This document shows positions 1 through 64,000 of a DNA stretch of 64,000 nucleotides, piece by piece. The notes under the pieces are model-generated. The model did no database searches. It was not told the DNA's origin and was given only the letters and a program-made list of their open reading frames with translations. Location: the NCBI RefSeq assembly GCF_018326285.1, contig NZ_AP023362.1, forward strand, positions 3,286,001 to 3,350,000. The letters are read 5' to 3'. The position numbers and the translations under genes were made by a program. The DNA comes from Mycolicibacterium sp. TY81. GTDB lineage: Bacteria > Actinomycetota > Actinomycetes > Mycobacteriales > Mycobacteriaceae. Every line of letters starts with the position of its first letter. The stretch's first letter is position 1.

Positions 1-87
1 CAGGCCACCATGACGTTCACGTCGGTCGGCACCATGTCCGTCGACGGGCAGGACGAGCCGATCTGGCGACTGGTGGTGCCGGAATGA
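1..87 (+). CDS. C-terminal end of an unidentified protein (partial)
   Basis: The window opens inside a reading frame whose last 28 codons run to a TGA at 85-87. The tail contains TMSVDGQDEPIWRLVVPE. The stop overlaps the start of the next gene in an ATGA junction, so the two are probably co-transcribed and translationally coupled. Too little is visible to name the family. Confidence 0.6.
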   Translation, partial: QATMTFTSVGTMSVDGQDEPIWRLVVPE

Positions 88-1484
88 TCGCTGACGTGTT
101 CACCTCGGCCTGGTTCTACTGGGCCGTGGGCATCGCGATCGGGCTGCCGATCGGGCTCGTCGTGCTCACCGAATGGCAGCACGCGCTGCGCCGCAGGCAC
201 AGCTTCCTGGTGCGGCCGGTGACCGTGCTGCGCAATTACCTGCTGCCCCTGGGCGCACTGCTGCTGCTGTTGACCGAGGCCCGGCAGGTACCGGCCGCAG
301 CCACCTCGGTCCGCACCGTCGCAACGCTTTTCGCGTTCGTCGTGCTGATCCTGCTGCTGTCCGGCGTCAACGCCACCCTGTTCCAGGGGGCACCCGCGGG
401 GACCTGGCGCAAGCGCGTCCCGACGATCTTCGTCGACGTCGCCCGGTTCGTCCTCATCGCGGTCGGCCTGGCGGTGATCTTCTCCTACATCTGGGGAGCG
501 AACGTCCGCGGCCTGTTCACCGCACTGGGTATCACCTCGATCGTCATCGGCCTGACACTGCAGAATTCGGTGGGCCAGATCATCTCGGGCCTGTTGATGT
601 TGTTCGAGCAGCCGTTTCAGATCGGCGACTGGCTGGACACGGCCGCCGCACGCGGCCGGGTGGTCGAAGTCAATTGGCGTGCCGTGCATCTGGAAACCGG
701 CGCCGGAACCCAGATCACCCCGAACTCGGTGCTGGCGGGGGCGTCGTTCACCAATCTGAGCCGGCCGGCCGACGCGCACTCGATCACCGTGACAACGATC
801 TTCTCCCTCGACGATCCGCCGAACCAGGTGTGCGCGTTACTCACTCGCCTGGCAGCAGACCTGCCGATGCGGCGCCCTGACGGCACCGTGTCGGCAACCC
901 CCGCAGGCGGACTCGAATATCAGACCACCATCCCGCTGCACTCCCCCGCCGACGACGGAGAGACGAAAAAGCTCTTCCTGCAATGGGTCTGGTATGCATC
1001 ACGGCGGGCCGGTCTGCACCTGGACGAAGCCGACGACGACTTCTCCACATCCGAACGGCTGGCCGAGGCCGTCGCCGAAGTCGTCGCACCGACCCTGCGG
1101 CTCAGTGCCGACCAACAACACGAACTGCTGAGTGCGGCGAATCTGGAACGCTACGGCATCGGCGAACTGGTCCAGCGCGTCGGTGAGGTACCCGACCGCA
1201 TGACGTTCATCCTCTCCGGACGTGTTCAGCTGACTGCCGGCGGTGACGATGGAGCCGAGACCCTGATCGGAATCCTCGAGAACGGCAGCTATCTGGGTCA
1301 GAGCACATTGACCCGGCAGCCGGTCATCGGCAATGCCCACGCCCTCGACGAAGTCACCGTGGTGCACGTGGAACGCGACCACATCGAGACCGTGGTGCAG
1401 CGAAATCCGGTGCTACTACAGGAATTCGGCCGGATCATCGAAGACCGCCGGGCCCACGCCCGGCGTCTGCTGAGTGCCGACTGA
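84..1484 (+). CDS. Small-conductance mechanosensitive channel (MscS) fused to a cyclic-nucleotide-binding domain
   Basis: A 466-residue membrane protein. Several hydrophobic helices fill about residues 10-150. They are followed by the MscS pore helix and beta domain (about 115-225), with the typical tract GLTLQNSVGQIISGLLMLFEQPFQIGDW. The region from about 340 to the end is a CAP/cNMP-type beta-roll (VPDRMTFILSGRVQL, then a GSYLGQSTL phosphate-cassette-like turn). The fusion suggests a channel that releases solutes on osmotic downshock and is gated or modulated by a cyclic nucleotide. The ligand cannot be told from sequence. The start overlaps the preceding stop (ATGA). Confidence 0.85.
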   Translation: MIADVFTSAWFYWAVGIAIGLPIGLVVLTEWQHALRRRHSFLVRPVTVLRNYLLPLGALLLLLTEARQVPAAATSVRTVATLFAFVVLILLLSGVNATLFQGAPAGTWRKRVPTIFVDVARFVLIAVGLAVIFSYIWGANVRGLFTALGITSIVIGLTLQNSVGQIISGLLMLFEQPFQIGDWLDTAAARGRVVEVNWRAVHLETGAGTQITPNSVLAGASFTNLSRPADAHSITVTTIFSLDDPPNQVCALLTRLAADLPMRRPDGTVSATPAGGLEYQTTIPLHSPADDGETKKLFLQWVWYASRRAGLHLDEADDDFSTSERLAEAVAEVVAPTLRLSADQQHELLSAANLERYGIGELVQRVGEVPDRMTFILSGRVQLTAGGDDGAETLIGILENGSYLGQSTLTRQPVIGNAHALDEVTVVHVERDHIETVVQRNPVLLQEFGRIIEDRRAHARRLLSAD

Positions 1485-1489
1485 AACCG

Positions 1490-1879
1490 TCACTCCCGCT
1501 TCGAGATCCACTCCACCGTGGACGGGCTGAACAACAACCCCAGCGTGACGATGGCGACGAGCGCAACCACGATGGCGTACTGCAGCTGGCCGGATTGGAA
1601 GACGTACCAGGCGACGCCGAGCAGCAGCAGGTTGGCGAACACCCCGATACCGCGGCCCCAGCGCCGCCCGGTGATCAGTGCCCAGCCGCCGGCGAGCACC
1701 GCCCCGCCGACGCACACCAGCCAGATCGCGTTGCCGTAACCGCTGACGATGTGCTGGTCTGCGCCGGCCAGCCCGCGCACCACGTACACCACGGCGCCGA
1801 TCAGGCCGAGCGCACCTTCGGCCGCCACCAGGAACCCGGCCCGGCGCACGGCCGGCGGATGGATCGCCGGATCACTCAC
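1490..1879 (-). CDS. Small integral membrane protein
   Basis: 129 residues, with four hydrophobic segments at about residues 12-35, 48-68, 72-92 and 95-117 separated by short charged loops. No catalytic motif is visible. The GTG start overlaps the aroQ stop (GTGA), so it is the second gene of an aroQ operon. The function is unknown; the shikimate neighbour gives no real clue. Confidence 0.7.
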
Positions 1880-2319
1880 TGCGACAACCGATCTGCCAGG
1901 TACCGCACCGCCAGCTCGTAGCCTATGGGCCCGGCGCCGGCGATCACCGTCTCGGCCACCGCCGACACGTAGGAGTGATGCCGGAAGGCCTCGCGCTTGT
2001 GGATGTTGCTCAAATGCACTTCGGCGACCGGCAATTCGGCCGCGGTGAGAGCGTCAGCGATGGCCACCGAGGTGTGGCTGTACGCGGCGGGGTTGATCAC
2101 GATGCCGACGCAGTCGGTGCGCGCCGCCTGGATCGCGTCGACCAGTTCACCTTCGTGGTTGCTCTGCACCGCGCGCACGGAGAAGCCCAGTTGCGCCGCG
2201 AGGTCGGTGACGGCCTGCTCGATCTGCGCCAACGTGGTCGAGCCGTAGATTTCCGGCTGGCGAGTGCCCAACAGGTTCAGGTTGGGCCCGTTGACGAGGA
2301 GCAGGCGGCGATCGGTCAC
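1876..2319 (-). CDS. aroQ: Type II 3-dehydroquinate dehydratase
   Basis: 147 residues, the usual length for the dodecameric type II enzyme that dehydrates 3-dehydroquinate to 3-dehydroshikimate in the shikimate pathway. The N-terminal [21 protein letters not shown] holds the active-site lid with the catalytic arginine and tyrosine (GTR..IYG). The [10 protein letters not shown] and [13 protein letters not shown] tracts and the EVHLSN motif complete the active site. I chose GTG 2319 because the conserved LLLVNGPN tract begins five codons later and a TACCGT box lies 6 nt upstream. Longer starts add unrelated sequence. Confidence 0.95.
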
Positions 2320-2325
2320 CCACTC

Positions 2326-2331
2326 ACGGTA
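2326..2331 (-). promoter_or_regulatory. Candidate leaderless -10 box for aroQ
   Basis: TACCGT on the minus strand ends 6 nt before the GTG start, the spacing expected if transcription begins at the start codon. No clear -35 was identified. Only 39 bp separate this start from the divergent gene at 2359. Confidence 0.45.
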
Positions 2332-2358
2332 CCGGCTGCGAACAGGCAGAATTGTCCG

Positions 2359-2754
2359 GTGCCGACCAACAATCCACCGTGTCGCTGCGATACCGGGGCC
2401 GTGTATGCCGCCTGCTGCGGCCCGCTGCACCGCGGCGAGCGTTCCGCTGCCACCGCAGTGGCGCTGATGCGTTCGCGGTTCACCGCGTTCGCCCTCGGTG
2501 ATGTCGACTACCTGCTGGCGACCTGGCATCCGGACACCCGACCGGCAGACCTCGACCTCGATGACGCCGTCACATGGCGCCGGCTGCAGATCGTCGACAC
2601 CGAGGCCGGCGGCACGGACGACCCGACCGGCGTCGTGCAGTTCCGCGCGCAGTACGTGCGCGACGGCAGCCGGCACATCCTGCACGAGCGCAGCCGATTC
2701 GCCCGCGGCAGCGATGGCCGCTGGCTGTACGTCGACGGCGACTTCGTGGACTAG
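2359..2754 (+). CDS. YchJ-like (UPF0225) protein with N-terminal SEC-C-type cysteine motif
   Basis: 131 residues. The N-terminus carries the metal-binding-type pattern [19 protein letters not shown]. It is followed by an NTF2-like alpha+beta domain ([23 protein letters not shown] and the closing tract [10 protein letters not shown]) typical of the YchJ family. The biochemical role is unknown in the family. GTG 2359 starts just before the cysteine motif; the reading frame extends upstream only through aroQ antisense sequence. Confidence 0.8.
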
Positions 2755-2791
2755 CCGCCGGCGACCGAGTTGCCGACGGTCGCGGCGCGGA

Positions 2792-2797
2792 TAGGCT
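2792..2797 (+). promoter_or_regulatory. Candidate leaderless -10 box for the 2806 lipid-kinase gene
   Basis: TAGGCT ends 8 nt before GTG 2806, consistent with a leaderless transcript. It supports this GTG over the in-frame TTG at 2770. Confidence 0.5.
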
Positions 2798-2805
2798 CGT
2801 CACCC

Positions 2806-3765
2806 GTGCGTGCCGTGCTGATCGTGAATCCGAACGCAACCTCGACGACCCCGGCAGGCCGGGACCTCCTTGCCCACGCGCTGGAGAGCCGCGTCGACCT
2901 CACCGTCGCGCATACCGACCACCGTGGCCATGCCATCGAGATCGGGCACCAGGCCGCCGCTGACGGCACCGACGTGGTGATCGTGCACGGCGGCGACGGC
3001 ACCGTGAACGAGGTGGTCAACGGCATCCTCGGGCACGCGAACGGCGTGCCGGGCGCCTCCAACACCGCCGTCGGCGTGGTGCCCGGCGGCTCGGCGAACG
3101 TGTTCGCCCGGGCCCTCGGCATCAGCCCCGATCCACTGGAGGCGACGAACCAGCTCGTCGACCTGCTCAGCGATTACCGCCGGGGCGTGCCCTGGCGCCG
3201 CATCGGGCTGATGGACTGCGGGGACCGCTGGTCGGTGTTCACCGCCGGTATGGGCGTCGACGGTGAGGTCGTGGCGGCCGTCGAGGCGCAGCGGGCCAAG
3301 GGCCGCAAGGTGACCGCGTCGCGGTACATCCGGGTGGCGATCCGCGAGGCCGTCGGCAGCGCCCGCAAGCCCCCGCGGTTGACGCTGCACCTGCCGGACC
3401 GCGAGCCGGTCACCGGTGTGCACTTCGCGTTCGTGTCGAATGCCAGCCCGTGGACCTACGCCAACAGCCGGCCGGTCTGGACCAACCCCACAACGACGTT
3501 CGAAACGGGCCTGGGCGTGTTCGCGACCACGAGCATGGGCATCTGGGCCAACCTGCGATTGCTACGACGGATGCTGTCGCGTACGCCACAGATCGAAGGC
3601 TCGCACCTGATCCGCGATGACGACCTGCCGTGGCTGCGCGTGACAAGTGACACACCTATCGCGTGCCAAATTGACGGAGATTTCGTTGGCCTGCGCGAAA
3701 GCATGACGTTCACGTCGGTGCCGGCGGCTCTCAATGTGGTCGCGCCCCCAGCAAAAACACAGTGA
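2806..3765 (+). CDS. Diacylglycerol kinase / lipid kinase family protein (Rv3218-like)
   Basis: 319 residues with the DAGK catalytic fold. The N-terminal IVNPNATSTT nucleotide tract is followed by IVHGGDGTVNEVVNGI (the GGDGT ATP-binding signature) and VVPGGSANVFARALG. The C-terminal half carries the usual beta-sandwich closing tract IACQIDGDFVGLRE. It likely phosphorylates diacylglycerol or a related lipid at the membrane; the substrate cannot be assigned from sequence. It sits just upstream of whiB1, as Rv3218 does in M. tuberculosis. Confidence 0.85.
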   Translation: MRAVLIVNPNATSTTPAGRDLLAHALESRVDLTVAHTDHRGHAIEIGHQAAADGTDVVIVHGGDGTVNEVVNGILGHANGVPGASNTAVGVVPGGSANVFARALGISPDPLEATNQLVDLLSDYRRGVPWRRIGLMDCGDRWSVFTAGMGVDGEVVAAVEAQRAKGRKVTASRYIRVAIREAVGSARKPPRLTLHLPDREPVTGVHFAFVSNASPWTYANSRPVWTNPTTTFETGLGVFATTSMGIWANLRLLRRMLSRTPQIEGSHLIRDDDLPWLRVTSDTPIACQIDGDFVGLRESMTFTSVPAALNVVAPPAKTQ

Positions 3766-3856
3766 CCAGCGATCTTGGTAACACTTTGCAAAATTTAGGG
3801 CGCAGGTGGGCCCAGTGTAGTACAACTGGTTCAGGGGCCTGCCAACGCGGGTCCGC

Positions 3857-3917
3857 AGTGACATTGCCCACGAGTTAACGCGCCGCTATTGACATCTGTC
3901 CAGCCTGTGAAAACATC
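3857..3917 (+). promoter_or_regulatory. whiB1 promoter with a CRP-like site
   Basis: AGTGACATTGCCCACG (3857-3872) closely resembles the cAMP-receptor-protein site known upstream of M. tuberculosis whiB1. Seventeen bases on lies a perfect TTGACA (3889-3894), and 16 nt after it AAACAT (3911-3916) as a weak -10. The implied start near 3923 puts the CRP site at about -58. The assignment is by resemblance. Confidence 0.5.
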
Positions 3918-4015
3918 AGATGCAACAGTGCAGAAACATTTCGTGTGCACCCGTTAACAGCCGAAGTGAAAAAACATTGCGCGCTTTGCTGCGCGCCCAG
4001 TGAGGAGTGTTGACC

Positions 4016-4270
4016 ATGGATTGGCGCCACAAGGCGGTCTGTCGCGACGAGGATCCGGAACTGTTCTTCCCCGTGGGAAACAGCGGCCCGGCCATCGCTC
4101 AGATCGCTGACGCGAAGCTCGTGTGCAACCGCTGCCCGGTGACCACCGAGTGCCTGAGCTGGGCACTCGAGTCCGGCCAGGATGCGGGTGTCTGGGGCGG
4201 CATGAGCGAAGACGAGCGTCGCGCGCTGAAGCGTCGCAACGCCCGTACCAAGGCCCGCACCAGCGTCTAG
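4016..4270 (+). CDS. whiB1: WhiB1 iron-sulfur transcriptional regulator
   Basis: 84 residues, essentially the M. tuberculosis WhiB1 length and sequence. Four cysteines (C9, C37, C40, C46) would hold the [4Fe-4S] cluster that senses nitric oxide. GVWGGMSEDERRALKRR supplies the Wbl turn and the basic DNA-binding tail. WhiB1 binds the domain-4 region of the primary sigma factor. ATG 4016 follows a GAGGAG ribosome site at 4002-4007; the in-frame codon three residues upstream has no such spacing. Confidence 0.97.
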   Translation: MDWRHKAVCRDEDPELFFPVGNSGPAIAQIADAKLVCNRCPVTTECLSWALESGQDAGVWGGMSEDERRALKRRNARTKARTSV

Positions 4271-4282
4271 CCACGGCATTCG

Positions 4283-4318
4283 AAAAATGACCCCGGCGAC
4301 GAGCCGGGGTCATTTTTT
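4283..4318 (+). terminator. Intrinsic terminator after whiB1
   Basis: AAAAATGACCCCGGC pairs perfectly with GCCGGGGTCATTTTT across a 5-nt loop (GACGA), ending in a run of six T. The flanking A run lets it work in both directions between whiB1 and the convergent pdtaS. Confidence 0.92.
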
Positions 4319-4440
4319 GCGCCGAGCGGCGCCGCGAACGTGCCGTCAGATCGCGGATCTGTCGAAAATCGCGATCTGTGTGCACGCTCACGGTGGGTGA
4401 CCCAGACGCGAAATAGCTTGCGCTGCTGGGTTATTGCGGT

Positions 4441-4511
4441 GTACCTACTGAGCGAGCCGCTGTACCTACTGCGCGGCTCGGCCCCTGCACCTACTGCGCG
4501 GCTCGGCCGCG
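4441..4511. repeat. Three imperfect tandem copies at the 3' end of pdtaS
   Basis: Units start at 4441, 4462 and 4487, each opening with G(T/C)ACCTACTG followed by a GCGCGGCTCGG-like stretch, about 21-25 bp long. The third copy spans the stop codon of the sensor kinase, so the gene's last codons and stop have been copied twice downstream. Confidence 0.75.
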
Positions 4512-5984
4512 GCGACCGATGGGCACCCGCAGCACCACATCCGTGCCACCACCCGGCGCCGCATTCATGCTCAGCGTCCCGTCGAGAACCGACGACACCT
4601 GCGTCTGCACGATCTGCAGCCCCAGCCGGTCCGAGTTCTCGAGGGTGAAGCCGTCGGGCAACCCGTGGCCGTCGTCGTGCACGACGACGTCGAGCCAGCG
4701 CGCCGACCGGTCCGACTTGATGGTCACGCTGCCCTGCTCGGTACTCGGATCAAAAGCGTGCTCGATGGCGTTCTGCACCAACTCGGTGATGACCATGATC
4801 AGCGCGTGCGCACGGTCGGCGTCCAGGACACCCAGATCGCCCTCCCGCCGCACCCGGATGGGGGCGCCCAGCGAGGCCAGGTCGTTCATCATCGGCAGGA
4901 TGCGGTCGATCACCTCATCGAGGTTCACTTCCTCGTCCACCGACAGCGACAGGGCGTCGTGCACCAGCGCGATCGATGACACGCGGCGCACCGAATCCAG
5001 CAGCGCCTCGCGCGCCTCGGCGTTGTTCATGCGCCGGGACTGCAGGCGCAGCAATGCCGCCACCGTCTGCAGGTTGTTCTTCACGCGGTGGTGAATCTCA
5101 CGGATCGTGGCGTCCTTGGACAACAGCGCGCGGTCCCGCCGCTTGATCTCCGTGACGTCCCGGACCAGAACCGCCGCACCCACGGCCTGCCCGCCCACGG
5201 ACAGCGGGATGGTGCGCAGCAGCACCGCGGCGCCGCCGGCGTCGATCTCCATGCGCATGCTGGAGCCGCCCGCCAGCAGATCCCGGACGTGGTTCGCCAG
5301 TTCCTGCGCGTCGAAGGGATCGGAGATCAGCGGCCGGGTGACGCTGATCAGGTTCTGCCCGTCCAGCTCGGTGGCCAGCCCCATGCGGTGATACGCCGAG
5401 ATGGCGTTGGGGCTGGCGAACGTCACGACGCCGTCGACGTCCAGCCGGATCAGGCCGTCACCGACGCGAGGGCTGGACCGCGACATCGGCACGTCACCGA
5501 CGTTCGGGAACGTCCCCTCGGCCAGCATGCGCAGCAGATCGCGGGCGCAGTCCAGATAGGCCCGCTCGAGTGGCGCCACCTTGCGGCGGTCGGCGAGCGC
5601 AGTCTGGTGCGTGAGCACCGCGACCACGTCATTGCCGTAGCGGACCGGGACGGCCTCCAGGTTCAGTCGCGAATCACCTTGTACGGCGGCGCTTTCGGCT
5701 CCCCGGCCGATGAGCCCGGTCTCGAAGGCCGCCGTGACGGCGGGCATGTCCGCGGCAGAGTTGATGGTCCCGACCGCGTCGGCGAACAGCACCGTCAGCG
5801 CGGTGTTGGGCCGAATCTGGGCCACGCACACCAGTGCCCCGTCGTCGCGCCGGACCCACATGAGGTAATCGGCGAACGACAGGTCGGAAAGCAGCTGCCA
5901 TTCACCGACCACGGCGTGCAGGTGGTCGACCGCATTGCCGGGCAGGACCGTGTGCTCGGCGAGCAGATCACCGAGTGTGGACAC
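4491..5984 (-). CDS. pdtaS: Cytosolic sensor histidine kinase PdtaS (Rv3220c-like)
   Basis: 497 residues with no membrane segment. A GAF-like domain covers about 1-150 and a PAS domain about 170-285. A HisKA_2-type dimerisation/phosphoacceptor segment follows (REIHHRVKNNLQTVAALLR, near residue 300), then a HATPase domain (NAIEHAF, DDGHGLP, LGLQIVQTQV). In M. tuberculosis PdtaS signals to the RNA-binding antiterminator PdtaR, which is encoded elsewhere. The partner is not in this window. ATG 5984 matches the known MSTLGDLLAEHTVLPG start. Confidence 0.93.
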   Translation of the reverse strand: MSTLGDLLAEHTVLPGNAVDHLHAVVGEWQLLSDLSFADYLMWVRRDDGALVCVAQIRPNTALTVLFADAVGTINSAADMPAVTAAFETGLIGRGAESAAVQGDSRLNLEAVPVRYGNDVVAVLTHQTALADRRKVAPLERAYLDCARDLLRMLAEGTFPNVGDVPMSRSSPRVGDGLIRLDVDGVVTFASPNAISAYHRMGLATELDGQNLISVTRPLISDPFDAQELANHVRDLLAGGSSMRMEIDAGGAAVLLRTIPLSVGGQAVGAAVLVRDVTEIKRRDRALLSKDATIREIHHRVKNNLQTVAALLRLQSRRMNNAEAREALLDSVRRVSSIALVHDALSLSVDEEVNLDEVIDRILPMMNDLASLGAPIRVRREGDLGVLDADRAHALIMVITELVQNAIEHAFDPSTEQGSVTIKSDRSARWLDVVVHDDGHGLPDGFTLENSDRLGLQIVQTQVSSVLDGTLSMNAAPGGGTDVVLRVPIGRRGRAAQ

Positions 5985-6011
5985 GTCTCGTTATCCCGTT
6001 CTGGGGGTTGC

Positions 6012-6227
6012 CTAGCCGATGACGGCGATCAGGTCGCCGGCCTGGATCACGTCGCCGACGGCCACGTTGACGGACGTCACCGTGCCGGCGACCTCGGCCA
6101 GCACCGGAATCTCCATCTTCATCGACTCGAGGAGCACCACCGTGTCACCCTCGCCGATCTGGTCGCCCTCGCGAACCACGACCTCGAGCACACTGGCCAC
6201 GATTTCAGCGCGAACGTCCTCGGCCAT
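6012..6227 (-). CDS. Biotinyl / lipoyl-attachment domain protein (Rv3221c, TB7.3-like)
   Basis: A free-standing 71-residue biotinyl domain. The attachment motif is ESMKM, with the lysine expected to carry biotin, framed by the glycine turns GDQIGEGD and GDVIQAGD. It may serve as a carrier for an acyl-CoA carboxylase. ATG 6227 gives the length of the M. tuberculosis protein; a GTG two codons earlier is possible. It lies just upstream of pdtaS on the same strand, 27 bp away. Confidence 0.88.
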   Translation of the reverse strand: MAEDVRAEIVASVLEVVVREGDQIGEGDTVVLLESMKMEIPVLAEVAGTVTSVNVAVGDVIQAGDLIAVIG

Positions 6228-6364
6228 CTTCACCCCACTCGTCTACGTATCTGTACGCAGGCGGTGCCTGCGGCCTCTATTGCACCACAGCACCACGGTT
6301 TGCAATTGGGTGGCGTGGCCGTGCGACACTGTAGGGCGAGCAACCGAACCTTTGGAGGACCATC

Positions 6365-6439
6365 ATGGCCAAGCGTGGCCGCAAGAAGCGTGACCGTAAG
6401 CACTCGAAGGCCAACCACGGCCGGCGTCCCAACGCCTGA
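6365..6439 (+). CDS. Small ribosomal protein bL37 (24 residues)
   Basis: A complete 24-codon gene encoding a highly basic peptide that begins MAKRGRKKRDRKHSKANHG and ends RRPNA. This matches the mycobacterial bL37 protein seen in 50S ribosome structures. It has a strong GGAGG ribosome site at 6354-6358, 6 nt before ATG, and its own terminator. It is too short for most gene finders. Confidence 0.9.
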   Translation: MAKRGRKKRDRKHSKANHGRRPNA

Positions 6440-6450
6440 CCCACGCCTTC

Positions 6451-6489
6451 AAAAAACCGCCCGGCTCCTCACGGAACCGGGCGGTTTTT
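6451..6489. terminator. Bidirectional terminator between bL37 and rshA
   Basis: AAAAAACCGCCCGG pairs with CCGGGCGGTTTTT across a 12-nt loop. A and T runs on the two sides make it usable by both convergent genes. Confidence 0.9.
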
Positions 6490-6494
6490 CGTTG

Positions 6495-6806
6495 TCAGCC
6501 GCGGACGATGGTGGTGCGGCTGATCTCGAGCTTCAGGCGCGCCCGCAGGCCCTCAGGAGCCTTCTCGCCGCTGCACTTGGTGGCGATCAGTGCCTTCACC
6601 CGCTCCTCGATGCCGTACTGGCGCAGGCAGGTGGGGCATTCCTCCAGGTGGACCCGCAGCTTGTCGCGCGTCTCCGTGGTGCATTCGCCGTCCAGCAGCG
6701 TCCATACCTCGGCGATCACCGCGGCGCATTCGGGATGCTCCGGGTCGACCGGGCCGATCGGCGGCTGGAAGTCGTGCCCCTCGGGGCGGGTGAACTCCTC
6801 GCCCAT
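6495..6806 (-). CDS. rshA: Anti-sigma factor RshA (zinc-associated, redox-sensing)
   Basis: 103 residues with the ZAS signature: an upstream CAAVIAEVW helix and cysteine tract, then HLEECPTC (the HxxxCxxC metal/thiol centre). It binds and silences SigH, and oxidation or PknB phosphorylation releases SigH in M. tuberculosis. Its ATG overlaps the sigH stop (ATGA), so stoichiometric coupled synthesis is expected. Confidence 0.95.
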   Translation of the reverse strand: MGEEFTRPEGHDFQPPIGPVDPEHPECAAVIAEVWTLLDGECTTETRDKLRVHLEECPTCLRQYGIEERVKALIATKCSGEKAPEGLRARLKLEISRTTIVRG

Positions 6807-7432
6807 CAGGACACCTCCTGGGTGTCGAGGCTCTCTCCACGGAGGAAGCCCCGGTCGCGGGCGACGCCCGTCAACAGTTCACGCAGCTGCTTGCGGCCAC
6901 GGTGAAGGCGGGACATCACCGTCCCGATCGGGGTATCCATGATTTCGGCGATCTCCTTGTACGGGAAGCCCTCGACGTCGGCGTAGTACACCGCCATCCG
7001 GAACTCTTCCGGCAACGCTTGCAGCGCCGCCTTGATTTCAGTGTCCGGCAGTGCCTCCAGCGCTTCAACCTCAGCTGACCGCAGACCGGTCGACGAGTGC
7101 TCGGCGTTGGACGCCAGCTGCCAGTCGGTGATCTCGTCAGTCGGGTATTCCGCCGGCTGCCGCTGCTTCTTGCGGTAGCTGTTGATGTACGTGTTGGTCA
7201 TGATCCGGTACAGCCACGCCTTGAGGTTCGTGCCCTCACGGAACGAGTGGAAGGCCGAATAGGCCTTCACCATGGTCTCCTGGACCAGGTCCTCGGCGTC
7301 CGCAGGATTGCGCGTCATGCGCAGCGCGCCGCCGTAGAGCTGATCGAGCAGCGGAATCGCATCGCGCTCGAACCGCGCCGTCAGCTCCGCGTCGCTCTCG
7401 ACCGCGGAACCCAGCCCGTCGATGTCGGTCAT
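6806..7432 (-). CDS. sigH: ECF RNA polymerase sigma factor SigH
   Basis: 208 residues from ATG 7432. Sigma-2 covers about 20-90 ([37 protein letters not shown]). Sigma-4 covers about 130-195 ([38 protein letters not shown]). It directs the oxidative and heat stress regulon. The MTDIDG start matches the M. tuberculosis protein; the frame stays open upstream to TTG 7558, so a longer form is not excluded. A SigH-type promoter lies at 7595-7622. Confidence 0.95.
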
Positions 7433-7594
7433 CGTGATCGAGACCGTCCCTTCTGTCGCGGCGCCACGCAACAGGTCCGGTAACTCGACCGGACGTTCCA
7501 GACATGCCGTTGGCACCTGTGTCCCCTTCCGTCCGATCCTAGAGGCTGCGACCGACAAGTTCGCGAGCCATTAATTGACCATGCTGACGGGAGT

Positions 7595-7622
7595 AACAGC
7601 ACCGCACCACACAGTTGTTCCC
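7595..7622 (-). promoter_or_regulatory. SigH-type autoregulatory promoter upstream of sigH
   Basis: On the minus strand GGGAACA (7616-7622), a 16-nt spacer and CTGTT (7595-7599) match the SigH recognition pattern GGGAAYA-N16/17-CGTT, with one -10 difference. The predicted transcript starts about 155 nt before ATG 7432. Confidence 0.65.
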
Positions 7623-7642
7623 GGCCTCTACGCTTGCCAGCC

Positions 7643-8134
7643 ATGGCGAGCGCGGCAACACCGGCGATCAAGGCCCTGCAGGCCGCGGGAATCGGCTACG
7701 AGATCCGGCAGTTCCGGCACGACCCGCGGGCCACGTCGTTCGGCGACGAGGCCGTCATCGAGCTGGCGGCGGAGGGGTTCGTCGCGGCGCAGATCTTCAA
7801 GACGCTGGTGCTGGCGATCCCCGGTGGCCTGGCCGTCGCGGTGCTGCCCGTCCCCGACAAGCTGTCGTTCAAGGCCGCCGCCGCGGCGCTCGGCGTACCC
7901 AAGGCCGAGATGGCCGAGCAGGCCGCCGCACAACGCGCCACGGGCTATGTCGTCGGCGGCATCTCCCCGTTGGGGCAACGCAAATCGCTGCCCACGGTCG
8001 TGGACCGGTCGGCACTCGACTGGGACCGGGTGCTGTGCAGCGCCGGCAAACGCGGATTGGACCTCGTGCTGGCCCCCGCCGACCTGGTGGCCGCCACCTC
8101 GGCGGTGACTGCCGAGATATGTACTCCGCGGTAA
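7643..8134 (+). CDS. YbaK/EbsC-type aminoacyl-tRNA deacylase
   Basis: 163 residues covering the whole YbaK fold. The family lysine sits in AQIFKTLVLAI. The central tract KLSFKAAAAALGVPKAEMA and the glycine loop YVVGGISPLGQRKSLP match Cys-tRNA(Pro)/Cys-tRNA(Cys) deacylases. The gene is intact here. A TACGCT box (7629-7634) 8 nt before ATG 7643 suggests a leaderless transcript. It diverges from sigH, and its 5' end lies beside the SigH promoter. Confidence 0.85.
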   Translation: MASAATPAIKALQAAGIGYEIRQFRHDPRATSFGDEAVIELAAEGFVAAQIFKTLVLAIPGGLAVAVLPVPDKLSFKAAAAALGVPKAEMAEQAAAQRATGYVVGGISPLGQRKSLPTVVDRSALDWDRVLCSAGKRGLDLVLAPADLVAATSAVTAEICTPR

Positions 8135-8145
8135 CTCCGGCGGCA

Positions 8146-8151
8146 TAGGGT
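8146..8151 (+). promoter_or_regulatory. Candidate leaderless -10 box for the SDR gene
   Basis: TAGGGT ends 6 nt before ATG 8158 and supports that start over GTG 8152, which it abuts. Confidence 0.5.
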
Positions 8152-8157
8152 GTGCGC

Positions 8158-9006
8158 ATGACACTGTCCGGGAAGACCATGTTCATCTCCGGTGCCAGCC
8201 GTGGCATCGGTCTGGCCATCGCCAAGAAGTTCGCGGCCGACGGCGCGAACGTCGCGCTGCTCGCCAAGACCGCCGAACCCCATCCCAAGCTGGACGGCAC
8301 CGTCTACACCGCGGCCAAGGAGATCGAGGAGGTCGGTGGCCAGGCGCTGCCGATCGTCGGCGACGTCCGCGACCCCGACTCGGTCACCGCCGCCGTGGCC
8401 CAGGCGGTCGCACAGTTCGGCGCCATCGACGTCTGCGTCAACAACGCCTCGGCCATCAACCTCGGCTCCATCGAAGAGGTGCCGATGAAGCGCTTCGACC
8501 TGATGAACGGTATCCAGATCCGCGGCACCTACGCCGTCTCGCAGGCGTGTATCCCCCACATGAAGGGCCGCGAGAACCCGCACATCCTGACCCTGTCGCC
8601 GCCCATCCGGATGGAATCGGAGTGGCTGAAGCCGACCGCGTACATGATGGCGAAGTACGGAATGACGTTGTGCGCGTTGGGTATCGCCGAAGAGATGCGC
8701 GAGGCCGGCATCGCCTCGAACACGTTGTGGCCGCGCACCCTGGTCGCCACCGCCGCGGTGCAGAACCTGCTCGGCGGTGACGAGGCGATGGCCAAGGCCC
8801 GCAAGCCCGAGGTGTACTCCGACGCCGCCTACGCCATCTTCAACAAGCCGGCCCGGGAATACACCGGGCAGAGCCTGCTGTGCGAGGACGTGCTGCTGGA
8901 ATCCGGCGTCACCGACCTGTCTGTGTACAACTGCACCCCGAACGCCGAGCTCGGCGTCGACCTGTGGGTGGACACCCCCAACCCGCCCGGATACACCGGC
9001 CCCTAA
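8158..9006 (+). CDS. Short-chain dehydrogenase/reductase (Rv3224-like)
   Basis: 282 residues, the same length as Rv3224. The cofactor loop is GASRGIGLAIAKKF, NNAS marks the central strand, and the catalytic region reads LTLSPPIRMESEWLKPTAYMMAKYGM. Tyr and Lys are present as YMMAK, as in the HSDL2-like SDR branch, which tends to act on fatty-acyl or sterol substrates. The exact substrate is unknown. It lies 23 bp after the YbaK gene but has its own promoter-like box. Confidence 0.85.
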   Translation: MTLSGKTMFISGASRGIGLAIAKKFAADGANVALLAKTAEPHPKLDGTVYTAAKEIEEVGGQALPIVGDVRDPDSVTAAVAQAVAQFGAIDVCVNNASAINLGSIEEVPMKRFDLMNGIQIRGTYAVSQACIPHMKGRENPHILTLSPPIRMESEWLKPTAYMMAKYGMTLCALGIAEEMREAGIASNTLWPRTLVATAAVQNLLGGDEAMAKARKPEVYSDAAYAIFNKPAREYTGQSLLCEDVLLESGVTDLSVYNCTPNAELGVDLWVDTPNPPGYTGP

Positions 9007-9248
9007 TCGGTGGCCGGGCAGATCTCGACGCCCGCGACCATGGGCGGCCACGCCACCGTCACCTCGACGAGCGCGGCCAGTGGCGCGATCGCGGGAAATG
9101 CCCGGTCCCACTGCTTCTGCACCTGCTGCACCGCGTGCGGGTGCAGAAACGTCCAGGCCATCCCGATCAGCAGGTACGGCAGCGCCAGCCACAGCAGGAA
9201 TTCGGCCATCGCGCCGACACTGACCCGCCGGCTGAGCAAGCGCCGCAT
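9003..9248 (-). CDS. Small membrane protein downstream of the DUF2236 gene
   Basis: 81 residues. A hydrophobic N-terminal segment contains ALPYLLIGMAWTFLHPHAVQ and a second weaker one lies around residues 50-72. Its ATG overlaps the stop of the DUF2236 gene (ATGA). It shares the pattern PYLx2GxxWxxxHxxA and a later W-P-x-M with the small protein at 10129-10362, so the two look like distant paralogues. Function unknown. Confidence 0.7.
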   Translation of the reverse strand: MRRLLSRRVSVGAMAEFLLWLALPYLLIGMAWTFLHPHAVQQVQKQWDRAFPAIAPLAALVEVTVAWPPMVAGVEICPATD

Positions 9249-10132
9249 CAGATCAACTCCCCATCTCGGCGAATCTGCCTGCGGACGTAGGCCAGCAGCA
9301 CGTAGCTGCCGGCCTGCCGGATGAACAGCGGCAGGAACCGGTTGACGAATGCGACGAGCCGGAACAGCGTTTCGAACAGATACTGGCGGCCGCTGCCCCA
9401 CGACATGCGCATCGCGTCCCGGAACACCGGTGCCAGGAAACCTCCGGTGAGGAACGCCAGCAGCGGCCGAAACGGCAGTGCCAGAACCGGATTGATCATC
9501 TTGAGGCGCACGAGGTCCGTCAGGTAACTGCGGACGGCGTCGTCCATGGCGACCTTGGCGCAGGCCGCGGTCCAGTAGTCGTCGAAATCGGCCCGGGTGG
9601 CCGGCCACTGGTCGGCGGTGACCTGCAGCGTGGTGCCGAGCGGGGCCGCCGACCGGTAGAACTGTTCGGCCAGTTCGGGTGTCAGCTCGCCGCGCAGCAG
9701 TTGGTAGACGTCCTCCATGCCGACGAACAGGCATGCGGCGACCCACATCTGCAGGTCGCGGTCGAAAGCGTTGTAGCGCACCGGGCTGTCGGGGCCGGAC
9801 TGCACCTGCCGGTGCGCGGTGTCGACGGCCTTGCGCATGGCGGCCCCATCCTCGTCATTACCCAGGATCGCCACCGCGAGGTACTGGAACGTGGTGCGGG
9901 CGCGCTTCCACGGATGTTTGAGCAGGTTCCCCGAATCCACCTTGCTCTCCACCACGCCGTACCCGACACCCGGCCACGACAGCTGCATGATGACGTTCGC
10001 GGCGCTGGCCGCCGCGCCCCAGAAGTCGGCGGCGTCAGCGATGGTCACCGGGTACTCGTCCCAGCGCGCGGTGCGGCGCCGAATCTGGATACGGCAGTCC
10101 GCGAGCGTCAGCGCGGATGGGTCGCTCGTCAT
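9248..10132 (-). CDS. DUF2236 / MpaB-family putative oxygenase
   Basis: 294 residues of the all-helical MpaB/DUF2236 fold, related to latex-clearing oxygenases. Recognisable tracts are HPWKRARTTFQYLAVAILG near residue 72, RYNAFDRDLQMWVAACLFVGMEDVYQ and the W-P-x-x-x-x-DF motif near 190. Many relatives have a WVHATL-type histidine where this one reads WVAAC, so heme ligation may differ. The C-terminal hydrophobic region suggests membrane contact. It sits between two coupled small membrane protein genes. Confidence 0.7.
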   Translation of the reverse strand: MTSDPSALTLADCRIQIRRRTARWDEYPVTIADAADFWGAAASAANVIMQLSWPGVGYGVVESKVDSGNLLKHPWKRARTTFQYLAVAILGNDEDGAAMRKAVDTAHRQVQSGPDSPVRYNAFDRDLQMWVAACLFVGMEDVYQLLRGELTPELAEQFYRSAAPLGTTLQVTADQWPATRADFDDYWTAACAKVAMDDAVRSYLTDLVRLKMINPVLALPFRPLLAFLTGGFLAPVFRDAMRMSWGSGRQYLFETLFRLVAFVNRFLPLFIRQAGSYVLLAYVRRQIRRDGELI

Positions 10133-10362
10133 GGCAGGCACATGTTCGTCAGCAGCAGCATCGGCCAGAACACCACGGTCCGGGCGAAGACCAGTACGCG
10201 CTCGAGGCCGTGCGCCGACTCGAAGGCGCCGGTGTGGGTCACGGCCCACAGCACACCGAGCACCAGGTACGGCGCGGCGAGCATCGCCGCGGTGCCGAGC
10301 CACTCCGCGATCGTCATCTCGAAACTGAATATGCCCGGTGCAGGTTCTTCGTCGTCGGTCAT
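10129..10362 (-). CDS. Small membrane protein upstream of the DUF2236 gene
   Basis: 77 residues with two hydrophobic segments (AAMLAAPYLVLGVLWAV and TVVFWPMLLLTNMCL). It opens the three-gene cassette; its stop overlaps the next ATG (ATGA). It resembles the 81-residue protein at 9003-9248 in spacing and motif (PYLxxGxxWxxxH). Function unknown. Confidence 0.7.
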   Translation of the reverse strand: MTDDEEPAPGIFSFEMTIAEWLGTAAMLAAPYLVLGVLWAVTHTGAFESAHGLERVLVFARTVVFWPMLLLTNMCLP

Positions 10363-10381
10363 GGTGCTTTCAACCTAGGCA

Positions 10382-10387
10382 TACAGT
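10382..10387 (+). promoter_or_regulatory. Candidate leaderless -10 box for the 10394 methyltransferase
   Basis: TACAGT ends 6 nt before ATG 10394. The region (10363-10393) also separates the divergent DUF2236 cassette. Confidence 0.45.
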
Positions 10388-10393
10388 GGCGGC

Positions 10394-11152
10394 ATGTCGA
10401 CGTGGTCAGTCGGACGGTACGAAGCCGTCGCCGAATTCATCGCACCCATCGCCACCGAGGTGGTGGCCGCGGTACCGCACGGCCCCGGCACCGCGCTGGT
10501 CGATCTGGCCTGCGGGACCGGTAATGCGTCGCTGCACGCCGCCGGCCTCGGTGCCCGGGTCACCGGTGTCGACATCACGCCGGAGCTGCTGGCCATCGCC
10601 GAGGCAAAGCCCGGCGGCGACGCCGTCGAGTGGGTGGCCGCCGACGCGTCGGCCACCGGGCTGCCCGACGCCTCCTTCGACACCGCGGTGTCCAACATGG
10701 GCATCATCTTCGTCGAACCGGCCGCGATGGTCGCCGAGCTGGCGAGGCTGCTCAAACCTGCTGGCACTCTCGGGTTTTCGACATGGGTGAAGGCCGGCGA
10801 CAATCCGTTCTTCACCCCGGTCGTCGAGGTGCTGGGTCAACCGGAGCCGGGCCCGTACTCACCCGATCAGTGGGGCGTGCCCGAGCTCATCCACGAGCGG
10901 CTCGATCCCGATTTCGCCGATGTTGCCATCGACAGCGGCACGCTCACCTGGCGATTCGGCTCGGTGGGCGATGCCGTGCGCTTCGTCACCGACGAATCAC
11001 CCATGCACGTCACCACCTTGACCTACCTGGACGACGACACCAGGAGCCGGCTCATCGGGGCCTTCACCGCGGCGTTCACCGCTCACGAATCATCCGACGG
11101 CACCGTCGCTTTCGACGCGCCGTACGCGGTGATCACGGCGCACCGCCGCTGA
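10394..11152 (+). CDS. Class I SAM-dependent methyltransferase
   Basis: 252 residues. Motif I is LVDLACGTGNASLHAAGLGA, the acidic residue of motif II is in VTGVDITPELL, and motif III and IV follow as ASFDTAVSNMGIIFV and LLKPAGTLGFSTW. It belongs to the UbiE/Methyltransf_11 type that acts on small molecules or lipids. The substrate is unknown. It diverges from the DUF2236 cassette by 31 bp. Confidence 0.8.
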   Translation: MSTWSVGRYEAVAEFIAPIATEVVAAVPHGPGTALVDLACGTGNASLHAAGLGARVTGVDITPELLAIAEAKPGGDAVEWVAADASATGLPDASFDTAVSNMGIIFVEPAAMVAELARLLKPAGTLGFSTWVKAGDNPFFTPVVEVLGQPEPGPYSPDQWGVPELIHERLDPDFADVAIDSGTLTWRFGSVGDAVRFVTDESPMHVTTLTYLDDDTRSRLIGAFTAAFTAHESSDGTVAFDAPYAVITAHRR

Positions 11153-11154
11153 AA

Positions 11155-12624
11155 TCAGTTGGTCTGGTAGAGAATTCCCCGGGCGATGGCCTCGCGGATC
11201 TCCGGCAGCGCGGCCTCGGCAAGGGCATCGGCGTCCACCCCGTGATGGGCGGCCAGCAGCCCGATGAGTGTGCCCAGCGGCACCTCACCGCGGCAGCCGG
11301 CCAGCAGCGCCGTGAACACCTCGTCCACCCCGAGCACCGCACCCGGGCCGCCGGGACGACGGACCGCACATCCGATCTCCTGCCAACCGTCCGGCCCCGG
11401 CAGTGAGTGCTGTTCCAGCAGTACCGGAGCGGTCGACAGGCGGGCGGCCAGTAGCGCGTCGTCCGAGCTGTCGCGCAGGTAGGCCCGGCGCGCGAAGAAC
11501 GCCGCCACCTCGATGCCCGTGATGGGTTCGTCGGTGATCTCCTCGAGAATCTGCTCGGGCTCCTCACCGGGACGGGGTACCTGCAGCGAAATCAGTCCCA
11601 TGCCGATCCCGGTGATGCCCTCGGCGTCGAACCAGTCCAGCCAGTCCGCCCCGCGCTGCGCGATCTGCTCCGCGGACTCGCCCGCGTCGGCCAGCCACAG
11701 CGACACATAGCTGACCGGGTCGGCCAGTTCGCGCTGGACCACCCAGGCGTGCAGCCCGGTGCCGGCCAGCCAGTCCTGCACCCGGGCCCGCCAATCATCT
11801 TCCCGGACAATCCAATTGGCCATGATCTGCGCGGTGCCGCCGGGCGTCAGGTAGTTGCCGACGTTCTCGATGATGTTGCGGCACAGCCCATCTCCGGCCA
11901 CCCCGGAATCGCGGTAGATGTAGTCCTGCGCACCGGCACCCACCACGAACGGCGGGTTGGACACGATCAGGTCGAACCGCTCCCCCGCCACCGGCTCGAA
12001 CAGGCTGCCGGGCCGCAGGTCCCAGGACATCCCGTTGATGCCCGCGGTCGCCCGAGCCAGTGTCAGTGCCCGCGGGTTGGTGTCGGTGGCCACGATGTCG
12101 GCGCAATGCCCGTTCAGGTGCAGTGCCTGGATGCCGCAGCCGGTGCCCAGGTCGAGCGCGCGTTGCACCGGGGTGCGAATCACGGCCCGCGCCAACGACA
12201 TCGACGCACCACCGATACCGAGCACATGCTCATGTTCGACCGGCCCGCCGCGCAGCGCGGCGTCCTGGTCGGAGACGACGTAGAAATCGCGTTCACCGTC
12301 GCTGTGCGGGCGGATGTCGAGGGCCGCTCTGACGGTGTCGCCCACCTCCAGCACGCCGGCCGCCGCCAACTCGGCCAGGCGTGCCGACGGGAACGCCTCC
12401 CGCACCTGGTCCGCGGGTTCGTCGGTGCCGAGCAGGAACAGCCGCACCAATGTGGCCAGGCGGCCACCGCCGGCAGTGGCGTGCAGCGCCGGCCACCACA
12501 CGCCCCGGCCCATCGCGGCGTTCGCGTCGTCGCCGAGCAGTTCGGCCACGCCGTCGGTGGTGTATCCGGCCGAGCGCAGGTCAGCGCCGAGGGCTTCCAC
12601 CAACAGCGGGTCCAGGGCGGTCAA
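11155..12624 (-). CDS. Rossmann-fold methyltransferase with NPPF motif (PrmC/RsmC-like core)
   Basis: 489 residues. A helical N-terminal domain (about 1-135) precedes a methyltransferase core with [31 protein letters not shown] and the N/Q-methylating signature [11 protein letters not shown]-terminal domain follows from about 330. NPPF implies methylation of a planar nitrogen in protein, RNA or DNA. TTG 12624 is chosen because it overlaps the upstream TGA (TTGA) and has an AAGGGA ribosome site; no better start lies nearby. It forms an operon with the SRAP gene. Confidence 0.78.
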
Positions 12625-13421
12625 AACAGCGTCCCTTCGGATTCGTTCTTCGCGGGCTCGATGAGTTCTGGGCCGTTGTTGCGAATGCTGTTGACCAACT
12701 TGGACACCTCGCGGGTGACGATGCGGTCCAGATCGCCGTGCCCGCGCAGCAGCCCCTCGTCGATGGGCGCGTCGGGATCGAGCCAGCGGTCCCAGTCGCC
12801 GGCGCTGATGGTCAGCGGCATGCGGTCGTGGATCTCGGCCAGCGGCCCGACCGACTCCGTCGTGATGATGGTGCAACTCACCAGCGGCAGGCTGTCCCTG
12901 GGCGCGCCGGCCGGCCGCCACGTCGACCACAGACCCGCCATGAAGAGCAGGTCATCGTCCGCGGCGTGCATGTAGAACGGCGTCTTCGTGGCCTTCTTGC
13001 CGTCGGCGGCCGGGTTGGGCCGCCACTCGTACCAGCCGTCCATCGGGACGAGGCAGCGCTTCGACTTCGCCGATCCGCGGAACGCCGGCGACGTGGTCAG
13101 CGTCTCGGCACGCGCGTTGATCAGCAGCGGCCCCTTGGTGTCCGGCGCGCCGTCGGCCGTGGTCTTGACCCACGGCGGGATCAGGCCCCAGCGCATCGAC
13201 CGGATCCGGCGGGTGGGCTCGTCGTCAGGCTCGGAATGCCGCCGCACCACGGTGCTGATCGTCGTGGTGGGCGCCACGTTGTAGTTGGCCGACGGCAGGG
13301 TGCCGCCCTGTTCACCGCCGTCTTTGGTGACGTCCGACGCCTTGGCATTCGTCTCGTCGAGAGCCTGAATCTTCTCTGCCAGCAGCGCCGGGTCGGTGGT
13401 GACTGCAAATCGCCCGCACAT
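12621..13421 (-). CDS. SRAP/HMCES-domain protein (abasic-site DNA-protein crosslinker)
   Basis: 266 residues beginning MCGRF; Cys2 becomes the N-terminal nucleophile after Met removal and links to abasic sites in single-stranded DNA. Other family marks are [36 protein letters not shown] and HDRMPL (active-site His). It protects abasic sites at replication forks. An 18-bp gap separates its start from divergent aroA. Confidence 0.92.
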
Positions 13422-13439
13422 ACCAGGCAGGATAGGGGC

Positions 13440-14714
13440 ATGGAACTCTGGCCCGCACCGTCGGTGACCGGTCCGGTGCACGCCACTGTCACCGTGCCGG
13501 GATCGAAGTCGCAGACCAACCGAGCGCTGATCTTGGCAGCCCTGGCCACACCGCAGGGCACCTCGACCATCAGCGGCGCGCTGCGCAGCCGCGACACCAA
13601 CCTGATGATCGGCGCACTGCAGGCGCTGGGCGTGACGATCACCGGTGACGGCACCGAACTCACCGTCGGTGGCGCCATCTCCCCCGCCGGGGACGTACGC
13701 ATCGACTGCGGGCTCGCCGGCACCGTGCTGAGGTTCGTCCCGCCGGTCGCCGCGCAAGGCACCGGACGCGTCATCTTTGACGGTGACGAGCAGGCCAAGA
13801 CCCGTCCCATCACGCCCCTGCTGGACGCGATGCGCGGTCTCGGCGTCGACATCGACGGCGACGGCATGCCGTTCACCGTGTCGGGCACCGGGTCGGTGGC
13901 CGGCGGCGAGGTGCGGATCGACGCGTCGTCGTCGTCGCAGTTCGTGTCCGGACTGTTGTTGGCGGGAGCCACTTTCCGCGACGGTTTGACAGTGATCCAC
14001 ACGGGTGCGACGGTGCCGTCGCAGCCGCACATCGAGATGACCATCACGATGCTGCGCGAGGCGGGCGTCGAGGTCGACCACAGCGAGCCGAACCGTTGGC
14101 ACGTGGCGTCGGGCCCGATCGCGGCGCGGCACTGGGCCATCGAACCCGACCTGTCGAATTCGGTGCCGTTCCTGGCCGCCGCCGCGGTGACGGGCGGCAC
14201 GGTGCGGCTGGCCCACTGGCCGCAGCAGAGCGTGCAGCCGACCGCTGACGTCCTGGAGCTACTGGGCAAGCTGAATACCGTTGTCCAGGTGGTCGATTCG
14301 TTCCTGGAGGTCCGGGGCGCGCAGAGCTACGGCGGCTTCGAGGCCGACCTGAAGGCCGTCGGCGAGCTGGCGCCGTCGATGGCCGCGCTCGCCGCGCTGG
14401 CCAGCGAGGGTTCGGTGTCGACGCTGTCGGGAATCGCGCATCTGCGTGGGCACGAGACCGACCGCCTGGCCGCGCTGACCGCCGAGATCAACGGGCTGGG
14501 CGGCCAGTGCCGCGAGACCGACGACGGTCTGGTGATCACGGCGGTGCCGCTGCACGGCGGCCTCTGGCGGTCCTACGCCGACCACCGCATGGCCACCGCC
14601 GGCGCGATCATCGGGCTGCGGGTGCCCGGCGTCCAGGTGGAGGACATCGCCACCACGGCCAAGACACTGCCAGACTTCCCCGGTATGTGGGCCGACCTGC
14701 TGGCCGGGAAATAG
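13440..14714 (+). CDS. aroA: EPSP synthase (3-phosphoshikimate 1-carboxyvinyltransferase)
   Basis: 424 residues, full length. [17 protein letters not shown] binds shikimate-3-phosphate, [14 protein letters not shown] is the PEP loop with the conserved arginine, and [15 protein letters not shown] and LPDFPGMW complete the C-terminal half. It joins shikimate-3-phosphate and PEP in aromatic amino acid synthesis. ATG 13440 is the only start before the conserved PGSKSQTNR tract; upstream open frame is antisense of the SRAP gene. Confidence 0.97.
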
Positions 14715-14715
14715 C

Positions 14716-15693
14716 TTGCGGGAGTACGACGAATCCGATGTCCGGGTGCGCTCGGGCAAAGGTTCGCGGCCGCGTACCAAGAACCGGCCGACCCACGCCG
14801 ACGCGCGCGAGGCCATGGTCGTCACCGTCGACCGCGGCCGGTGGGGCTGTGCGCTGGACGGCAATCCCGACCACATTGTCACCGCGATGCGGGCCCGCGA
14901 ACTGGGCCGCACCCCGATCGTGGTCGGCGACTCGGTGGGCATCGTCGGCGATCTGTCCGGCAAGCCCGACACCCTGGCGCGCATCGTCCGCCGCGACGAG
15001 CGCCGAACGGTGCTGCGCCGCACCGCCGATGACACCGACCCCACCGAACGCGTGGTGGTCGCCAACGCCGACCAGTTGTTGATGGTGGTCGCGCTGGCCG
15101 ATCCGCCGCCGCGTGCCGGGCTGGTGCAGCGTGCCCTCATCGCCGCGTACGTCGGTGGGCTGCGGCCCATCCTGTGCCTGACCAAGCAGGACCTGGCTCC
15201 CGCCGAACCGTTCGCCGCCGAGTTCACCGGCCTGGACCTGACGATCATCACCGCCGGCCGCGACGACCCGCTCGACGCCGTGGCGCCCCTGCTCGAAGGT
15301 CAGATCACGGTGCTGCTCGGCCACTCCGGTGTCGGCAAATCGACGCTGGTGAATCGCCTTGTGCCAGAAGCAGACCGGGCCACCGGTGACGTGTCGGGCG
15401 TCGGCAAGGGCAAGCACACCTCGACGCAGTCGGTGGCGCTGCCGCTCGACGACGGCTGGGTCGTCGACACACCGGGTATCCGCTCGTTCGGGCTGGCGCA
15501 CATCAAGCCCGACGACGTGCTGATGGCTTTTTCCGACCTCGCCGAGGCCATCGAGGACTGCCCCCGCGGCTGCGGGCACATGGGCCCACCGGCGGACCCA
15601 GAGTGCGCGCTGGACGCGCTCACCGGACCGGCCGTCGACCGCGTCGCGGCGGCCCGTCGTCTCCTCGCGGTCCTGAACGAGCCGACGTACTAA
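14716..15693 (+). CDS. rsgA: Ribosome-assembly GTPase RsgA (circularly permuted)
   Basis: 325 residues. The permuted GTPase order is visible: G4 TKQD, then G1 GHSGVGKSTL, G2-like HTST and G3 DTPGIR. The C-terminal zinc-type cluster is CPRGCGHMGPPADPEC. It acts in late 30S subunit maturation. The TTG start lies 1 nt after the aroA stop, so it is translated from the aroA message. It ends overlapping the convergent lipoprotein gene by 4 bp. Confidence 0.93.
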   Translation: MREYDESDVRVRSGKGSRPRTKNRPTHADAREAMVVTVDRGRWGCALDGNPDHIVTAMRARELGRTPIVVGDSVGIVGDLSGKPDTLARIVRRDERRTVLRRTADDTDPTERVVVANADQLLMVVALADPPPRAGLVQRALIAAYVGGLRPILCLTKQDLAPAEPFAAEFTGLDLTIITAGRDDPLDAVAPLLEGQITVLLGHSGVGKSTLVNRLVPEADRATGDVSGVGKGKHTSTQSVALPLDDGWVVDTPGIRSFGLAHIKPDDVLMAFSDLAEAIEDCPRGCGHMGPPADPECALDALTGPAVDRVAAARRLLAVLNEPTY

Positions 15694-16163
15694 CGCGTCA
15701 CCAGCATCGTCGCGCGGTAGTCCGGCAGCGGGATGGTGCCCGGCGTCTCGGGATACGGGTCCAGCGACCGTAATTCGACGGTGAACCCGCCGACCGTCTC
15801 GGTCAGGTGAGTCTGCCCCGGCGCGGGGTTGGTGTTGAACTCCAGCGTGGCCGGCTGCCGGCCGTCGGGCGTGACGGTGACCGCGATCCGGGCCGCACCC
15901 GTCCAGACACATGACACTCGCTTCGGGCAGCGCGAATCATCGAGCACCCGATCGAATTTCAGCCGCAGTGGCGCGGTGTCGACCGCTGAGCCGTCAATTA
16001 CCGCGGACTGCCCGCCGGCGAGGACGAACTCGTGGCCCAGTGGCACGGCGGCGGTGTCGGGCCGCGCCTGCCCCGGCGAGCAGGCGACGGCGAGCGCCAC
16101 TGCCAGAAGGACCGCAGGGAAACGTGAAAACCCCCAAAACCGGGCGGTTTTGGGGGTTTTCAC
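15690..16163 (-). CDS. Putative lipoprotein whose start lies in the desA3 terminator
   Basis: 157 residues. A basic N-terminus (KTPKTAR) leads into FPAVLLAVALAVACSP, a plausible lipobox with Cys28. The mature part has a paired cysteine segment (CPKRVSCVWTG) and beta-rich sequence. The first 13 codons are exactly one perfect 18-bp hairpin (16124-16163) that looks like the terminator of desA3. No good start exists downstream, as a signal peptide would then be lost. It could be expressed by read-through or be translationally gated by the hairpin. Confidence 0.6.
   Translation of the reverse strand: MKTPKTARFWGFSRFPAVLLAVALAVACSPGQARPDTAAVPLGHEFVLAGGQSAVIDGSAVDTAPLRLKFDRVLDDSRCPKRVSCVWTGAARIAVTVTPDGRQPATLEFNTNPAPGQTHLTETVGGFTVELRSLDPYPETPGTIPLPDYRATMLVTR
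16124..16163 (-). terminator. Perfect hairpin after desA3, overlapping the next gene's start
   Basis: GTGAAAACCCCCAAAACC pairs perfectly with GGTTTTGGGGGTTTTCAC across a 4-nt loop. It begins 7 bp after the desA3 stop. The T run is inside the stem (TTTT), and the base of the stem is the GTG start codon of the lipoprotein gene. Confidence 0.75.
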
Positions 16164-16170
16164 GACTGCT

Positions 16171-17430
16171 TTACGCGGCGGCTGCGGCGCGCTTGGCCCG
16201 ACGGCGGCTGCGCACGGCGGCGATGGCCGTCTTCAGACCGCGCTTGTTGCCGGTCGCCGGGTCGATGGCGCCGAAGCTCTCGTCGAGCTCGACGAACATC
16301 CGCTCGCTCCGGGTCTCCGGGGCATCGTCGACGGTGTCGGTCAGGTACTTGTTCGGCACCGACAGCTTGGCGATGGTGCGCCACGTCTTGCCGTACTGCA
16401 CCAGGAAGTTCCCGGTGGTGTAGGGCAGGTCGTACTTCTCGCACAGCGCCCGAACGCGGATCGAGATCTCGTACAGCCGGTTGCTGGGCAGGTCCGGGTA
16501 CAGGTGATGCTCGATCTGGTGGCTCAGGTTGCCGCTCATGAAGCGCAGCACGGGACCCGAGTTGAAGTTGGCGCTGCCCAACATCTGGCGCAGGTACCAC
16601 TCGCCCTTGGATTCGCCGACCATGTCGGTCTTGGTGAACTTCTCGGCGCCATCGGGGAAATGGCCGCAGAAGATCACCGCGTTGGCCCACACGTTGCGGA
16701 TGACGTTGGCCAGGAAGTTGGCCTTCATCGTCGACTTGAACGTGGCGCCCGGTGACAGGGACGTGAGCGCGGGGTACGCGACGTAGTCCTTGCCCAGCTG
16801 ATGCGCGGCCTTGGTGCCGAACTCACGCACGCGGATCATCGTGGCCTTGCGGTCGTCGCGGCCCTTGAAGATCTTGCCGAGCTCCAGGTGCTGCAGACCC
16901 ACGCCCCACTCGAACAACAACGCCAGGACGGTGTTGAACCCGAGGTTGAACAGGTGATGGGGCTTCCAGCGGATGTCCCGGGTGACGCGAATGAGGCCGT
17001 AGCCCACATCGTCGTCCATCCCGAGGATGTTCGTGTACTTGTGGTGCATGAAGTTGTGGGTGAACCGCCAGTGCTTGGAGACCCCGTTCATGTCCCACTC
17101 CCACGTCGAGGAGTGAATCTCGGGATCGTTCATCCAGTCCCACTGGCCGTGCATGACGTTGTGGCCGATCTCCATGTTCTCGATGATCTTGGCCACGCCC
17201 AGGGTGCTTGCCCCGGCCCACCAGTACGACCGCTTCGAGCTGCGCAACAGCAGCAGGCGGCCGGCCACTTCGAGAGCACGTTGTGCCGCGATGGTGCGGC
17301 GGATGTAGCGCGCGTCGCGAACGCCGCGGCTTTCCTCGATGTCTTGCCGGATCGCGTCCAGCTCGACGCCCAGAGCCTCGATATCGGCTTCGGTCAAGTG
17401 CGTGAATTCAGGTACGTCAGTGACTGCCAT
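16171..17430 (-). CDS. desA3: Acyl-CoA delta-9 desaturase DesA3
   Basis: 419 residues. The three histidine boxes of membrane di-iron desaturases are HNVMHGQ (H90-H94), HNFMHHKYTN (H125-H130) and HQIEHHLYP (near 325). Hydrophobic helices lie between boxes two and three. It makes oleoyl-CoA from stearoyl-CoA with electrons from the reductase encoded just upstream. ATG 17430 has a strong AGGAGGT ribosome site. A palindromic operator shared with the reductase gene overlaps its promoter region. Confidence 0.95.
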   Translation of the reverse strand: MAVTDVPEFTHLTEADIEALGVELDAIRQDIEESRGVRDARYIRRTIAAQRALEVAGRLLLLRSSKRSYWWAGASTLGVAKIIENMEIGHNVMHGQWDWMNDPEIHSSTWEWDMNGVSKHWRFTHNFMHHKYTNILGMDDDVGYGLIRVTRDIRWKPHHLFNLGFNTVLALLFEWGVGLQHLELGKIFKGRDDRKATMIRVREFGTKAAHQLGKDYVAYPALTSLSPGATFKSTMKANFLANVIRNVWANAVIFCGHFPDGAEKFTKTDMVGESKGEWYLRQMLGSANFNSGPVLRFMSGNLSHQIEHHLYPDLPSNRLYEISIRVRALCEKYDLPYTTGNFLVQYGKTWRTIAKLSVPNKYLTDTVDDAPETRSERMFVELDESFGAIDPATGNKRGLKTAIAAVRSRRRAKRAAAAA

Positions 17431-17449
17431 ATCGACCTCCTTCCAGTTA

Positions 17450-17482
17450 CCTACGCTAGCGTAACCTACTCAACCGTAGGTT
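17450..17482 (-). promoter_or_regulatory. Palindromic operator upstream of desA3
   Basis: It contains the perfect palindrome TACGCTAGCGTA (17452-17463), then AACCTAC, 6 nt and GTAGGTT (17463-17482). The same arrangement with the same spacing occurs at 18698-18728 upstream of the reductase gene, so one regulator (TetR-type by site architecture) probably controls both. Confidence 0.7.
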
Positions 17483-17523
17483 GCTAGACAGCAAATTCTA
17501 TATTTCCCAGATCTGCGGTTTTG

Positions 17524-18672
17524 TTAAATATCCAACACACAGTCGCCGGCCGCAGCCGAAACGCACGTCTGCACCCGACTGCCCGGTTCCCGTTCCGCTC
17601 CGGTCCGCAGATCGCGTGCGTGACCCTCCAGCAAACTCACCACGCAGGACTGGCAGATACCCATCCGGCAACCGAACGGCATCTGCACGCCGGCCTGCTC
17701 GCCGGCCTCCATCAGCGATGTCGCCGCATCGGCGACGACGGTCTTTCCGCTGCGCTCGAAGGTCACCGAACCACCGGTGCCCTCGACCGCAGCCCGGGAC
17801 GCCGCGAAGCGCTCCAGGTGCAGGCGCACCCCGAGCCCCGCCGCCGCGTATTCACGCTCGGCGTCGTGGAGCATGGCCTCCGGGCCACACGCCCACGCTT
17901 CGCGCGTCCGCCAGTCGGCGACTTCCTCGTCCAGCTTCGACAGGTCCAGGCGTCCCTCGGTACGAGTGGCCCGCACCCGCAACTGGTAGCTCGGGTGAGC
18001 CTCGGCCAGCTTCGCCAACTCGTCGGCGAAGATGACGTCGGCCGCGGTCGGGGCCGAGTGCAGGTGGACGATGTCGGTGATCTGGTCCCGGCGCGCGAGG
18101 GTGCGCAGCATCGACATCACCGGGGTGATGCCCGACCCGGCGGTCAGGAACAGCACCTTGCCCGGCGCGGGATCCGGCATGACGAACTCGCCCTGCGGCG
18201 CGGCCAGTCGCACGATGGTGCCGGGCGCCACGCCACCGACCAGGTGGGTCGACAGGAAGCCCTCGGGCATGGCCTTCACCGTGATGGTGATGGTGTGGTC
18301 GCCGCGCGATTCCACCGGGCTCGAGGTCAGCGAGTACGAGCGCCACCGCCAGCGGCCGTCCACCAGCAAGCCGATGCCGATGTACTGCCCCGGGTGGTAG
18401 TCGAACGAGAAGCCCCAGCCCGGCTTGATCACCAGGGTTGCCGAATCCTCGGTCTCGCGGCGCACCTCGACAACCTTGCCGCGCAGCTCCCGTGCCGACC
18501 ACAGCGGATTGACCAGCTTGAGGTAGTCGTCCGGCAGCAGCGGTGTGGTGATGCGCCCGACGAGCGTGCGCAGCGCGTGCCACCCCGGCCGTTCCTTGGC
18601 GCCGGCAACCTTGGGCCGCACCGTGTCGACCACATTGGCCGAGACCTTGATGGTGTTCTTGGCCACGTTCAC
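17524..18672 (-). CDS. Flavin/2Fe-2S oxidoreductase, electron donor of DesA3 (Rv3230c-like)
   Basis: 382 residues. A ferredoxin-NADP reductase module has the flavin motif [11 protein letters not shown] and nucleotide tract [15 protein letters not shown]. It is followed by a C-terminal plant-type ferredoxin domain with CRMGICQSC and a final cysteine in VQTCV. The product passes NADPH electrons to DesA3. The start is GTG 18672. It precedes desA3 on the same strand, separated by 93 bp that hold a second operator. Confidence 0.92.
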
Positions 18673-18694
18673 TCCCGCTCGGTTGGTCGTCCTA

Positions 18695-18728
18695 ACCTAC
18701 GGTACCGTAACCTACGCACAAGTAGCTA
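18695..18728 (-). promoter_or_regulatory. Palindromic operator upstream of the DesA3 reductase gene
   Basis: It contains the perfect palindrome TACGGTACCGTA (18698-18709), then AACCTAC, 6 nt and GTAGCTA (18709-18728). It differs from the desA3 operator at only a few positions and keeps identical spacing. Confidence 0.7.
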
Positions 18729-18751
18729 CCCCTGCAAGCCAGGGACAAGGG

Positions 18752-19258
18752 CTATAGAAGCTCCAACAAAAACGGTAACTCCTGAGCGGCGTACCACGCC
18801 AGATCATGATCCTGAGCATCTCCGACGGTGAGCTCGGCGTCCTCGTCACCGAGGTCGGCGGCGTCGACGACGGCCACCGCAGCAAGCACCGCCGGCTCGG
18901 CCGCCGAGTTGTCGACGTACGCCGCGATCACGTCGGCCAGCTTGACCGGCCCGGCCAGGCGCACCACCGCGTCGTCCAGATCCGGGCGAACCGTCACTTC
19001 TTCGGCCTCGGCCACCAGCACCGCCCGCCGCGGCGGCAACCCGGCTTCCTCGCCGACCCCTTCGCCGGCCAGCAGCCGCAGTGACGCCAGCGCGGCTTCC
19101 TGCAGCGCGATCTCGCCGAGCTCGTCCTCGTCGCCGTGCGCGTAGGCCTCACGCAACGTCGGCGTCACCGCGAACGCAGTACCGCTGCGGGCCGGCATCA
19201 CCCCGTCTGCCACGAGTTGCGACAGCATCGCCAGGGTCGCCGGAATATAGACACGCAC
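18752..19258 (-). CDS. Conserved actinobacterial protein (Rv3231c-like)
   Basis: 168 residues, acidic, alanine- and valine-rich, without membrane segments. It starts MRVYIPATLAMLSQLV and ends AWYAAQELPFLLELL, a pattern I recognise from Rv3231c orthologues. No catalytic motif is visible. It lies upstream of the DesA3 reductase on the same strand. A TAGAGT box precedes its GTG start by 6 nt. Confidence 0.75.
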   Translation of the reverse strand: MRVYIPATLAMLSQLVADGVMPARSGTAFAVTPTLREAYAHGDEDELGEIALQEAALASLRLLAGEGVGEEAGLPPRRAVLVAEAEEVTVRPDLDDAVVRLAGPVKLADVIAAYVDNSAAEPAVLAAVAVVDAADLGDEDAELTVGDAQDHDLAWYAAQELPFLLELL

Positions 19259-19264
19259 CAGGGC

Positions 19265-19270
19265 ACTCTA
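19265..19270 (-). promoter_or_regulatory. Candidate leaderless -10 box for the Rv3231c-like gene
   Basis: TAGAGT on the minus strand ends 6 nt before GTG 19258. The same bases contain the TAG that closes the orphan open tail after tgs3. Confidence 0.45.
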
Positions 19271-19355
19271 GAGGGATCTCTCGGGATCGCCCATCAGCTC
19301 GGCCACGTGATCTGGCACATAGGTGGTGAGTTCGCGCGGGCCTTCCTGGACGCCA

Positions 19356-20768
19356 TCAGCGCGCCACCTCGCGCAGCTCGTCGAGCGCCTCGCGCAACAG
19401 GCTCGGGAACACGTCGACGTCGCTCATGGCCTCGCGGTCGGCGTTGATGCCGTAGTAGAGGCTGCCGTTGTACGACGTGATGCCGAGCGCCAGCACCTGG
19501 TTGTTCAGCAGCGGCGGCACCGCGTACGTGTCCAGCAGCTTGGTGCCCGCGACGTACATCTGCTTCTGCGCGCCGGGGACGTTGGTGATCAACAGGTTGA
19601 ACTGGCGCGCCGGGAAGCTGGTCGCGACCCGGGTGCCCATGGCGTGCAGCGTCGGCGGCGCGAAACCCGACAGCGTGACGATGGTGCGCGCGTCGACCGG
19701 GGTGGTCGTCGTGGCCTGGGTCTCGGTGGCGTGCGCGATCTGGGACAGCCGGACGAGCGCGTTGTTCTCGCCCACCGGCAGGTCGACCAGGAACGGTGTC
19801 ACCTCGCTGATCGCCTGGCCGGGGCCGGCGGTCTCCAGATGGTCGGTTTCGGGATAGACAGACATCGGCGCCATGGCCCGCACTGTCAGGCCCGTCGACA
19901 CCGATTGACCGCGGGACAACAGCCAGTTCCGCAGCGCGCCGGTCACCACCGACAGCACCACGTCGTTGACGTCGCAGTCGAAGCGCGTCCGTAGCTGGCG
20001 GTACTCCTCCAGCTCGTGTTTGGCGACGGTGAATCGCCGGTTGCGGGACACGGTGGCGTTCAGCGGACTGCTCGGGGCGGTGCCCCGGACCAGCGTGCGG
20101 GCCATGTCGATGACGCGCCGGCCGGCCTCGACGAACTGTTCGGTGCTGGAGATCATGTCCGCCGCCGCCGACTGCACGGCGGCCAGCTGTGCCGTCGGGC
20201 GTGTGATCCACTCCCCGATGGCGCCCAGCAGCAGCGAGGCGTCGCTGGGTTCGCGGCCCGGGATCCAGATGTCCTCGCCGAACTCGGGCGGCTTCTGCGT
20301 GCGGTCGGCGATGACGTGCCCGATCTCCAGCGCCGTCATGCCGTTGACGAGCGCCTGGTGGGTCTTGGTGTAGATCGCCAGGCGATTGTCAGAGAGGCCT
20401 TCGACCAGGCACATCTCCCACAACGGCCGGGTCTTGTCCAGCGGTCGCGAGCCCAGCCGGGCCACCAGATCATGAAGCTGAGCGTCACTGCCCGGGGACG
20501 GCAGCGCCGAGCGCCGGATGTGATAGGTGATGTCGAAGTCGCGGTCGTCGACCCAGACCGGCCGGGCCAGGCCGAGCGTGACCTCGCGGACCTTCTGCCG
20601 GTAGCGCGGGATCTGCGGCAGCCTGGCCTCGACGGTCGCCAGCAGCGTCTCGTAGCTCAGGCCGGCCCGCGGCTTACGCAGAATGGACAGCGTCCCGACG
20701 TACATGGGTGTCGATGAGTCTTCCAGCCCGTAGAACGACGCGTCCGACGCCGACAACCGGGTCACCAT
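19356..20768 (-). CDS. Wax ester synthase/diacylglycerol acyltransferase family protein (Tgs3-like)
   Basis: 470 residues, full-length WES/DGAT fold. SASDASFYGLEDSSTPMYVG opens the N-terminal half, DKTRPLWEMCLVEGL precedes the active site, and NVPGAQKQMYVAGTKLLDTY marks the C-terminal half. The usual catalytic HHxxxDG reads HQALVNG (residues 137-143), with both the second His and the Asp changed. In M. tuberculosis the corresponding sequence is split into Rv3233c/Rv3234c (tgs3). Activity is uncertain; it may be a weak or non-acyl-transferring relative. Confidence 0.82.
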   Translation of the reverse strand: MVTRLSASDASFYGLEDSSTPMYVGTLSILRKPRAGLSYETLLATVEARLPQIPRYRQKVREVTLGLARPVWVDDRDFDITYHIRRSALPSPGSDAQLHDLVARLGSRPLDKTRPLWEMCLVEGLSDNRLAIYTKTHQALVNGMTALEIGHVIADRTQKPPEFGEDIWIPGREPSDASLLLGAIGEWITRPTAQLAAVQSAAADMISSTEQFVEAGRRVIDMARTLVRGTAPSSPLNATVSRNRRFTVAKHELEEYRQLRTRFDCDVNDVVLSVVTGALRNWLLSRGQSVSTGLTVRAMAPMSVYPETDHLETAGPGQAISEVTPFLVDLPVGENNALVRLSQIAHATETQATTTTPVDARTIVTLSGFAPPTLHAMGTRVATSFPARQFNLLITNVPGAQKQMYVAGTKLLDTYAVPPLLNNQVLALGITSYNGSLYYGINADREAMSDVDVFPSLLREALDELREVAR

Positions 20769-20950
20769 GCAGCCCGCTCTCCTTCACCCCTGGCGGATCG
20801 ACCCCGTCACGGTATCCCCGGGACCGGTCCCCCGCAGCACCGGATCGGCGAATTGGCGTCGAGCACCTGGTGAAACCGGTGCGATGATTTAGCGGTCTGC
20901 AACTCTCCAGCAGATGCGTCACGCACCTGACCGACGGCTGGAGAGATTTC

Positions 20951-21451
20951 ATGACCGCATCGACCCGCATCGACATCGACCTCACGGCGCCGATCGTCGA
21001 CTACGAGCCTGCGCCGATCGAGACCGGCGCGGCGGTGCGTGCCCCCAACCGACTGCAGGTGGTGGCCGATCCCGAACCGGACTGCGCGACCGTATCCGCC
21101 GTCGTATCTCGGCACGAGGTCGCGCCGCCCACGGCCGCGCTGATGTTCGCCGACGCCGCCCTGCGCCGGGTCCTGGAGGTCAGCGACCGGCGCCGGCCGA
21201 TGGCGCAGCTGCGTCCGCTGGTCACCTCGACACTGTTCGACGCCATGTCGTCATGGCCCCACCACAACCGGAGCGACGGCACGGCAGCGCTGCGCAAGGT
21301 GCGGCTACGCACCGCCCGTGAACAGGACGGGTTGCCCACGGCCGCCGAGGTGTTCGCCACCTTCAGCCGCGGGCCACGTCTGCACGCCGCCGCCGGACGC
21401 ATCGAAATGCTCGGCGGGCGTTGGCAATTCGTGGCCCTGCAGCTGGGTTGA
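20951..21451 (+). CDS. Conserved protein of the Rv3235 family
   Basis: 166 residues. A proline/aspartate-rich N-terminal half precedes a compact C-terminal domain (DAALRRVLEVSDRRRPMAQLRPLV, then RLHAAAGRIEMLGGRWQFVALQ). This domain is common next to secA1 in actinobacteria and is of unknown function. ATG 20951 follows GGAGAG. It ends 5 bp from the convergent secA1 stop. Confidence 0.7.
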   Translation: MTASTRIDIDLTAPIVDYEPAPIETGAAVRAPNRLQVVADPEPDCATVSAVVSRHEVAPPTAALMFADAALRRVLEVSDRRRPMAQLRPLVTSTLFDAMSSWPHHNRSDGTAALRKVRLRTAREQDGLPTAAEVFATFSRGPRLHAAAGRIEMLGGRWQFVALQLG

Positions 21452-21456
21452 GCGGG

Positions 21457-24225
<2,769 letters not shown>

Positions 24226-24312
24226 GCTTTTCCCCTGTGGGTCTGGAACGGATATACGTCGGCGGGTTAGACGTGACCATCGTAGGTGACCGGCGGAATC
24301 GGCAGATAAGAG

Positions 24313-24342
24313 TGCGCCCCCGGCGGTTCGGCCGGGGGCGCA
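24313..24342 (-). terminator. GC-rich hairpin after hpf
   Basis: TGCGCCCCCGGC pairs perfectly with GCCGGGGGCGCA across a 6-nt loop. It lies 11 bp after the hpf stop and is followed on the minus strand by a short T-containing stretch. The T run is poor, so it may be a weak terminator or a 3' stabiliser before secA1. Confidence 0.6.
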
Positions 24343-24353
24343 TCAGCGGGACC

Positions 24354-25022
24354 TCAGGACAGACGGATCAATCCGTAGTCATAGGCATGTCTGCGGTAGA
24401 CCACCGTCGGCCGGTCGCTCTCCTTGTCATGGAACAGGAAGAAGTCGTGTCCGACCAGCTCCATCTCGTAGAGCGCATCATCGACCGTCATCGGGTTGGC
24501 CGGGTGTTCCTTGACGCGGACCACCTGACCGGGCACATGGTCGTCGACCTCGGCGGCTGCGGTCTGGTTCGGCACCTCCGGCAGATCCTCGGGCGGGACG
24601 ATGGACGTCGCCTCGGCCAGGCCCACCGGCGTCTTGTCGCCGTAGTGGATCTTGCGGCGGTCCTTGCTGCGCCTGAGCCGGTTCTCGAGTTTGCCGACGG
24701 CCGATTCGAGGGCCGCGTAGAAGCTGTCGGCGCAGCCTTCGCCGCGAACGACCGGCCCGCGGCCGCGTGCCGTGATCTCGACATGCTGGCAGTTCTTGCG
24801 CTGGCGCCGGTTCTTCTCGTGGTCGAGTTCGACATCGAACAGGTAGATGGTGCGATCGAAGCGCTCCAATCGAGCGAGCTTCTCGGAAACGTAGATGCGG
24901 AAGTGTTCGGGGACCTCGACGTTGCGGCCCTTGACGACGACGTCGGCGTGCGGTTCGGGCGCAGGCTCGGTGTCGTCGGCAAACATGGTCGAGCGGGCAG
25001 AATCCACGGATTGGGTTGTCAT
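24354..25022 (-). CDS. hpf: Long-form ribosome hibernation promoting factor
   Basis: 222 residues. The N-terminal S30AE domain (about 25-130) begins VVKGRNVEVPEHFRIYVSEKLARLERFD and includes CADSFYAALESAVGKLENRLRR. The C-terminal dimerisation domain (about 160-222) contains VKEHPANPMTVDDALYEMELVGHDFFLF. It dimerises 70S ribosomes in stationary phase. ATG 25022 gives the MTTQSVDS start. A perfect 8-bp inverted repeat sits 140 bp upstream. Confidence 0.93.
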   Translation of the reverse strand: MTTQSVDSARSTMFADDTEPAPEPHADVVVKGRNVEVPEHFRIYVSEKLARLERFDRTIYLFDVELDHEKNRRQRKNCQHVEITARGRGPVVRGEGCADSFYAALESAVGKLENRLRRSKDRRKIHYGDKTPVGLAEATSIVPPEDLPEVPNQTAAAEVDDHVPGQVVRVKEHPANPMTVDDALYEMELVGHDFFLFHDKESDRPTVVYRRHAYDYGLIRLS

Positions 25023-25163
25023 GCTTAGCAACTCGCTTCTCTCTCGCAGTGCACGTGTGGCTCTTCTTGCACACGGTCTGAACTACGCGCCGAGCGGGTC
25101 TGCAAGTCGCCGCAGCCCGGCGCAAGGTGTTGACTACTCACCTCCTACCGCTGTCAGCGATTT

Positions 25164-25188
25164 GGTACCGAGTGAATATGTCGGTACC
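25164..25188. repeat. Inverted repeat in the hpf upstream region
   Basis: GGTACCGA (25164-25171) and TCGGTACC (25181-25188) form perfect 8-bp arms around a 9-nt AT-rich spacer. It sits in the 307-bp gene-free stretch 25023-25329 between hpf and comF. No other signal was found there apart from generic promoter-like sequence, so this is the best operator candidate. Confidence 0.5.
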
Positions 25189-25329
25189 GCCGTGAGGCTT
25201 CACGGGTGGTTGCAGCCGACGGTAGTCCGAGTTCACCTAGTCGTGCCACCGATTTCGCATACCGGTTTTGAGAACTTCATATCGAGTTGATGTAGGTACT
25301 GCTCCGGCCGTGTCGTGCCGTCTCGAGGC

Positions 25330-25959
25330 TCACGCGTGTGCTATTGCGAGCACCGCCGCCACCTGTGCTCCGGATGTTTGCAGGACCCGAACGGCCTCGG
25401 CTGCCGTCGTACCGGTCGTCACCACATCGTCGAACACAATGGTCTCCCCCGCCACCGGTGTGCGCTGTCGAACCCGGCCGCGGATGTTGCGCTGTCGTTG
25501 CGCACTGGAGAGGCCGACGGAGTCTCTGGTGAAGGCCCGCATGGCCAGCGCCGGCTGGACCGTCACTCCCGGAAGAGCCGCGGCCGCGGCGCGTGCGATC
25601 TTCGCGACGGGGTCGCCGCCGCGGCGCCGGGCGGCCAGGCTGCGGGTGGGCGCGGGCACCACCGTCAGCGGCGGCACGATCAGACCCCAGGTGATCAACG
25701 TCCGCAGGGCCGCGGCGACCGCGTCGGCCAGCGGCGCCACGAGATCGGTGCGGCCGTGCTCTTTGAGTCCGACGACGGCCCGTCTTCTGGCTCCGGCGTA
25801 GCGCCCGAGCGCGAAGACCGGCACCCCCGGGTCCTCACGCGGCGTGACGACGTGCGGCTCGTCGGGGCGGACCGTCAGTTCCGCCGCGCAGGCGGGACAC
25901 CAGCGGGTCGACGGCGCACCGCAGCCACCGCATTCGACGGGCAGGACGAGGTCGAGCAT
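25330..25959 (-). CDS. ComF family phosphoribosyltransferase-like protein
   Basis: 209 residues. An N-terminal double zinc ribbon (CGGCGAPSTRWCPAC) and a type I PRTase fold ending in TIVFDDVVTTGTTAAEAVRVL, the PRPP-binding loop. RQRNIRG is the ComF signature tract. In competent bacteria ComF helps DNA uptake; in mycobacteria its role is not known. ATG 25959 begins MLDLVLPVECGGCG; a longer frame upstream is antisense-like. Confidence 0.88.
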   Translation of the reverse strand: MLDLVLPVECGGCGAPSTRWCPACAAELTVRPDEPHVVTPREDPGVPVFALGRYAGARRRAVVGLKEHGRTDLVAPLADAVAAALRTLITWGLIVPPLTVVPAPTRSLAARRRGGDPVAKIARAAAAALPGVTVQPALAMRAFTRDSVGLSSAQRQRNIRGRVRQRTPVAGETIVFDDVVTTGTTAAEAVRVLQTSGAQVAAVLAIAHA

Positions 25960-25994
25960 GAGGCCAGCATGGCGCGGGGGTACGACAGATTGAT

Positions 25995-27755
25995 TCAGCC
26001 AGGAAGCACGGGCAGTGCGCCCGCGACCATCAGCGGCCGGACATCGGTCCACATGAGGTTGTTGTCCGCTGCCGAACCCGACAGCTGGAGCACGCCACGT
26101 TGGTCGGCGAGGTACACCGTCGAGGTGTTCGCGGCCACGGTCGACACCGGGACGACCAGGTTCCTGGTGGGCCCGTCGGAGTTGACGCCGTCGAGGTTGA
26201 CGTACGACACGGGGTGCGCGCCGTCGGTGCGGGTCACGACGATGTCGTCGCCGGTGCGCCAGGACAGCGACAGCGCCGTGTTGCCCAGGCCGAAACCGAG
26301 CCGGCGTGGATAGGTGAGCGCGAGCTGGCCGCCCTCGCGCTGCTCGACGCTGGCCAGGATCACCTGGCCGTTGATCACCATCGCTGCGCGGGTGGCGTCC
26401 CGCGACAACTGCAGCGCGCTGATCGGGCCGGGGAATTTGGTGGCCACCGCCGACGAGTCGACAGGAATGCGGGCGGGTTGGCCTGACGCCGCCTCCTGGA
26501 TCGCGCGCACGACGTTGGCGCCATCGACGACGATCCAGATCGCGTCGTCGAGCGACCAGCTGGGACGCGACAGCGTATGCGCGTCGAGCGCCTGTGCGGC
26601 GTCGCCGTTGACCGGACCCACCCACAGCGACTGCGCCATGTCCGGCGCGCCGGGCCGCAGCGTCACCACCGAGGCGACCTCCTGCCCGCTACGCGACAAC
26701 GCCGCCGAGGTCTGGCCCGGCAGTTGGCCGAACGCCCCGGCGACCCGCGGCGCGTTGTCACCTTCCAGCGACACCAGCGATCCCCCGGCCAGAGCATGCA
26801 GGCCGGCCGCGGCGCCGGGGTCGGCACCCGGATCGGTGGCCGCGACGTCGGAGGTGTTCCAGCCTTCGGCGAAGCGGTCGTCGAGGGCGGCGCCGTCGGC
26901 GTTGATCACGTACGGACCGTTGACCCCGGCCCGGAACAGCGTCCAGATGATCTGCGCCGCAAGCAGTTGCCGGCTGTGTGGGTCGGTGGTCGACAGGCTC
27001 TCGAGGTCGATGCGGGCGCCGCCATAGCCGCGTCCGACACCGGTCTTGCCGCCGTCGGCACGCGTCACCGGACCCCGCAACCGCAGCGGTGCGGCCATCA
27101 GATTCCGTACGCTGCTTGCCATCTCGGGCCGCGGCCCGGACAGCAGCTTGGTGACGAGTTCGGTGGCGAGCTGGTCCGGGTCGGACACCGCGACGTAGCG
27201 CGGGTCGGGCACGACGGTCTTGCCGGTCGGGTCGACGAAGTACAACGTGTCGCGTTTGTAGGTGGACTGGAACTGTTGCCAATCCAGGAACACCCCGTTG
27301 GGCAGCTTGTCGATGCGCCAGCCCCGCGGCGTCTTCACCAGATCGATGGGGCCCGGATCGGGCAGCGCGCCCTCCCCCGTCTCGAACACCCCGACGTCCG
27401 ACAGCGAGCCCAGGATATCGGCGTGCATCGTCACCGAAACCTTGTCCGTGCCACGGGTTTCCACGAACACGACGCGGTCGATCAACAGGGCACTGCCTGC
27501 GTCGTCCCACGAGCGGGATGCCGATTCGGTGAGGAACTGGCGTGCCGCCAGGTGCCGGTTCGCGGGATCGGCGGTGGCTTTGAGGAATTCGCGCAGCAGC
27601 AGGTCGGGATCCATGCCGGGTGACGGCGTCGGCAGGTTGCGCGGCGCCGGCCGGTCGACGGTGCCCACGGCCTGCGGCGCCGACGAACTGGGCACGCCGG
27701 CGCACCCCGTCAGGACCAGCATCAGCACTGCGCAGAGCGCCAGTGCCCCTCTCAT
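25995..27755 (-). CDS. lpqB: Lipoprotein LpqB, modulator of MtrB
   Basis: 586 residues. Lipobox LTGC with Cys18 after a hydrophobic signal. A GerMN domain lies around 190-310 and a beta-propeller-like C-terminal half follows. It binds the extracellular domain of MtrB and affects MtrA signalling in mycobacteria. Its ATG overlaps the mtrB stop (ATGA). Confidence 0.95.
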
Positions 27756-29404
27756 GATGGGTCCCCCGCGGGCAGCTCGCCGGACGAGAGAGCCGTAACC
27801 GATTTGGGCCCAGTGGGTTTGAGAGGCAGCGGGCTGGTGGTCACCTTGTGGCCGCGCACCAGCGGCAGCGTGAGACGGAAGCAGGCGCCGTGGCCGGGTT
27901 CGCCCCAGGCCTCCAGCCGGCCCTGGTGCAGACGGGCATCCTCGATGCTGATGGCCAGGCCGAGGCCGGTGCCGCCGGAGCGCCGCACCCGCGAGGGGTC
28001 GGAGCGCCAGAACCGGCTGAACACCATCTTCTCCTCGCCCGGACGCAGACCCACGCCGAAATCGCGGACCGTCACTGCCACGGTATCCACATCGGCGGCC
28101 ATCTTGATCTGAACGGGCTTCTTCTCCGCATGGTCGATCGCATTGGCGATGAGGTTGCGCAGGATCCGCTCGACGCGGCGCGGATCCACCTCGGCGATGA
28201 CGGCCTCGTCCGGAAGGTGCACGGCGAGTTTGATGTTCGCGTCGTCGGCGAGGTGGCCGACGTTGTCGAGCGCGCTCTGCACGGTGTCGCGCAGGTCGAC
28301 CGACTCCACCGACAGTTCGGCCACGCCGGCGTCGTGCCGGGAGATTTCGAGCAGGTCGGCCAGCAGTGTCTCGAAGCGGTCGAGTTCGTTGACCATCAAC
28401 TCCGTCGAGCGCCGCAGCGCCGGGTCGAGTTCCTCGCTGTGGTCGTAGATGAGGTCGGCGGCCATGCGCACCGTCGTCAGCGGCGTCCGCAGCTCGTGGC
28501 TGACGTCAGAGGTGAAGCGGCGCTGCAGGTTTCCGAACTCTTCGAGCTGGGTGATCTGCTTGTGCAGGCTCTCGGCCATGTCGTTGAACGACACCGCCAG
28601 ACGCGCCATGTCGTCCTCACCGCGTACGGGCATGCGCTCGGTGAGGTGTCCCTCGGCGAACCGCTCGGCGATGCGCGACGCCGACCGCACCGGCAGCACG
28701 ATCTGCCGGGCCACCAGCAGCGCGATGGCCGCGAGCAGACCCAGCAGCACGATGCCACCGGTGGCCATGGTGCCACGCACCAGCGCGATGGTGCTCTCTT
28801 CGTTGCTCAGCGGAAAGATCAGGTACAGCTCGAGGTTGGTGACCTGCGACGACGTCGGACTGCCGACGATCAGCGCGGGACCGGAGAAACCATCGGTGTG
28901 GACGGTCGCGTACTGGTAGCTGACCTGGCCCGCTTTGACGAAGTCGCGCAACGAGTTCGGAATCTCGCCCACCGGCCCGGCCGATGTGGCCGCGCGCGGA
29001 CCGTCACCTGGTACCACCAGCACCGCGTCGAACGCACCGGCCAGCCGCGAGCCCGAATCGACCTTGCGGTCGATGAGCGTGTTGCGCGCCAGCTGCAGGC
29101 TGCTGTTGAGCGAGCGCGTCTCCTCGCCGCCGACGATGCCGCTCACCGTCGTGCGGGCGTGCTCGACCTCTTCGGTGCCGGCACGGACCTTGGCTTCGAG
29201 GATGCGGTCGGTGATCTGGCTGGTCAGCACGAAACCCAGCACGAGAATGACGGCAAGGGACAACCCCAGCGTCAAGGACACCACACGCAGTTGCAGTGAG
29301 CGGCGCCAGGCATAGCTGACCACCCGGCCGACAGCACCCAGCCCGCGCACGAAAGCGCCCGAGCCGAAACCGCCACGGATACGCCGTCGGGATCCCCAGA
29401 TCAC
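27752..29404 (-). CDS. mtrB: Sensor histidine kinase MtrB
   Basis: 550 residues. Two membrane segments (about 37-60 and 205-230) frame an extracellular loop. Then come HAMP (about 230-285), HisKA with [20 protein letters not shown] and a HATPase domain ([31 protein letters not shown]). It phosphorylates MtrA to couple cell-wall metabolism, division and replication. It lies 43 bp from mtrA and overlaps lpqB. Confidence 0.96.
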
Positions 29405-29447
29405 CGGCGCCCTACGGTCTCAGGCTCGGGCTTGACGAGCCGTCCGA

Positions 29448-30134
29448 TCACGGCGGTCCGGCCTTGTATCCCACTCCTCGAACGGTGAGCACCACCTGCG
29501 GGTTCTCCGGGTCCTTCTCGACCTTGGCCCGCAGCCGCTGCACGTGGACGTTCACCAGGCGGGTGTCTGCCGGATGGCGGTAGCCCCACACCTGTTCGAG
29601 CAGCACGTCACGAGTGAAGACCTGGCGCGGCTTCCGGGCGAGGGCCACAAGCAGGTCGAACTCCAGCGGAGTCAGCGAAATCTGCTCACCCTGCCGGGTC
29701 ACCTTGTGGGCCGGCACGTCGATGTCGACGTCGGCGATGGACAGCATCTCCGCCGGCTCGTCGTCGTTGCGGCGCAACCGCGCGCGCACCCGCGCCACCA
29801 GTTCCTTCGGCTTGAAGGGCTTCATGACGTAGTCGTCGGCGCCAGACTCCAGGCCCAGCACCACGTCGACCGTGTCGGTCTTGGCGGTCAGCATGACGAT
29901 CGGCACGCCCGAGTCGGCGCGCAGCACACGGCACACGTCGATGCCGTTCATTCCGGGCAGCATGAGGTCCAACAGCACCAGATCCGGGCGCAGCTCGCGG
30001 ACCGCGGTCAGCGCCTGGCTGCCGTCACCGATGACGGCGGTGTCGAAGCCTTCGCCCCGCAGCACGATGGTGAGCATCTCGGCCAGAGATGGGTCGTCGT
30101 CGACGACCAGAATGCGTTGCCTCATGGCGTCCAT
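29448..30134 (-). CDS. mtrA: Response regulator MtrA
   Basis: 228 residues, the M. tuberculosis length. The receiver domain has VDDD at the N-terminus, phospho-acceptor D56 in LVLLDLMLPG and the conserved Lys in MKPFKPKEL. The OmpR-type winged helix ends in LTVRGVGYKAGPP. It is an essential regulator of cell-wall hydrolases and dnaA. ATG 30134 matches the MD-MRQRILVVDDD start; upstream codons are not conserved. Confidence 0.97.
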   Translation of the reverse strand: MDAMRQRILVVDDDPSLAEMLTIVLRGEGFDTAVIGDGSQALTAVRELRPDLVLLDLMLPGMNGIDVCRVLRADSGVPIVMLTAKTDTVDVVLGLESGADDYVMKPFKPKELVARVRARLRRNDDEPAEMLSIADVDIDVPAHKVTRQGEQISLTPLEFDLLVALARKPRQVFTRDVLLEQVWGYRHPADTRLVNVHVQRLRAKVEKDPENPQVVLTVRGVGYKAGPP

Positions 30135-30221
30135 GGTGTCACCACATCGCGATAAAGCTGTGATCTCCGATGGGTGTTTTGCCTCCAACCTGACAACTTG
30201 CTGGTAGGGGCGGCGGCCGAA

Positions 30222-30851
30222 TCACCCCAGCAGCCGGCCGGCCAACTCCCCCGGGTCGACGTCCGGGGCGACCAAAGCCCAACGGCCGACCCAGTTTTCG
30301 GCCGCGAGCGCGGTGTACACCGCGGCCGTGCGGCCCTGCAGGCCACCGTCGCGCTCGTAGGCGTCGCGGGTTCGCGTCGCGTCCTGAGCTTCCCGGCGTG
30401 CCGCCCGCTCTGCGGCGAGATCGGTCGGCACATTGAGATAGAGCTGCCAGTCCGGCACCGGCAGTGCCAACCGCTCGAACTCCAACTCCCGCACCCAGGC
30501 GACGACGTCCCCGCCCGCCCCCTGATGCAGCCGGGCCGCGCTGTAGGCGGCGTTGGACGCAACGTAGCGGTCGAGGATCACCACATCGTGCGCGTCGTTC
30601 AATGCGGCGATCTCGGCCTTGGCGCCCGCGCGGTCGAGCGCGAACAGCATCGCCATGGCGTACACCGAATCGGCGAGGTCGCCGTGCCGGCCGTGGAGCG
30701 CCTCGGCGGCGATATCCGCCTCGACCGAGCGGCCGTAGCGCGGGAACGCCACGGTGGTCACCGACTTCCCGCGGGCCTCGAACTGCGCCCGCAGACCCTG
30801 GGTCAGCGTGTTCTTCCCCGCACCATCGACGCCTTCGATTGCGATCAGCAC
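30222..30851 (-). CDS. tmk: Thymidylate kinase
   Basis: 209 residues. The P-loop is EGVDGAGKNTL (M. tuberculosis-type, with Asn in the loop), the DR motif is ILDRYVASNAAY and the lid is short and arginine-rich (AAERAARREAQDATRTRD). It phosphorylates dTMP to dTDP. GTG 30851 is the only start before the P-loop, with a TAGTCT box 6 nt upstream. It is 87 bp upstream of mtrA. Confidence 0.95.
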   Translation of the reverse strand: MLIAIEGVDGAGKNTLTQGLRAQFEARGKSVTTVAFPRYGRSVEADIAAEALHGRHGDLADSVYAMAMLFALDRAGAKAEIAALNDAHDVVILDRYVASNAAYSAARLHQGAGGDVVAWVRELEFERLALPVPDWQLYLNVPTDLAAERAARREAQDATRTRDAYERDGGLQGRTAAVYTALAAENWVGRWALVAPDVDPGELAGRLLG

Positions 30852-30857
30852 GTGGCG

Positions 30858-30863
30858 AGACTA
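30858..30863 (-). promoter_or_regulatory. Candidate leaderless -10 box for tmk
   Basis: TAGTCT on the minus strand ends 6 nt before GTG 30851. Confidence 0.5.
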
Positions 30864-30949
30864 ATTGCTGGATTCGATATATCTGATGCGCGACGTCACA
30901 GAAACATCGCAGAAATCGCGTGGTGACGCCCGATCAGTACTTTCGCGCG

Positions 30950-32344
<1,395 letters not shown>

Positions 32345-32403
32345 TCGTGAGGCGCCAGGCTGGCGCCATCGGGGTGAAGTAGCCCTCTACCCGTGAGCGA
32401 CAC

Positions 32404-32448
32404 GCGTGAATACCCCTGAAAGTCATGCCTTTTCAGGGGTATTCACGC
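32404..32448. terminator. Long perfect hairpin between dctA and the DUF222-HNH gene
   Basis: GCGTGAATACCCCTGAAA (32404-32421) pairs perfectly with TTTCAGGGGTATTCACGC (32431-32448) across 9 nt. It lies between two convergent genes. There is no long outer T tract, only T runs in the stem. Confidence 0.75.
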
Positions 32449-32453
32449 CGCAG

Positions 32454-34379
32454 TTACAGTGGCGGTGGGATGTCTTGTTGCTCTGCTGATTCGGCGGCCG
32501 CCGCGGCTTCTGCGGCTTCTGCGGCTTCGCGTTCTTGGCGTTCTTTGCGCCGGCGGGCGAAGGCTTCTTGGGCGGCTTCGCGCTCGTCGATATCGGCTTG
32601 GTTGAGGGCGCGTTCGTAGGCGATCTGCTGGGCCTGGTTCTGGGCGCGGGTGCGGCGCCGGATGGGCATCATCACACCCCGGCCAGGAGCCGGTGGGGCG
32701 TCCAGATCGGTGTCCTCTGGCGGTGGGTTCGGCAGCGGGGTGTCGGTGACCGTGCGAGGAAACAGGATTCGACTTTCCGGCACGCTGATGTAGGTGTGGC
32801 CGGTGGGTGCGGTCCACACAATCGTCCCGTCAGGCTGTTGACGGTCACTCCAGCCATCCGGCCCGCCGTAGAACGTTTTGAGCAGGTGGTGTTTGCGGCA
32901 CTTCGGGCTCAGGTTGCCCGGATGCGTCGGCCCGACCGGCCACGCAATCGTATGGTCCACATCGCAGGCGGTGGCAGGCTGATCACAGCCCGGGAACATG
33001 CACGTCATGGCCCGCACCCGGACGAATTCATCCATCGCCGCCGTGGGCCGGTACCGCGGCACCTCATCCAGATCCGCGGCCGAGGCGACGGTGCGGACCT
33101 TCGCACCGCGGGCCACCAGATCGGCGAGCACCGCCGGGGGCACCACGCCGCCGCCGAGGACATAACCGACCGGGGTGCATACCGGCGCCGGGGGCTTGGT
33201 GGAAGTCGGAGCGGAAGTCGGGACCGGCGGGTGCGCCGCATGAGCTTCAGGGGTGGACGCCGACTCAGCCGCCGGAGCAGGTGTATGCGCGGGTCTGCTG
33301 GCCGGCACTGGCGTGGACGTGCTGTCGCCGGCCCGTTCGTCCCCAGCAGGGGTCGAGGCATCGGCAGACCCCGAGTCGGCCGCCGACGCAGGCGCGGGCA
33401 TCGGCGCCATGTCATCCGCCGGCGCGGGCTCAGGCTCAGGCTCGGGTGTGAAGACCGGCTCAGGCGCGGGATCCGGTTGTGGTGCGGGATGCGGTTCTCG
33501 CGCCGGAGTCGGGGTCTGAGGCGCGGCCGGATCCCCGTGCAACAGCGGATCCGCCACCGGCACCGGCAGCTGATCGGTGAGCACATGAATCACCACCGCC
33601 GCCGCCCGCGCATCCGGCCCAGCCGCCGGGCAATCGGGATTGCCGCACTGGCACGCGAGCCGATCCCCACGGGCCGCCAACACCCCGAGCGCGTCAGCAC
33701 GCCGCTGCCCGAACGTCCGCGGATCGTCCTCACACACCTGCCGGGCCATCTCGTCCAGCACCCGATCCAGCAACTCGGCATCGGTGGCCAACAGCGCACC
33801 CCAGATCGACGCCACCCCGGTCTCATCATCGGGCTTACCCACCCCGACCCCACGCCGGCGCGCGGCCGAGCGCACCTTCAAAACAGCGGCCGGGTCGAAC
33901 TTCTGCACCCAACCGTCGATCTTGCGTTCAATCTTCTTGCGCGACAACCCCGCCCACTCCGACAGCGCCCCCGCCAACGCAACATCGATCACCGCCAGCG
34001 TATTGGGATCCTCCACCAAACGGGTGCGCCAACAGATCGTCCCGACCGTCCGCGCCGACACCCCACCATCAGCGAACACCGCCGCCACCTTCGGCAGGCG
34101 GAAGCGCAACGCGACCGCAATCGACAACTGCCCCGACGCTTCACGCTTCCCGATCCCCAGCGCCGCCCCCACCTCGGCGACCGCAGCATCCCACCCATCA
34201 CAGGCCCACCACTGCCGGCCATCTTCGTCATCGACACGCAACGCCACCAGATCCGCGATCGCCCGAAACTTCCCGCACTCAGCGACATTCGACACCCGCG
34301 CGAAATGCACCACCGCGTCGACCACAGAGGCATCGTGAACCAGCACACCACCGGCCCCGACACCCACATGTTCGAACAT
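32454..34379 (-). CDS. DUF222 / HNH endonuclease protein (13E12 repeat family), promoter displaced by an IS
   Basis: 641 residues. DUF222 occupies about 1-270. A Pro/Ala/Glu-rich linker (about 290-400) follows, then the HNH nuclease region near 480-525: CMFPGCDQPATACDVDHTIAW, an Asn in HPGNLSPKC and KHHLLK, all key residues present. The tail is charged and alanine/glutamate-rich (REAAEAAEAAAAAES). M. tuberculosis relatives are LexA-controlled and lie in REP13E12 repeats. The coding frame is intact, but an ISL3 element inserted at its first codons has removed the upstream half of its SOS box and its promoter. Confidence 0.88.
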   Translation of the reverse strand: MFEHVGVGAGGVLVHDASVVDAVVHFARVSNVAECGKFRAIADLVALRVDDEDGRQWWACDGWDAAVAEVGAALGIGKREASGQLSIAVALRFRLPKVAAVFADGGVSARTVGTICWRTRLVEDPNTLAVIDVALAGALSEWAGLSRKKIERKIDGWVQKFDPAAVLKVRSAARRRGVGVGKPDDETGVASIWGALLATDAELLDRVLDEMARQVCEDDPRTFGQRRADALGVLAARGDRLACQCGNPDCPAAGPDARAAAVVIHVLTDQLPVPVADPLLHGDPAAPQTPTPAREPHPAPQPDPAPEPVFTPEPEPEPAPADDMAPMPAPASAADSGSADASTPAGDERAGDSTSTPVPASRPAHTPAPAAESASTPEAHAAHPPVPTSAPTSTKPPAPVCTPVGYVLGGGVVPPAVLADLVARGAKVRTVASAADLDEVPRYRPTAAMDEFVRVRAMTCMFPGCDQPATACDVDHTIAWPVGPTHPGNLSPKCRKHHLLKTFYGGPDGWSDRQQPDGTIVWTAPTGHTYISVPESRILFPRTVTDTPLPNPPPEDTDLDAPPAPGRGVMMPIRRRTRAQNQAQQIAYERALNQADIDEREAAQEAFARRRKERQEREAAEAAEAAAAAESAEQQDIPPPL

Positions 34380-34383
34380 GTGT
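34376..34383. repeat. Left target-site duplication of the ISL3 element
   Basis: ACATGTGT directly precedes the left inverted repeat and recurs at 35781-35788 after the right one. Eight bp is the usual ISL3-family duplication length. Confidence 0.85.
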
Positions 34384-35780
34384 GGCGCTCCACGGGTTTT
34401 CGTGGGCGCCTTTGCGCTGTTCAGGGGCTATTTTAGGTTGTGCGCCTGGGGTTTTGAGCGTGTCGGCGGCGAGTTGAAGGACGCGCACGCGGTGTCCCTC
34501 TAGGTTTCGGGGTTACCACACCAACCTCAACCGCCAGGAACGATCCGCGTGCGCGTCAGTACTGCATTTAACCGAATACTTCAGGTCCCCGGAGCCAACG
34601 TCACCGATGTCACCATCGGCGACCGCGATATCGAAGTCACCGTCGGCCTTAAAGCCCGCTCGATGCGCTGCCCGTGCGGCAAACGTGTGCGGGCCGGTTA
34701 TGACCGCCGGCGCCGGCGCTGGCGCCATGTGGATCTGGCCTGCAAGAAACTGTGGCTGGTCTACGACATCCGCCGCACGAACTGCCCACGCTGCGGCATC
34801 GTCACCGAGCAGGTGCCGTGGGCTCGTCCCGGTGCCCGATTCACCCGAGACTTCGAAGACACGGTGCTCTGGCTGGCCCAACGCACCGACCGCACCACCG
34901 TGGCCACGCTCATGCGGTGCGGCTGGGAATCGGTCACCGCCATCATCAACCGCGGTGTCGACGAACTGCTCGACCAACGACGACTCACAGACCTGTACCG
35001 GATCGGCGTCGACGAAATCTGCTACCGCCACCCGCACAAATATCTGACCATCGTCGGCGACCACGACACCGGCACCGTCATCGGAGTCCAGCCCGGACGC
35101 AGTGAAGAATCGCTATCGAAATTCTATGAACAACAACCTGATTCGACACTAGAGACGATCACCGCCGTGAGCATGGACGTGAGCAAGGCGTTCCGCGGAG
35201 CCACCCGAACCCACCTACCGGAAGCCACCATCTGCTTTGACCCGTTCCACATCATGCAATGGGTCAACCGGGCATTGGACCGGGTCTTCGCCGCCGCCGC
35301 CAGCGGACCGGACAAAGTCGCCATGACCTCAGCGCAGTGGCGCCAGACCCGATGGGCGCTGCGCACCGGCGAAAACAAACTCACCGACAACAAACGTGAA
35401 CTGGTCAACCAGATCGCCCGCGCGAACCGTCACGTCGGCCGGGCCTGGGCCCTCAAAGAACAGCTGCGCGACCTGTATCGACTCCCACACGAACCCGGTG
35501 TCGCCCGTCAACGACTCAAAGCCTGGATCACCGCCGCCAAACGCAGCCGTATCCCGTCCTTCATCGAACTCGGCAAACGACTACAGGAACACTTCGACGC
35601 CGTCATCGCCGCCGTGGAACTCGGCATCTCCAACGCCCTCCTCGAAGGCATCAACGCCAAAATCCGACTCATCAACGCCCGCGGCTACGGCCACCACTCC
35701 GCCCGAACACTGACCTCAATGATCTATCTCTGCCTGGGCGGGCTCCACCCTCAGCTACCCACGAGAAGGTGAGGAGTAGC
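34384..35780 (+). mobile_element. ISL3-family insertion sequence, 1397 bp
   Basis: The ends are set by the 8-bp duplication ACATGTGT on both sides. The left end starts GGCGCTCCACGGG; the right end read inward starts GCTACTCCTCACC. Fifteen of the first 23 positions match, including a shared TCGTGGG at 17-23. The single transposase gene covers 34549-35772. Intact ends, a perfect duplication and an intact gene suggest a recent insertion. Confidence 0.88.
34549..35772 (+). CDS. ISL3-family transposase
   Basis: 407 residues. An N-terminal zinc-ribbon (RCPCGKRV, then NCPRCG) and helix-turn-helix region lead to the DDE core. The visible acidic positions are GVDEI near residue 150, CFDPFH near 230 and LLEGINAKIRL near 365. 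The last part, INARGYGHHSARTLTSMIYLCLGG, is typical of ISL3 transposases. No frameshift or stop interrupts it, so it may be active. Confidence 0.93.
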   Translation: MRVSTAFNRILQVPGANVTDVTIGDRDIEVTVGLKARSMRCPCGKRVRAGYDRRRRRWRHVDLACKKLWLVYDIRRTNCPRCGIVTEQVPWARPGARFTRDFEDTVLWLAQRTDRTTVATLMRCGWESVTAIINRGVDELLDQRRLTDLYRIGVDEICYRHPHKYLTIVGDHDTGTVIGVQPGRSEESLSKFYEQQPDSTLETITAVSMDVSKAFRGATRTHLPEATICFDPFHIMQWVNRALDRVFAAAASGPDKVAMTSAQWRQTRWALRTGENKLTDNKRELVNQIARANRHVGRAWALKEQLRDLYRLPHEPGVARQRLKAWITAAKRSRIPSFIELGKRLQEHFDAVIAAVELGISNALLEGINAKIRLINARGYGHHSARTLTSMIYLCLGGLHPQLPTRR

Positions 35781-35788
35781 ACATGTGT
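35781..35788. repeat. Right target-site duplication of the ISL3 element
   Basis: ACATGTGT, identical to 34376-34383. Joining the two flanks at this repeat restores TCGAACATGTGTTCGA. Confidence 0.85.
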
Positions 35789-35820
35789 TCGATTCTACCG
35801 CCAGATCCGACAAATGTCAC
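35787..35820 (-). promoter_or_regulatory. Orphaned promoter and half SOS box of the DUF222-HNH gene
   Basis: On the minus strand GTGACA (35815-35820), 17 nt and TAGAAT (35792-35797) form a strong promoter. The half box GTTCGA lies at 35787-35792. Before the insertion TAGAAT stood 7 nt from the ATG of the DUF222-HNH gene. It now points into the right end of the IS, antisense to the transposase. Confidence 0.75.
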
Positions 35821-35917
35821 GAAAACGGCGAACACACCGATAACCCCTTCAGGACACAATCGAACGTTTTCCATCGCTCCTACGTGTCATTGGGTATAGG
35901 ACCGGAAGGACCCTGAG

Positions 35918-36217
35918 ATGCGTACTGCACTAATAACTCTCATAGCTCTCACCACCACTGCTGCCGTACTGGCCCCCGCCGCGCCGGCAGCCGCCGAGTC
36001 GGCGATAGTCACCATCGGCCAGCTGGAAGCCGAGGGATTCCACGTGAATGTCGACCGGGTCGGTACCGCGCCGCTCGATCAGTGCGTGGTGACCAGCGTC
36101 CGCAACCCGCAGGAGCAGACCCGGCTCATCCGGGTGGACGGCCCCGGCAACCGGGACCAGATCATCCGCGTGGTGGTACGACGGACCATCACAGTGTCGC
36201 TGGACTGCAGTCGCTAG
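35918..36217 (+). CDS. Small secreted protein of unknown function
   Basis: 99 residues. A signal peptide (about 1-27, ending APAAPAAAES) leads to a 72-residue mature part with two cysteines (DQCVVTSV and the final SLDCSR) that could form a disulfide. A GGAAGGA ribosome site precedes ATG 35918. This general type of short, two-cysteine exported protein is common in mycobacteria. It lies between the IS and the convergent hydrolase gene. Confidence 0.75.
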   Translation: MRTALITLIALTTTAAVLAPAAPAAAESAIVTIGQLEAEGFHVNVDRVGTAPLDQCVVTSVRNPQEQTRLIRVDGPGNRDQIIRVVVRRTITVSLDCSR

Positions 36218-36223
36218 CCGGAC

Positions 36224-38068
36224 TCAGTTCGCGATCACCGGCAACGTGATCGACGACGGATGGGCGGCGTCGTGCAGGATGGTCTGCGTCGCAACGACGG
36301 TCGCCGCATCCCGCCCGAACGGCGCACCGGTGTTGGGATTCGGCGCGAACTGCGGGTAGTCGCTGCTGGAAATCTCGACCCGCACCCGGTCCCCCGGCTT
36401 GAGTTGGTAACTGGTGGGCCAGATTTGGATGCGGTACTGGTACGGCTGGCCGGGGACGATCGGCGTCGGCGCCGACAACGAGTCCCGGAACGACGCCCGG
36501 ATGATGCCGTTGTTCAGGTTGACGGCCGTCCCATCGGGCTTGACCACCACCAGCTTGGCCGTGAAATCGGTGTCCACAGCTGAAGATTGGGCCCACAGCG
36601 AGACGGTGGCCGCCCCGGTGATCTCGGTGTCCCGGGTCACCGGGTCGCCGGTGTACACCAGCACATCGGATCGCTGTTCGACCGGCGTCTGGTCGTACGG
36701 CCCTTGCGGACCGGACTTCGCACCACAGCAGGAGTGCCCACCCAGGCTCGGTGCCGGATTGAGCGGGTCGTAGGTGTAGGTGTCGGGCGGTTGTGGTCCG
36801 GGCAGCACCGGCAACAGCTTGCCGTCGCGGTCCGCGATGCCGCCGGAGCCCGAGAGGTAGTAGTTGATCCATTGCGTCTGCGGCAGTGGCCAATTGGCGG
36901 CCGTCTTCCAGGCGTTGGCACCCATGGTGAAGTAATCGACGCGCGGCTTGCCCGCCACACCGTTGTCGACGCCCTTCAAGAAGTGGTCGAACCACGCCAG
37001 CATCAGCTCGTTGATCGGGCTGTTGCCCACCGCTCCAATGTCTTTGAGCATCGGTGCGGGCTCGGAATCAGCTCGACCCCACGCGACGTGGTCCCACGGC
37101 CCGATGACCAGACGCTGGTTCGTACGCGCGAAGTCGTTGCCACCGTGGGCCACCATCCCGGCGAAGTTCTCCACACCGCCGGCCAGGAACGCGTCGTACC
37201 AGCCCTCGAAGTGCAGCACCGGAATTCGCACCGCCGGATACCGGTCGCGAATGCTGACCTGCTGCCAGAAGGCGTCGCGCGTGTTGTGCCGGACCCAGTC
37301 GAAGTACCACGGCGCCACCGCCGGATTGTGGGGCTGCATCGGCGGAAGGTCCTGCTGCGGGCGGAAATTCAGCCATCGCGTCGGATCGGCGCCGGCGTCC
37401 CGCAACAGCCGTTCGGCTTCGGCGTCCCGGCGGTTCTGCGCGGCACCGAGCGCAATCGACTCGATGGCCCACGGCTGCACGAACGCCAACCGGAACTCGC
37501 CGCCCTCGTAGGTCCAGCCGTCGTAGTAGTCGGACGCGGTGTTGGCGGGCGCGATCGTCACCAGATGCGGCGGCGCCGTCACCGCTGCAAGCCATTGCGT
37601 CGCACCGACGTACGACGATCCGTACATCGCCACCTTGCCGTTCGCGCCGGGCAGACCGGCGGCCCATTCGACGGTGTCGTAGCCGTCGGCCATGTCATTG
37701 GTGAACTCACTGAACACCCCGCCGGAGCTCCCCTGGCCCCGAACGTCCTGCACGACAACGAGATAGCAGTGCGAGGCGAACCAATCCGGCGGTTCGTAGC
37801 GCTCCGGCGACGTCTGCGCCCCGGACTTGCCGTACTGCGTCCGCATCAGCAATACCGGCACCGGGTCAGCGGTTCGAGGGCGGTAGACGTCGGCGCGCAG
37901 GACGACGCCGTCGCGCATGGTGGCGCCGACATCGCGTTCGGTATCGACGGCGCACGAGCCCCGGCCCGTCGCAGCAGGGAATGGAGAAGCGGGCGGACGG
38001 TCCGCGCCACAGGCAGCCAGCAGAGCCAGCACCACCACGAACGCCGTCACGCGGATCAGAGCGCGCAC
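36224..38068 (-). CDS. CocE/NonD-family hydrolase, probable lipoprotein
   Basis: 614 residues. Signal with lipobox LLAAC (Cys20). The alpha/beta-hydrolase core has QDVRGQGSSGGVF, the nucleophile elbow GSSYVG, an acid region WYDAF and the histidine in GPWDHVAWG. The C-terminal jelly-roll domain (from about 430) is the X-Pro dipeptidyl-peptidase type. Cocaine esterase, acylase and peptidase activities occur in the family, so the substrate is open. It is probably anchored outside the membrane. Confidence 0.88.
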   Translation of the reverse strand: MRALIRVTAFVVVLALLAACGADRPPASPFPAATGRGSCAVDTERDVGATMRDGVVLRADVYRPRTADPVPVLLMRTQYGKSGAQTSPERYEPPDWFASHCYLVVVQDVRGQGSSGGVFSEFTNDMADGYDTVEWAAGLPGANGKVAMYGSSYVGATQWLAAVTAPPHLVTIAPANTASDYYDGWTYEGGEFRLAFVQPWAIESIALGAAQNRRDAEAERLLRDAGADPTRWLNFRPQQDLPPMQPHNPAVAPWYFDWVRHNTRDAFWQQVSIRDRYPAVRIPVLHFEGWYDAFLAGGVENFAGMVAHGGNDFARTNQRLVIGPWDHVAWGRADSEPAPMLKDIGAVGNSPINELMLAWFDHFLKGVDNGVAGKPRVDYFTMGANAWKTAANWPLPQTQWINYYLSGSGGIADRDGKLLPVLPGPQPPDTYTYDPLNPAPSLGGHSCCGAKSGPQGPYDQTPVEQRSDVLVYTGDPVTRDTEITGAATVSLWAQSSAVDTDFTAKLVVVKPDGTAVNLNNGIIRASFRDSLSAPTPIVPGQPYQYRIQIWPTSYQLKPGDRVRVEISSSDYPQFAPNPNTGAPFGRDAATVVATQTILHDAAHPSSITLPVIAN

Positions 38069-38085
38069 GCCACCACGCTAGACGG

Positions 38086-38607
38086 TTACGACGGCGCGGG
38101 TCCGCCCGACTTCGTCGTCAGCACCAGGACGTTCGCGTCGCGGTCGAGGAACGCCTGCGTGGTCATGCCCGAACCGGAGAAGTGGTTGTTGAGTTCGGGC
38201 CCCGACAGGTACGGACCGCCGGGCAGTTCCGGCTGCAGAATCTTCTGCACCGTCGGCCGCCGATCGGTGTCGGACGGGTGGTACTCCGCCAGCAGTCGCG
38301 TGGTCTCGGCAGGAGACAGCTTGACCACCGCGTCGATCCAGTTGACCTTGCCGGCGAGGCTGGGATCACCGCTGTTGTTCCAGGTGACCCACACCGCTTC
38401 GTCGGGTTTGCGCAACTGCGGGAACTGCCAGACCAATTGCTGAACGTCGTGTCGGACCATCTCCGGCGGCACCGGCGGTCCTTTCACCGCGGGCGACGTG
38501 CTGCCGAAGATGCCGAGGCTGCCCAGATTCACGCTGTCGCAACCGGTCAACGTCGCCCCGACGACGGCCAGCAACGCGATGCGTCTTGCCCAGCGGTTCT
38601 CCTGCAT
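38086..38607 (-). CDS. Putative lipoprotein
   Basis: 173 residues from ATG 38607, which has a GAAGGGA ribosome site. The signal ends in LTGC (Cys23). The mature part is hydrophilic without a known motif. It sits 17 bp upstream of the CocE-like gene on the same strand, so the two envelope proteins are probably co-expressed. Confidence 0.75.
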   Translation of the reverse strand: MQENRWARRIALLAVVGATLTGCDSVNLGSLGIFGSTSPAVKGPPVPPEMVRHDVQQLVWQFPQLRKPDEAVWVTWNNSGDPSLAGKVNWIDAVVKLSPAETTRLLAEYHPSDTDRRPTVQKILQPELPGGPYLSGPELNNHFSGSGMTTQAFLDRDANVLVLTTKSGGPAPS

Positions 38608-38796
38608 GGCCGACGTCCCTTCACGAGGGTGCCCTGGTGTGCGCAAATTCTAACGCCGATGTCCGCTCGCCAGCAGATCTTCAGCAAACACGGAAACCGC
38701 GTCGCACAAATCGTAATTGTCGCCCATTACAAAATAATTACCGGCGGTTGAACCCCGTCAGCTAATTCATCGGGATGTGCCGGGCCCGGCAACCGC

Positions 38797-38834
38797 AAAA
38801 ACCCCCAATTCCCGTGGGAATTGGGGGCTTTCGC
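38797..38834 (-). terminator. Intrinsic terminator after sahH
   Basis: CCCCCAATTCCC pairs with GGGAATTGGGGG almost without loop, and on the minus strand is followed by TTTTTG. It lies 30 bp beyond the sahH stop. The rest of 38608-38863 shows no gene. Confidence 0.88.
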
Positions 38835-38863
38835 GTGTGCTGGCGCGAACTACGCAAACAGAC

Positions 38864-40324
<1,461 letters not shown>

Positions 40325-40422
40325 GGATTAGAGCCCCATTCATTCGTTCCACTGGAGTGACCCCATGGCCTGCGGGCTCGCGGGACAGGCGCCAGGAAAC
40401 AACTCGAATGGCGCGCTGACGG

Positions 40423-41079
40423 CTACGGGGTATCCCCACTACCGTAACGGTCGGCGAACGGCGTCATGAGCCGGGCCAGGTCAGCGGCCACATCGTGGTC
40501 CGCTTCCGGCGGCATTGACACGTAACTGATCGCCAGCCGGACGATCGCCCGCGCCAGCACTCCGGCGTCGTCGTCGGAAATCTGCACCCAGCTGCCGCGG
40601 AACGCCTCGGTGAGACGCTTCGAACAGTGCGAGATGATCGGCGCGCTGTCGGTGGTGATGATCTGCAGCAGATCGGGTTTGGCGACACCGGTCAGCAACG
40701 AGATGACGAGCGGATCGGACGCCGACTCGGTGAAGAACATCCGGAAGCCCTGCAGGAACGCGGACTCGATGTCGCCGACGTTGGCGTAGATGGCGTGCTC
40801 GACGGCGTCGACCAGGCGGTCGGCGAGGCGCATCGCGTACCCCTCGGCCAGGCCCTGGCGCGAGCCGAATTCGTTGTAGATCGTCTGCCGGCTGATGCCG
40901 GCGGCGCGCGCGACGTCGGACAGCGTGATCGACGACCAGTCCTTGGCCAGCAACAGTTCTCGCATGCCGTCCAGGATCGAGTGCCGCAGCAGGACCCGTG
41001 ACGCCTCGGCGTACGGCACCCGAGGTGCCGCAGGGCGCGGCCCCTCGGGTCCGTCCGGTACTGCGGCCGCGGCGGTCAC
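40423..41079 (-). CDS. TetR-family regulator of the alkane hydroxylase operon (Rv3249c-like)
   Basis: 218 residues. The N-terminal helix-turn-helix (about 30-75) reads [30 protein letters not shown]; the rest is an all-helical ligand domain. The GTG start overlaps the rubB stop (GTGA). As the last gene of alkB-rubA-rubB-tetR it most likely represses the operon and responds to alkane or an acyl product, by analogy. Confidence 0.88.
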
Positions 41080-41261
41080 GACGCCACGACCTCCACCATG
41101 TCGAAGTCGGATTTGGCGGCGCCGCAGTCCGGGCAGCTCCAGTCCTCGGGGATGTCGGCCCAGCGGGTGCCCGGGGCGATGCCGTCCTCCGGCCAGCCCT
41201 TCTCCTCGTCGTACTCGAAGCCGCACTGCAGGCAGACGAACTTCTTGAACGGCTCGCTCAT
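41076..41261 (-). CDS. rubB: Rubredoxin RubB
   Basis: 61 residues. Iron is held by CLQCG near the start and CPDCG near residue 44, the full CxxC pair of an alkane-hydroxylase-type rubredoxin. It relays electrons to AlkB. Its ATG overlaps the rubA stop (ATGA). Confidence 0.92.
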
Positions 41262-41494
41262 GAACTCACTCCTACTCCGTCGTTTCCCGTCGCTGCGCTC
41301 GCCCCGGGGCTGTTTCCCGTCGCTGCGCTCGCCCCGAAGGGCTCGAAATCGATCTTCTCGCGCACCGCGCAGTCCGGGCAGCACCAGTCGTCGGGGACAT
41401 CGTCCCACGCCGTGCCCGCCGGGAAACCTTCACGCGGAGCGCCTTTGGCCTCGTCATAGACATAACCACAGCCCGGGCATTGGTAAGCACTCAT
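41258..41494 (-). CDS. rubA: Rubredoxin RubA with an extra repeated C-terminal tail
   Basis: 78 residues. CPGCG and CPDCA hold the iron in a normal 54-residue rubredoxin core ([20 protein letters not shown]). The protein then adds a tail containing [18 protein letters not shown], coded by a 30-bp tandem duplication. Such a tail is not part of the usual rubredoxin. It lies 2 bp after alkB. Confidence 0.88.
41282..41336. repeat. 30-bp-period direct repeat at the 3' end of rubA
   Basis: A 25-bp unit beginning GTTTCCCGTCGCTGCGCTCG occurs at 41282-41306 and 41312-41336, separated by 5 bp. It keeps the reading frame and encodes GASAATGN twice. Confidence 0.85.
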
Positions 41495-41496
41495 GG

Positions 41497-42723
41497 TCAG
41501 GCCACCGCCCCGTACTTGGCCAGCACCTTGTCCCGCACCCGGGGGTGGACGTTGACCTTGGTGATGTCGCCGTCGTAGTGCTCGATGACCCGGTGGTCCA
41601 TCATCCGGCGCCACAGCGGCGGGATGTAGGTCAGCCCGATCAGCGTCGCGTAGCCGCTGGGCAGGTTCGGTGCGCCGTCGATGCTGCGCAGCGTCTGGTA
41701 GCGGCGCGTCGGGTTGGCGTGGTGGTCACTGTGCCGCTGCAGGTGGTACAGGAACAGGTTGGTGACGATGTGGTCGGAGTTCCAGCTGTGCACCGGGGCG
41801 CAGCGCTCGTAGCGGCCGCTCTCGGTCTTCTGCCGCAGCAGGCCGTAGTGCTCCAGGTAGTTGACCGACTCCAGCAGGCTGAATCCGTAGATGCCCTGGA
41901 TCAGGACGAACGGGATGAGCGCCGGGCCGAACACCGCGATCAGGATGCCGAAGAACACCACCGACATGAGCCACGCATTGAGGACGTCGTTCTTGAGGTA
42001 GGTGCGCGGGTCCCACGGGCTGCGGCCGAGACGGCGGATGCGCTGGGCCTCGAGTTCGACCGACGACTTCAGGGCACCCCACACGGTACGCGGCAGGAAC
42101 TCCCAGAAGTTCTCACCGAAGCGCGCCGAGGCGGGATCCTCCGGCGTGGCGACGCGGACGTGGTGACCGCGGTTGTGCTCGATGTAGAAGTGGCCGTAGA
42201 ACGTCTGCGCCAGAGTGATCTTGGCCAGCCAGCGCTCCAGGTTCTCCTTCTTGTGCCCCATCTCGTGCGCGGTGTTGATGCCGACGCCACCGAGGACACC
42301 GACCGACAGCGCGACACCGAGCTTGGCCCACCAGGCGAGGCCGCCGTCGAAGCCCAGCCAGCTGAGGTCCTTGGCGGTGAACAGGTACGCGCCGAGGATG
42401 ACGCTGGCGTACTGGAACGGGATGTAGACGTAGGTGCAGTAGCGGTAGTACTTGTCGTTCGCCAGCTGCTCCATCATCTCCTCGGGCGGGTTCTCCCCGT
42501 CGGGCCCGAACTTCAGGTCGAGGATCGGCAGCAGCACGTAGAGCAGGCCGGGGCCGATCCACAGCGGCACCTGCGCGAGCGTGTGCCAGCCGGCCTGGTT
42601 CAGTGCCCAGATCAGCGGGAGCATCACGAACAGCGCGGTGGGCGCGATCAGGCCCATGAGCCACAGATGACGCTTGCGATCGCGCCACTGCTCGGTGTTG
42701 ACGTCGGATACCTCGACTGACAC
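41497..42723 (-). CDS. alkB: Alkane 1-monooxygenase AlkB
   Basis: 408 residues, six membrane segments and the di-iron histidine clusters HEMGHK, EHNRGHHVR, NYLEHYGL and LQRHSDHHA. It hydroxylates medium-chain alkanes at the terminal carbon with rubredoxin electrons. It is first in alkB-rubA-rubB-tetR, all tightly spaced or overlapping. Confidence 0.95.
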   Translation of the reverse strand: MSVEVSDVNTEQWRDRKRHLWLMGLIAPTALFVMLPLIWALNQAGWHTLAQVPLWIGPGLLYVLLPILDLKFGPDGENPPEEMMEQLANDKYYRYCTYVYIPFQYASVILGAYLFTAKDLSWLGFDGGLAWWAKLGVALSVGVLGGVGINTAHEMGHKKENLERWLAKITLAQTFYGHFYIEHNRGHHVRVATPEDPASARFGENFWEFLPRTVWGALKSSVELEAQRIRRLGRSPWDPRTYLKNDVLNAWLMSVVFFGILIAVFGPALIPFVLIQGIYGFSLLESVNYLEHYGLLRQKTESGRYERCAPVHSWNSDHIVTNLFLYHLQRHSDHHANPTRRYQTLRSIDGAPNLPSGYATLIGLTYIPPLWRRMMDHRVIEHYDGDITKVNVHPRVRDKVLAKYGAVA

Positions 42724-42764
42724 GGGTCCACCTCCATTGGTTGGGCCGACAACTTGCGCTCTTG

Positions 42765-42796
42765 ACTATAGAGGGCATTTTGTCGCTGGTCTAGAC
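42765..42796 (-). promoter_or_regulatory. alkB promoter overlapping a palindrome
   Basis: On the minus strand TAGACC (42788-42793), 17 nt and TATAGT (42765-42770) are plausible -35 and -10 elements. The -35 lies in the palindrome GTCTAGAC (42789-42796), inside a wider TTGTC-n9-GACAA inverted repeat. It is a good candidate for the TetR operator. Confidence 0.5.
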
Positions 42797-42865
42797 AATG
42801 GAGGCATTTTTGTAAAACGCCTTGTGGCAGCCGTCACCGCAGCAGGTGACTGCGGGTTTCGGCGT

Positions 42866-43777
42866 TCAGCCGCGGTAGAGATCAGGCTCGATGTAGATGA
42901 TGCGGGCGTTGGGCACCGCGGCCCGGATCGTGACCTCGGCGGCATCGATCGTGGCGGCGACCGTCGCCAGGTCGGTGTTCGGAGCCAGCGCGATCTTCAC
43001 GCCGACGAGCATCTCCTCCGGCCCCAGGTACTGCGTCCGCAGATGGATGACGCGGTCGATGTGCGGCGTCTGCTCCAGCGCGTTGCGGATGGCGCTGGTC
43101 TCGTCGACCGTCGCACCCTCGCCGATGAGCAGGCTCTTCATCTCCACCATCAGCACCACCGCGATGACGCCGAGCAGCACACCGATCGCCGCGGTGCCGA
43201 CGCCGTCCCACACCGGGTCGCCCGTCAGCATCGACAGCCCCACGCCGAACAGGGCGAGCACCAGACCGACCAGGGCGCCGGAATCCTCCAGCAGCACCAC
43301 CGGCAGCTCCGGGTTACGCGAGGTGCGGATGAAGCGCCACCAGCTGCCGGCTCCCTTGAGCGGACGCGATTCCTTCACCGCGGTGTAGAAGCTGTAACCC
43401 TCCAGACCGATCGCCACGACGAGGATCGCGACGGCGACGACGGGCGACGACAGCGGCTCGGGGTGGGTGATCTTGTGGTAGCCCTCGTACAGCGCGAACA
43501 TCGCGCCCAGGCTGAACAGGACCAGCGCCACCACGAACGAGTAGAAGTAGCGGCTGCGGCCGTAGCCGAACGGATGCAGATGGTCGGCGTCCTTGCGCGC
43601 CTGCCGCTGCCCCCACAGCAGCAGCCCCTGGTTGGATGTGTCCGCCAGCGAGTGCACGGACTCCGCGAGCATCGACGAACTGCCCGTGATCAGGAAGCCG
43701 ACGAACTTCGCCGCCGCGATCCCGGCATTGGCCAACAGCGCTGCGATGATCGCGCGCGCACTCCCCGAGGCCGACAT
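42866..43777 (-). CDS. Cation diffusion facilitator transporter
   Basis: 303 residues. Membrane segments in the first 210 include the metal-site helix ESVHSLADTSNQ (His and Asp) and HPFGYGRSRYFYSF. The cytoplasmic C-terminal domain (about 220-303) has the ferredoxin-like fold of CDF exporters. It probably exports zinc, iron or a similar divalent ion by proton antiport; the metal is not certain. Confidence 0.88.
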   Translation of the reverse strand: MSASGSARAIIAALLANAGIAAAKFVGFLITGSSSMLAESVHSLADTSNQGLLLWGQRQARKDADHLHPFGYGRSRYFYSFVVALVLFSLGAMFALYEGYHKITHPEPLSSPVVAVAILVVAIGLEGYSFYTAVKESRPLKGAGSWWRFIRTSRNPELPVVLLEDSGALVGLVLALFGVGLSMLTGDPVWDGVGTAAIGVLLGVIAVVLMVEMKSLLIGEGATVDETSAIRNALEQTPHIDRVIHLRTQYLGPEEMLVGVKIALAPNTDLATVAATIDAAEVTIRAAVPNARIIYIEPDLYRG

Positions 43778-43801
43778 GACCTGCCCTTTCGTAGGTTTGT
43801 T

Positions 43802-45028
43802 CTAGATCCCCACCGTCGCACGGAACACCGTCGACGGCTCTTGCGCCACCAGCTGCACGGGGCCCTCCCCGGCGGCGACCCAGGCCGCGGCCCCCTTGTT
43901 CAGGGTCAGCTCGCCACCCGCGGACTGCACCCGCACGCGGCCCTGCGTGCCCAGCAGAATCTGTGGGCCGGCGTGCCCCCGCGGCACCTCGACCGCAGAG
44001 CCCACCCGCTCGTCGCCGATCCGCAGGATCGACACCGCGAATTCCGGTGCGGGCGTGTCGAAAACCTGCTCGACACCGTCCTCGGCCGGCCGCGGATGGA
44101 TCGGCCGGCCATCGGTCGGGGTGAAGTCGAGCACCCGGAGGAGTTCCGGCACATCCACGTGCTTGGGCGTCAGACCACCGCGCAACACGTTGTCGGAGTT
44201 GGCCATCACCTCGAAACCCATGCCGTGCAGGTAGGCGTGCAGGTTGCCGGCGGGCAGGTAGATGCCCTCGCCCTCGACCAGGCTGATGCGGTTGAGCAGC
44301 ATGGCGGCCAGCACCCCGGCATCGCCCGGGTACCGCTCGCCGAGCTCGAGAACCGTCTTGGCCTCGGCCGCGAATTCCGTTGCCCCCGAACGGATGTAGT
44401 TGATCGCACCGTCGAGGACGGCAGGCACCAGCACATCGAGATCGGGCTGCGGCAAGGTGATCCAGGTGGTGAAGACGGCCCGCAGCCCCGCCGCGTCCGA
44501 CTGGCCGGCCAGCAGATTGATGTACGGGTCGAGGTCGGACACCGCCAGCGCCCGCATCAACTCGACGGTGCGAGCCACGGGCCGGAACCCGGCGAGCGCC
44601 TCGAACGGGCCGAGGGCCACGATCAATTCCGGCTTGTGGCTGCGATCCCGGTAGTTGCGGTCGCGCGCGTTGAGCGCAATGCCTTGGCGCTCTTCACGAT
44701 TGAAGCCCTCGGCAGCCTGCTCGGCACTGGGGTGCGCCTGCAGCGACAGCGGTTCGTCAGCGGCGAGCACCTTCGCCAGGAACGGCAGCGACTCACCGAA
44801 CCGCGCCAGGACCTCGGGCCCCAACTCGCCGGCGGGGTCGGCCCCGATGACCTCGAGCAGCGACACCTCCCCGTCGGCCGTCTCCAGCCGCGCCGGGTCC
44901 CCCGGGTTCGCGCCCAACCACAATTCAGCTTCGGGATGTGCTGTGGGACTGGGTCTTCCGGCGAAATCGGCCAAGGCGGTACGCGACCCCCAGGCGTAGT
45001 TCCTGACCGCGCCTCGTAGCAGATGCAC
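43802..45028 (-). CDS. manA: Mannose-6-phosphate isomerase (type I)
   Basis: 408 residues. Zinc-site tract SLQAHPSAEQAAEGF, EGEGIYLPAGNLHAYLHG and NSDNVLRGGLTPKHVDV are the type I PMI signatures. It interconverts fructose-6-phosphate and mannose-6-phosphate for GDP-mannose, PIM and lipoarabinomannan supply. GTG 45028 starts 5 nt after the preceding stop, within the pmmA-tobH-manA operon. Confidence 0.94.
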   Translation of the reverse strand: MHLLRGAVRNYAWGSRTALADFAGRPSPTAHPEAELWLGANPGDPARLETADGEVSLLEVIGADPAGELGPEVLARFGESLPFLAKVLAADEPLSLQAHPSAEQAAEGFNREERQGIALNARDRNYRDRSHKPELIVALGPFEALAGFRPVARTVELMRALAVSDLDPYINLLAGQSDAAGLRAVFTTWITLPQPDLDVLVPAVLDGAINYIRSGATEFAAEAKTVLELGERYPGDAGVLAAMLLNRISLVEGEGIYLPAGNLHAYLHGMGFEVMANSDNVLRGGLTPKHVDVPELLRVLDFTPTDGRPIHPRPAEDGVEQVFDTPAPEFAVSILRIGDERVGSAVEVPRGHAGPQILLGTQGRVRVQSAGGELTLNKGAAAWVAAGEGPVQLVAQEPSTVFRATVGI

Positions 45029-45033
45029 TATGT

Positions 45034-46125
45034 CTAACCTCGAACCAGTTTCAGGTACACGGCCGTCATCTCCAGCCGCACCGCCAGCATCGCGATCTGT
45101 TGTTCCAGGCGACTGCCCGGCACCTGCAGCCCCGCGTCGGGCACGTCATCGGCACTGAGCACGTCGACATCGCCACCGAGCGCGTCCATCCGGGCGATCA
45201 CGCCGGGACGCTCCTCGTCGGCACACAGCACGACGGTGCGGACCCGGGCCGGCACCGGCCCGTCGATCTCGGGGTCGTGGAAAAGCGAGTCCTCGTAAGA
45301 CATTTCGACGGTCTGACGGCCGAGCCCGCCGTGCAACGCCACCAGGGCGTCGGCGCCGCCGGTCGCGGTCACGAGCTGATGGGCCACCCGCAGCAGCACG
45401 GTCGCGGCATGACGGACCAGCGCCAGCATGGCCGCGCCCTCACCGGCCAGCACCACCTGCCGGCCGGACATCCGCTCGGCCAGGTTCTTGGCCGGGTTGG
45501 TGAACATCTCGCGGGCCGCGCTGTTGCGCAGCGCCTCGGCATCCAATTCGTCGGCCAGGGCATCGAGGTCGATGCGCAGCGCCGGGTCGACGACCATCAT
45601 CGTCGCCAGGCCGGCGGCCAGGTAGCGGGTGAGGCCGAAATCGTCGGGCACCGACAGGCGCGGCGGCAGCACCACGGCCCGGCCGGCCGCGGCATCGCGC
45701 AGCGGACCATCGTTGGGCGCCACCACGATCACGCGCGCACCGCGACGCACGCCGGTCGCCACCGCCGTCACCAGCGCGGGGTCGGCCGCGTCGTCACCGG
45801 CCACCACCACGACGTCGAGTGCGCCGATCCACGGCGGCACGTCGGGCGTGACAACGAGCGGGATCGGCGACGTCGCGGCCAGTGCCGCGGCCAGTACGGT
45901 CCCGGCCGCACCGGACGCGCCCGATGCCCCACGCCCGCACACCCAGGTGACGGTCCGCGGACGTTGATCCGAGCGCAGCTCGTCGAGTTCGCCTTCAGTG
46001 AGCGCCGCGGCGACCGCGCGGGTCTGTGCGCCTGCCATCGACGCCGCGCGCAGCAGGCCGTCGCGGTCGGCCGCGATCAGACCGTCGACATCGTCGAGGT
46101 CGAGGGTCGCCGGGGCGGCACTCAT
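45034..46125 (-). CDS. TobH/SIS-like sugar-phosphate isomerase-fold protein (Rv3256c-like)
   Basis: 363 residues. Alternating hydrophobic strands and alanine-rich helices (VTWVCGRGASGASGAAGTVLA, LDVVVVAGDDAADPALV) suggest a SIS-type Rossmann fold, though catalytic residues are not clear. The ATG overlaps the pmmA stop (ATGA) and the gene runs into manA. Its place between phosphomannomutase and mannose-6-phosphate isomerase suggests a role in mannose activation. Confidence 0.78.
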   Translation of the reverse strand: MSAAPATLDLDDVDGLIAADRDGLLRAASMAGAQTRAVAAALTEGELDELRSDQRPRTVTWVCGRGASGASGAAGTVLAAALAATSPIPLVVTPDVPPWIGALDVVVVAGDDAADPALVTAVATGVRRGARVIVVAPNDGPLRDAAAGRAVVLPPRLSVPDDFGLTRYLAAGLATMMVVDPALRIDLDALADELDAEALRNSAAREMFTNPAKNLAERMSGRQVVLAGEGAAMLALVRHAATVLLRVAHQLVTATGGADALVALHGGLGRQTVEMSYEDSLFHDPEIDGPVPARVRTVVLCADEERPGVIARMDALGGDVDVLSADDVPDAGLQVPGSRLEQQIAMLAVRLEMTAVYLKLVRG

Positions 46126-47522
46126 GGCAGCGACCCACCAGTGCGCCCGCTGACCGCCTTGATCTGCGCCGCGATGTGCGCCACGATCTCGTCGACTTCC
46201 ACCCGCGTGCGGGCTTCGACGTTGAGCCGCAACAGCGGTTCGGTGTTGGAGCTGCGCAGGTTGAACCAGCGCCCGTCGCCCAGGTCGACGGTCACGCCGT
46301 CGAGTTCGTCGGTCGCGGCGATGTCGCTGCCGTAGGACGTGAGGACCGCCTGCACACACGCCGGTGCGTCGGCGACGGTGAAGTTGATCTCGCCCGACGC
46401 CTCGTACCGCTGGTACTTGGCCATCAGTTCGGACAGCGGACGGTCCTGTTCGCCGAGCGCCGCCAGCACGTGCAGCGCGGCGAGCATGCCGGAGTCCGCA
46501 CCCCAGAAATCGCGGAAGTAGTAGTGCGCTGAGTGCTCGCCACCGAAGATCGCGTTGGTCTCGGCCATCAGCGCCTTGATGTACGAATGGCCGACGCGCG
46601 AGCGCACCGCCGTGCCGCCGCGCTCGGCGATCAGCTCGGGCACCGCCCGTGAGGTGATCAGGTTGTGGATGACGGTCGCGCCGGACTCGCGGGCCAGCTC
46701 GCGATCGGCGACCAGCGCCGTCACGGCCGACGGCGAGACGGGTTCGCCCTTCTCGTCGACGACGAAGCAGCGGTCGGCGTCACCGTCGAACGCGAGGCCG
46801 ATGTCGGCGCCGTTCTCCACGACATGCTTCTGCAGGTCCACCAGGTTGGCCGGGTCCAGCGGATTGGCCTCGTGATTGGGGAACGTGCCGTCCAGCTCGA
46901 AGTACAACGGCAGCAAGGTGATCGAGGAGACGGTGCCCAGCACCGCCGGTGTGGTGTGCCCGCCCATGCCGTTTCCGGCGTCCACCGACACCCGCAACGG
47001 ACGCAGCGCCGACACATCGACCAGCGAACGCAGGAAGGTGCCGTACTCGGCGAGGACGTCGCGCTCCTCGACCTTGCCCGCGGCGCCGTCGTGACCGGGC
47101 ACGCCGTCGGTGACCTCACCAGCGACGGTGGCCAAACCTGTTTCGCTGCCGACGGGCTTGGCGCCTGCCCGGCACAACTTGATGCCGTTGTAGGCAGCCG
47201 GGTTGTGGCTGGCCGTGAACATGGCGCCCGGGCAGTCGAGCAGACCCGAGGCGAAGTAGAGCTGGTCGGTCGACGCCAGCCCGATCCGGACCACGTCCAG
47301 ACCCTGTGCCGTGACCCCGTCGGCGAACGCCGCCGCCAATGACGGTGAGCTGGGCCGCATGTCGTAACCGACCGCCACCCGGGTGGCGCCCTCGGCGCGC
47401 ATCAACCGGGCAAACGCACCACCGACGTCGGCGACGAACGACTCGTCGATCTCCTCGCCGACCAGCCCACGCACGTCATATGCCTTGATGACGCGCTGTA
47501 CAGAGGCAGCAGGCCGAGACAT
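46122..47522 (-). CDS. pmmA: Phosphomannomutase/phosphoglucomutase
   Basis: 466 residues. Motifs: substrate entry IKAYDVRGLVGEEID, the phosphoserine loop FTASHNPAAYNGIKL, metal loop AFDGDADRCFVVDE and the sugar loop GGEHSAHYYFRD. It converts mannose-6-phosphate to mannose-1-phosphate. ATG 47522 has a GGGAGGG ribosome site and matches the Rv3257c start; the in-frame ATG upstream adds 12 nonconserved residues. Confidence 0.94.
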   Translation of the reverse strand: MSRPAASVQRVIKAYDVRGLVGEEIDESFVADVGGAFARLMRAEGATRVAVGYDMRPSSPSLAAAFADGVTAQGLDVVRIGLASTDQLYFASGLLDCPGAMFTASHNPAAYNGIKLCRAGAKPVGSETGLATVAGEVTDGVPGHDGAAGKVEERDVLAEYGTFLRSLVDVSALRPLRVSVDAGNGMGGHTTPAVLGTVSSITLLPLYFELDGTFPNHEANPLDPANLVDLQKHVVENGADIGLAFDGDADRCFVVDEKGEPVSPSAVTALVADRELARESGATVIHNLITSRAVPELIAERGGTAVRSRVGHSYIKALMAETNAIFGGEHSAHYYFRDFWGADSGMLAALHVLAALGEQDRPLSELMAKYQRYEASGEINFTVADAPACVQAVLTSYGSDIAATDELDGVTVDLGDGRWFNLRSSNTEPLLRLNVEARTRVEVDEIVAHIAAQIKAVSGRTGGSLP

Positions 47523-47639
47523 AGCCCTCCCGATCTCATCGTTCGCAGACCACTGCATACCGAGGGTCTGTGACAGTCAGCCTATCGGCTGACCCATCTG
47601 CCCGCGGACGGTCGGTGGGGTTCGGTAGGACTTGCGTCG

Positions 47640-48071
47640 CTAACTCTCAGGCGGATCCGGCAACACCCGGAGATGACCGCGGCGGCGCCCATTGTGTTGC
47701 GTACGCGGTGCGGGCGGCGCCATGACGGTGCCACCGGGCGTGCCGGCGTGGCTGCCGGGCAGCGGATCGGTGAAACCCGTTGGGATGCCACCGCGAGACG
47801 GCGCGTCGCGCCCCTCGCGCACCGCGTCGGCGAGCGCGACGAGGTCGTCATCCTCGGAGGGCGTGGGCAGCGGGCCGGCGTGGCGGACCAGCTCCCATCC
47901 GCGGGGCGCGGTGATGCGGCTGGCGTGCGACACACACAGGTCCCACGAATGCGGCTCCGACGCGGTGGCCAACGGACCTACGACTGCCGTGGAATCCGAA
48001 TAGACAAACGTCAGCGTCGCCACGGCGTAGTGCGGGCAACCTGGCCGGCAGCAGCGACGGGGAACATTCAC
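47640..48071 (-). CDS. DUF3499 cysteine-containing protein (Rv3258c-like)
   Basis: 143 residues. The N-terminus has CCRPGCPHYAVATLTFVYSD, and a further CVSHASR follows; together they look like a treble-clef or zinc-ribbon unit. The C-terminal third is disordered-looking (Pro/Gly/Arg). The role is unknown. The GTG start is preceded by TAATCT 6 nt upstream. Confidence 0.8.
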   Translation of the reverse strand: MNVPRRCCRPGCPHYAVATLTFVYSDSTAVVGPLATASEPHSWDLCVSHASRITAPRGWELVRHAGPLPTPSEDDDLVALADAVREGRDAPSRGGIPTGFTDPLPGSHAGTPGGTVMAPPAPRTQHNGRRRGHLRVLPDPPES

Positions 48072-48077
48072 TCGGCG

Positions 48078-48083
48078 AGATTA
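48078..48083 (-). promoter_or_regulatory. Candidate leaderless -10 box for the DUF3499 gene
   Basis: TAATCT on the minus strand ends 6 nt before GTG 48071. Confidence 0.5.
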
Positions 48084-48145
48084 TCGCGCCGCCGACGCGC
48101 CCACCGCCGGACACGCGCGTCGCGGCCGCGTCGATCTCCAACCGT

Positions 48146-48151
48146 TACTAT
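48146..48151 (+). promoter_or_regulatory. Candidate leaderless -10 box for the Rv3259-like gene
   Basis: TACTAT ends 6 nt before ATG 48158. It stands 62 bp from the divergent box at 48078-48083. Confidence 0.5.
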
Positions 48152-48157
48152 CGGCCG

Positions 48158-48613
48158 ATGGCCCACTCGCGTGTGCGCCGCCGTCGCGGCATGCGCGGCC
48201 CGCTCCTCCCCCCGACCGTTCCCGGATGGCGCAGTCGCGCCGAGCGATTCGACATGGCGGTGCTCGAGGCCTACGAACCCATCGAGCGCCGCTGGAGCAA
48301 TCGGGTGTCCGGACTTGACGTCGCGGTCGACGAGATCCCCCGGATCTCCCCCAAAGATCCCGATGCCATCCAGTGGCCGCCCGAGGTGATCGCCGACGGG
48401 CCGGTGGCGCTGGCGCGGCTCATCCCAGCCGGGGTGGATGTTCGGGGTAATTCGACACGGGCGCGAATCGTCTTGTTCCGCAAGCCCATTGAACGGCGGG
48501 CGAAGGACTCCGTTGACCTCGCCGACCTGTTGCACGAAATTCTCGTGGCGCAGGTAGCCACGTATCTCGGCGTTGAACCGTCGGTGATCGACCCGACCAT
48601 CCTCGACGACTAG
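48158..48613 (+). CDS. Zincin-like metallopeptidase-family protein (Rv3259-like)
   Basis: 151 residues. A basic N-terminus, a central tract LDVAVDEIPRISP and the C-terminal helix DLADLLHEILVAQVATYLG where related zincins have HExxHH. Only His-Glu of the metal motif is retained here, so catalysis is doubtful. It faces the DUF3499 gene divergently and whiB2 convergently. Confidence 0.72.
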   Translation: MAHSRVRRRRGMRGPLLPPTVPGWRSRAERFDMAVLEAYEPIERRWSNRVSGLDVAVDEIPRISPKDPDAIQWPPEVIADGPVALARLIPAGVDVRGNSTRARIVLFRKPIERRAKDSVDLADLLHEILVAQVATYLGVEPSVIDPTILDD

Positions 48614-48636
48614 CCGGTCGACCTACCCGCGGTGTG

Positions 48637-49026
48637 TCAGATGACGCCGCGCTTGATCCGCCGGCGCTCACGCTCCGACAGACCACCCCAGATGCCGAAG
48701 CGCTCATCATGCGCCAGGGCGTACTCGAGGCACGCGTCGCGCACCTCGCAGCCCTGGCAGATGCGCTTGGCTTCGCGGGTCGAGCCACCCTTCTCGGGGA
48801 AGAACGCCTCGGGGTCGGTTTGCGCGCACAGGGCGCGCTCCTGCCACTGGTCTTCCGTGAGCTCGGGTTCGGTGTCGATGTGATCAGGCACCAGACTCAG
48901 CTGCGGCCGTCCGGCGACGACGTGCTGAACGGGTCCGGTGTTCGTGTGCGGTGCGGTCCCAACAGAGCCGAGCATCCGCCCGTCGAACTGCACCACGTGA
49001 TCGAAATCTGCGTGTTCGTAAGACAT
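48637..49026 (-). CDS. whiB2: WhiB2 / WhmD iron-sulfur regulator
   Basis: 129 residues, the WhmD length of fast-growing mycobacteria, with a roughly 55-residue N-terminal extension over the M. tuberculosis form. The four cysteines lie in ALCAQTDPEAFF, ICQGCEVRDAC; the Wbl turn is FGIWGGLSERERRRIKRG. It is needed for septation and cell division. ATG 49026 follows a GGAGGAGG ribosome site. Confidence 0.96.
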   Translation of the reverse strand: MSYEHADFDHVVQFDGRMLGSVGTAPHTNTGPVQHVVAGRPQLSLVPDHIDTEPELTEDQWQERALCAQTDPEAFFPEKGGSTREAKRICQGCEVRDACLEYALAHDERFGIWGGLSERERRRIKRGVI

Positions 49027-49109
49027 TTGCCGCCTCCTCCCCTGCTTTACGTAGTTCTCAAAACGGAGTCCAACTACTTACCCTGCGTGCCGTGAGTGGC
49101 GATCAAAAT

Positions 49110-49125
49110 TCGAACAAACGGTCGA
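49110..49125. promoter_or_regulatory. LexA (SOS)-box-like site upstream of whiB2
   Basis: TCGAACAAACGGTCGA matches the mycobacterial SOS box TCGAAC-N4-GTTCGA at 11 of 12 fixed positions. It lies 83 bp before the whiB2 start. Chance or another regulator cannot be excluded. Confidence 0.4.
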
Positions 49126-49422
49126 ATCTCGGTCTGCTGCACCGGAACCGGTAAACAAACCGGGAATGACACTGTTGTGATTACACACGGGTTAGCTGCC
49201 ACGGTCAAGCGGATGAAGCGCATTTCCTACCATCTTGTGACCTGTTTACGGCGCGTCGTTACCGCGGCGTGTCGCGATAGTGACCAATAACACGCTGCCG
49301 CACAACGTAGTTGAGAATGCCGATAACTGATGCGGCTGTTGCTCAAGTGAATAATGAGGTTTTAAGTTTGCTGCGCGCCGAATTGCCTTCCGGGCGCGTC
49401 ATTCCACCCGCGCGCCATCGCC

Positions 49423-49428
49423 TAGGGT
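49423..49428 (+). promoter_or_regulatory. Candidate leaderless -10 box for fbiA
   Basis: TAGGGT ends 8 nt before GTG 49437. Confidence 0.5.
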
Positions 49429-49436
49429 GAGTCGAC

Positions 49437-50429
49437 GTGAAGGTGACGGTTCTGGTCGGTGGCGTCGGTGGCGCTCGGTTTCTGCTCGGCGTCCAGAAAC
49501 TGCTGGGGTTGGGTCAATTCGCCGAACCCGGTGCGGAGCCCTCCCCGCACGAGCTCACCGCGGTCGTCAATGTCGGCGACGACGCCTGGATGTTCGGCGT
49601 CCGCATCTGCCCCGACCTCGACACCTGCATGTACACCCTCGGCGGCGGCATCGATCCGGAACGCGGCTGGGGCCACCGGGGCGAAACCTGGCACGCCAAG
49701 GAAGAGCTCGCCGCGTACGGCGTGCAGCCGGACTGGTTCGGCCTCGGCGACCGCGACCTGGCCACCCACCTGGTGCGCAGCCAGATGCTGCGGGCCGGCT
49801 ATCCGCTGTCCCAGGTCACCGAGGCGTTGTGCGACCGCTGGCAGCCCGGCGCCCGGCTGCTGCCCGCCAGCGACGAACGCAGTGAAACCCACGTCGTGGT
49901 AACCGATCCCGAATCGGGCAATCAGCGGGCCATCCACTTCCAGGAATGGTGGGTGCGCTACCGCGCCCAGATCCCCACCCACAGCTTCGCGTTCATCGGC
50001 ACCGAGAAGGCAAAGGCCGCACCGGGTGTCGCCGACGCCATCGCCGGCGCCGACGTCGTGCTGTTGGCCCCGTCCAATCCGGTCGTCAGCATCGGCGCGA
50101 TCCTGGCGGTGCCCGGCCTGCGCAGCGCGCTGCGGTCGACCCCGGCACCGGTGATCGGCTACTCCCCGATCGTCGCCGGAAAGCCGTTGCGCGGGATGGC
50201 CGATGACTGCCTCAAGGTGATCGGCGTCGACAGCACCTCGGAGGCCGTGGGTGCGCACTACGGCGCCCGCAGCACGACCGGCATCCTCGACGGCTGGCTG
50301 ATCGACGCGGGCGACCACGCCGAGATCGAAGGGGTCAACGTCAAGGCCGTGCCGCTGTTGATGACCGATCCGGCGGCCACGGCCGAGATGGTCCGGGCCG
50401 GACTCGAACTGGCCGGACTTCAGCTGTGA
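49437..50429 (+). CDS. fbiA: Phosphoenolpyruvyl/2-phospholactate transferase FbiA (CofD)
   Basis: 330 residues. [16 protein letters not shown] binds the nucleotide, [12 protein letters not shown] and [21 protein letters not shown] are CofD signatures, and [15 protein letters not shown] and [17 protein letters not shown] follow. It transfers the phospho-three-carbon unit to the deazaflavin Fo in F420 synthesis. The stop overlaps fbiB (ATG-type junction GTGA). Confidence 0.96.
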
Positions 50430-51775
50430 CCGAGCATGGCGCCGCGGCCGCCATCGAAATCCTCCCGGTGCCCGGGCTTCCCGAGTTCCGCCCCGGCGAC
50501 GACGTGGCCGCCGCCATCGCCGCCGCCGCCCCCTGGCTGCGCGACGACGACGTGCTGGTGGTCACCAGCAAGGTGCTCTCCAAATCCGAGGGCCGCATCG
50601 TCGCCGCGCCGACCGACCCCGACGAGCGGGACGCCCTGCGGCGCAGGCTCATCGACGAGGAGGCCGTGCGGGTGCTGGCCCGCAAAGGCCGCACCCTGAT
50701 CACCGAGAACGCCAACGGGCTGGTCCAGGCCGCCGCCGGCGTCGACGGATCCAACGTCAGCACAACCGAATTGGCCCTCCTGCCGGTCGACCCGGACGGC
50801 AGCGCGGCGCGGCTGCGCGCCGGCCTGGCCGAGCGGCTCGGCGTGACCGTCGCCGTCGTCATCACCGACACCATGGGCCGGGCCTGGCGCAACGGCCAGA
50901 TCGACGCCGCCATCGGCGCGGCCGGACTGGCGGTGTTGCACGGTTATTCCGGTGTCCAGGACACGCACGGCAACGAGCTGCTGGTGACGGAGGTCGCCAT
51001 CGCCGACGAGATCGCGGCCGCCGCCGACCTCGTCAAGGGCAAGCTGACCGGCATTCCCGTCGCCGTGGTGCGGGGCCTGTCGCCGCGCGACGACGGCTCG
51101 AACGGCCGGACCCTGGTGCGCGCCGGTCAGGAGGATCTGTTCTGGCTGGGCACCGAGGAAGCACTGGCCCTGGGCCGCAGGCAGGCTCAGTTGATGCGCC
51201 GCTCGGTGCGCACGTTCAGTTCCGAGCCCGTGGCGCCGGAGCTCATCGAGGAGTCCGTCGCCGAGGCGCTCACCGCGCCCGCGCCGCACCACACCCGCCC
51301 GGTGCGGTTCGTCTGGGTACAGGACCACGACACGCGAATCCGGTTGCTGGACCGCATGAAAGAGAAGTGGCGCACCGACCTGACCGGTGACGGGCGCCCG
51401 GCCGACTCTGTCGACCGGCGCGTGGGCCGCGGCCAGATTCTCTACGACGCACCGGAACTCGTCATCCCGTTCCTGGTTCCCGATGGCGCACACAGCTATC
51501 CGGACGCGGCTCGGACCGAGGCCGAGCACACCATGTTCACCGTCGCGGTGGGCGCGGCCGTACAGGGGCTCCTGGTGGCCCTGGCGGCCCGGGATGTCGG
51601 CAGCTGCTGGATCGGCTCGACGATCTTCGCCGGCGACATCGTGCGTGCCGAACTCGAGCTGCCGGGCGACTGGGAACCATTGGGCGCCATCGCGATCGGC
51701 CACTTCCCGGAGAGCGACGAGCCCCGCCGGCCGCGGCCGCCCGTGCCGACGGACGAACTGCTGATCCGCCGATGA
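50426..51775 (+). CDS. fbiB: Bifunctional F420:gamma-glutamyl ligase FbiB
   Basis: 449 residues. The N-terminal CofE domain (about 1-245) has [32 protein letters not shown] and [16 protein letters not shown]. The C-terminal nitroreductase-like domain (about 250-449) has the FMN tract [12 protein letters not shown] and [20 protein letters not shown]. It adds the poly-glutamate tail to F420. The two-domain form is the actinobacterial type. It overlaps genes on both sides. Confidence 0.96.
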
Positions 51776-52317
51776 GCGAGTCGTTGCACGCCTCGGTCGT
51801 CGCCGCGTTGCGCGACTGGGCGGCCCCCGACGCCGATCAGGACACCCTGCGGCACGCCGTCGCGGCCTTCGTCGACGCCCGGCCCGACGCCTGCCGGCGC
51901 GCCTGCGTACCCGGGCACATCACCGCGTCGGCGCTGGTGCTCGACCACAGCCGCACCAAGGCCCTGCTCACGCTGCACCCGCGGTTGGGCCGCTGGGTTC
52001 AGCTCGGCGGTCACTGCGAGGACGTCGACACCGACATCCGCGCGGCGGCACTGCGCGAGGCCACCGAGGAATCCGGCATCACCGGGCTGGAGATCGCCGA
52101 GATGCCCGCCGCGCTGCACGTGCACGCGCTGACGTGCTCATTGGGCGTCCCGACGCGGCATCTCGACGTGCAATACCTCGCCGTCGCGCCGGCGGACGCC
52201 GAAATTCACCGCAGCGACGAATCGCTGGATCTGCAGTGGTGGCCCCTGGACGCGCTACCGGGCCCGGACCCGGGACTGGAGCGGCTCGCGCGGGCCGCTC
52301 AGACGTCCGTCGAGTAA
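51772..52317 (+). CDS. Nudix hydrolase co-transcribed with fbiA-fbiB
   Basis: 181 residues. The Nudix helix is [24 protein letters not shown]; the REATEESG core is intact, while the preceding acidic turn is DVD instead of the common PGE. The ATG overlaps the fbiB stop (ATGA), so it belongs to the F420 operon. The 3' end overlaps the convergent manB by 19 bp. The substrate is unknown. Confidence 0.85.
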
Positions 52318-53387
52318 CGAATACCGCCGTCCGGGATGGTGACACCGGGCCACACCCGCGCGCCGCGCAGCAGCTCGCACCGGGCCCCGATGTTGGCGCC
52401 GTCACCGATCACGCCGTCACGGATCAGGGCCCGCGGACCGATCCGGGCGCCGAAACCGACGATCGACCGCTCGATCACCGACCCGGCCTCGATCTTGACG
52501 CCGTCGAAGATCACCGCGCCGTCCAGCCGGGCGCCGGCACCGATCTCGGCGCCGCGGCCCACCACGGTCCCGCCGATCAGCAGCGCACCGGGCGCCACCG
52601 CGGCACCCTCGTGCACCAGGCTCTCGCCGCGATGCCCGTCGAGTACCGGCGACGGTGCGATACCGCGCACCAGATCCGCTGAGCCACGGACGAAGTCGTC
52701 GGGCGTGCCCATGTCCCGCCAGTAGCTGGCATCGACGTAGCCGCACACCTTGAAACCGTCGGACAGCAGCTTCGGGAACACCTCACGTTCGACCGATACC
52801 TCACGGCCCGTGGGGATCTCGTCGATCACCGCGCGCTGGAACAGGTAGCAACCGGCGTTGATCTGGTCGGTCGGCGGATCCTGCGTCTTCTCCAGGAAGG
52901 CCGTCACCACACCGTCGGAATCGGTTGGCACACAACCGAACGCGCGGGGGTCGCTCACCCGCACGAGGTGCAGCGTGACATCGGCCTGCCGCTCGCGGTG
53001 GCTGGCGACCATGGCGCCGAGATCCAGCCCGGACAGCACGTCACCGTTGAACACCATGGCGGTCGGGTGGCGCAGCTTGGGCGCCACGTTGGCGATACCG
53101 CCACCGGTGCCCCGGGCTTCCTCTTCGACCACGTACTCGATCTCCAGACCCAGCTTGGAGCCGTCGCCGAATTCCGCCTCGAAGACCTCGGCCTTGTACG
53201 AGGTGCCCAGCACCACATGGCGGATGCCCGCGGCGGCGATCCGGGCGAGCAGGTGGGACAGGAACGGCACGCCGGCCGTCGGCAGCATCGGTTTGGGCGC
53301 CGAGAGGGTCAGCGGGCGCAGCCGGGTGCCCTGCCCACCCACCAGGATGACCGCGTCGACGTCAACCGGATTCACCGCGTCACTCAA
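52299..53387 (-). CDS. manB: Mannose-1-phosphate guanylyltransferase-type nucleotidyltransferase (Rv3264c-like)
   Basis: 362 residues from TTG 53387. The nucleotide loop is VILVGGQGTRLRPLTLSAPKPMLP, with FNGDVLSG (metal Asp) and EKTQDPPTDQINAGCY. The C-terminal third is a left-handed beta-helix of hexapeptide repeats (IGGTVVGRGAEIGAGARLDG). It makes GDP-mannose for lipomannan and PIMs. TTG has an AAAGGA ribosome site 6 nt away; a GTG four codons on is the alternative. WbbL lies 38 bp upstream. Confidence 0.93.
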   Translation of the reverse strand: MSDAVNPVDVDAVILVGGQGTRLRPLTLSAPKPMLPTAGVPFLSHLLARIAAAGIRHVVLGTSYKAEVFEAEFGDGSKLGLEIEYVVEEEARGTGGGIANVAPKLRHPTAMVFNGDVLSGLDLGAMVASHRERQADVTLHLVRVSDPRAFGCVPTDSDGVVTAFLEKTQDPPTDQINAGCYLFQRAVIDEIPTGREVSVEREVFPKLLSDGFKVCGYVDASYWRDMGTPDDFVRGSADLVRGIAPSPVLDGHRGESLVHEGAAVAPGALLIGGTVVGRGAEIGAGARLDGAVIFDGVKIEAGSVIERSIVGFGARIGPRALIRDGVIGDGANIGARCELLRGARVWPGVTIPDGGIRYSTDV

Positions 53388-53425
53388 CTCGCGTCCTTTC
53401 AAGCCTCGAGGTCATCGCCGGTAGC

Positions 53426-54343
53426 CTAGTTCGCCCGACGGCGCTTACGCCTGGAATTGCCCACCACCGCGCGTTCGCGCGCGTTCAGCGCCGACTTGAT
53501 GGTCCACCGCAGCGGGGCCTGCCACCAGTGCGGATGCCGGTCGGCAAGGAATGTATAGGTACTGCGGTGGTGCGCGGCCAGATTGCGGGCCGGGTCCCGT
53601 CCTGTGGAATGTCCCTTGTCGTGCAGGATTTCGGCGGCCGGCACGTACACGTTCTGCCAGCCGCCCTGCGCCAGCCGGTCCCCGAGGTCGACGTCCTCCA
53701 TGTACATGAAGTAGTTCTCGTCGAATCCGCCGATCTGCCGGAACGCCTTGGTGCGCAACAACAGACACGAGCCCGACAACCAGCCGACGGCGCGTTCGCT
53801 TGGCTCCAACCGGTCCTGGCGGTAGGCCGCCGTCCACGGGTTGGATTTCCAGAACGGGCCCACCACGGCGTGCATGCCGCCGCGGATCAGGCTCGGCTGA
53901 TGCCGCGCCGACGGATAGACCGAGCCGTCGGGGTCGCGGATCAGCGGACCCACCGCACCGGCCGCGGGCCACCGCGCCGCCCCGGCGAACAACTCGTCGA
54001 TGCTGTGCGGTCCCCACTGCACATCCGGGTTGACCACGACGAAGAACTCCTGGTCGACGACGCTGTCGGGCGTGTCGAGGTAGGCCGCGACGGCGCGGTT
54101 CACCGCGGTGCCGTAGCCGAGGTTGCCGCCCGTGCGGAACAACTCGACGTCGGCGTAGCGCTCCAGGGCCGACTCGGGCGCACCGTCGGTCGAGCCGTTG
54201 TCGGCCATCACCACCAGCAGGCGGCGTTCCGTCGCGTGGGCCAGCGTCTTCAGGAAACGGTCCAGATGCGCGCCGGGTGAATACGTCACCGTCACCACGA
54301 GCAGCGGGCGATCCGATTGCGGTACGGATGGCTGCTCGATCAC
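53426..54343 (-). CDS. wbbL: Rhamnosyltransferase WbbL (arabinogalactan linker)
   Basis: 305 residues, GT2 fold. VTYSPGAHLDRFL opens, ADNGSTDGAPE and NPDVQWGPHSID are donor and metal tracts, and GWLSGSCLLLRTKAF with DENYFMYMEDVDLG form the acceptor site. It adds rhamnose to GlcNAc-diphosphoryl-polyprenol, starting galactan. The rmlD gene usually beside it is not here. A TAACCT box lies 7 nt before GTG 54343. Confidence 0.95.
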   Translation of the reverse strand: MIEQPSVPQSDRPLLVVTVTYSPGAHLDRFLKTLAHATERRLLVVMADNGSTDGAPESALERYADVELFRTGGNLGYGTAVNRAVAAYLDTPDSVVDQEFFVVVNPDVQWGPHSIDELFAGAARWPAAGAVGPLIRDPDGSVYPSARHQPSLIRGGMHAVVGPFWKSNPWTAAYRQDRLEPSERAVGWLSGSCLLLRTKAFRQIGGFDENYFMYMEDVDLGDRLAQGGWQNVYVPAAEILHDKGHSTGRDPARNLAAHHRSTYTFLADRHPHWWQAPLRWTIKSALNARERAVVGNSRRKRRRAN

Positions 54344-54350
54344 GGCCTAG

Positions 54351-54356
54351 AGGTTA
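54351..54356 (-). promoter_or_regulatory. Candidate leaderless -10 box for wbbL
   Basis: TAACCT on the minus strand ends 7 nt before GTG 54343. Confidence 0.45.
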
Positions 54357-54433
54357 GCGGGCCGACGGCCGTACCCGCACCAGGGTGTGACCCGCCGAAC
54401 CCCGGGCTACCGGCCACGGCAAGCGCTCACCAG

Positions 54434-54439
54434 TAGCCT
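54434..54439 (+). promoter_or_regulatory. Candidate leaderless -10 box for lcp1
   Basis: TAGCCT ends 6 nt before GTG 54446. Together with the wbbL box it organises a 102-bp divergent promoter region. Confidence 0.45.
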
Positions 54440-54445
54440 GTCCTG

Positions 54446-55915
54446 GTGCCAGGTCGACTGTTCCGCATCCTCGCCGTCATGACGACGGTGCTCGTGATGG
54501 TGGGCACCGGCGTGGCCTGGAGCAGCCTGCGTTCGCTGGAATCCGGCATCAACCGCATCAGCACCGCGGCCCTCGGCGGCGGGGGCGACGACGGTGCCGT
54601 CGACATCCTCCTGGTGGGTATGGACAGCCGTACCGACGCGCACGGAAACCCCTTGTCAGAGGACGAACTCGCGACGCTGCGCGCCGGCGACGACGTGTCC
54701 ACCAACACCGACACCATCATCCTGGTGCGCATCCCCAACAACGGGCGCTCGGCCACCGCCATCTCGATCCCGCGCGACTCCTATGTGCAGGCGCCGGGGC
54801 TGGGCAAGACCAAGATCAACGGTGTCTTCGGTCAGGTGAAGCTCGAGAAGATGAAGGAACTCGTCGAGGAGCAGGGTGAGGACGCCGCGACCGCCGAGCC
54901 GAAAGCCGTCGAGGCCGGCCGCGAGGCGCTAATCAAAACCGTGGCAAAGCTCACAGGCGTCACCGTCGACCACTACGCCGAGGTCGGGTTGCTGGGCTTC
55001 GCCTTGATCACCGATGCCCTCGGCGGCGTCAACGTGTGTCTGAAGAACGCCGTCGACGAACCGTTGTCGGGCGCCAACTTCCCGGCGGGCTGGCAGAAAC
55101 TCAACGGCCCGCAGGCCCTGAGCTTCGTGCGGCAGCGGCACGATCTGCCCCGCGGCGACCTGGACCGGGTGACGCGCCAGCAGGTCTTCATGGCGTCGCT
55201 GGCGCACGACATCATCTCCGGGCAGACGCTGTCCAGCCCCAGCACCCTGAGCCGGCTCCGCAGCGCCGTGCAGCGGTCGGTTGTCCTGTCCGACGGTTGG
55301 GACATCATGGATTTCGTCCAGCAGATGCAGAAGCTGGCGGGCGGCAACGTCGCGTTCGCCACCATCCCGGTGCTCGCCGAGGACGGCTGGAGCGACGACG
55401 GCACCCAGAGCGTCGTGCGCGTCGACCCCGCACAGGTGCAGCAGTGGGTGGCCGGTCTGCTGCAGGACCAGGCCGAGGGCAAGACCGAGAAGCTCGCGTA
55501 CACCCCCGGCAACACCACCGTCGACGTCGTCAACGACAGTGACATCAACGGACTGGCCGCGGCGGTGTCGGAGGTCCTCACCGAAAAGGGCTTCGTCGCA
55601 GGCAAAGTCGGCAACAACGAGGCCGACCATGTGACGTCGAGCCAGATCCAGGCCGCGAAGTCGGACGACCTCGGCGCGCACGCCATCGCCGAGCAGCTGG
55701 GCAATCTGCCGGTGGTCGAGAACGCCTCGGTGCCCAGCGGCGCGGTCCGGGTGGTGCTCGCGCACGACTACGCGGGCCCCGGCTCCGGTTTGGACGGCGG
55801 CAGCCACACCGTGACGCAATCCGCTTCCGACACCGGCGATTCCGGCTCCAGCACGCCGGTCCCGCCGTCGCCGATCATCACCGCGGGCGCAGCCGACCCC
55901 AAGTGCGTGGACTGA
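54446..55915 (+). CDS. lcp1: LytR-CpsA-Psr family ligase (Lcp1-like)
   Basis: 489 residues. One N-terminal membrane anchor (about 6-28) precedes the LCP domain (about 50-230). Conserved marks are DILLVGMDSRT, TDTIILVRI, SIPRDSYV, KINGVFG and SFVRQRHDLPRGDLDR. The C-terminal LytR_C domain (about 345-445) follows. It transfers arabinogalactan to peptidoglycan outside the membrane. It faces wbbL, which starts the same polymer. Confidence 0.92.
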   Translation: MPGRLFRILAVMTTVLVMVGTGVAWSSLRSLESGINRISTAALGGGGDDGAVDILLVGMDSRTDAHGNPLSEDELATLRAGDDVSTNTDTIILVRIPNNGRSATAISIPRDSYVQAPGLGKTKINGVFGQVKLEKMKELVEEQGEDAATAEPKAVEAGREALIKTVAKLTGVTVDHYAEVGLLGFALITDALGGVNVCLKNAVDEPLSGANFPAGWQKLNGPQALSFVRQRHDLPRGDLDRVTRQQVFMASLAHDIISGQTLSSPSTLSRLRSAVQRSVVLSDGWDIMDFVQQMQKLAGGNVAFATIPVLAEDGWSDDGTQSVVRVDPAQVQQWVAGLLQDQAEGKTEKLAYTPGNTTVDVVNDSDINGLAAAVSEVLTEKGFVAGKVGNNEADHVTSSQIQAAKSDDLGAHAIAEQLGNLPVVENASVPSGAVRVVLAHDYAGPGSGLDGGSHTVTQSASDTGDSGSSTPVPPSPIITAGAADPKCVD

Positions 55916-55917
55916 CG

Positions 55918-56634
55918 ATGACCAACCTGGCCGGCGCGATCCTCGACCCGCTGCTGCGCGACGACCCGGCCGGGCCGCGCATCACCTACTACGACGACGC
56001 CACCGGCGAGCGCATCGAGCTGTCGGCGGTGACGCTGGGCAACTGGGCCGCCAAGACCGCCAACCTGCTGCGGGACGAGCTCGGCGCCGGTCCGGGCAGC
56101 CGGGTCGCGGTGCTGCTGCCCGCGCACTGGCAGACGGCGGGCGTGTTGTTCGGTATCTGGTACATCGGCGCGGAAGTAGTTGTCGGAGAACCACTTCCGA
56201 CGCAGTGCGATATCGCGCTGTGCACGGCCGACCGCATCGACGCGGCCGACGAGACCGGTGCCGGCGAAGTCGTCGTGCTGTCGCTCGATCCGTTCGGCAA
56301 GCCGGTCCCCGACCTGCCGATCGGCGTCGCCGACTACGCGACATCCGTGCGGGTGCACGGCGATCAGATCGTGCCCGAACGGAACCCGGGGCCGGCCCTG
56401 GCCGGCCGCTCGGTCGACGATGTCCTCGCCGCGGCCCGCCACGGTGCGGCGGCAAAGGGATTCACCACCGGCACCCGGCTGCTGTCGACGGCCGCGTGGG
56501 ACAGCCCCGACGAACTCGTCGCCAATCTGCTGGCGGTGTTCGCCGGCGGCGCCTCCCTGGTGCAGGTGGCCAACCCCGACGCGGGCGCGCTGGAGCGGCG
56601 CCGCGCGACGGAGAAGGTCACTGCCGACCTGTAG
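55918..56634 (+). CDS. TIGR03089 family protein (Rv3268-like, N-terminal AMP-binding-enzyme fragment)
   Basis: 238 residues that resemble the N-terminal third of acyl-adenylate synthetases (LRDDPAGPRITYYDDATGERIELS, GSRVAVLLPAHWQTAGVLFGIWYIGA) but lack the P-loop and the adenylating core. This short stand-alone form is conserved in actinobacteria; the activity is unknown. It starts 2 bp after lcp1 and is probably co-transcribed. Confidence 0.8.
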   Translation: MTNLAGAILDPLLRDDPAGPRITYYDDATGERIELSAVTLGNWAAKTANLLRDELGAGPGSRVAVLLPAHWQTAGVLFGIWYIGAEVVVGEPLPTQCDIALCTADRIDAADETGAGEVVVLSLDPFGKPVPDLPIGVADYATSVRVHGDQIVPERNPGPALAGRSVDDVLAAARHGAAAKGFTTGTRLLSTAAWDSPDELVANLLAVFAGGASLVQVANPDAGALERRRATEKVTADL

Positions 56635-56643
56635 CGCCTGACG

Positions 56644-57804
56644 TCAGCGCAGCAGGGCGCGGGACATCACGACCCGCTGAATCTGGTTGGTGCCCTCGTA
56701 GATCTGGGTGATCTTGGCATCGCGCATCATGCGCTCCACCGGGAAGTCGACGGTGTAACCGGCGCCGCCGAACAGCTGCACGGCGTTGGTGGTCACCTCC
56801 ATCGCCACATCCGAGGCGAAACACTTCGACGCCGCCGAGATGAAGCCCAGGTTGCCCTCACCGCGCTCGGCGCGGGCCGCGGCGTTGTAGACCATCAAAC
56901 GGGCCGCCTCGGTCTTCATCGCCATGTCCGCGATCATGAACTCGACACCCTGGAACTGGCTGATCGCCTTGCCGAACTGCTTGCGGTCCTTGGTGTAGGC
57001 GATCGCGGCGTCCAGCGCACCCTGCGCCACACCGACGGCCTGCGCGCCGATGGTCGGACGGGTGTGGTCGAGCGTCGCCAGCGCGGTCTTGAAGCCGGTG
57101 CCCGGCTCGCCGATGATGCGGTCACCGGGGATGCGGCAGTTCTCGAAGTACAGCTCGGTGGTCGGCGAACCCTTGATGCCGAGCTTGCGCTCCTTCGGGC
57201 CGATGGAGAAACCCTCGTCGTCGATGTGCACCATGAACGCCGAGATGCCGTTGGCGCCCTTGTCGGGATCGGTCACGGCCATCACGGTGTACCAGCTCGA
57301 CTTGCCGCCGTTGGTGATCCAGGCCTTGGCGCCGTTGAGGATCCAGTCGTCACCGTCGGCCTTGGCGCGTGTGCGCATCGCTGCGGCGTCACTGCCGGCC
57401 TCGCGCTCGGACAGCGCGTACGACGCCAGCTTGCCGTCGACCAGGTCCGGCAGCACCTTGCGCTTGAGCTCGTCGGAGCCGTTCAGGATCAGGCCCATGG
57501 TGCCGAGCTTGTTGACCGCGGGGATCAGCGACGCCGACACGTCGACCCGGGCCACCTCTTCGATGACGATGCACGCGGCCACCGAGTCCGCACCCTGACC
57601 GCCGAACTCCTCGGGCACATGCACGGCGTTGAAACCGGAGGCCGTCAGCGCGTCACTGGCCTCCTGCGGGAACCGGGCCTGCTCGTCGACCTCGGCGGCA
57701 AACGGCGCGATCTCCTTCTCGGCCAGGGCCCGGATGGCGGCACGCAGCTCCTGATGCTCTTCCGGCAGCTGAAACAGATCGAATGACGGGTTACCGATAG
57801 ACAT
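56644..57804 (-). CDS. fadE25: Acyl-CoA dehydrogenase FadE25
   Basis: 386 residues. FAD and substrate tracts YALSEREAGSDAAAMRTRA and WITNGGKSSWYTVMAV, the flavin-binding QFGKAISQFQGVEF, and the end YEGTNQIQRVVMSRALL with the catalytic Glu-containing loop. It performs the first step of beta-oxidation; chain length is unclear. Strong conservation in mycobacteria suggests a core function. Confidence 0.95.
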   Translation of the reverse strand: MSIGNPSFDLFQLPEEHQELRAAIRALAEKEIAPFAAEVDEQARFPQEASDALTASGFNAVHVPEEFGGQGADSVAACIVIEEVARVDVSASLIPAVNKLGTMGLILNGSDELKRKVLPDLVDGKLASYALSEREAGSDAAAMRTRAKADGDDWILNGAKAWITNGGKSSWYTVMAVTDPDKGANGISAFMVHIDDEGFSIGPKERKLGIKGSPTTELYFENCRIPGDRIIGEPGTGFKTALATLDHTRPTIGAQAVGVAQGALDAAIAYTKDRKQFGKAISQFQGVEFMIADMAMKTEAARLMVYNAAARAERGEGNLGFISAASKCFASDVAMEVTTNAVQLFGGAGYTVDFPVERMMRDAKITQIYEGTNQIQRVVMSRALLR

Positions 57805-57860
57805 TGATGGCTCCTTGCCTGCCCATGTGGCGAGATGCGGGGTGCTACTCGCCGGTAACT

Positions 57861-58685
57861 TTACCGCCCCTGACCCGACACCTTCTGCAGCCCACGGACC
57901 AACTCGCGGTAAGTGCGGTGATAGACGGTGCGCAACGTCTCGCTGCGGCGCAGCACGTCGACGGCCGTCACGGGGCCGAGCAGCAGCACGGGATGCCCGG
58001 CGAAAACCGAGGTGGTGTGCTGGATCCGGGCCGAGCGGTGCGCCGCCGACTCGAGTTCGGCCTGGTAGTAATCGCAGAACTCCGGCTGGGTGAAGAACAC
58101 CTTGTTGAAGCCGATCGCGAATGGGGCGAGGCCGGCGCCGTCATCGAGGTATTTGAGCGTGCCCACCGCGACGCCGGGCCAGAACTCGTTGAAGACGTCG
58201 TCGGCGATGACGATGCCGCCATCGGCCAGGGTGGCCTCGGCCAGCTGCATGTCGCTGTAGACGATCTCCTCGGTGTGGCCGCCGTCGACGCTGAAGAACC
58301 GGACGGGCCCGCCGGCCTCCTCCAGCAGCACCTCGGGGGTCAGCTTCGTGGAGTCACCCTGGTGGATCACCACGCTGTCCATGGACGACCAGACGTCGAC
58401 GTTGCTGGTGAACTTCGCCAGATCACCGGCCCCGGAACCATCGATGTTGAGGTCCTGGTCGCCGAAAATGTCGATGGCAACGGACTTTTCGTCGTCCCGC
58501 TGCAGCAGGTTCAGGCCGATGAACAGCTTGCCGTGGTGCACACCGATCTCGGCGACCGCACCGCCGACGGACCTGGCCCGCTGGGCCTCGTCCAGCGCAC
58601 CGGCGACCAGGAGCACCTCCGGCTCCATGAATCCCGTGACGAGTTTGTGGCCGACGCTGCGGTACCGCGCGAATGAGGATTTCAT
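57861..58685 (-). CDS. Class I SAM-dependent methyltransferase-fold protein
   Basis: 274 residues. EIGVHHGKLFIGLNLL corresponds to motif I, AIDIFGDQDLN to motif II and VRFFSVDGGHTEEIVYSDMQLAEATLADGG to the region seen in Methyltransf_24 / cephalosporin-hydroxylase-like proteins; NEFWPGVAVG and a C-terminal helical part follow. The substrate is unknown. It lies between fadE25 and purE on the same strand. Confidence 0.72.
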   Translation of the reverse strand: MKSSFARYRSVGHKLVTGFMEPEVLLVAGALDEAQRARSVGGAVAEIGVHHGKLFIGLNLLQRDDEKSVAIDIFGDQDLNIDGSGAGDLAKFTSNVDVWSSMDSVVIHQGDSTKLTPEVLLEEAGGPVRFFSVDGGHTEEIVYSDMQLAEATLADGGIVIADDVFNEFWPGVAVGTLKYLDDGAGLAPFAIGFNKVFFTQPEFCDYYQAELESAAHRSARIQHTTSVFAGHPVLLLGPVTAVDVLRRSETLRTVYHRTYRELVRGLQKVSGQGR

Positions 58686-58696
58686 CGATCGTGAGC

Positions 58697-59212
58697 TTAC
58701 TTGCCCAGCAACCGATTCCGCAGCGCCTCATCCTTGTCGAGCACCATCTGCTCCAGGTCCTCCTGGAAACGCTGCATCCGCGCCCGCAAAGCGGCATCGG
58801 CCGACCCCAGGATGCGTACCGCCAGCAGGCCCGCGTTGCGCGCCCCACCGATCGACACCGTGGCCACCGGCACGCCCGCGGGCATCTGCACGATCGACAG
58901 CAACGAGTCCATGCCGTCGAGGCGGGCCAGCGGCACGGGCACACCGATCACGGGCAGCGGAGTGGCCGACGCCACCATGCCGGGCAGGTGCGCGGCGCCA
59001 CCGGCGCCGGCGATGATCACCTCGACGCCGCGGTCCGCGGCGGACTTGGCGTAGTCGAGCATGCGCTGCGGCGTGCGGTGCGCCGACACCACGCCGACCT
59101 CGAACGGCACCTCGAACTCGGCGAGCGCGGTGGCCGCGTCCTCCATCACCGACCAGTCGCTGTCACTGCCCATGATCAGGCCGACCCGGGGGCCTCCCAC
59201 GCGTTCACTCAT
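58697..59212 (-). CDS. purE: N5-carboxyaminoimidazole ribonucleotide mutase
   Basis: 171 residues from ATG 59212, which has GGAG 5 nt upstream; GTG 59218 is possible. [23 protein letters not shown] and [15 protein letters not shown] hold the active site (conserved His in SAHRT). It moves the carboxyl group of N5-CAIR in purine synthesis. It overlaps purK by 8 bp. Confidence 0.96.
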
Positions 59213-60422
59213 GTCCACTCCATCCGTCGGTCCACTCAGCGTGCGACAACCAATGCGCGGCCCGGACGGCGCGCTCGCGCACGTCGGCCACGTAGTCCTC
59301 GTCGTCGAGCGAGCCGCCCGGCGCGCCGACGATGTTGACGTGACCGATCTTGCGGCCAGGCCGCTCCCCCTTGCCGTACAGGTGTACCCGGGCCTCGGGC
59401 AGCCGGCCGAACAGGTGGTGCAGGCGCTCGTCCATCGTCATCGCCGGCTGCGTCGGCGCGCCCAGCACGTTCGCCATCACCGTCACCGGCGCCAGCGGTG
59501 CCGTCGACCCCAGCGGGTAGTCCAGGACCGCGCGTAGGTGCTGCTCGAACTGGCTCGTCGTCGCGCCGTCCATGCTCCAGTGCCCGGAGTTGTGCGGACG
59601 CATGGCCAACTCGTTGACCACCAGCGCGCCGTCGACCGTCTCGAAGAGCTCGACCGCCAGCACGCCGACCACACCGAGCTCATCGGCGATCCGCAGCGCG
59701 AGCTGTTCGGCCGCCGTCGCCACCGCGGCGTCCAGCTGCGGCGCCGGCGCGATCACCTCGACGCAGATGCCGTCCTCCTGCACGGTGTGCACGACGGGCC
59801 ACGCCGCGCCCTGCCCGAACGGCGAGCGGGCGACCAGCGCGGCCAGCTCGCGGCGCATGGCGACCTTCTCCTCCACCAGCACCGCCACGCCGGCGGCCAG
59901 GTAGCCCTCGGCGGCAGCGCGGGCCTGCGCGACGTCGTCGGTCAGCGTGACGCCCTTGCCGTCGTAACCACCGCGGCTGGCCTTCACCACCAGCGCACCA
60001 CCGGTCTCAGCGGCGAGCTCGTCGATGGCATCCAGCTCGGCGGTCGACGCCACCTCGCGGTAGCGCGGCACCGGCGCGCCGAGTTCGGCCAGCCGGCGGC
60101 GCATGACCAACTTGTCCTGCGCGTGCACCAGCGCCGCCGGCGGCGGGGCCACGTTGACGCCGTCCGCGACGAGCGTCTGGAGCAGCTCGGTCGGCACGTG
60201 CTCGTGATCGAACGTCAGGGCCGACGCACCGGCCGCCACCTGGCGCAACGCCTCGAGGTCGGTGTGCGAGCCCAGCACCACCGCCGGGCTCACCTGGGCG
60301 GCGGGCTCGTCGGCGGAAACCGCCAGGACCCGCAGGGTCTGACCGAGTGCGATGGCGGCCTGGTGGGTCATGCGGGCCAGCTGGCCGCCACCGATCATTG
60401 CCACGACGGGGGGTTGCGTCAC
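59205..60422 (-). CDS. purK: N5-carboxyaminoimidazole ribonucleotide synthase
   Basis: 405 residues, ATP-grasp fold. [15 protein letters not shown] binds [16 protein letters not shown] the nucleotide, and [18 protein letters not shown] holds metal ligands; the C-terminal lid domain is present. It forms N5-CAIR from AIR, ATP and bicarbonate. GTG 60422 begins [17 protein letters not shown] sequence. Confidence 0.96.
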
Positions 60423-60525
60423 GGCGCCTAGTTTGTCACGCGCCGAGGGCGTCCCCCGAATCTGCCTATGCCGCCTAGCTACCGCCCGCTACCTGCACGG
60501 GTACGTGAAATGCAGGTACTTTCCG

Positions 60526-60531
60526 TAAACT
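60526..60531 (+). promoter_or_regulatory. Candidate leaderless -10 box for the GtrA-family gene
   Basis: TAAACT ends 8 nt before ATG 60540 and supports that start over the upstream ATG at 60468. Confidence 0.5.
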
Positions 60532-60539
60532 GGCCGCTT

Positions 60540-61154
60540 ATGTCGTTCACCGAGGCCACGATCGCGCGGCTCCCGCGAGTGATTCGGCCGTTTGCCGAGC
60601 GGCATCACGAGCTCATCAAGTTCGCCATCGTCGGCGCCACGACGTTCGTCATCGACTCGGGCATCTTCTACACCCTCAAGCTCACGGTGCTCGAGCCCAA
60701 GCCGGTGACGGCCAAGATCATCGCCGGCATCGTCGCGGTCATCGCGTCGTACGTGCTGAACCGCGAATGGAGCTTCCAGAACCGCGGTGGCCGCCTGCGC
60801 CACCACGAGGCGCTGCTGTTCTTCGCGGTCAGTGGCGTCGGCGTGCTGCTGAGCATGGCCCCGCTGTGGGTGTCCAGCTACGTGCTGCAGCTGCGCCAGC
60901 CCAACGTGTCGCTGACCGTCGAGAACATCGCCGACTTCCTGTCGGCGTACATCATCGGCAACCTGCTGCAGATGGCGTTCCGGTTCTGGGCGTTCCGGCG
61001 CTGGGTGTTCCCCGATGAGATGGCCAAGCACGCACCCGACATGACGCTCGAGGCGACGATCACCGCCGGTGGTTTCGCCGAGGCCTACGACGAACTCGGC
61101 GACGACCCTCAGCTGGGCGACTCCTCGGAACCCAAGGTGTCGAAGACTTCGTGA
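60540..61154 (+). CDS. GtrA-like membrane protein (Rv3277-like)
   Basis: 204 residues. Four membrane segments with the GtrA tracts FAIVGATTFVIDSGIFYTL, SYVLNREWSFQNRGG and NLLQMAFRFWAFRRWVF. GtrA proteins carry polyprenyl-linked sugars across the membrane or help cell-wall sugar transfer. The C-terminal 45 residues are acidic and cytoplasmic. The 3' end overlaps the convergent PH-domain gene by 46 bp. ATG 60540 is preferred because of the -10 box. Confidence 0.85.
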   Translation: MSFTEATIARLPRVIRPFAERHHELIKFAIVGATTFVIDSGIFYTLKLTVLEPKPVTAKIIAGIVAVIASYVLNREWSFQNRGGRLRHHEALLFFAVSGVGVLLSMAPLWVSSYVLQLRQPNVSLTVENIADFLSAYIIGNLLQMAFRFWAFRRWVFPDEMAKHAPDMTLEATITAGGFAEAYDELGDDPQLGDSSEPKVSKTS

Positions 61155-61627
61155 TACAGCAGCGAGTGGACCTGCTCCACCCGCGGGATGTCATGGAATT
61201 CCAGGGGATCCTGCGATGCCGACTCGATGATCAGCGTGCCGGTGCGCAGTATCCGGTCCAGTAGCTGGTGCCGGAACTCCACGCTGTTGATGCGCGCCAG
61301 CGGGATGTCGATACCCGACCGCGTCAGCACGCCGCGCCGGAACATCACCCGCCGGTCGGTGATCACGAAATGCGTTGAGCGCCAGGTCAGGAACGGCCAG
61401 ACGGTGAGCCAGCCGATCACCACCAGCCAGACCACGCCGACCACCGCGAAGATGATGTTCTTGGCGTTCGAATCCCAGTTGGTGTGATTGACCACCGCCG
61501 CGAGGAAAGCGGCCAGCGCCGTCGCGACCAGCAGCACCAGCACCGGCCCGATCAGGCGCTTCCAGTGCGGGTGCCGATGCAGCACAACATGTTCGTCGGC
61601 CGCCAGCACGTTGTCCGGGTAACCCAT
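61109..61627 (-). CDS. PH-domain (bPH2) membrane protein (Rv3278c-like)
   Basis: 172 residues. A short cytoplasmic start, two membrane segments (about 24-45 and 58-80) and a YdbT-type PH domain (THFVITDRRVMFRRGVLTRSGIDIPL, INSVEFRHQLLDRILRTGTLIIESASQ). The function is unknown; such proteins often associate with membrane-protein quality control or lipid sensing. Confidence 0.85.
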   Translation of the reverse strand: MGYPDNVLAADEHVVLHRHPHWKRLIGPVLVLLVATALAAFLAAVVNHTNWDSNAKNIIFAVVGVVWLVVIGWLTVWPFLTWRSTHFVITDRRVMFRRGVLTRSGIDIPLARINSVEFRHQLLDRILRTGTLIIESASQDPLEFHDIPRVEQVHSLLYHEVFDTLGSEESPS

Positions 61628-61633
61628 ACCCAG

Positions 61634-61639
61634 ACTCTA
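61634..61639 (-). promoter_or_regulatory. Candidate leaderless -10 box for the PH-domain gene
   Basis: TAGAGT on the minus strand ends 6 nt before ATG 61627. Confidence 0.5.
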
Positions 61640-61647
61640 GGCGGTGC

Positions 61648-62451
61648 TCAGCCGGCGGCGGGACGCAAATGGACGACGTCGCCCGCCGAGACGGCGACCG
61701 CGCCGTCGGCCGAATCGATCACCAGCGCACCGCCCGCGTCGATGTCGGTCGCCTGCCCCACCACCTCACGCCCGCCGGGCAACTCGGCCCGCACCGATTG
61801 CCCGAGGGTGGCGCTGTGCTTGCGGTAGACGGCCAACAGCTCGACGTTCCCGCCCACGCGCCACTCGGCGATGCGGGCGTGCAGACGGTTCAGCAGCGCC
61901 ACCGCCAGCCGCTGCCGATCCGGTTGCGCGACACCGAGACTCAACAGGGACACGGCCACCGGGTCGGGCAGTTCGGCGGCGGCGAGCGACACGTTCAGAC
62001 CGATACCGACGACGATGACGGGCGGCTCCCCGGCCGGGGCCGCGACCTCGGCGAGAATCCCGGCCAGCTTGCCGGTGCCCACCAGCACATCGTTGGGCCA
62101 CTTGAGTGCGGCCTGCACGCCGGCCACCTCGGCGACGGCCTCGACGACAGCCACCCCCGCCGCCAGTGACAGCAGGCCCCAGGTCTCGCTCGGCACGTCG
62201 GTGGTGTCCACCCCGATCGACATCAGAATCTGCGACCGCGGCACCGCCGTCCAGCTGCGGCCCTGGCGTCCCCGGCCCGCGGTCTGGTCCTCGGTGAACA
62301 GCGCCACGCCCGCCACGTTCTCGCCGGACTGGGCCCGCGCCGCCAGATCGGCATTGGTGGAACCGGTTTCGGCCACCACCTCGACGCGCCAGCCGTCACC
62401 GACGGACGCCTGGATCGCCGCGGCGTCCAGCGGCAGCAGCTCAGCAGTCAT
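61648..62451 (-). CDS. birA: Biotin-protein ligase BirA (monofunctional)
   Basis: 267 residues without an N-terminal DNA-binding domain. TGSTNADL, the biotinyl-adenylate loop DQTAGRGRQGRSW, and ALKWPNDVLVGTGKLAGIL followed by VVGIGLNVSL mark the ligase core; a short C-terminal SH3-like domain ends the protein. It biotinylates acyl-CoA carboxylases and could modify the biotinyl-domain protein at 6012-6227. The start overlaps the lipase gene by 11 bp. Confidence 0.95.
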   Translation of the reverse strand: MTAELLPLDAAAIQASVGDGWRVEVVAETGSTNADLAARAQSGENVAGVALFTEDQTAGRGRQGRSWTAVPRSQILMSIGVDTTDVPSETWGLLSLAAGVAVVEAVAEVAGVQAALKWPNDVLVGTGKLAGILAEVAAPAGEPPVIVVGIGLNVSLAAAELPDPVAVSLLSLGVAQPDRQRLAVALLNRLHARIAEWRVGGNVELLAVYRKHSATLGQSVRAELPGGREVVGQATDIDAGGALVIDSADGAVAVSAGDVVHLRPAAG

Positions 62452-63670
62452 TGGTTACCTTCTTCCCGGCGAACCGATCCGCCATCCAGTCGAGCATCTC
62501 CTGCGCCGCGGGCGGGTTGTGGCCGCCCTGCGGGTCGAACTCTGTCGTCACCGTGCCACCGAGCGAACAGGCCCGCCCGATGGCCGCCTTCGTCCAGGCG
62601 GAATCGATGAAGGGGTCCTGACCGCCGTACCAGACGTACAGTGGCGCGGTCAGCCGTCGCTGCGGAATTGCCCACGCCTGCAAAAGATTCTGCAACCGCT
62701 GGGCCGCATCGGGCGACACCGGCAGGAAGTCGCGCGGCCCGAGTTGTCCGGCGGCGACGGCACGCTTGTAGGCCGCGCCGGCACTGCAGTCCGTCAGCAC
62801 GTTCCAGTAGCGCGACGCACCGCCGTGCCGGTATTCATCACGGTTCAGGTCGGGGTGCAACCGGGCCAGCGATTCGATCAGCGCCTGCAGCACCGGCCGC
62901 TGCTCGCTGGTCAACGTGCCGGTCTGCGATTTCGCCACCAGACCGCTGATGTCGGCGGCGGGCGCCACGGCGACCGCACCCACCAGATTGAGTTCCGGGG
63001 CGTAGGGCTCGGCCTGCTCGTCGGCGGCCCAGGCCGCCGCGCCGCCCTGCGAGTCGCCGAACGCCGCCCACGTCGTGGAGATGTCACCGAACACGTGCCG
63101 TGCCGCGCGGACGGCGTCGATCATGTTGAGGCCCGCGGTGCGGGCGTCGGAGTACGGGTGCACACCCTTGACGCCCAGCCCCTGGTAGTCGGCCAGTGCG
63201 ACGGCGTACCCGAGATTGATCACCACTTTCGCGATGGGCAGCAGGTTCATCAGGGTCGGCGACAGCGACGGTCCGCAGTTGTTGTCGATGCCCAGGGTGC
63301 CGTGCCCGAGGGCCACCACCGGCCAGCCCCCCTTGGGCGCCTGGCCCAGCGGCGTGAGCACCGCGCCCGAGACGACGGTCGGCGCGCCGCTGTCACCCGA
63401 GGTGGAGTGATACACCACGCGGGCGGCGCGAATCCCCTGTCCCGTGAAGGTGCTGGTGACCCCCGGCATGGTCGTCGCCGACAGCAGGGCGCCCGGGCCG
63501 GAGCCGGAGAGATCGGCCGAACCGATCGGCTCCGGCGCGCCCGAGAGCGGAATGAACATGTCGAGGACCTTCGAGGTCCCGATCAGCGCCAGCGGTCGCA
63601 GGTAGGTCGCGGCGGTCAGAGCACCGACGACCAGGACGGCCACCACTATCCACGGCAGGGCTTTACGCAT
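62441..63670 (-). CDS. Secreted or membrane-anchored lipase-family alpha/beta hydrolase
   Basis: 409 residues. An N-terminal hydrophobic segment (about 5-26) acts as signal or anchor. The hydrolase core has GWPVVALGHGTLG, the elbow GDSQGG (Ser nucleophile), an Asp in WYGGQDPFID and a His in DPQGGHNPP. It resembles secretory lipases that act on acylglycerols or steroid/cell-wall esters; the substrate is unknown. It precedes birA. Confidence 0.85.
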   Translation of the reverse strand: MRKALPWIVVAVLVVGALTAATYLRPLALIGTSKVLDMFIPLSGAPEPIGSADLSGSGPGALLSATTMPGVTSTFTGQGIRAARVVYHSTSGDSGAPTVVSGAVLTPLGQAPKGGWPVVALGHGTLGIDNNCGPSLSPTLMNLLPIAKVVINLGYAVALADYQGLGVKGVHPYSDARTAGLNMIDAVRAARHVFGDISTTWAAFGDSQGGAAAWAADEQAEPYAPELNLVGAVAVAPAADISGLVAKSQTGTLTSEQRPVLQALIESLARLHPDLNRDEYRHGGASRYWNVLTDCSAGAAYKRAVAAGQLGPRDFLPVSPDAAQRLQNLLQAWAIPQRRLTAPLYVWYGGQDPFIDSAWTKAAIGRACSLGGTVTTEFDPQGGHNPPAAQEMLDWMADRFAGKKVTNDC

Positions 63671-63707
63671 CAATGGGGATTATTCACCGACGGTCGCCCG
63701 TCCGGAG

Positions 63708-64000
63708 TCAGTAGGCGCCAGAACCGCCGATGATGGTGCGGAAGGTCTTGGCCGCGATCAGCAGATCGTTGGTGATGGACCAGTTCTCGACGTACGACAG
63801 GTCGAGCCGTACCGAGTCCTCCCACGACAGGTCGGCCCGGCCGCTCACCTGCCACAGCCCCGTGATGCCGGGGAGCACCAGGAGCCGGCGGCGCACCTGC
63901 TCGTTGTACGTGTCGAATTCACGGCGCAGCGGCGGGCGCGGCCCGACGACGCTCATGTCGCGGCGCAGCACGTTGAAGAACTGCGGCAGTTCGTCGATGC
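63708..64000 (-). CDS. Polyprenyl-phosphate sugar-phosphate transferase (partial, C-terminal end)
   Basis: The last 97 codons of a bacterial sugar transferase; the N-terminal part lies beyond the window. IDELPQFFNVLRRDMSVVGPRPP, PGITGLWQVSGRADLSWED, LDLSYVENWSITNDL and KTFRTIIGGSGAY are the catalytic-domain signatures. It transfers a sugar-1-phosphate to polyprenyl phosphate to start a surface polysaccharide. Confidence 0.92.
   Translation of the reverse strand, partial: IDELPQFFNVLRRDMSVVGPRPPLRREFDTYNEQVRRRLLVLPGITGLWQVSGRADLSWEDSVRLDLSYVENWSITNDLLIAAKTFRTIIGGSGAY

Follow-up and report, generated by a model that had tools for sequence, protein, structure and literature searches.

In the present study, we asked why an ISL3-family insertion sequence of Mycolicibacterium sp. 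TY81 lies inside a LexA (SOS) box at the start of a DUF222 gene, and whether this insertion is a one-off accident in one gene, as a first-pass annotation had it, or the outcome of target choice by the element. The window is the whole stretch of DNA that was analysed, 64,000 nucleotides of the genome designated G000.

An ISL3 element in a split LexA box

The features of the locus are as follows.

32454..34379, minus strand: DUF222 gene of 13E12 type, encoding 641 aa in an uninterrupted frame
34372..34383: left-hand piece of the LexA box that the insertion divides, TCGAACATGTGT, including the ATG of the gene (34377-34379, minus strand)
34376..34383: left copy of the target-site duplication, ACATGTGT
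34384..35780, plus strand: insertion sequence of the ISL3 family, 1397 bp; the genome carries three copies, 100% identical
34384..34407, plus strand: left terminal inverted repeat, beginning GGCGCTCC, imperfect, 15/24 matched with the right end
34549..35772, plus strand: transposase, 407 aa, GTG start, with zinc ribbon, HTH and DDE of ISL3 type (Pfam and NCBIfam)
35757..35780, minus strand: right terminal inverted repeat, final bases GTAGC
35777..35792: right junction, TAGC followed by ACATGTGTTCGA, 10/12 box positions
35781..35788: right copy of the target-site duplication, ACATGTGT
35781..35792: right-hand piece of that LexA box, ACATGTGTTCGA; in the empty allele the two pieces are unbroken
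35792..35797, minus strand: -10 element TAGAAT in the promoter of the DUF222 gene, from which it is now 1.4 kb away
35815..35820, minus strand: -35 element GTGACA of this promoter, with a 17-nt spacing to TAGAAT

The window transposase matched PF01610 (2.9e-59, 201.2 bits against a cut-off of 23), PF13542 (1.7e-15) and the NCBIfam ISL3 model NF033550 (296.7 bits, cut-off 180), with PF14690 at 25.2 bits, slightly below its cut-off of 25.5; a sequence search returned no relative with a solved structure. The element is bounded on each side by an 8-bp duplication, and the flanks joined over one repeat read TCGAACATGTGTTCGA, which matches the LexA consensus TCGAAC-N4-GTTCGA at 12/12 positions; both the extent of the element and the perfect box are therefore as the first-pass annotation had claimed. 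On the gene strand, the rejoined sequence also restores the promoter proposed there (GTGACA, 17 nt, TAGAAT, 7 nt (CGAACAC) and ATG). Elsewhere in the genome (G000:C1:2210005), a paralogue whose box is uninterrupted retains this layout as GTGACA-17-TAGACT-7-ATG, and the promoter reading at the window is thus supported. The gene had been described as an intact DUF222-HNH nuclease gene with a promoter displaced by 1.4 kb. The open frame, the displacement and the DUF222 domain (PF02720, 8e-53) were borne out. For the putative HNH part, inspection of the translation gave a C..C..DH..N..HH motif, and the Pfam search gave no match at E<=0.001.

An uninterrupted allele, the existence of which in relatives had been raised as a check, was found at the orthologous locus of a related species (G238), where the box again reads TCGAACATGTGTTCGA; the right side of this locus is 93% identical to the window over 2.2 kb, and the DUF222 gene is 84% identical over 885 bases of the gene start. 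Among the approximately 64,000 16-mers of the window, 12 match the box at 10 or more of its 12 positions and not one matches at all 12. Perfect boxes also hold the two further copies in the genome; therefore, the window box is not a chance match. These sequences support the view that insertion into the SOS box has parted the promoter from the gene. The first-pass annotation had the nuclease cut out of the DNA-damage response or rewired; with promoter and operator separated from the ATG, SOS control would be lost, and expression might now depend on transcripts reading through the element or starting at a promoter within its left end. The junctions score 8/12 on the left (gene side) and 10/12 on the right (promoter side), the latter because the terminal bases of the element itself fill box positions.

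Copies in the same genome and in other species

All three identical 1397-bp copies in G000 lie in perfect boxes and share one insertion point, TCGA^ACNNNNGT^TCGA, and their duplications differ (ACATGTGT, ACACGTGT and ACTAGTGT). The genome contains 18 exact boxes, 15 intact and three occupied, and 12 of the 15 intact boxes lie at starts of DUF222-type genes; from this arrangement, the exact box sites are read as operators, not REPs.

The survey of copies with both flanks comprised 30 copies from 11 mycobacterial genomes, the three G000 copies included, and sites within one genome or in related species are not fully independent. A score of at least 10/12 was observed in 27/30 copies (12/12 in 15, 11 in eight, 10 in four, 9 in two and 8 in one), the lower sites being L057, L117 and L105 (1-bp indel). 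The best register was offset 0 in 30/30, and exact 8-bp duplications were found in 28/30. L055 was merged with L048, with which it shares its flanks, and other repeated flanks were treated likewise; two places, in G316 and G368, were left out as their upstream letters are those of L046 and L047, and L049, a nested partial copy, stands outside the 30. When the ends of all copies were pooled, those with two flanks among them but L049 left aside, half-sites of at least 5/6 were present at 56/65 left and 39/40 right ends; the nine left halves below this value belong to L057, L063, L066, L093, L096, L108, L111, L117 and L127. An element on a Rhodococcus opacus plasmid also occupies a 12/12 box site. 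Given that all three G000 copies and 27/30 copies lie in boxes, the element targets the operator, and the accident in one gene assumed by the first-pass annotation gives way to what is, judged from the sequences, an SOS-operator-targeting IS lineage. A polarity of the ends read from perfect half-sites (left 37/65, right 28/40) was judged too weak to keep, and the idea that L090 is a short non-autonomous copy was dropped, the sequence being that of a copy with an internal run of N.

Frames of SOS type, that is, resembling DUF222, error-prone polymerase (DnaE2-type), DNA polymerase IV or Rv2578c-type radical-SAM proteins, start at most 60 nt away at 14/30 two-flank sites and at 25/72 sites overall, a minority in a set in which 42 sites have one flank; the family assignments were confirmed. 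The frame at L160 and similar frames at L051, L099 and L100 appear 13E12-like by eye, with no Pfam hit for the L160 frame or the L051 piece; these were left out of the 25, and the count including them is 28. Further targets were DUF3072 and a plasmid site before nrdH.

Other ISL3 clades

Control ISL3 loci were tried at 38 places, and ends were found for 26, the 12 without ends (duplication plus repeat) being left out. Among the 26 insertions of other clades, none lies in a LexA box and the in-register score is at most 6/12; these insertions sit at AT-rich sequences or within a different palindrome. The mycobacterial insertions among them (L072, L076, L077 and L145) score at most 4/12, with L072, L076 and L077 assigned as ISL3-like from their DNA similarity and their ends. 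Box-like sites were also seen, in 3/3 cases, for a second ISL3 clade that is placed apart from the first, L178 (single flank) standing outside this count. A third clade uses a quite different long palindrome and inserts at its dyad.

Discussion

Herein, we propose that an ISL3 lineage has the actinobacterial LexA operator, TCGAAC-N4-GTTCGA, as its chosen target, and that the transposase reads this palindrome directly; taken as a whole, we regard this explanation as highly probable. In this mechanism, the strands are cut 8 bp apart and symmetrically about the operator dyad (TCGA^ACNNNNGT on each strand), and ACNNNNGT is duplicated upon insertion. The target, its register, the empty allele, the occurrence across species and the lack of this preference in the other ISL3 insertions examined are established by the sequences; that the transposase itself recognises the palindrome as target DNA is inferred.

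The most serious competitor, to which we assign a small but real probability, is that bound LexA recruits the transposase, which then integrates at LexA operators. Most targets are LexA-box sequences, many of them at SOS-type genes, and box-like sites occur in two separate ISL3 clades, as a common host protein would allow. Known protein-guided elements, however, insert beside the bound protein, whereas 30/30 two-flank insertions here are at the operator dyad, within the bases that LexA should cover. In addition, only ISL3-type domains were found in the window transposase by Pfam, and the insertion of the third clade at the dyad of a different palindrome fits palindrome reading by the enzyme. 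Direct reading by the transposase is therefore favoured, on the basis of geometry, as the likelier of these two hypotheses. LexA contacts its operator on the half-sites. Because the cut points fall inside these half-sites and the centre of the target is that of the operator, a box held by LexA should be blocked, and insertion would thus be favoured once LexA has left the operator, as happens during the SOS response.

The remaining explanations carry very little weight. Random insertion followed by selection, in which hits in SOS promoters are kept when loss or change of the gene is harmless or useful, is very improbable; many of the hit genes belong to large DUF222 families and are perhaps dispensable, but any promoter position would serve such selection, and the register is identical to the base in 30/30, while the low scores of the four mycobacterial insertions of other clades also speak against it. 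An apparent preference created by duplication of DUF222 loci already carrying the element is just as improbable: two of the three G000 copies adjoin DUF222 paralogues that are 84% alike, and flanks are alike in L080/L104 and in L079/L099, yet the three G000 duplications differ despite the identity of the copies, and the targets also include polymerase genes, DUF3072 and the plasmid site before nrdH. Taken alone, the window site would suggest that one SOS box was hit by an ISL3 element by chance, a reading that is refuted by the same insertion in all three G000 copies and in other species.

The element resembles the ISL3 family (NF033550, PF01610) in its transposase domains, length of approximately 1.4 kb, terminal inverted repeats and 8-bp duplication, and the present lineage differs from the other clades examined, with 6/12 or less in 26/26, in picking the LexA operator. 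Another parallel is with insertion sequences that target REPs. According to one report, IS1397, ISKpn1, IS621, ISPsy8, ISPa11, ISPpu9/10, ISRm22 and ISRm19 have a conserved dispersed palindrome as target, and the families named are IS3, IS110, IS4, IS256 and IS5, ISL3 being absent from the main text (PMC1525189). The present element resembles them in that nearly all of its copies lie in one conserved palindrome (3/3 in the genome and 27/30 in the survey); their target is an extragenic repeat, whereas here it is a transcription-factor operator. Our literature search found no description of an IS that targets SOS operators.

The 13E12/DUF222 genes of M. tuberculosis, to which rv3074 belongs, share with the window gene a DUF222 domain and an SOS box at the gene start, and differ in that the window copy has the element between promoter and start codon. 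The consensus is likewise that of the mycobacterial SOS box and LexA regulon, with the operator serving here as an insertion target. The gene rv3074 is listed among SOS genes and its box is bound in vitro by M. tuberculosis LexA (PMC8607333); the box given there is identical to the rejoined window box at 16/16 bases.

Operators of a stress master regulator thus appear as landing sites of mobile elements, clearly for one ISL3 clade and on three sites for a second. Mycobacterial SOS regulons, genes for error-prone polymerase and DNA polymerase IV included, appear to be edited by transposition, and therefore damage responses may differ among close relatives by transposition alone. How a DDE transposase chooses its target becomes open to experiment, with a 16-bp palindrome and a competitor protein that are both well studied, and a copy of the IS might serve as a natural marker of a likely SOS box.

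More speculatively, and with clear doubt on our part, the element might be a parasite of the SOS regulon: transposase and LexA would compete for the operator, and damage that removes LexA would open sites, giving damage-gated, self-dispersing insertion by an element without an SOS promoter of its own. Box targeting would have evolved at least twice in ISL3, and an operator at the right end may leave LexA in control of an adjoining gene or promoter. This last point follows a lead that rests on one ancestral end and was not seen in L139, L150 and L160: the right end of the mycobacterial branch, [TC][AC]GC, re-forms a 10-11/12 operator at the junction in 22/30 copies.

Results

The window element splits a LexA box

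The features of the window that bear on the insertion are as follows.

34384-35780: ISL3 element, 1397 bp, with ACATGTGT at either end
34549-35772, + strand: ISL3-type transposase gene (NF033550 and Pfam domains)
32454-34379, - strand: DUF222 gene of 641 aa left of the element, frame intact (Pfam)

The transposase scored 296.7 bits against NF033550 (cut-off 180, NCBIfam) and matched the Pfam domains DDE_Tnp_ISL3 and HTH_Tnp_ISL3, with Zn_ribbon_ISL3 slightly under its cut-off. When the flanks were joined without the element, TCGAACATGTGTTCGA was obtained, a perfect LexA (SOS) box (TCGAAC-N4-GTTCGA; scores are matches to its 12 fixed positions), and the promoter GTGACA-17-TAGAAT-7-ATG was restored on the gene strand, with spacing identical to that of an intact paralogue (G000:C1:2210005). 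The first-pass annotation, which had described an ISL3 element inside a perfect box, a promoter restored on rejoining and an intact nuclease gene, is correct because the coordinates, repeats, domains, rejoined box and promoter spacing all agree; the HNH part of the protein is visible as a motif by eye only. In an excerpt of one report (PMC8607333), boxes bound by LexA are given for M. tuberculosis dnaE2, lexA, recA and rv3074, and the rv3074 box, TCGAACACATGTTCGA, is identical in every letter to the rejoined window box on the gene strand; a second report (PMC8151990) mentions 25 functional SOS boxes in M. tuberculosis.

A search of 297 genomes of the genus with the 1012 bases of right flank that start at 35789 gave G238 as the best match beyond G000, the genome holding the window (93% identity over 2.2 kb on the right side; 84% at the gene start, over the 885 bases in the fetched locus). 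At the junction of G238, TCGAACATGTGTTCGA is unbroken and the element is absent; the proposed interruption, which depended on an uninterrupted box in relatives, is therefore upheld. The equivalent places in G165 and G173 read TCGTACATACGTTCGA and TCGAACATATGTTCTA, with no element.

Copies and boxes in G000

G000 (6.47 Mb) has three copies of the element with 100% identity over 1397 bp, all in perfect boxes at the same insertion point, with duplications ACATGTGT, ACACGTGT and ACTAGTGT. One of the other two lies at a DUF222 paralogue (84% aa) and one at a different DUF222 gene (L037); the window insertion is thus not a lone event. A further 15 exact boxes are intact, 12 of them at DUF222-type gene starts: seven assigned by Pfam (L181, L182, L184, L187, L189, L190, L193), two as window-gene paralogues (L004/1510619, L039/2210005) and three by eye from an N-terminus like that of L182 (L183, L191, L192). 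L185 lies ahead of a radical-SAM gene, the gene at L188 is DUF222-like by eye (its 86-aa piece had no Pfam match), and the frame adjoining L186 gave no Pfam match. Allowing up to one mismatch gave 65 places, whereas the reversed control pattern gave 20; chance may thus account for many of the 50 places with exactly one mismatch. By the exact boxes, DUF222-type genes, one multiplied family, seem to dominate the SOS regulon of G000.

Target and register in other genomes

A DNA search of 297 genomes, a transposase search of genome contigs (four records: Mycobacterium lehmannii, Mycolicibacterium neoaurum, one MAG and M. pyrenivorans) and a left-end pattern search of 396 genomes (61 places in 23 genomes) gave 76 distinct rows after repeats were merged, where a row is either a site or one end. 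Both flanks were available for 30 copies from 11 genomes, of which 15 scored 12/12, eight 11, four 10, two 9 and one 8; among the approximately 64,000 16-mers of the window, a score of 10 was reached by 12 and a score of 12 by none. The best box register coincided with the centre of the target duplication in 30/30 copies, and the duplication was exact in 28 (exceptions L056 and L105). When every end was counted, with the 30 two-flank copies included and L049 excluded, at least 5/6 positions matched in 56/65 left and 39/40 right half-sites, the poor left halves being L057, L063, L066, L093, L096, L108, L111, L117 and L127. A relative with 64% aa identity on Rhodococcus opacus plasmid pCP54 (CP129000.1) is inserted in TCGAACTTATGTTCGA; this occupied box (L139) is perfect and ends 115 bp ahead of the annotated plasmid nrdH. 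At the start of M. pyrenivorans contig NZ_JACKSH010000151.1, two left ends in the same direction, 96 bp apart (L049/L112), represent a copy next to, or inside, a truncated copy.

Genes at the target sites

A frame resembling a DUF222, DnaE2, DinB or radical-SAM protein starts within 60 nt of 25/72 sites, 14 of which belong to the 30 two-flank copies (the DUF222 match at L080 is weak). Ten adjoining protein pieces gave the Pfam matches DUF222, IMS and PHP, and also DUF3072 and DUF6319, with two pieces unmatched; three additional frames outside the 25, at L051, L099 and L100, resemble the one adjoining L160, which has no Pfam match. Among NCBIfam models, error-prone DNA polymerase was the best for L116 and L125 (512 and 641 bits; fragments, below the full-length cut-off), L132 matched DNA polymerase IV (683.8 bits, cut-off 367) and L114 the Rv2578c-family radical SAM (501 bits, cut-off 430). 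In many of the DUF222 genes that carry an insertion, among them the window gene (ATG at 34377-34379), the start codon lies within the box (ATGTTCGA), and their proteins therefore begin MFE or MFD; the operator encodes the N-terminus of these proteins, whose product is probably leaderless.

Other ISL3 clades

In a tree of 39 transposases (midpoint root, for drawing only), the window element, ten mycobacterial rows and R. opacus were grouped with support 100/100, joined next by G706 (52% aa; support 100/99; site ACGAACTGACGTTCGG, 10/12). Far from this group, a second clade (G721, G758, G759; approximately 36% aa) has three two-flank sites, all box-like, TCGAAACTGTGTTCGA, TCGCACATATGTTCTA and TCGAAGGTCAGTTCGA, and shares its branch (97/94) with AT-site elements. 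The simplest reading of this topology is that box targeting was gained twice, the alternative being repeated loss. The controls were 38 loci from other ISL3 clades; element ends could be located in 26, none of which exceeded 6/12 in register (best within 20 nt, 8). A third clade (38-43% aa; genomes of another family, f15) has another palindrome, approximately 50 bp long, as its target and inserts at its dyad, as exemplified by L153 (gagagcgacatgcctgagaggc ATATTTAT gcctctcaggcatatcgctc); the palindrome centre was hit in 12/12 loci with ends found (L152-L155, L157, L158, L169-L174), L156, without ends, standing outside the 12. Intact palindromes of the strict pattern numbered 0 to 8 in four third-clade genomes and 0 in G000.

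Discussion

The present copies establish the target, the register, the duplication and the spread over species. With regard to mechanism, we infer that the transposase itself reads the box palindrome, although guidance of insertion by LexA is possible. The strands are cut at TCGA^AC and GT^TCGA, within the operator half-sites, which LexA holds, and the strand-transfer complex is centred on the middle of the operator. A box carrying bound LexA should be closed to the transposase. Moreover, the Pfam domains of the window transposase are all ISL3-type, with none extra, and a separate palindrome specificity is seen in an ISL3 relative. If direct reading by the transposase is true, sites are predicted to be shielded by LexA and opened by DNA damage.

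Among the PMC papers searched, no description of an IS targeting LexA boxes was found by title or abstract. Target-specific ISs are already known as a kind, e.g. the REP-targeting elements described in PMC1525189; here, however, the target is the LexA box and the family ISL3, and the novelty lies in the target class, the family and the apparent convergence.

The left junction in the window keeps the ATG and scores 8/12, and the right junction keeps the promoter and the right half-box and scores 10/12 because the last bases of the element are TAGC. In the mycobacterial branch, 22/30 right junctions score 10 or 11, left junctions are all at most 8, and a TCGCAC half is also found among natural targets; side-dependent LexA control is therefore possible, in which regulation by LexA may persist for genes on the right of a copy and may be lost for left-side genes, including the window gene. 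At L116 (G293) and L125 (G361), the occupied box lies 24 nt ahead of the error-prone DNA polymerase gene, and damage-induced mutagenesis may be different in these two hosts. Another copy in G361 (L128) lies in a TCGAACGTATGT half-site; a gene of HelD/HelR type, associated with RNA polymerase recycling, is approximately 155 nt away.
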